Source: Pinguiococcus pyrenoidosus (Eukaryota; Sar; Pinguiophyceae; Pinguiochrysidales; Pinguiochrysidaceae). Taken from it: DNA of 20,730 nt. The stretch spans positions 1 to 20,730 of the forward strand of contig JAAMXY010001466.1 in NCBI GenBank assembly GCA_019677205.1, given 5' to 3'. Positions 1 to 20,730 of the stretch are shown here, piece by piece (position 1 is the stretch's first letter; each line of letters begins with the position of its first letter). The notes under the pieces were generated by a model. The model was not told the origin of the DNA, did no database searches, and worked only from the letters and a program-made list of their open reading frames with translations. Made by a program: the position numbers and the translations under genes.

Positions 1-130
1 CCTATCTGGTCTGCGGTCCGCTCTGGGCGCGTCGGCGGTGGACTGGATCGGCACGTACGTGGGCGTCGCTGCGGTAGCAGCGGTGAACTTCTTCGACATG
101 AGCAATACGCTTGGCTTGAAGAGAGGGTAA
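1..130 (+). CDS. 3' end of an unknown protein, partial, possible membrane segment
   Basis: Reading from base 2, an open frame of 42 codons runs to a TAA at 128-130. The visible C-terminus is hydrophobic in the middle (WIGTYVGVAAVAAVNFF) and ends basic (LGLKRG), which would fit a last transmembrane segment with a short tail. The start and most of the protein lie left of the window, so the family cannot be named. The frame has the GC-rich third positions of the other genes here and stops sharply before AT-richer spacer sequence, which supports it being coding. It converges on the GST-fold gene that ends at 629. Confidence 0.5.
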   Translation, partial: LSGLRSALGASAVDWIGTYVGVAAVAAVNFFDMSNTLGLKRG

Positions 131-628
131 AAGGGGACGAGGCGGCCTATATCTTGTGAGCGTGCTTCACTCTAGTGAGGTTCTCAGAAGGAATTTGAGG
201 TATGGTATTATAGCGCGGTGATGGAAAGCCACTTCCATTCACCGTGGGAGGTGAAATTGGACCCTCCCGTCGAGAGATAGTAGAATAAGAACACCCTTCT
301 CAGGGCGTATGTAGCATTTGCGAGGTTGTTGTCGTAAGACTCGATTCTCTGGCGGACTCGTCGCAGCTGCTTTTGCTAGCGTCTGCGCCGCCGTTTGCGA
401 TCGTAGAAAGATTTAGGATTGGTATTTGCTTCGCTCCGCCTTGCTCTGATTCACGTTCATCATGCAAAGCTGTGCGTCAAATCACAAGTCATTTGACTTG
501 CTGCTGAAAGTTTCATTACCTCGGGCGACACGCGTCCAGTGATGTCGGCGAGGGAAATTTGCAATACCATGGTAATGCCAGACCTCTCGCAGGTCACGAA
601 TCTCCACTCCGGACCCTGCTCGTCGCCA
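131..628. other. spacer between convergent genes, with adjacent hairpins
   Basis: No convincing gene lies here. Two adjacent hairpins are visible. One has arms at 216-226 and 233-244 (11 pairs with a single bulged A). The next has arms at 246-251 and 263-268 (GGGAGG/CCTCCC). A near-perfect palindrome, CAAGTCA-TT-TGACTTG, lies at 485-500. The spacer should hold the 3' untranslated regions of both flanking genes. I found no match to U1, U2, U4, U5 or U6 snRNA core motifs or to a tRNA. Confidence 0.5.
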
Positions 629-1694
629 CTAGGCTTCCATCGCGCCCACTTCACCTGCCGGCAGTCTCATCGCAATCTGTTCATCTACGCTTCTGGGCAG
701 GAAAGTTTCTCCCTTTGGAATCCCAAGATCGTCGGTGAAACGCACACCACCGCATCTCTCGTTCATCATCGAGAAAAACTCTTCAATCTTCTCGCACTGT
801 GCCTCCTGGACGAGCCCCGGGTACGCTGGTCCGAGCCCCGACCCGGAGTCCCCAATCAGTCGACTGAGCATGCCGAACAGCCCGTAGTCCGCGCCGGTGG
901 GCTCGGAGGTGCCAAGCAGGAAGCCGTTGCTCCTCTCCAGTCGCGCATTCAGCTCCTTGAGGTGATTACGAAGGCTCTCGCGTACCGCCGCGCTGCCCCC
1001 GGCCAACGTCTCTTCGGGCAGGTACTTGACGATCTTGTCCATGATCTTCTTCTCGTAGCCCAGGTTCCGCAGGAGTGCCCTCGGCGCGCAGCAGCAGGGA
1101 CACAGGACCCGAAAGACGGCGGGGACGGCACTCTCCACCTCACCTTTCATGGACGACTCGAAGCCCTCGTCGTCGATCCAGCTCATGTACTGCACGTGCT
1201 GGTTGAACTCGGAGCCCAGGAAGGAGTCCAGCTCCTTGGCCTCCTCCGTGGGGTAGATGGGCGCACCCTCCACGAACTGGTGCAAGAACTCCAGGATCTT
1301 CTGGGAGTCCGGAATGAGCTTGTCGCCCCATCTGAGCACGGGAACGGTGGCTGGCGGCGCCAGGACACCGGGGTCGGCGAGGTACTGGTAGCGGAACGGG
1401 ATGCCTTTGTCCAGCATGTAGGCCGCCGCCTTCACGCAGAACTGGCTGGAGCGGACCACGAAGAGAACGATCACATCGGGCAGCTGCAAGAACGAGAAAA
1501 ACCGTCAGAGATAGGAAGACTTGGCGAGACATGAGCCTTGCACAGACCTCAACGTCAGCCTTCATGGCAGAGGCTTCCACCGCCTGCACCACCGGAGGCC
1601 CTGGAGTTGTTCCCCTCAGCAACGGGGCGTCCAGCTGGCTTCTGCGGAGGCGACCGATGGCTCTTCGGACGGGTGGGTGGCGAGCTCGGCGCAT
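629..1694 (-). CDS. glutathione S-transferase-fold protein with possible targeting leader
   Basis: Two exons, 1548-1694 and 629-1483, are joined across a 64-bp GT-AG intron in phase 0 and end at TAG. The thioredoxin-like N-terminal half carries an SSQFCVK motif where GSTs and glutaredoxins have their active site. A VPVL segment (the usual cis-proline) and a DSQKILEFL helix follow, as in GST_N domains. The rest is an all-helical GST_C-like half ending near residue 330. With the ATG at 1694 the protein is 333 residues and begins with about 40 Arg- and Ala-rich residues, like a mitochondrial or plastid leader. With the ATG at 1565 (MKADVE) it is 290 residues and starts directly at the domain. 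A polypyrimidine-CAG just before 1694 could also be a splice acceptor. Substrate is unknown. It shares a promoter region with the divergent pseudokinase gene. Confidence 0.8.
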
Positions 1695-1907
1695 CGCTGG
1701 GGGAAAAAAAGTGGAAGAGCGCACGCGTAGGTGGCAAGAACAAAAGAATGTGCTGCTATCTTCGCATGGAATGGCTACATAGGAATGGGATCGAGTTGCC
1801 TATTGGCCAACGTGATTGGCTGGGATGGAATGAATGCCTCTCACTCGGCCATTCTAGAACGTTCTAAAGAAATCGACGTTGCGCTTCGCCTTGACATGAT
1901 TGGATAG
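1695..1907. promoter_or_regulatory. shared divergent promoter with CCAAT boxes and a heat shock element
   Basis: This spacer separates the minus-strand GST-fold gene from the plus-strand pseudokinase gene. It holds ATTGGCCAA at 1802-1810 and a second inverted CCAAT box (ATTGG) at 1815-1819. A three-unit alternating heat shock element, TTC-ta-GAA-cg-TTC, lies at 1852-1864. All spacings match the nTTCnnGAAnnTTCn rule. Which of the two genes responds cannot be told from the sequence. Confidence 0.55.
1852..1864. promoter_or_regulatory. three-unit heat shock element
   Basis: The bases read TTC TA GAA CG TTC, the canonical binding site for a trimer of heat shock factor. It lies 44 bp before the first ATG of the pseudokinase gene (1908) and 158 bp before the ATG at 1694 of the divergent gene. 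Confidence 0.5.
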
Positions 1908-4900
1908 ATGCTGGACTTCAAAAAGAGTACCAGAAAGGTACCTGTTTCCATCTGTCACGAATCCTTCCGACACGCTGGACTCTGGCTCTCGGCCCTTCTG
2001 TTTCTTCGCCGCAGAGCGCAGAGCGCCACACAGGCGATTCTCATGTCTCGTACGCCTTCTCCCCAGTCTCACCTGCAGGCCAGAGGCTCGGGGCGTGCTG
2101 GTAGCAGTACCGAGAAGGCCTTGAAGTGCCGCCGTCGCCGCCATCCTGCAGGTCAAGCAGGGCGTCGAGGCAGCAAAAGCTGCTCCGGCAAGAAGCGACC
2201 GGAGCCCCGCCAGCGGGAATCGCGCCTGGGCGATGAAGCATGGCGTATTCCCCAGGCGGATCTAGAGATACTGGGAGGGAAGCAAGCTATGCTCGGTCGC
2301 GGTGCCTTTGGAGAGGTCAGGCTCGGATTGCTCCGAGGTCTCCCGGTCGCCGTCAAGCTTCTGCATGGCATGGACGGAGCGACTCTTCCTCCTCTTTCTC
2401 CTCTTGCTGATGGTGCTGCTGCTGATGGTGCTATTGCTGATGGTGCTATTGTTGCTACCGCAAACAAGACGGAGCACGAGGCTGGAGGGGGGTCAAGAGA
2501 CGCTGAAGTTGCGGGTGCCTCCAGATCAGCGGCGACTGCAGCGCTGAGTTCGAGGGCAGCCGAGCTCATGCAGGGAGTCAAGCTCTTGTCTAGGCTACGG
2601 CATCCAAACCTGCTGCTCCCCCTGGGTGTCTCCATGTGCGAGGCGCCCTTTGAGCACATCCCGAAAGCAACTGTGATGGAGCTCATGCCGTGCTCACTGC
2701 ACGGCATTCTCCATGAACATGGCGGCTCCGGCTTGAAGCTGAACTTTGGTGACGTTCTTCAGATCGCCAGTGGAATGGCGGCGGCGCTGCGATTTCTGCA
2801 TGAACAGAGCCCGCCGATCGTCCACGGGCGCATCAAGGCGAAGAACGTTCTGGTCAAGGGGCACCGCGTGTGCCTCAGCGACCTTGGCCAGGCTCGGGCC
2901 GTCAGCTATCCAAGCGAAGTCGCGACGGAAAACGGAAACGGAAACGGAAGCGGAAGCGGAAGCGGAAACGTTTTGGATGGCAGCGGAGAGAATCGCGGCG
3001 GGGCTGCCAAACTTGCAAACGCGTCGGGTGAGCTCTTTCGTTGTGCTCCCGAGATGATTACGGCGAACCTAGCTCCGACGATGGACATCTTCAGCACAGG
3101 AGTGCTCATCCTGGAATGTTGCACTTCAGAGATTCCAAGCGTCGAAGCCAGAGAAGCACAGCTTCATCACGCCATTAAGCGCTTCCCGGTACTAAGAGGT
3201 ATTCTGTCATCTTGCCTCAACTCACAGCCACGCCTCCGACCGACAGCGGCCGAGCTGTGCTCCAAGGTTGCGGATCTCTTGGCTACTGGAGAACGGGACT
3301 CCCCACTCACCAATCATAAGTTCTGCCACCTTGGCATCTTGGAGAGGAGATGGGTCGAAGCTGAGGTGGAGTCCCGTACTGCAGACTTAGTTGCCAAGCA
3401 CACGTCCCTGTCTCGCCTACTCGCCGCGGAGCGAGGGCGCTGGCAGCAAGAGGCGACGAAGTGTGACGAGGCGGAGGCTCGAGAGAAGGAGCTCATGTCG
3501 AAGCTCCAGATCCTCAAGGAAGCGCAGCGCCAGGCTGTACAACGAGCTGCCGAGGCCCAGAGCGCCATGGATCATGCTCAAAGACAAAGAGCTGAGGCAG
3601 AGCAGCAATGCATCAAAGTCCAGAACCAGAACGATGAGCTGGCCGCTGGGCTGAAAGAGCGGGACGCAGGCGTGCAGAAGCTCCAGAAGCAGATCTGCGC
3701 GTTGGAGCGGAAGGTGCACCATGTCCAGAAGTCTTTCGGAGACGCCGCCGACTCCAAAGTCAAAGCGGAAGAACAAATGAAGGCTCACGCGGCTGGAGCC
3801 CAGCGCCTCTCCGACGCCCTGAAGGCCGCGAGAGACCAAATCCACCAACTGCAGGTCTTCAACCACGAGACCGAGGAACGAGTTGCTCAGTCTCTCCGTC
3901 GCTGGGAAATGGAGAAGGCGGATCGCCTTAAGCTTTACTTCAAGCTCCAAGCCGCCAAGCGACAGATCGCCTCCACGGAAGATGAGCGCCGCGAAGCTGT
4001 TGCGGAGCTCCACAGAGAACGTGAGAAGCTGAAGGCCTACGGCGACCTCCCACCGGCAGATGTCCTCTCGCGAGAGCTGGGGGGCTTGCGCCACCAGGTC
4101 GAGGCGCTCGAGCGCCAGACCTCCGTTCTCACGCAAGCGAAGGAGCGACTAGAGGCTGAAGTCCAGACTCGGCAAAGCCACGTCGAAGAACAGTCGAGAG
4201 AGCTCGACGCGCTGCGGCACAATGGTGAGAAGGAGCGGAGGAAGGTGGCTGAGCTAGAGGAGCTTCTCGCATCCACGCGAAAGAACGTAGAAGCCAAAGT
4301 GGTGGAACGAACGGCAGCCTTGTCTTCCGAAGCGGCGCAGGCGGCGTTCGAGGCAAGGAGGGCAAAGCAGACCGCCGAGCGGGCAATGAGGAAGCACGCT
4401 GAGCTGCAGGCGCTCTTCGTGGAGCAAGCCCGCCACAATCATGCTGTGCGCTCAAATGCCTGGAACGAAAATCAAGACAACGTGCTGAGACAGCAAACCA
4501 TAGCGCCGGAGGAGACGAAGGGCGACGCCAGTTCTAACCTCGACACCAACCCTGCTTCGTTTTCCGACTCCGAGACCGCCGCAGAGAAGGCACGTCTATT
4601 GGTCGTCGAAGCGGAGGTAAGAGCGGTAGCATCGCCGCCGTGTATGAAGTGACTCTCTCTCTTTCTTTCACACACAGTCTTAGACGCTTGTTTTACTGCG
4701 CCAGGAGCGGAACGGTTCGCAGGGAATCGTGCAGCTGCTCAAAGACAGCTGCAAAGCTACTGGGGAGCCAGAGAGTCATCCGCCGCCGTCGGCAGGCTGC
4801 AATGCTGATGCACAGGAGGAGGCTAGCGACAACGCGGCAGCATTCTCGCTGGACCTGCAGCATGCAGCTTTGCAGGTGCTTCTGTCGCGGCATAGTCAGG

Positions 4901-5661
4901 GCTTGCGCCAAAGGGAAGCTCTGGGCGAGGGCGGACTCTTCGATGCGCTGCCAAATGCGCTTCGGCTGTTCGGAGAGCGCGACTCGGAGAGACTGGTGGT
5001 CGTCGTCAAGGTCGTGTCAGGCGTCGTCTGCAAAAGCGATGCCAACCGAAACCGCGCGCGGACCTCGGGGCTTTGCCACATCCTGCCACAGGTCCTTCGC
5101 GCGCACATCGATGGCCAGCGATCCGATCCGCAGGCAGAGCTGCTCGCCGCCACCTGCACGTGCTTGACCAACTTGTCTCACAACTCCGACCCGAATCGAC
5201 GCGCACTGTGCGACGCCGGCGCGATCGACGTCGTTTTGGACGCCATGGAGATTCTGCCACTCTCGCCTGAGGTGCAACGAAGCGCGTGCTGGGCGCTCCT
5301 AACCCTCGCCGCCACAGAAGAAGTCGCAAGGGAGATCGCCGCCGCCGGAGGCATCGGAGCGATCGTCGCGGCTTTTCTGAACATTCCGACGGACGAGGAC
5401 GTCGCGCGTTTCGGTACCTGGGCGCTGCTGAACGTCCTGCTGGACCAGACAGATGCTGGCGTCTTGAGTTTGGCACGGAGAGAGGGCCTCGCCACCATCA
5501 TGAAGTCGCATCAGACGCGGTATGCGCTCCGCAAGGACATCGCGGACAAGGCGGCCGCAGTCTTGCTGCTGCTGCGGAGAGGCGACGAGGCGCAGCAGCC
5601 TCCGCGATGGCCACGAAGACCGCGCGAGAGCGCTGCAGCGCCGCACAATCACCAAAAGTGA
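1908..5661 (+). CDS. TKL-like pseudokinase with coiled coil and armadillo-type repeats
   Basis: Two exons, 1908-4616 and 4705-5661, are joined by an 88-bp phase-0 GT-AG intron, giving 1221 residues (1176 if the ATG at 2043 is used). Residues about 125-460 form a protein kinase fold: glycine loop LGRGAFGEV, VAVK lysine (about 150), AxxMEL hinge region, DLG (about 325), CAPE and the F-helix DIFSTG. The catalytic loop reads HGRIKAKN instead of HRDLKxxN, so the catalytic Asp is replaced. The kinase fold is interrupted by an Ala-Asp repeat insert (about 165-180) and a Gly-Asn/Gly-Ser run (about 341-354). Residues about 480-860 are a long Glu/Lys/Gln-rich coiled coil. The second exon encodes helical repeats like armadillo/HEAT (for example GAIDVVLDAM and GGIGAIVAAF). 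It is probably a scaffold rather than an active kinase. An AATAAA lies 120 bp after the stop. Confidence 0.85.
2406..2450 (+). repeat. 15-bp tandem repeat, three units, inside the kinase coding region
   Basis: Three units of GCTGATGGTGCTnnT (2406-2420, 2421-2435, 2436-2450) encode ADGAA, ADGAI and ADGAI. They lie in a loop between the VAVK strand and the C-helix of the pseudokinase, so length change here would stay in frame. Confidence 0.85.
2934..2969 (+). repeat. hexanucleotide repeat (GGAAAC/GGAAGC), six units, in coding sequence
   Basis: Six 6-bp units in the order AAC, AAC, AGC, AGC, AGC, AAC encode alternating Gly-Asn and Gly-Ser. They sit in the activation-loop insert of the pseudokinase, between DLG and CAPE, and form a flexible linker. 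Confidence 0.85.
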
Positions 5662-6010
5662 CACAGCAGCTTACTACTAGTAGCCCTATAGCCGCGACGC
5701 CCTTCTGTTGCGGCCTTCGGTTGGAACCGAACCGATTGGATCCCGCGTTTCCAACGGTCGTGCCCAAGCCGTTAAGACAAAATAAACATTGTAAACCATG
5801 ATTATATTTACTATATATCTTCAGGTACACTAGGATTAACGCACCGAAGACACGGTTTCCCGCCAAATCCGTTCGAAGAACGATCCACGTCCGGCGACGC
5901 GTACTGCAACTCCAAAATCGCTCTGTTTGCGGACAGCCACCTCACCGTGCGCAGCGGAGTTGTAAGTTGTGATTTGTGAGAGCTGAGGTGTGAGCTGCGA
6001 GAACATCCTC
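5662..6010 (+). promoter_or_regulatory. spacer between two plus-strand genes: poly(A) signal, AT-rich core, E2F-like site
   Basis: The first part should be the 3' untranslated region of the pseudokinase gene, with AATAAA at 5781-5786. An AT-rich stretch at about 5800-5820 (TATATTTACTATATAT) and TTTCCCGCCAAA at 5856-5867 follow. These would sit in the promoter of the coiled-coil gene starting at 6011. No further gene is visible. Confidence 0.45.
5781..5786 (+). terminator. possible polyadenylation signal AATAAA
   Basis: AATAAA lies 120 bp after the stop of the pseudokinase gene and is followed by TTGTAAA. I noticed no equally clear copy after the other genes, so this may not be the usual signal in this genome. 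Confidence 0.35.
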
Positions 6011-7000
6011 ATGGAAGCCCCGCGGGAGATTTGTCTGTCGGACGCGGCGACGTCGCCAATTGCTTTGGAGAGCAAGCGAGTCCCTGGCGAAGCCACGAAA
6101 TTTCAAACGCCGCCGGCAGTCTCTCTTGCTGTCTCGCCCCCAGACAGTCGCGCGGGTATCGAGAAGGCTACCGCACGCAAGCGAAGTCGTCTGGATCCGC
6201 GGGCAGAGGCTGTGCTGTTCTGCACGGACTTTCGCGCAAAGCTCGCGAAGCTCTTGAGCAGTCAGAGCGCACCAAGCGTCGACGCCCACAACGGACGGGC
6301 GGGAAGCGTGCTCTCCAATCAAGAGCAGGAAAGACAGCAGAGCGCGTTGTCGGGTCTGAAGAGCGAGGTCCATGCGGCGACGGAAACGCAGCTGGAGCTG
6401 CGGCACGAGCTCGCCAGAACTCGTGAAGACAACGCGGAACTTCTCGAGACCGTCAGCTCCCTGCAAAAGAAGCTGCAGCACCTAGAGAACGAGCTGGACT
6501 CCATAAAGCTGGATTCTGCTCACGCGAGACACGATCTGGAAGTCGAGAAGGAGACCGCGAAGGGGTACCTTCGTCTGATTGAGAAGCACGAGGCTTCGAG
6601 GGTACAGAGATCTGAGCAAGAAGATGCGCTCAAGCATGCTCTGCGGATACTCAAGACGAATACCGATCGCATCTCCGAAGGAGATGTCAAGCTTTGCGAG
6701 TACTTTGACACGTGGAAGAGAGAACGAGCCGAAATTCGGCAGGAGATCGACGCCGTTTCTGCGCAGAATCGCCAACTGCAGTGGTACAACGACGCCATGC
6801 AGAGCGCGACATGCGCTGCCACAGAGCAAATGAGAGGACTTAGGAAGCAAGTGGAGATGCTCAACGAAAGAGTCGTCAGGCTCTCCGACGAGAACGCGCA
6901 TCTGCACGAGAAGAATCTTCGCATGCTGGACACGTTGCAAGAACATATGTCCGACAAAGTTGCGCAGCTCTTTGTAGCAGAGGTGTCCGACGCATGCTGA
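6011..7000 (+). CDS. coiled-coil protein of unknown function
   Basis: This is a single open frame of 329 residues from ATG 6011 to TGA 6998-7000. I chose 6011 because the upstream in-frame codon at 5990 is GTG. Residues 1-110 are low in predicted order, with a basic patch near residue 57 (RKRSRLDPR). From about residue 110 to 320 the sequence is almost continuous coiled coil, rich in Glu, Lys, Gln and Leu (such as LRHELARTREDNAELLETV). No catalytic motif or known domain is recognisable. A structural or cytoskeletal role is the obvious guess, without proof. The gene ends only 35 bp from the stop of the convergent SPX-EXS gene. It has an E2F-like TTTCCCGC 148 bp before its start. Confidence 0.75.
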   Translation: MEAPREICLSDAATSPIALESKRVPGEATKFQTPPAVSLAVSPPDSRAGIEKATARKRSRLDPRAEAVLFCTDFRAKLAKLLSSQSAPSVDAHNGRAGSVLSNQEQERQQSALSGLKSEVHAATETQLELRHELARTREDNAELLETVSSLQKKLQHLENELDSIKLDSAHARHDLEVEKETAKGYLRLIEKHEASRVQRSEQEDALKHALRILKTNTDRISEGDVKLCEYFDTWKRERAEIRQEIDAVSAQNRQLQWYNDAMQSATCAATEQMRGLRKQVEMLNERVVRLSDENAHLHEKNLRMLDTLQEHMSDKVAQLFVAEVSDAC

Positions 7001-7035
7001 AGACCTCGCAGCGAAGCATTCAAGCCTTTCGTCAT

Positions 7036-9480
7036 CTACTCCTTCGTGCATGCGGCCAATATCGCGATCGCCACGACCAGCGCTCCAAACAGGATGGACT
7101 CGACGAGAGACTTCGCTCTGCGCGCGTCCTTGAACACATCTTCCGGCATCGTGGCGAAGGTGTGGCTCTTCACAACTTCGCCGACCGTGTCAAAGCCGTC
7201 CTCACCCACCTTGTGCACCGCAAGCTTCAAGTGCTCATGCTCGAGTCGGAAGAGGGCCCACATACTTCGTCGCCCGATCTCCAAGACCGCAAAGAGCGGG
7301 TTCAGATACTCCTGGAGCTTCACTCCAAACGGATCGCCCTTGTCCGTCGGAATCAGGGAGAGCGTCCACGTCATGCGCAACAGCAGGTCAACGTGCATAG
7401 CGGAATAGTAAAGGATGCGCAGCCGCGGGTTGGTCGGGGCGGCGTACATCAGCCTTTCGCGCAGGAGCCCGGACTGGCGCTTCGGAAGCGGCCGCCTTCC
7501 CTCCGGAGCTTCGTCTAGAAACTGCAGCAGGCCCCAATCCATTCGCAGATCCCAAAAGAATTGATACAATGACGCGGACAGGAAGAGGATGAGCCATACC
7601 GATTGAAGGATCCCTGAGGCGCCGGAGCTCCACGACGGATGGAAGATGCCGAACAACGACACACTCTGCGCCAGCGCGTACTTGAAGGCATTTGCCAAGT
7701 ACGGCCAGCGCTTTCCACTCCGTCCGTACTGGTGCAGGCACTGCATACATCGCCACCAGAGCGGCAAGACGCTGATGATGGGGATGGCCACCGCCGCCGT
7801 AAACGAGCCTGATCTGCAGCTCGGCGAGTCGGGCCCGCTCTGGCTCGCGTCGGGTGCTCGAAAGTCGCCGGAAATGATGAAGCATGCGGACAGGGCGAGG
7901 TCGGTCCAGACGCGGACCATACTCGTGATCACATCCGCCACGAACGTATGCTGAAACAGCACCTCGGAGAATGGGGACAGCAAGACGCTTCCAATGGTGA
8001 CGATCAGCGTGCGGCGCTGATACCAGGGGAACAGCTGCCGCCAAGCCAGGAAAGCCACCAAGACGGCGGGCAGCACCCAGTGCTCTAGGTCATCGGCGAA
8101 GCCGGTGTCCTGGCGGACCACCTTGAAGTACAGGACCAGGTTCGCTCCGTAGAAGATCGTCGACAGGGACGCTTCGTCGAAGACCTCGTGGTAGTTCATG
8201 GCGAAGTTCCTGTCCAATCCCATGATGTCCACCCAGTTCACTCCGACGCGGCCCCAGATGTACGTCAGCGCTCCCCAGCACCAGAGAAGCAGAATCATCT
8301 CGCCGCATGCCCTGTAGAGGTGCCAGAGAGGATCCTTGAAGAGATTGTACGCCGAGGGATGCCGCTCGTCCGTGCTGTCCACAATCACGTCCCAAATGAA
8401 CCACACGATGAAGCCGCAGCCGACTCCGGTGCGCCACCCCAGATGAAAGACATCGAAGCCTCGGAGGTGCACCTTCTCGAGGCTTAGCAGCGCCCGCGCT
8501 ACCCCGACGTCCCCTTCCCCAAACGCCTCCGCGTAGCTCTGCTCGATCTCGGCCTGCATCTCATGGAGGTTTCGACGCTGCACAAACTCCAGATCGCCGA
8601 CCCACTGCAGCATTTGGGCTTTGATGGGTGCCGCTGGGAACAGGTGATCGTGGCGCTTGAGTATCTTCGCCGTCGCGGCGTAGTTGAGCGAGGCGAATCT
8701 ATCCAGGTCGCGGCATCGCTTGTGCAGACTGTACATCGCATGCTGCAGAGACCTCTCCTGCCGGGAGAAGTCCTTGCACTCGGAACTCACTGCATTCGCG
8801 AGGTCATGGAAAGTCTCAGCAGCGGCACTGTGCGCGCTGGGACTGATGCAGCGCCTCTCTCGCGCGCTCTGCGCGGTTCCAAAGTGCACGTCCAGAAGCC
8901 CTCTCTGGAGCTCCAACCGCGCATCGCATTGGTGAAGCTTCCACAGATAGAAGCGATTCACTTTCTGCACCTCTTGTCGCAGCTTGTGCGCAAACTTGGG
9001 GTGCTTCTCCTTGGAGATCAGCGGCGTCTGCTCCGAAGCGGGGACCTCCTCCTGGCCATTCGGCGCGGACAAGCACTCCAGCTCCGACTCCTCAGCGGCG
9101 TCCTCACCTTGCGCAGACGTGAAAGTATCTACCATACCAAGCGAAGCCAACAGTGGTTAGCGCATCGGCGGCGAAGGAATTTGCGCCAACCAACTTGTGT
9201 GCGCGAGGAATCATCGGTCGCTTTCAGCTTCGGAATGCGAGATCCGCACTTACGGAAGTTGCGGAGGCTCGGAGGTGGACCCGACAACTCTTCGTTCAGC
9301 GCTTCTCCCAGACCCTATACGTGAGAGGTGTCCACCGCGATGCTCAGATCGGAGAGGTCCGGCGTCGCAGCGCGTCTTGTGGCCTGGCGATGGCGTTTGG
9401 ATACCCACCTCGTAGTCCAGGTACTCCTTGGACCAGCGCGCCTTCCGATGGGCACGCAGGACATCTGCGAAGCCTCCCAT
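7036..9480 (-). CDS. SPX-EXS domain phosphate exporter homologue (XPR1/PHO1 family)
   Basis: Three exons give about 734 residues: 9409-9480, 9254-9314 and about 7036-9107. The first begins MGGFADVLRAHRKARWSKEY, matching the start of SPX domains. The second continues with GLGEALNEEL. The third carries the rest of SPX, including KVNRFYLWK and LNYAATAKILKRHD. The latter corresponds to the lysine-rich helix that binds inositol pyrophosphates in XPR1-type proteins. Several hydrophobic segments and the EXS domain follow, with FRLEHEHL near the end, the conserved RxENEHL element. The family exports inorganic phosphate across plasma or Golgi membranes. Donors at 9408 (GAG|GTGGGT) and 9253 (TTCC|GTAAGT) are good. 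The last acceptor is uncertain: CAAG at 9108 is used here, but GGTAG about 18 bp upstream keeps the same frame. The C-terminus ends in a hydrophobic stretch. Confidence 0.9.
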
Positions 9481-10070
9481 GCTCCACAGAGGCAAGAGCC
9501 TCTGAAGCACTCTTGAGCCACGGAAGCTGCGCGCGAGAAGCTTCCGCCGATGTTTTGGGAGGAGATGGAAATGGATTTGCGTCGGACAGAGAACAGGATA
9601 GCAAACAAACAAAAATGGCGGGAAACGCGAAAGCCGATATTTCGCTGTGGCATGGGCAAATACCATAAACATCCTTGAAGACGGAACGCCGCTGCCGTCC
9701 TTCGTCTGCGGATGAATCAGGAATGGAGCGAAGACAATCAGGGGATCCTTCGCGAGCGTGCGGTAGAGACAGGACACAAGCCGAAGCTTCATGCGGGCCG
9801 CTCCTCGGTTCTTGGGCAAGGAAACTAAGAGATGCGGAGGCAGCTTCTCTGCGTGGGGGGGGTGGAGAAATGAAGCTGATGATGAGAATGGGATCGTTCG
9901 CGGAGACACTTTGGGATGAGCGGAGAAGCTCCCGCTTTGCAGAGCAGCGTCTGTATTCCCATTCGTCGTCCCAGGCCTAGTACGCGGTGATACGATAAGC
10001 TTCTTCCTACGCGCGGTGGTCACTCCTACCCATTGCCCAAATCGGTTCGTAAAATCGGCTCCGCACTGGC
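9481..10070 (-). promoter_or_regulatory. spacer: promoter of the SPX-EXS gene and 3' region of the R-SNARE gene
   Basis: No gene is supported in these 590 bp; the open frames are short or cover real exons on the other strand. GGCGGGAAA at 9617-9625 (TTTCCCGCC on the coding strand of the SPX-EXS gene) lies 138 bp before its ATG. A G-run at about 9855-9862 stands out. I saw no clear TATA box. Confidence 0.4.
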
Positions 10071-11016
10071 CTAGTTGTTGTTCGAGCCCTGGCTGGAGAT
10101 GACCACCGGGATAATCACAGCAGCCAAGACCGCGAGGATGATGGCCGCGATGATGAGTTTCATTTTGCAGTTCTTCCACCACATGTGCTTCCGCAGATCG
10201 TGCGCCTTTCGGAAGAGACCGCAGCAGCAGATTCTCGTTGAGTCCGTCTGGCCCATCCACCGCAAGCATGCGCCCGACAGCGAGGATGTTTTGCTTTACC
10301 TGCTTCTTGAACACACCGGCTTGGGCTTGAAGCTCCTCCGCAGACTTCTCCAGCGCCTCAATCTTGTGCGTCCCCTCCAGCGCCTGCCGAACGTTCTCCT
10401 GCATGGTGATCTTGACGCTCTCCACCTGCAACGCAAAGAAGCACCGCAGCATTCCCTCAGGTATTGCGGCGCCGCCAGAGCTCGACGGTGGAAGGGCTGC
10501 ACCTTTGCGTTGAGTGCCGTGAGCTGGTCAAGCTCCTCCAGGTTGTCGTACTTGGCGCAGAGCTTGGTGAGGTGCGTCGACATGGTGCGCGTGAGGCCAT
10601 TCTCGTTGGCCTTTAGGCTCTTATCCCCGACTTTGGCCACAAAGGTCCGCTGGAACTCCTCCAGGCACTGATGCGCGAACCGCAGCGGATACTGCGACCG
10701 CGTGATGAGGATGAACACCCGACCCGCATCGTCTGCGCGCGGGGGGAGAATCAGTTCTCTCTGTCACACGCGCGCCGCACGGCCGGCGCAGGACGCCGAA
10801 GACGCCGGTGAGCATACCTCCGGTAAGGTGCCAGGTTGTGCCACTGACGTCGAAGTTGTAGACGGTGCCTGGGCGCATGTTCATCTGCTGGCGCAGCACT
10901 GTCTTCACGCTGTCCGGGTCCGTTTTCACGTTGTAGCTGTGCTGCGCGACCACCACCCGGTCCGCCAGCCGCGCCACGCCCACATAGTACACATTATTTC
11001 GTCCCGCCTGTGACAT
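10071..11016 (-). CDS. longin-type R-SNARE (VAMP7 / plant VAMP72-like) with Gly at the central layer
   Basis: Four exons, 10818-11016, 10503-10732, 10300-10425 and 10071-10205, give 229 residues. The introns are 84, 77 and 94 bp, all GT-AG. The N-terminal longin domain includes YYVGVARLADRVVVAQHSY and VFILITRSQYPLRFAHQCLE. The SNARE motif runs from about residue 146 to 195 and leads into KHMWWKN, a single C-terminal membrane anchor (LIIAAIILAVLAAVIIPVV) and a short Asn-rich luminal tail. Such proteins drive fusion of transport vesicles with endosomal, vacuolar or plasma membrane. Aligned without gaps to the synaptobrevin motif around VLERDQKL, this protein reads ALEGTHKI. The arginine of the ionic zero layer is therefore replaced by glycine (GGG codon, 10372-10374). 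The ATG at 11016 begins directly at the longin domain. Confidence 0.9.
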
Positions 11017-11711
11017 GGACGGCTGGTCAGCCTCGAACTTGCACGCGCGCGCGCGAGCGCAGGCTGCCCCCTCGCGTTTCGTGGAGACAAGGCCGAACTA
11101 ATTCTTGTGGCGCTCTGTCCCACGCCGCGGGCTCCTGCGCCTCGGCGGCTCCGCCAGCCTCAGACGTACCAGCAGCGACATCCTGAGAGTGCGCAGCGGT
11201 CGGCGAGGCGCCGAGACTGCGCGAGGAGACGGGACCTCCGAAGGACGATGGCCCGAAGAGCGCCGCAGCGAGTTCTGAAGATCGAGGAAACCTCTTTAAC
11301 ACAAGCGCATAGCGGCTTGCGGAGTACCAGTTGGATACCGATTTCCAAAGAACACACGCGAAGCAATTGGCCGCTGACCTGACGCCGCTTGCTGATTGGG
11401 TTATCCTAGCGAAGCTGACGTAGATGCGACGTCGTTGGCCAATTGCCTATCATCCTGAAGCGAAACGTATTGCATTTAAAATATTTTAGAATTGGAAATT
11501 TGCAAAATCGCGCAATCGCGCTCCGATGGATTCTTGTTTGCATCATTCCAGTTCCAGTCTTCCAGTCTTCAGTCTTCCAGTCCTTCAGTCTACTGTCCGT
11601 GTGCTGAGATCTACTGTATCTCACGTGTTGTACAGTATATTGAGGTGAATGTTAGGCAGTTCTGGTTCCCTCGGTTTTCCCGCCTAAACCCCATCCCAAG
11701 ATCCGCGTCAC
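11017..11711. promoter_or_regulatory. divergent promoter region between R-SNARE and methyltransferase genes
   Basis: These 695 bp hold no supported gene. The half near the R-SNARE (11017-11300) is GC-rich and may be its 5' untranslated region. The middle is AT-richer and has ATTGG at 11366-11370 and 11395-11399 and TTGGCCAATTG at 11435-11445. A CAGTC/TTCC-type repeat lies at about 11545-11595 and CAGTATATT at about 11634-11642. TTTTCCCGCC at 11675-11684 lies 27 bp before the methyltransferase ATG. Confidence 0.45.
11545..11595 (+). repeat. imperfect CAGT(C)TTC repeat
   Basis: About six degenerate copies of a CCAGTCTT/TTCAGTCT unit follow one another in the divergent spacer, before the methyltransferase gene. 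The unit length varies (about 7-9 bp), which is typical of a slipped simple repeat. Confidence 0.6.
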
Positions 11712-12972
11712 ATGGCCCGTCGATGGTGGCTGCTGCTGCCGCTCTGCTTCGCCTCCAGCGCCAGCTTTCGTCCGTTTCATCTGGATGCAGACTACGTTGG
11801 GATCATCAGCCATCACGAGGCGCGTCAGCTCCTCGCCCTTCGCCATGCGGCACACGCCGTGGCCAACGCTCCACTGCAAGTGTCCCTCGACTTGGGCCGC
11901 CACGCGACCGCCGACCACGTCGAGATAGCTGACGAAGGCTTGCTGCTGAGGAGTGGTGGGGAAAGCGTCTGCACCTGGGCAGACCTGAAGAAGATCTGCA
12001 AGAAAGCGGACAAAGGACAGCAGGTACGGCGCGCCCTGAGGTCATCCACGAGTAGGAACGTGTTGTTATTTCTTCGTTCTTTTTGTCCCTGCGTTTTGTT
12101 GTCACCATGGAAGATGCAATGTGACGGTCTCCTTGTTTCCTTCCACCCCGAATAGGGCTGCTATCAGCTGTTCTGCGATGGCAGCCCGCCTCAGAAGGTC
12201 TCGTGCTTGAGTCCCAATACGCAGCGTCCCGCGTCGCTCATGCCTCCGCTGTATGCCGGTGGGGCCCCCACCATGCTGCTCGGGGGCTTCAGCATGCACC
12301 GCATCAGCGGTGGCGACCAAAAGAGCAGCATGGATCCCATGGAAGACACCAGGAACAAGATTGCCGCCCTCGGCGCGGATCGGCTCTATGGAGAGGTACG
12401 CACTTGGAAGCGAGGCATGTTGAGGGCATGCCCAGCAAGCATAGGCCCGAGCGTATGATTGACGCCAGATCCCTACTGGTCTTGCTTGACTCCCACGCTA
12501 GGTTTTGGACACGTGCTGTGGTCTGGGCTACACGGCGATCGAGGCGGCGCGGAGCTCAGGCGTCACCAAAGTAGTGACCATCGAGTTGGACGACGCGTCC
12601 ATCGAGATGTGCGAGGCGAACCCCTGGAGCTGGCCTCTCTTTGGCGATGAAGAGAACCTCGATGTGGATTTACGTCGCGGAGATGCATGCGAGATCGTGA
12701 CCTCCTTGGCCGACGAGCAGTTCTCCGCGATCATCCACGACCCGCCCGCGCTCGCCCTGTGCAAGGACACCGACTTGTACTCCCTGTCCTTTTACGAGCA
12801 GCTCCGGCGCGTCCTCAAGCGTGGCGGGAAGATCTTCCACTACATCGGGAATCCAGATTCGAAGGAAAGTGGGCGACTGTACCGCGGCATCTCCTCGCGA
12901 TTGCAGGACGCCGGCTTCGGCAGTGTGAAGACGGACAAGACGGCATTCGGCCTCGTAGCCAAAAGGATGTGA
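11712..12972 (+). CDS. archaeal-type class I SAM methyltransferase with plastid-type leader
   Basis: Three exons, 11712-12023, 12156-12395 and 12502-12972, give 340 residues. The introns are 132 and 106 bp, both phase 0. Residues 1-18 are a signal peptide (RRWWLLLPLCFASSAS) followed by FRPF, which resembles the ASAF-type cleavage motif of complex red plastids. The body contains MHRISGG with PMEDTRNKI, SAM motif I VLDTCCGLGYTAIEA, the acidic end of strand 2 (VTIELDD), HDPPALAL, FYEQLRRVLKRGGKIFHY and GNPDSKE. I recognise this full-length order from the predicted archaeal methyltransferases of the COG2521 type, whose substrate is not firmly known to me. The DPP motif suggests a nucleic acid or small-molecule amine target, which is inference. 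The gene lies 204 bp from the convergent RAP-domain gene. Confidence 0.85.
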
Positions 12973-13176
12973 CACCCAAAGCGAATATTCACACTTGCTT
13001 TCTACGGAGGAGATGGGCTTTTCCTATGTTTCCCCTCCCTTCCTTCTGCGCCCGAGAAGCTTGAAGTTCGCGGCGCCGTACCAACACAACGGGGCAAGGC
13101 CTTGACCAGCCTTCCCTCGAATCCTACGAAATCCTACGAAGCAAAAAAGAAAAACAATCATAAACCTGGGGCATGC

Positions 13177-15378
13177 TCAGTCCACTCGGGACTTCTGCCC
13201 ATCCTTCGGGAAGGGCCTGTAGGACGAGAAATCCCTATCGCTGAAGGTGATGACCTTCCGCAAGCCTATCTTTCGCTGAACAAATCTGTGGCGAACCGAA
13301 GCGCAGTCAGACTCATGCTCCTCTTGCAAGCGGTGCAGCGGCGCTTTCATGTACCTCTTTCGCTCCATACTCGACCAGAAGGGAATGCGATCAAAGTCGT
13401 AGTAGGGGATCTGAGCCACGCGCCAGCCCCGCTGCCGCAGCATGCGATGCTTGAGGTGCGTGTGACCCAAGGACCGCCTGAGGAATCGCAAGGGGGTGAG
13501 AAGGCGACCTCTACAACACTTCGCGGACGGAAGCAAGCGCAGTAGCAGTGCAGGAGGGCAGGTCGCAAAGTACCTGGTATTCCGCGTGTAGTGATCCGGG
13601 CCGTCGACCTCCAAGGCCACGCCCAAGCTCGGAATGATGATGTCGGCATCCTCGTCCTGCTCGTTCTGATGCCGGACACCTAGGCCCCGAAGAGCATGGC
13701 TCACCGACTCGTGCCGCGCGCTGGACGACTTTGGTCGTTCCTTCTCCTCCTTCCATTCTCTCCGCAACATGCGGCAGAACGCGTTCTTCAGCTTGACCTG
13801 CCGCCGCTCGAAGTCAAGGGGCCTTCGCTTCATGGCCTCCGGAACTAGTTCACAGTCCACCCAGCATGCAGAAGGTTCCTGGAAGGCCTCTTCGTCTAGA
13901 TCGACTCCGAGCGGCAACTTCCGCTGCGCGGCGTCTGTGAGGCGAGGGTAAAGGCTGGAGAAAACCTGCATTGCGGCGAAAAGAGAAACGCCGCTCGGTG
14001 AGCCCCCGTGCGCGGTATATTGCGGGGTGGCCATCTCATGGCCATCTCACTGCCCACCTGAAAGAGCTGCCTCTTGTGGGAAGGGAGCAGCGAGCTTCGC
14101 TGCCCTGCCTCTTCCAGCGCAAGAAGGCGCACGTGGTCCCAGAATCCATCGCCCGCCACAGCAGTGTCCGAGTCGCGCTCCAGGGCTTGAAACGGGATGA
14201 CCGTCAAGGACCAGGCGATGTTCGCCACCTCCTGATCATTCATCCGTCGAAAGCCGCTCTGGCCTTCCTTTTGCCCCTTTACGACGCGTCGCTCGAGCTC
14301 CTTCCTCAGCGCTGCGAAAAACGGAGCGGACAGCACATACATGCGAGCGTAGGAATAGATCGTGGTGGACAGCTCCTGGCCGGAGCAGCTGCGCAGCAGC
14401 TTCGGAAGGCGCGGATGCGTCCCGAGCCGACGGAAGAGCATCTCGTCGTCGAACCTGGCCTTGGTGAGGCCATTGAGGATCTGGACGAGGTCTGCGCAGC
14501 TGACCGCATCGAGGTCCACCATCGGAAGCAGCGCCTCCAGGGCCGCGACACACTCCTCCTCCACCCGCCAGTCGTTCGCCAGGAGAATGCCGAAGCCCCA
14601 GATAAGCATCGCGACATCTTTGGACTGCAACACCTCTCCCGTTTCAAGCAGCGTTTGCAGCGAATCCGCCAACGCTTTCACTACCAAGGGTGGGACCGCC
14701 GCGTCTGTCACGGGTTTGCCGGAAGCGACTTAGCAACGGCACGTCTTGCCACGGGATGAACACGTACGCACCCATCCTGGCCAGCGAGTACACCATGATG
14801 GCCACATCCTGCACCTTGATGTCCTCTTGCGCCAGCTGATGCTGCGTCCAGAGGAAGAAGCCGGCCTGAAGCGCCTGGGACCGGCTGGGCACCAACGTCA
14901 CCGCGTAGAGGGCCATGGCGATCTCCCCGGTTCTGGCCCTCTCGCCGCCCAGGAGCCGCTGGCCCAGCGCCGCGCCGAAGATGTCCACCTCCGTAGGCTT
15001 TAAGCCCAGCTTGGCGGTGCTCCAGACCAGATTGCTCAGCTGACGGGCCGTCAGGCGGGGCAAAATCGAGTCGCGCTGGAGTTCTCGGAGGATCATGCGG
15101 GCGCAGTGGCGCGCCTCCTTGGGCTCGGCGCTCTGCTTGGCGATTCTGGAGAGCGCGGCGCAGAGAGTAAAGTGATTCGCGAGGTGCGCCTCCTTATTCA
15201 GCAAGTCTATGGTCTCGCAAGGGCGAGAGGTCCGCATGATCCGCTTGGTGGTCCGGGTGGACACGCGCGCCGACGCCGCCCACTCGCTGCCTTTGAAGCC
15301 GTCCCCAGTGGGCAGCCACAGCAGGCAGAATATCAGAATTAGACGCCCCATCGTGGGGCGGAAGTGCGTCCAACGCAT
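13177..15378 (-). CDS. RAP-domain protein, probably organellar RNA-binding
   Basis: Four exons, 14772-15378, 14058-14704, 13574-13965 and 13177-13477, give 648 residues. The introns are 67, 92 and 96 bp. The start (second ATG at 15351) reads GRLILIFCLLWLPTGDG then FKG: a signal peptide with Phe at the likely cleavage site, so plastid targeting is probable. The middle (about 60-480) is a series of helical repeats of the kind found in FASTK, OPR and RAP proteins (for example LSNLVWSTAKLGL, VAMLIWGFGIL, LSTTIYSYARM, VANIAWSLTVI). The C-terminus holds the RAP domain: LGVALEVDGPDHY, then after the last intron LGHTHLKHRMLRQRGWRVAQ and IPYYDFDRIP. RAP proteins act in processing, splicing or translation of chloroplast and mitochondrial RNAs. 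The 96-bp last intron has no stop, so its retention would add 32 residues. E2F-like TTTCCCGC lies 16 bp before the start. Confidence 0.88.
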
Positions 15379-15724
15379 TCAGTGGATCAAAGCGCGGGAA
15401 AGGCGGTTCAACATCGAATACGGGAATTGGAGGAATGCCAGTTCTTTGAATTTTTTGCGGTGATATTGAGGCATTGGATTGGGCTGCAAGGTTGTGTTTT
15501 ACTTTTGCTTTTTGGTATCTGCAGTCTCTTGGCCAATGAACGACCGCTGACTCAATGACAAAACTGTTATTGGCCTGTCCTTCGCCTGCTCGTCGCATGA
15601 CTATCACAAGTCTTCTGGATCGGGAGAGGCACGCGACGGCTGCGGGGAAGCCTTCGTCCTTGGCGCTCACGCGAGCATGCGCATGGACCAGTACTCTACC
15701 GGAGAGTATGCCGGCTAGCTTCGC
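15379..15724 (-). promoter_or_regulatory. promoter of the RAP-domain gene with CCAAT boxes
   Basis: These 346 bp separate the start of the RAP gene from the stop of the RIIa-domain gene upstream of it on the same strand. They contain GCGGGAAA at 15394-15401 (TTTCCCGC on the gene strand), TTGGCCAAT at 15529-15537 and ATTGG at 15569-15573. No gene is visible. Confidence 0.45.
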
Positions 15725-16463
15725 CTATTCGCCGGGCTCTTCATCACGGCTGTAGTTCTCAGGACTTGGTGCTGTGGCGGAAGACAAGGCCGAGTCCTCG
15801 CTCGCTCGCACGACGCGCTCCTCGATCGCGCAGAGCGCATTCTGGATGATGACGGTGAAGCGGTGGAGGTTGATGGGCTCACTGCCTGCCGCCTTTGTCA
15901 TCTGGTTGCAGACCGCCTCTCTCTAAGGGCACATGTGTGAACGCTCAGCACCAACGTCTGCTCGGCCCTCCGAGTCGAAAGCAGCTGGGCGGCACCACAA
16001 GCCTCAACAAGCCACGCCTCCAGGGGTCCAGCACTCCTTTCTTGTCGCCATGGCCAAGCATGTTGCTTGGCCATGATATCCTAGGGAGCCTCTCCACAAC
16101 CCTGGGCGCGCCGTATCGTCCTCGGCGTACCTGATCGGCTGGAAGATCGAAGGCGAGCTGCTGGAGCACTTTGCCCAAGCTGGCCAAGGTCAGTGTTGCG
16201 ACGCCTTGGTGCCGAGTGAGCGCAGCGAACACCTCGGCAATGAGCGGCAGGAGCTTCTCCTCATCCTCCACCGCCGTACGGAGGAGTCGAAAGGAGCGGA
16301 AGATCTCTGGCGTCTTCTGCCGCAGGTCTCTGCAGTGCTCGGCCACAAAGGCCAACGCGTTCTCGGGCCGGTAGTCCAGCAGAGCGGTCAGCAACGTCTC
16401 CAGCATTGGCGCAACGCCTGTCTGAGCCAAGTACTCCTCTGCAGACAGCTTCGCCATCGCCAT
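15725..16463 (-). CDS. RIIa/DPY30-type dimerisation domain protein, EFCAB10-like
   Basis: Two exons, 16131-16463 and 15725-15922, are joined by a 208-bp phase-0 intron (CAG|GTACGC to CTTAG) and give 176 residues. The ATG at 16463 is the first in-frame one near the domain; further upstream only a TTG is in frame. Residues about 5-40 (LSAEEYLAQTG, then LLTALLDYRPENALAFVAEH) match the RIIa fold used for docking to A-kinase-anchor-type helices. This is the same arrangement as in EFCAB10, a ciliary EF-hand-like protein. The following helices (FAALTRHQGVATLTLASLGKVL) resemble a degenerate EF-hand pair without calcium-binding loops. A role in the flagellum is likely by family but not shown. The second exon ends with an acidic Ser-rich tail. 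Confidence 0.75.
16049..16075. repeat. perfect 12-bp inverted repeat inside an intron
   Basis: CATGGCCAAGCA, a 3-base TGT spacer and TGCTTGGCCATG form a perfect hairpin in the intron of the RIIa-domain gene. In the transcript it would give a 12-bp stem. It also contains TTGGCCA, a core found in the nearby promoters. Confidence 0.85.
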
Positions 16464-16599
16464 GGCTGCTTCTTTGGCGTAAATGCGCCAAGAGAGAGGC
16501 TCAGCCACGTTCAAAATCCAGACGGACAGAGACGGGAGCAGTGGGGCTCTGTTGTGACCAGCCTTCGAAAGCTCAAAAGAAACAACGACTGGGAAAGGG

Positions 16600-16612
16600 A
16601 AAAAAAAAAAAA
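16600..16612 (-). terminator. RNA polymerase III terminator of the tRNA gene
   Basis: A run of 13 A on the plus strand is T13 on the minus strand. It starts 8 bases after the 3' end of tRNA-Glu, as expected for a polymerase III stop. Confidence 0.85.
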
Positions 16613-16620
16613 GAGTCCTT

Positions 16621-16692
16621 TCGGCATACGGGACTCGAACCCGTGTCTGAGCAGTGAGAGTGCCCTATCCTGACCACCTAGACTAATGCCGA
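16621..16692 (-). tRNA. tRNA-Glu (anticodon CTC)
   Basis: The minus strand folds into a full cloverleaf of 72 bases. The acceptor stem TCGGCAT pairs perfectly with ATGCCGA. The anticodon stem GGGCA/TGCTC (one G-T pair) closes the loop CTCTCAC, with CTC at positions 34-36. The T arm ACGGG-TTCGAGT-CCCGT contains the internal B box GGTTCGAGTCC. The D arm begins TAGTCTAGGTGG, matching box A. There is no intron, and CCA is not encoded, as usual for eukaryotes. It lies between the RIIa-domain gene and the SFT2-type gene. Confidence 0.95.
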
Positions 16693-16977
16693 TGGTCACA
16701 GGAGGACGAACCTCCTAGAATTCGATGAGGCTGATGTGTATCCGACAGTATATTATTTACAAATCTTGAATCCCCCTCTCGGAGTTCCTTGAGATCTCTG
16801 GCGCCACAGAACGCAAAGACGGACGTTATCACTCTCTCACAGTGTTCTCACAGATACTTGTGGCATATAAAGGACGGGTGCGCGAAGAGTGGTCACGAAC
16901 CGCGCGGTCTGTGCTCCCAGCCACTCCGGATTCCTGGAAGCAAGTCTGCAAGCTCGCCTTAGAACCGCTAGGAAGGC
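16693..16977 (+). promoter_or_regulatory. spacer upstream of tRNA-Glu and of the SFT2-type gene, TATA-like box
   Basis: TATAAA at 16866-16871 lies 107 bp before the ATG of the SFT2-type gene and is the clearest TATA box in the window. CAGTATATT at about 16746-16754 repeats a motif seen before the methyltransferase gene. The left end also serves as the tRNA 5' flank. Confidence 0.4.
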
Positions 16978-17975
16978 ATGTCTTGGGCGGCCAAGTTCGA
17001 GAAAGTCCAAGTGGCTCGGACAGAGGGAGATGATGAGAACGCTTCGCTACTCATGGACTTTGGGGAGGTATGCAGATGCCGGCCACACGTCAAATCCCTC
17101 CGCAGACCTCTTTAATGGGTCGTGTCTTCAGGTCGGCAAGAGCGTCCAAGATGGGTTCAACAACTTCTTTAGCAGCCTGAACGTCATGGAGAAGAAGAAT
17201 GATGGGGACGTGGAGGCGCAGAACGGAAGATCCAGGTATGTTCGGAAGAAGTCGGGCCTCCATCATCAGAAGTGACCCGCTTGCAAGGCAAAGCTCATCT
17301 TCGACCACGACGCTCAGCTCCAAGAGCGACGGCAGCATGCTTGGCGGACTCGCGAACGCTTTTCGCTCAGAAGAGACCGAGCGACCGGTTCTGGGAATGA
17401 GCTACATCGCGCGCTTTCGCGCGTTCATCAGCCTGAATATCCTGGCCATCCTGTTCTTCATGCTGGCGTTCTTCGTGGGGCTCCCGACCGTGGTGCTGCG
17501 CCCGGCCAAATTCGCCATCAGCTTCACCACCGGGAGTCTCATGATCATGCTGGCCTTTGCGGTGCTCAAGGGACCTTGGACGCACCTGAAGACGATGTGC
17601 ACGAAGGAGGTCGCGCCCTTCTCGGCGCTCTACGTGGGGTCCATGCTGGGAACTCTTTATGCATCCCTGGTAGCTCGGTCATACCTCCTGGTGATGCTCA
17701 TGTCTGCTGCGCAGCTCACCGCGCTGGGGTATTATATGGTGGCAGGTAGGTTCGCCCAGGCACCTTCACTTGCTGCTTCTTCCTTGCTTTCCTTTTCTCG
17801 TTCTCTTCCGGGCCACCACCGGCGGGCTCATCACAGCGAATCCTCTCCAGGAATCCCGGGGGGAGCGCAGGGTTTGTCACTCTTCATTACCGGCATGCGG
17901 AAGACCATCAGCGCCCTGTGCTATCCCTTCTGTCTCGCATGCAAGGCCTGTATGCGTGCCCTCACAGGTCTCTAA
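16978..17975 (+). CDS. SFT2-type Golgi vesicle transport membrane protein
   Basis: Four exons: 16978-17067, 17132-17235, 17270-17745 and 17851-17975. This gives 264 residues, or 258 if the third exon starts at 17288. The N-terminus MSWAAKFEKV and a Ser-rich cytoplasmic part lead to four hydrophobic segments starting at about residue 118 (FISLNILAILFFMLAFFVGL, FAISFTTGSLMIMLAFAVL, FSALYVGSMLGTLYASL, YLLVMLMSAAQLTALGYYMV). After the last intron comes GIPGGAQGL, the family signature corresponding to YIPGGxxGL. SFT2 proteins aid retrograde fusion of endosome-derived vesicles with the Golgi, partly redundantly with GOT1. The second intron is very short: 34 bp with the CATCAG acceptor or 52 bp with TTGCAAG. 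Both acceptors keep the frame. The third intron (105 bp) is free of stops, so retention would add 35 residues. Confidence 0.88.
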
Positions 17976-18622
17976 CTCTGGGGGATGCATGCGGTGCCGA
18001 CACACAGGTGGTGACCAACCCCGGTCGCGTTTGTCGCTCTAGGAGGAGGCCTGAAGGTGATCTAGCGCGGAACTCTCCGCCACGTAGTTTCGAGAGATGC
18101 GTCGCGCAGATGGCGCGGCCATCGACTTTACCAAACAAGAAACGAGAAGATACCACATCAGAGCTTGTCATAAGCTTCTTGCCGCGCCTACTCAAATGGC
18201 GGCATCTGTCAGACTTCCCACGGACCATGCACATCTCGTGCTGCCGGTGGCATATCCTGGGGCCAAGCGGACCAGGCTAGCCACCGCGTTCGTCGTGAAA
18301 ATCGATTCTGAAGAACATCGCTGTGTCCTTCAACCACGCGTTGACAGTCATCCACACGGCTCAAACGACAACACTCTTCTCAATTCAGCTTAGCTTAGCT
18401 TAGCCTAGCTTAGCTTAGCTCAGCTCAGCTCAGCTCAGCTCAGCTCAGCTCAGCTCAGCTCAGCTCAGCTTAGCTTAGCTCAGCTCAACTGCTCCAGAAA
18501 CTAACTGTATACATGCTCTCTCGACGCGCGGAAAGCAAGCAACTCTGCTGATACAGCATGGCACGCAAACGTGGATTGTGGACGGAGGGACAGGCGGACT
18601 GGACAGCAGCAAAGCCAACGAA
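17976..18622. other. spacer between convergent genes, mostly 3' regions and a pentanucleotide repeat
   Basis: A 98-codon open frame on the plus strand (18097-18393) runs into the repeat and has no recognisable motif, so it is not called. The main feature is the 100-bp repeat at 18386-18485. Otherwise the stretch should hold the 3' untranslated regions of the SFT2-type and START-DUF1336 genes. Confidence 0.5.
18386..18485 (+). repeat. pentanucleotide repeat (YAGCT), 20 units in register
   Basis: Twenty consecutive 5-bp units run without a slip: one CAGCT, two TAGCT, one TAGCC, three TAGCT, ten CAGCT, two TAGCT, one CAGCT. The CAGCT core is flanked by TAGCT on both sides. Every perfect unit contains AGCT. 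It starts 137 bp downstream of the stop of the START-DUF1336 gene. Confidence 0.95.
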
Positions 18623-20730
18623 CTACTGCACGAAGGTAGCCTGCGAGAGATCCATGGACGCACACTGCACGCAGCCCATGATCACCTCGGGCAACTCCCG
18701 CTCTTTCTTGCCCTCCAGCACCAGTCCCATATCCACAGTGATGGTTGTCGCATAGCCTGTTGTCCACACAAACGCAGGAGGTTAGTCTGTGCCATGCCCG
18801 TGCATTCCAAGCTGGCTCGCGCATCGCAGGCACGGCTTGACTTGCCTAACGAAAGCCGCACGACGCCCGCAGCAACGCTACTGCTCCCGATGTCCACGTC
18901 AAGCTCAAAGTAGTGCGGTGCGCGATGGTAGTACTGCTTCAGCTTGGTCCCCAGGACGGCCGGCGTAGATCCGACGACGCGGCGCACAACGAAGTTTCCC
19001 TGGACGATCTTGGGGATCAACTTGAAGGTCTTGTCGCAGAGCTCGTCGTCGCCTCCGAAGAAGAAAGGCATCGCCGCGTGTGCGAAGGAGGTGTTCTTCT
19101 GGTGCCACTCCGGATCCACCGGCGTGAAATAGGCAGCAAAACTGTGGAAGCGAGGTTATTAGGAAGGCCGACCAGATCGATCTTTGACGAAGGGCGGCAG
19201 CTACCTCAAATGCGGTGGTCCGGGAATCATGATGTGGAGAACGAAGAGCCACGGGAAGCCTTCGGGGCAGCTTTCCGGCTTCGGCAGCTGGTCGGCCGGT
19301 ATCTGGCGCGGCTCCGCGTCCGGTTCGTTGGGCTCCGAGGTGAACGTTGGCACAAAGTCGTTGCCAGTCAGCTTTCTGTAGGCCATGGCGACTCGGTTCT
19401 TCGGGTGGGCTGAGATGTTCTGCGGCACACGGCTGCTCCACTCCAGCACGTCGACGCTCAGGAGGCGGAACTGCGCTTGTCCCGCGCTGATCTTCACCCT
19501 GTCGGTGAGATAATTCGGTCCCCGCACCATGAACGTGTTGGAATCCGGCTCCGACCACTGGTCGAGGTTGAAGGGCACTGGGTTTGATTCCAGCCCAATG
19601 TCCGTTTGACGCCGCTGCGCATCCGACTTGGGAGACCTTTTGCCTGGAGGACGTATGCCGGGAACCGTTTACTCCACGCATAGCTTCCCCTTTTCTCACT
19701 GGACGAGAGGGGCAAGACCCACCTGCTGCGTTGTCAATGTCCGTCTGGACCAGATCACGGCTGAGGGAGTGTGCGTGCTTGGTTTCCTCAACCGACTCCG
19801 CTAGGGGATCGACGTCGATCGCCGCGAAACGGTTCTCCTCGAGGTGGTCGCGCAGATCAATCAGATGCAGCAACAGGACCTCGGCAAAGGTCGCCGTGAA
19901 TCCTCCCGTGCTCCACATCCACCCCTTCGGATCCACCTGCACCACGTGTGTCACGAAGCTCTCCGAGGGCTCGGGTGACCCGGGAGTCGCGAACGTCTTG
20001 TCGGGGTTCAGAGGAGCGATCGTGTACAGCGCGTGCAGCTCTCCTCGGACATAGTCATCGTCCTCCGACTGCGGACATTCGCGATGCTCCATGCTGTCGA
20101 AGACGATGATATAGTATCCATCGTCGTCCAGTCTCCAGTAGCGCATCAGGCAAAAATCGCGAGCCGTCGTCCAGGTCGGGCCCAGGTCAATGGGGCGCAG
20201 CTTCATGTGGATCACGTCGGCATGGTCGTCGATCGTCTCCACGATTCTCACACTCTCCACGCAGCCTCGGCGCAAGTCTGGTGGCATCGACAGCAGCGCC
20301 ACGAACGCCTGCAGTGGTGTCGCCTTGACCGAGACGGCCGCTTTTCGGGTCAGGAGATTCGTGTTCCTGCGAACAAGCGCCCATCTCGTCAGTCCGTCGA
20401 CCCATGTCCAGAGGTGGCCTCGCAGCCTCGCAGCTTGTCTTACTTTGGCGCGGCCTCGTCCTTGAAGACGCGCAGCCCTTGCGTGACCTTGTCCAGCACC
20501 CAGTTCGTATTATGCGTCCACGTGCCGACGTGTGCAAGCTTGATCTCTGCCGGGGGAGGCGCGTCTGCCGTGATGCTCAGTAGCTTGCCCCCGAAGCTGA
20601 TCAGCCCATTGCTCCCCGAGCTGTTCGCGCCGCTGTTGATGTAGCCGTCGCACCACCGGACCTGATTGATGGAAGGCGTGCTCTTGTGAATCGAGGCTTG
20701 CCGACCATCCCACCCCACAGCCCCCCCCTC
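18623..20730 (-). CDS. START and DUF1336 (EDR2 C-terminal) protein, 5' end beyond the window
   Basis: Five visible exons, 20444 to beyond 20730, 19723-20366, 19205-19577, 18846-19141 and 18623-18756, give about 577 residues. The left-hand boundary of the first visible exon is unknown. A START lipid-binding domain spans about residues 65-260 (DKVTQGLRVF, CLMRYWRLDDDGYYIIVFDS, VVQVDPKGWMWSTGG). DUF1336 follows: WSEPDSNTFMVRGPNYLTDR, FRLLSVDVLEW, VQGNFVVRRVVGSTPAVLG, APHYFELDVDIGSSSVAAGV and, in the last exon, GYATTITVDMGLVLEG with ELPE. Plant EDR2 has this order after a PH domain, which would lie outside or be absent. The family is thought to bind membrane lipids and act in stress or defence signalling. 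Introns are 77, 145, 63 and 89 bp. The last begins with GC, not GT (TTAG|GCAAGT). Confidence 0.88.

What the first reader, a model, noticed from the sequence alone, without database searches (positions are those of the whole stretch)
11712..12972. Archaeal-type SAM methyltransferase with introns and a plastid-style leader in a eukaryote
The whole chain, including the N-terminal part before the Rossmann fold and the order MHRI..PMEDT, VLDTCxGLGYTAIEA, HDPP, FYxxLxRVLKxGGxxFHYxGNP, matches what I know of the predicted archaeal COG2521 methyltransferases. Here it carries two introns and a signal peptide ending in AS-FRPF. This suggests an old transfer from archaea that was then retargeted to the plastid or another compartment of the secretory route. 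Its target molecule is unknown.
Basis: partly seen in the sequence, partly recalled or inferred. Interest (0 to 1): 0.75.

Follow-up and report, generated by a model that had tools for sequence, protein, structure and literature searches.

The report
Plastid ribosome methyltransferase of bacterial descent
A nuclear gene of a golden-brown alga encodes a relative of the archaeal enzyme that puts two methyl groups on a cytosine of the small ribosomal RNA; the algal copies group with bacterial ones and look addressed to the chloroplast, so this mark may exist on algal chloroplast ribosomes.

Summary

"Transfer from archaea" is not favoured. Red algae and ochrophytes form one clade that joins bacteria, mostly Chloroflexota, apart from 12 archaeal rows (support 100/98.9), though topology tests do not formally exclude archaeal placements. 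Leaders differ as plastid inheritance predicts: red-type copies have basic leaders, most ochrophyte-type copies a signal-peptide core, often followed by Phe, Tyr or Leu.

Best reading: a nucleus-encoded methyltransferase of the plastid small ribosomal subunit, acting on the helix-31 cytosine (E. coli C967), which is bisulfite-protected in plastids. Chemistry, target and location are inferred. Absence of RsmB, which marks the same base, gives only weak support: Chloroflexota nearly all lack it, and Pinguiococcus keeps an RsmB-like gene.

The parts
11712..12023 (+). exon 1: leader (28 residues) plus the first 76 residues of the conserved protein (N-terminal domain)
   Evidence: homology across the splice join
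11712..11765 (+). signal-peptide-like leader MARRWWLLLPLCFASSAS (hydrophobic core, cleavage-type ending)
   Evidence: hydropathy 1.90 over 11 residues; no SignalP or ASAFind run
11766..11795 (+). Phe at +1 and a ten-residue segment FRPFHLDADY before the conserved domain, transit-peptide-like only in its first residue
12024..12155 (+). intron 1, 132 nt, GT-AG, phase 0
12156..12395 (+). exon 2: end of the N-terminal domain and the family block MHR...DP..DT..K
12294..12302 (+). codons of Met151-His152-Arg153, kept in 35 of 35 algal, 6 of 6 Thermococcales-type and 83 of 83 bacterial rows examined
   Evidence: the script that picked the bacterial frames, asked for MHR or MHK; all 80 loci had one
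12396..12501 (+). intron 2, 106 nt, GT-AG, phase 0
12502..12972 (+). exon 3: Rossmann-fold methyltransferase domain and stop codon
12502..12537 (+). SAM-binding motif VLDTCCGLGYTA
12736..12747 (+). catalytic-type motif His263-Asp-Pro-Pro266
   Evidence: catalytic role inferred from DPP-type N-methyltransferases (recalled)

Best explanation
The gene encodes a nucleus-encoded, plastid-imported methyltransferase of the m4(2)C synthase family. After import it binds the plastid 30S subunit (or a late precursor) and transfers methyl groups from SAM to the exocyclic N4 amine of the helix-31 loop cytosine of plastid 16S rRNA (E. coli C967; Arabidopsis plastid C916), giving m4(2)C or m4C next to the P site. 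Shown here: gene structure, family membership by sequence and by fold, conserved motifs, affinity of the algal clade with bacteria, and the leader types. Inferred: cell compartment, substrate, base and product. The gene most likely reached red algae from a Chloroflexota-like bacterium and passed to ochrophytes with the red algal plastid.
Against: No activity, localisation or transcript of this protein was seen. The segment after the cleavage-type site is only ten residues long with two Asp, one Arg and no Ser or Thr, unlike a typical transit peptide. P0001, the nearest relative, has no clear Phe after its leader, and the brown algal models P0003 and P0004 show no hydrophobic core. The pair after HDPP differs: RF in Thermococcales-type rows (6 of 6), xF in 58 of 83 bacterial rows, A followed by R, Q or L in 30 of 35 algal rows and no F in that place in any of the 35; AL in the window. 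So base recognition may have changed. Pinguiococcus keeps one RsmB-like gene (C218), which could serve plastid or mitochondrion. No organelle 16S was found in the assembly, so the target base in this species was not read. The RsmB test failed to discriminate in Chloroflexota.
Confidence: 0.55

Rival explanations
1. Plastid-imported N-methyltransferase of this fold that has moved to another plastid substrate (another rRNA cytosine, a tRNA, or a protein).
For: Algae have a distinct residue pair after HDPP: A followed by R, Q or L in 30 of 35 rows, where Thermococcales-type rows have RF and 58 of 83 bacterial rows xF. Six divergent gammaproteobacterial homologues show that the family can change its MHR block and coexist with RsmB.
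Against: MHR and HDPP are kept in all, and DT and NPWS in nearly all, algal, bacterial and Thermococcales-type rows examined, and the N-terminal domain is kept.
Confidence: 0.2
2. The enzyme acts on the mitochondrial small ribosomal subunit, or in both organelles.
For: Plant mitochondrial SSU rRNA also has a bisulfite-protected cytosine, C960, highly methylated in four of six species (PMC4535395, passage). The brown algal models P0003 and P0004 lack a hydrophobic core.
Against: 54 of 63 non-red leaders of 12 or more residues have a strong hydrophobic core, and Phe at +1 exceeds all 2000 shuffles. Such leaders send proteins into the ER, not to mitochondria (established knowledge).
Confidence: 0.08
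3. Enzyme of the secretory route or periplastid compartment acting on a small molecule, in the manner of spermidine synthases, whose fold is related.
Against: Far below the NCBIfam cut-offs for polyamine aminopropyltransferases (28.7 against 260, 15.6 against 249.55, 33.3 against 472). The match to 8vyd is longer and much stronger.
Confidence: 0.07
4. One reading: direct, old transfer from archaea.
For: The family is widespread in archaea (named hits from Thermoplasmata, Hadarchaeales, Aigarchaeota, Njordarchaeia, Thermoprotei, Woesearchaeota). AU tests do not reject holding algae with archaeal groups (p 0.0625 and 0.157; 0.294 for algae with all non-bacterial rows; 0.0666 with Thermococcales alone).
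Against: Algae plus bacteria against the archaeal rows has support 100/98.9; the 80 closest genome matches are bacterial, mostly Chloroflexota.
Confidence: 0.08

Closest known systems
m4(2)C synthase of the archaeal ribosome (PDB 8vyd, Thermococcus-like sequence; I recall it as TK2045 of Fluke et al. 2024, PNAS, doi 10.1073/pnas.2405999121: paper not held, seen only as a reference in PMC11898903; the link to 8vyd is recalled)
   Same: Homology along the chain including the N-terminal domain; same fold; MHR, GLGYTA, NPWS, HDPP kept
   Different: The algal protein has a plastid-type leader and introns, AL instead of RF after HDPP, an insert between MHR and the DP..DT block, and groups with bacterial homologues
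Chloroflexota homologues, e.g. P0101 (Caldilineaceae, named RsmD family RNA methyltransferase by its source) and P0115 (unnamed, groups with Roseilinea)
   Same: 42% (P0101) and 48% (P0115) identity to the window protein, same motifs; closest prokaryotic group
   Different: Most are about 280 residues and begin near the conserved domain; pair after HDPP mostly xF
RsmB, 16S rRNA m5C967 methyltransferase
   Same: Presumed to act on the same nucleotide in bacterial-type ribosomes
   Different: Unrelated architecture (NusB part plus C5-cytosine methyltransferase); methylates C5, not N4
Spermidine synthases
   Same: Related Rossmann fold, Pfam PF01564 match
   Different: Far below family-specific cut-offs; in the 50 rows shown none aligns before model residue 87

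Membership tests
m4(2)C synthase family (8vyd type) | Homology over the chain including the N-terminal domain | tested here: met
m4(2)C synthase family (8vyd type) | Blocks MHR, DP..DT..K, GLGYTA, NPWS, HDPP | tested here: met
m4(2)C synthase family (8vyd type) | N4,N4-dimethylation of the helix-31 cytosine of small-subunit rRNA | not testable with these tools
   needs enzyme assay or mass spectrometry. The pair after HDPP (AL, against RF in 8vyd) differs, but bacteria vary there too, so it is not taken as defining
Spermidine synthase / polyamine aminopropyltransferase | Score over the family-specific NCBIfam cut-offs | tested here: not met
   28.7 of 260, 15.6 of 249.55, 33.3 of 472 bits
Ochrophyte plastid-targeted proteins (bipartite leader) | Signal peptide | tested here: inconclusive
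   strong hydrophobic core and cleavage-type ending, no dedicated predictor available
Ochrophyte plastid-targeted proteins (bipartite leader) | F, W, Y or L at +1 after the cleavage site | tested here: met
   SSAS^FRP in the window, by a (-3,-1) rule only; 24 of 54 relatives with F and 39 of 54 with F, W, Y or L, above all 2000 shuffles
Ochrophyte plastid-targeted proteins (bipartite leader) | Transit peptide rich in hydroxylated residues, with few acidic residues and net positive charge | tested here: not met
   FRPFHLDADY: one Arg, two Asp, no Ser or Thr. Length is said to be less critical (PMC4329603, passage). Plastid localisation is therefore put as likely, not as shown
COG2521 (predicted archaeal methyltransferase) | Match to the COG model | not tested

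The most novel reading that the evidence does not exclude
Plastid ribosomes of red algae and of ochrophytes that hold this gene carry N4-methylated cytosine (m4(2)C or m4C) instead of, or besides, m5C at the helix-31 site, made by an enzyme of bacterial, Chloroflexota-like origin that displaced the cyanobacterial RsmB route; bisulfite maps cannot tell the two marks apart.
Probability: 0.4. Interest if true: 0.7.

Novelty: new member of a known kind. Interest (0 to 1): 0.5.

Why it matters
It gives an uncharacterised algal gene family a concrete, testable job. A review of 2021 states that the enzymes making the plastid m5C marks remained to be identified, with TRM4E as a candidate (PMC8394491, section 5.1); here is a candidate for a different mark on the same base in the red plastid lineage. 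N4-methylated cytosines also resist bisulfite (PMC3694839, passages), so a bisulfite reading of m5C at this site could be mistaken in algae that have this enzyme.

Tried and rejected
RsmB replacement test. RsmB methylates the same base, so I asked whether carriers of the family lack it. Of 50 carrier genomes searched (50 of 80 loci sent; the tool takes 50), 1 (G044, Eisenbacteria) had a match over both halves of RsmB in one frame. But among 201 Chloroflexota genomes full-length RsmB was found in 1 at E <= 1e-15, and that one is not among the 23 carriers (E < 1e-50; two of the 23 were known carriers before). The phylum nearly lacks it anyway, so the test says nothing there. In the order of the gammaproteobacterial carrier G045, an RsmB-profile match at E <= 1e-30 was found in 189 of 194 genomes (181 over the curated cut-off); G045 is one of the five without, but six other genomes with divergent homologues all have full-length RsmB. 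Those six homologues lack the Arg of MHR and other fixed residues, a distinction I drew after seeing the result. In the order of the carriers G021 and G027, a match was found in 98 of 116 (94 over the cut-off), and both carriers are among the 18 without; I did not search that sample for other carriers. Three more gammaproteobacterial carriers (G025, G036, G050) also lack full-length RsmB, with no background measured for them; the methyltransferase half found in G025 and G036 reads as RsmF-like to me. Net: weak support only.

Own genome: no RsmB over the cut-off. The seven partial hits come from four loci: one that looks like NSUN2 (C264), one like NSUN6 (C306), one like NSUN5 (C520) (these three names from my own reading of the sequences), and an RsmB-like gene without a detected NusB part (C218).

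Organelle 16S: Rfam bacterial SSU and a short degenerate helix-31 pattern found nothing in the assembly; the Rfam search rang in only 9 of 14 control genomes and scored 5 of 468 candidates, so this is no proof of absence.

Plasmid records gave only weak partial matches; in viral contigs 25 stretches matched a pattern and none was confirmed. Paper searches (listings and abstract starts seen, 10 of 61 rows) showed no paper on a eukaryotic member; the library lacks most subscription papers. From memory of the 2024 PNAS abstract, its authors already noted that the family occurs in each domain.

Rows dropped for speed or redundancy before trees: 25 of 84 for the tree, nine more. The bootstrap had not settled.

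Full report
What is there. The finding lies in a 23.7 Mb, 768-contig assembly. Two EukProt models with stretches 100% identical to this gene, over 34% and 31% of it, are P0052 and P0082; the name of both holds Pinguiococcus_pyrenoidosus, so the organism is most likely that pinguiophyte alga. The gene runs 11712-12972 on the plus strand in three exons with two phase-0 GT-AG introns of 132 and 106 nt and gives 340 residues. An in-frame stop ends 24 bases before the ATG, so the leader cannot be much longer. Only this copy was found in the assembly. The two public models are fragments with other joins; the continuous reading agrees with homologues across both splice joins.

Where it came from. The 80 best of 523 matching places in GTDB genomes are Chloroflexota for the most part, with a few Armatimonadota, Desulfobacterota, Gammaproteobacteria and others, and no archaeon. 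A tree of 78 rows put algae in one clade (SH-aLRT 95). Adding six divergent gammaproteobacterial homologues gave algae 99, and algae plus bacteria 97 (SH-aLRT); a careful tree of 59 rows gave 100/97 and 100/98. With eight named archaea from outside Thermococcales and 15 unnamed rows (73 rows in all) the algal clade has 100/100, algae plus bacteria 100/98.9, and algae lie inside the bacterial part with modest support. The archaeal side then holds 12 rows, 10 of them with an organism name; P0237 and 8vyd are placed by similarity. Within the algae, the clade with the four named red algae (100/96) is sister to the clade with the window, Ectocarpus and an ochromonad (100/99); most other algal rows are unnamed. 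AU tests are weaker than these supports: algae held with core archaea p 0.0625, with the Woesearchaeota group 0.157, with all non-bacterial rows 0.294, with Thermococcales alone 0.0666. So bacterial affinity is well supported, nesting within bacteria is not settled, and an archaeal source is not formally excluded.

Where it goes. Several bacterial proteins have three residues before the conserved domain (P0093, P0096, P0100). I took the window protein and the best 100 hits less two models of the window gene itself, 99 rows: 21 were dropped (no Met or a leader under 12 residues), 15 were sorted as red-type by a motif rule, and 63 remained, 54 with a strong hydrophobic core near the start and 9 without. 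Among the 54, Phe follows a cleavage-type site in 24, against a shuffled mean of 6.3 and maximum of 14 in 2000 draws; with F, W, Y or L it is 39 against 22.4 and 34, some of these sites lying inside the core. These are the residues ASAFind checks for at +1 for its high-confidence plastid class (PMC12136025, passage). The 15 red-type rows all have net positive leaders, and 11 fall below the hydrophobic threshold. The motif rule is rough: P0063 and P0072 look like ochrophyte leaders, while P0089 and P0097, which the tree puts with red algae, were counted as non-red without a core. This pair of patterns is what primary and secondary plastids would give. Against it: the segment after the cleavage-type site is short and acidic, P0001 has no clear Phe, and the brown algal models P0003 and P0004 have no core.

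What it probably does. If the chemistry is that of 8vyd, the plastid substrate is the cytosine equivalent to E. coli 967. That cytosine (plastid C916) is bisulfite-protected across the six species tested, among them the ochrophyte Nannochloropsis oculata, at levels from 31 to 87% (PMC4535395, passages). A review lists C916 as an m5C conserved between bacteria and plastids whose enzyme remained to be identified (PMC8394491, section 5.1) and gives G915 as the counterpart of E. coli G966 (passage). N4-methylated cytosines also resist bisulfite (PMC3694839, passages; said there of N4-methylcytidine and N4,2'-O-dimethylcytidine). So the mark could be m4(2)C in algae with this gene, and these bisulfite data would not contradict it. 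I do not know whether N. oculata has the gene. The pair after HDPP is specific to the algae (A followed by R, Q or L in 30 of 35 rows) and leaves room for another substrate.

Test by absence of RsmB. A match over both halves of RsmB was seen in 1 of 50 carrier genomes, but Chloroflexota hardly have it at all (1 of 201). Outside that phylum three carriers with a measured background lack it where most relatives have it (G045, G021, G027), one carrier has it (G044), and six divergent homologues coexist with it. In Pinguiococcus no RsmB-profile hit passes the cut-off, but an RsmB-like gene at C218 exists. I count this as weak support.

Verdict. The gene is a new member of a known kind whose plastid role is untested. 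The most useful next step is mass spectrometry of the helix-31 fragment of algal plastid 16S rRNA.

Noticed in passing
window 13177-15378, minus strand: Convergent neighbour: a RAP-domain frame (13177-14046); the frame at 14644-15378, perhaps the start of the same gene, begins with a hydrophobic leader followed by Phe (...LPTGDG^FKGSEW), so another possible plastid RNA-binding factor.
   Followed up: partly
window 16620-16692, minus strand: tRNA-Glu (CTC) gene.
   Followed up: no
window 7036-9156, minus strand: Stop-to-stop open frame of 706 aa with an EXS domain and the end of an SPX domain, a phosphate-exporter type protein.
   Followed up: no
window 17181-17975 plus strand; 10296-10763 minus strand; 18905-20509 minus strand: Nearby frames match Got1/Sft2-like, a longin-type SNARE piece (below its Pfam cut-off), and START with EDR2_C in an overlapping frame.
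   Followed up: no
L108-L113 (unnamed gammaproteobacterial genomes): Two divergent kinds of homologue in which MHR has become MHI or MLP and Asp214 is lost; their genomes have RsmB, and they may have another substrate.
   Followed up: partly
L107 (G000 C218): RsmB-like gene of Pinguiococcus in at least two open frames without a detected NusB domain; compartment unknown.
   Followed up: partly
algal family members: The pair after HDPP is A followed by R, Q or L in 30 of 35 algal rows, RF in 6 of 6 Thermococcales-type rows and xF in 58 of 83 bacterial rows: a change of the algal clade next to the active site.
   Followed up: partly
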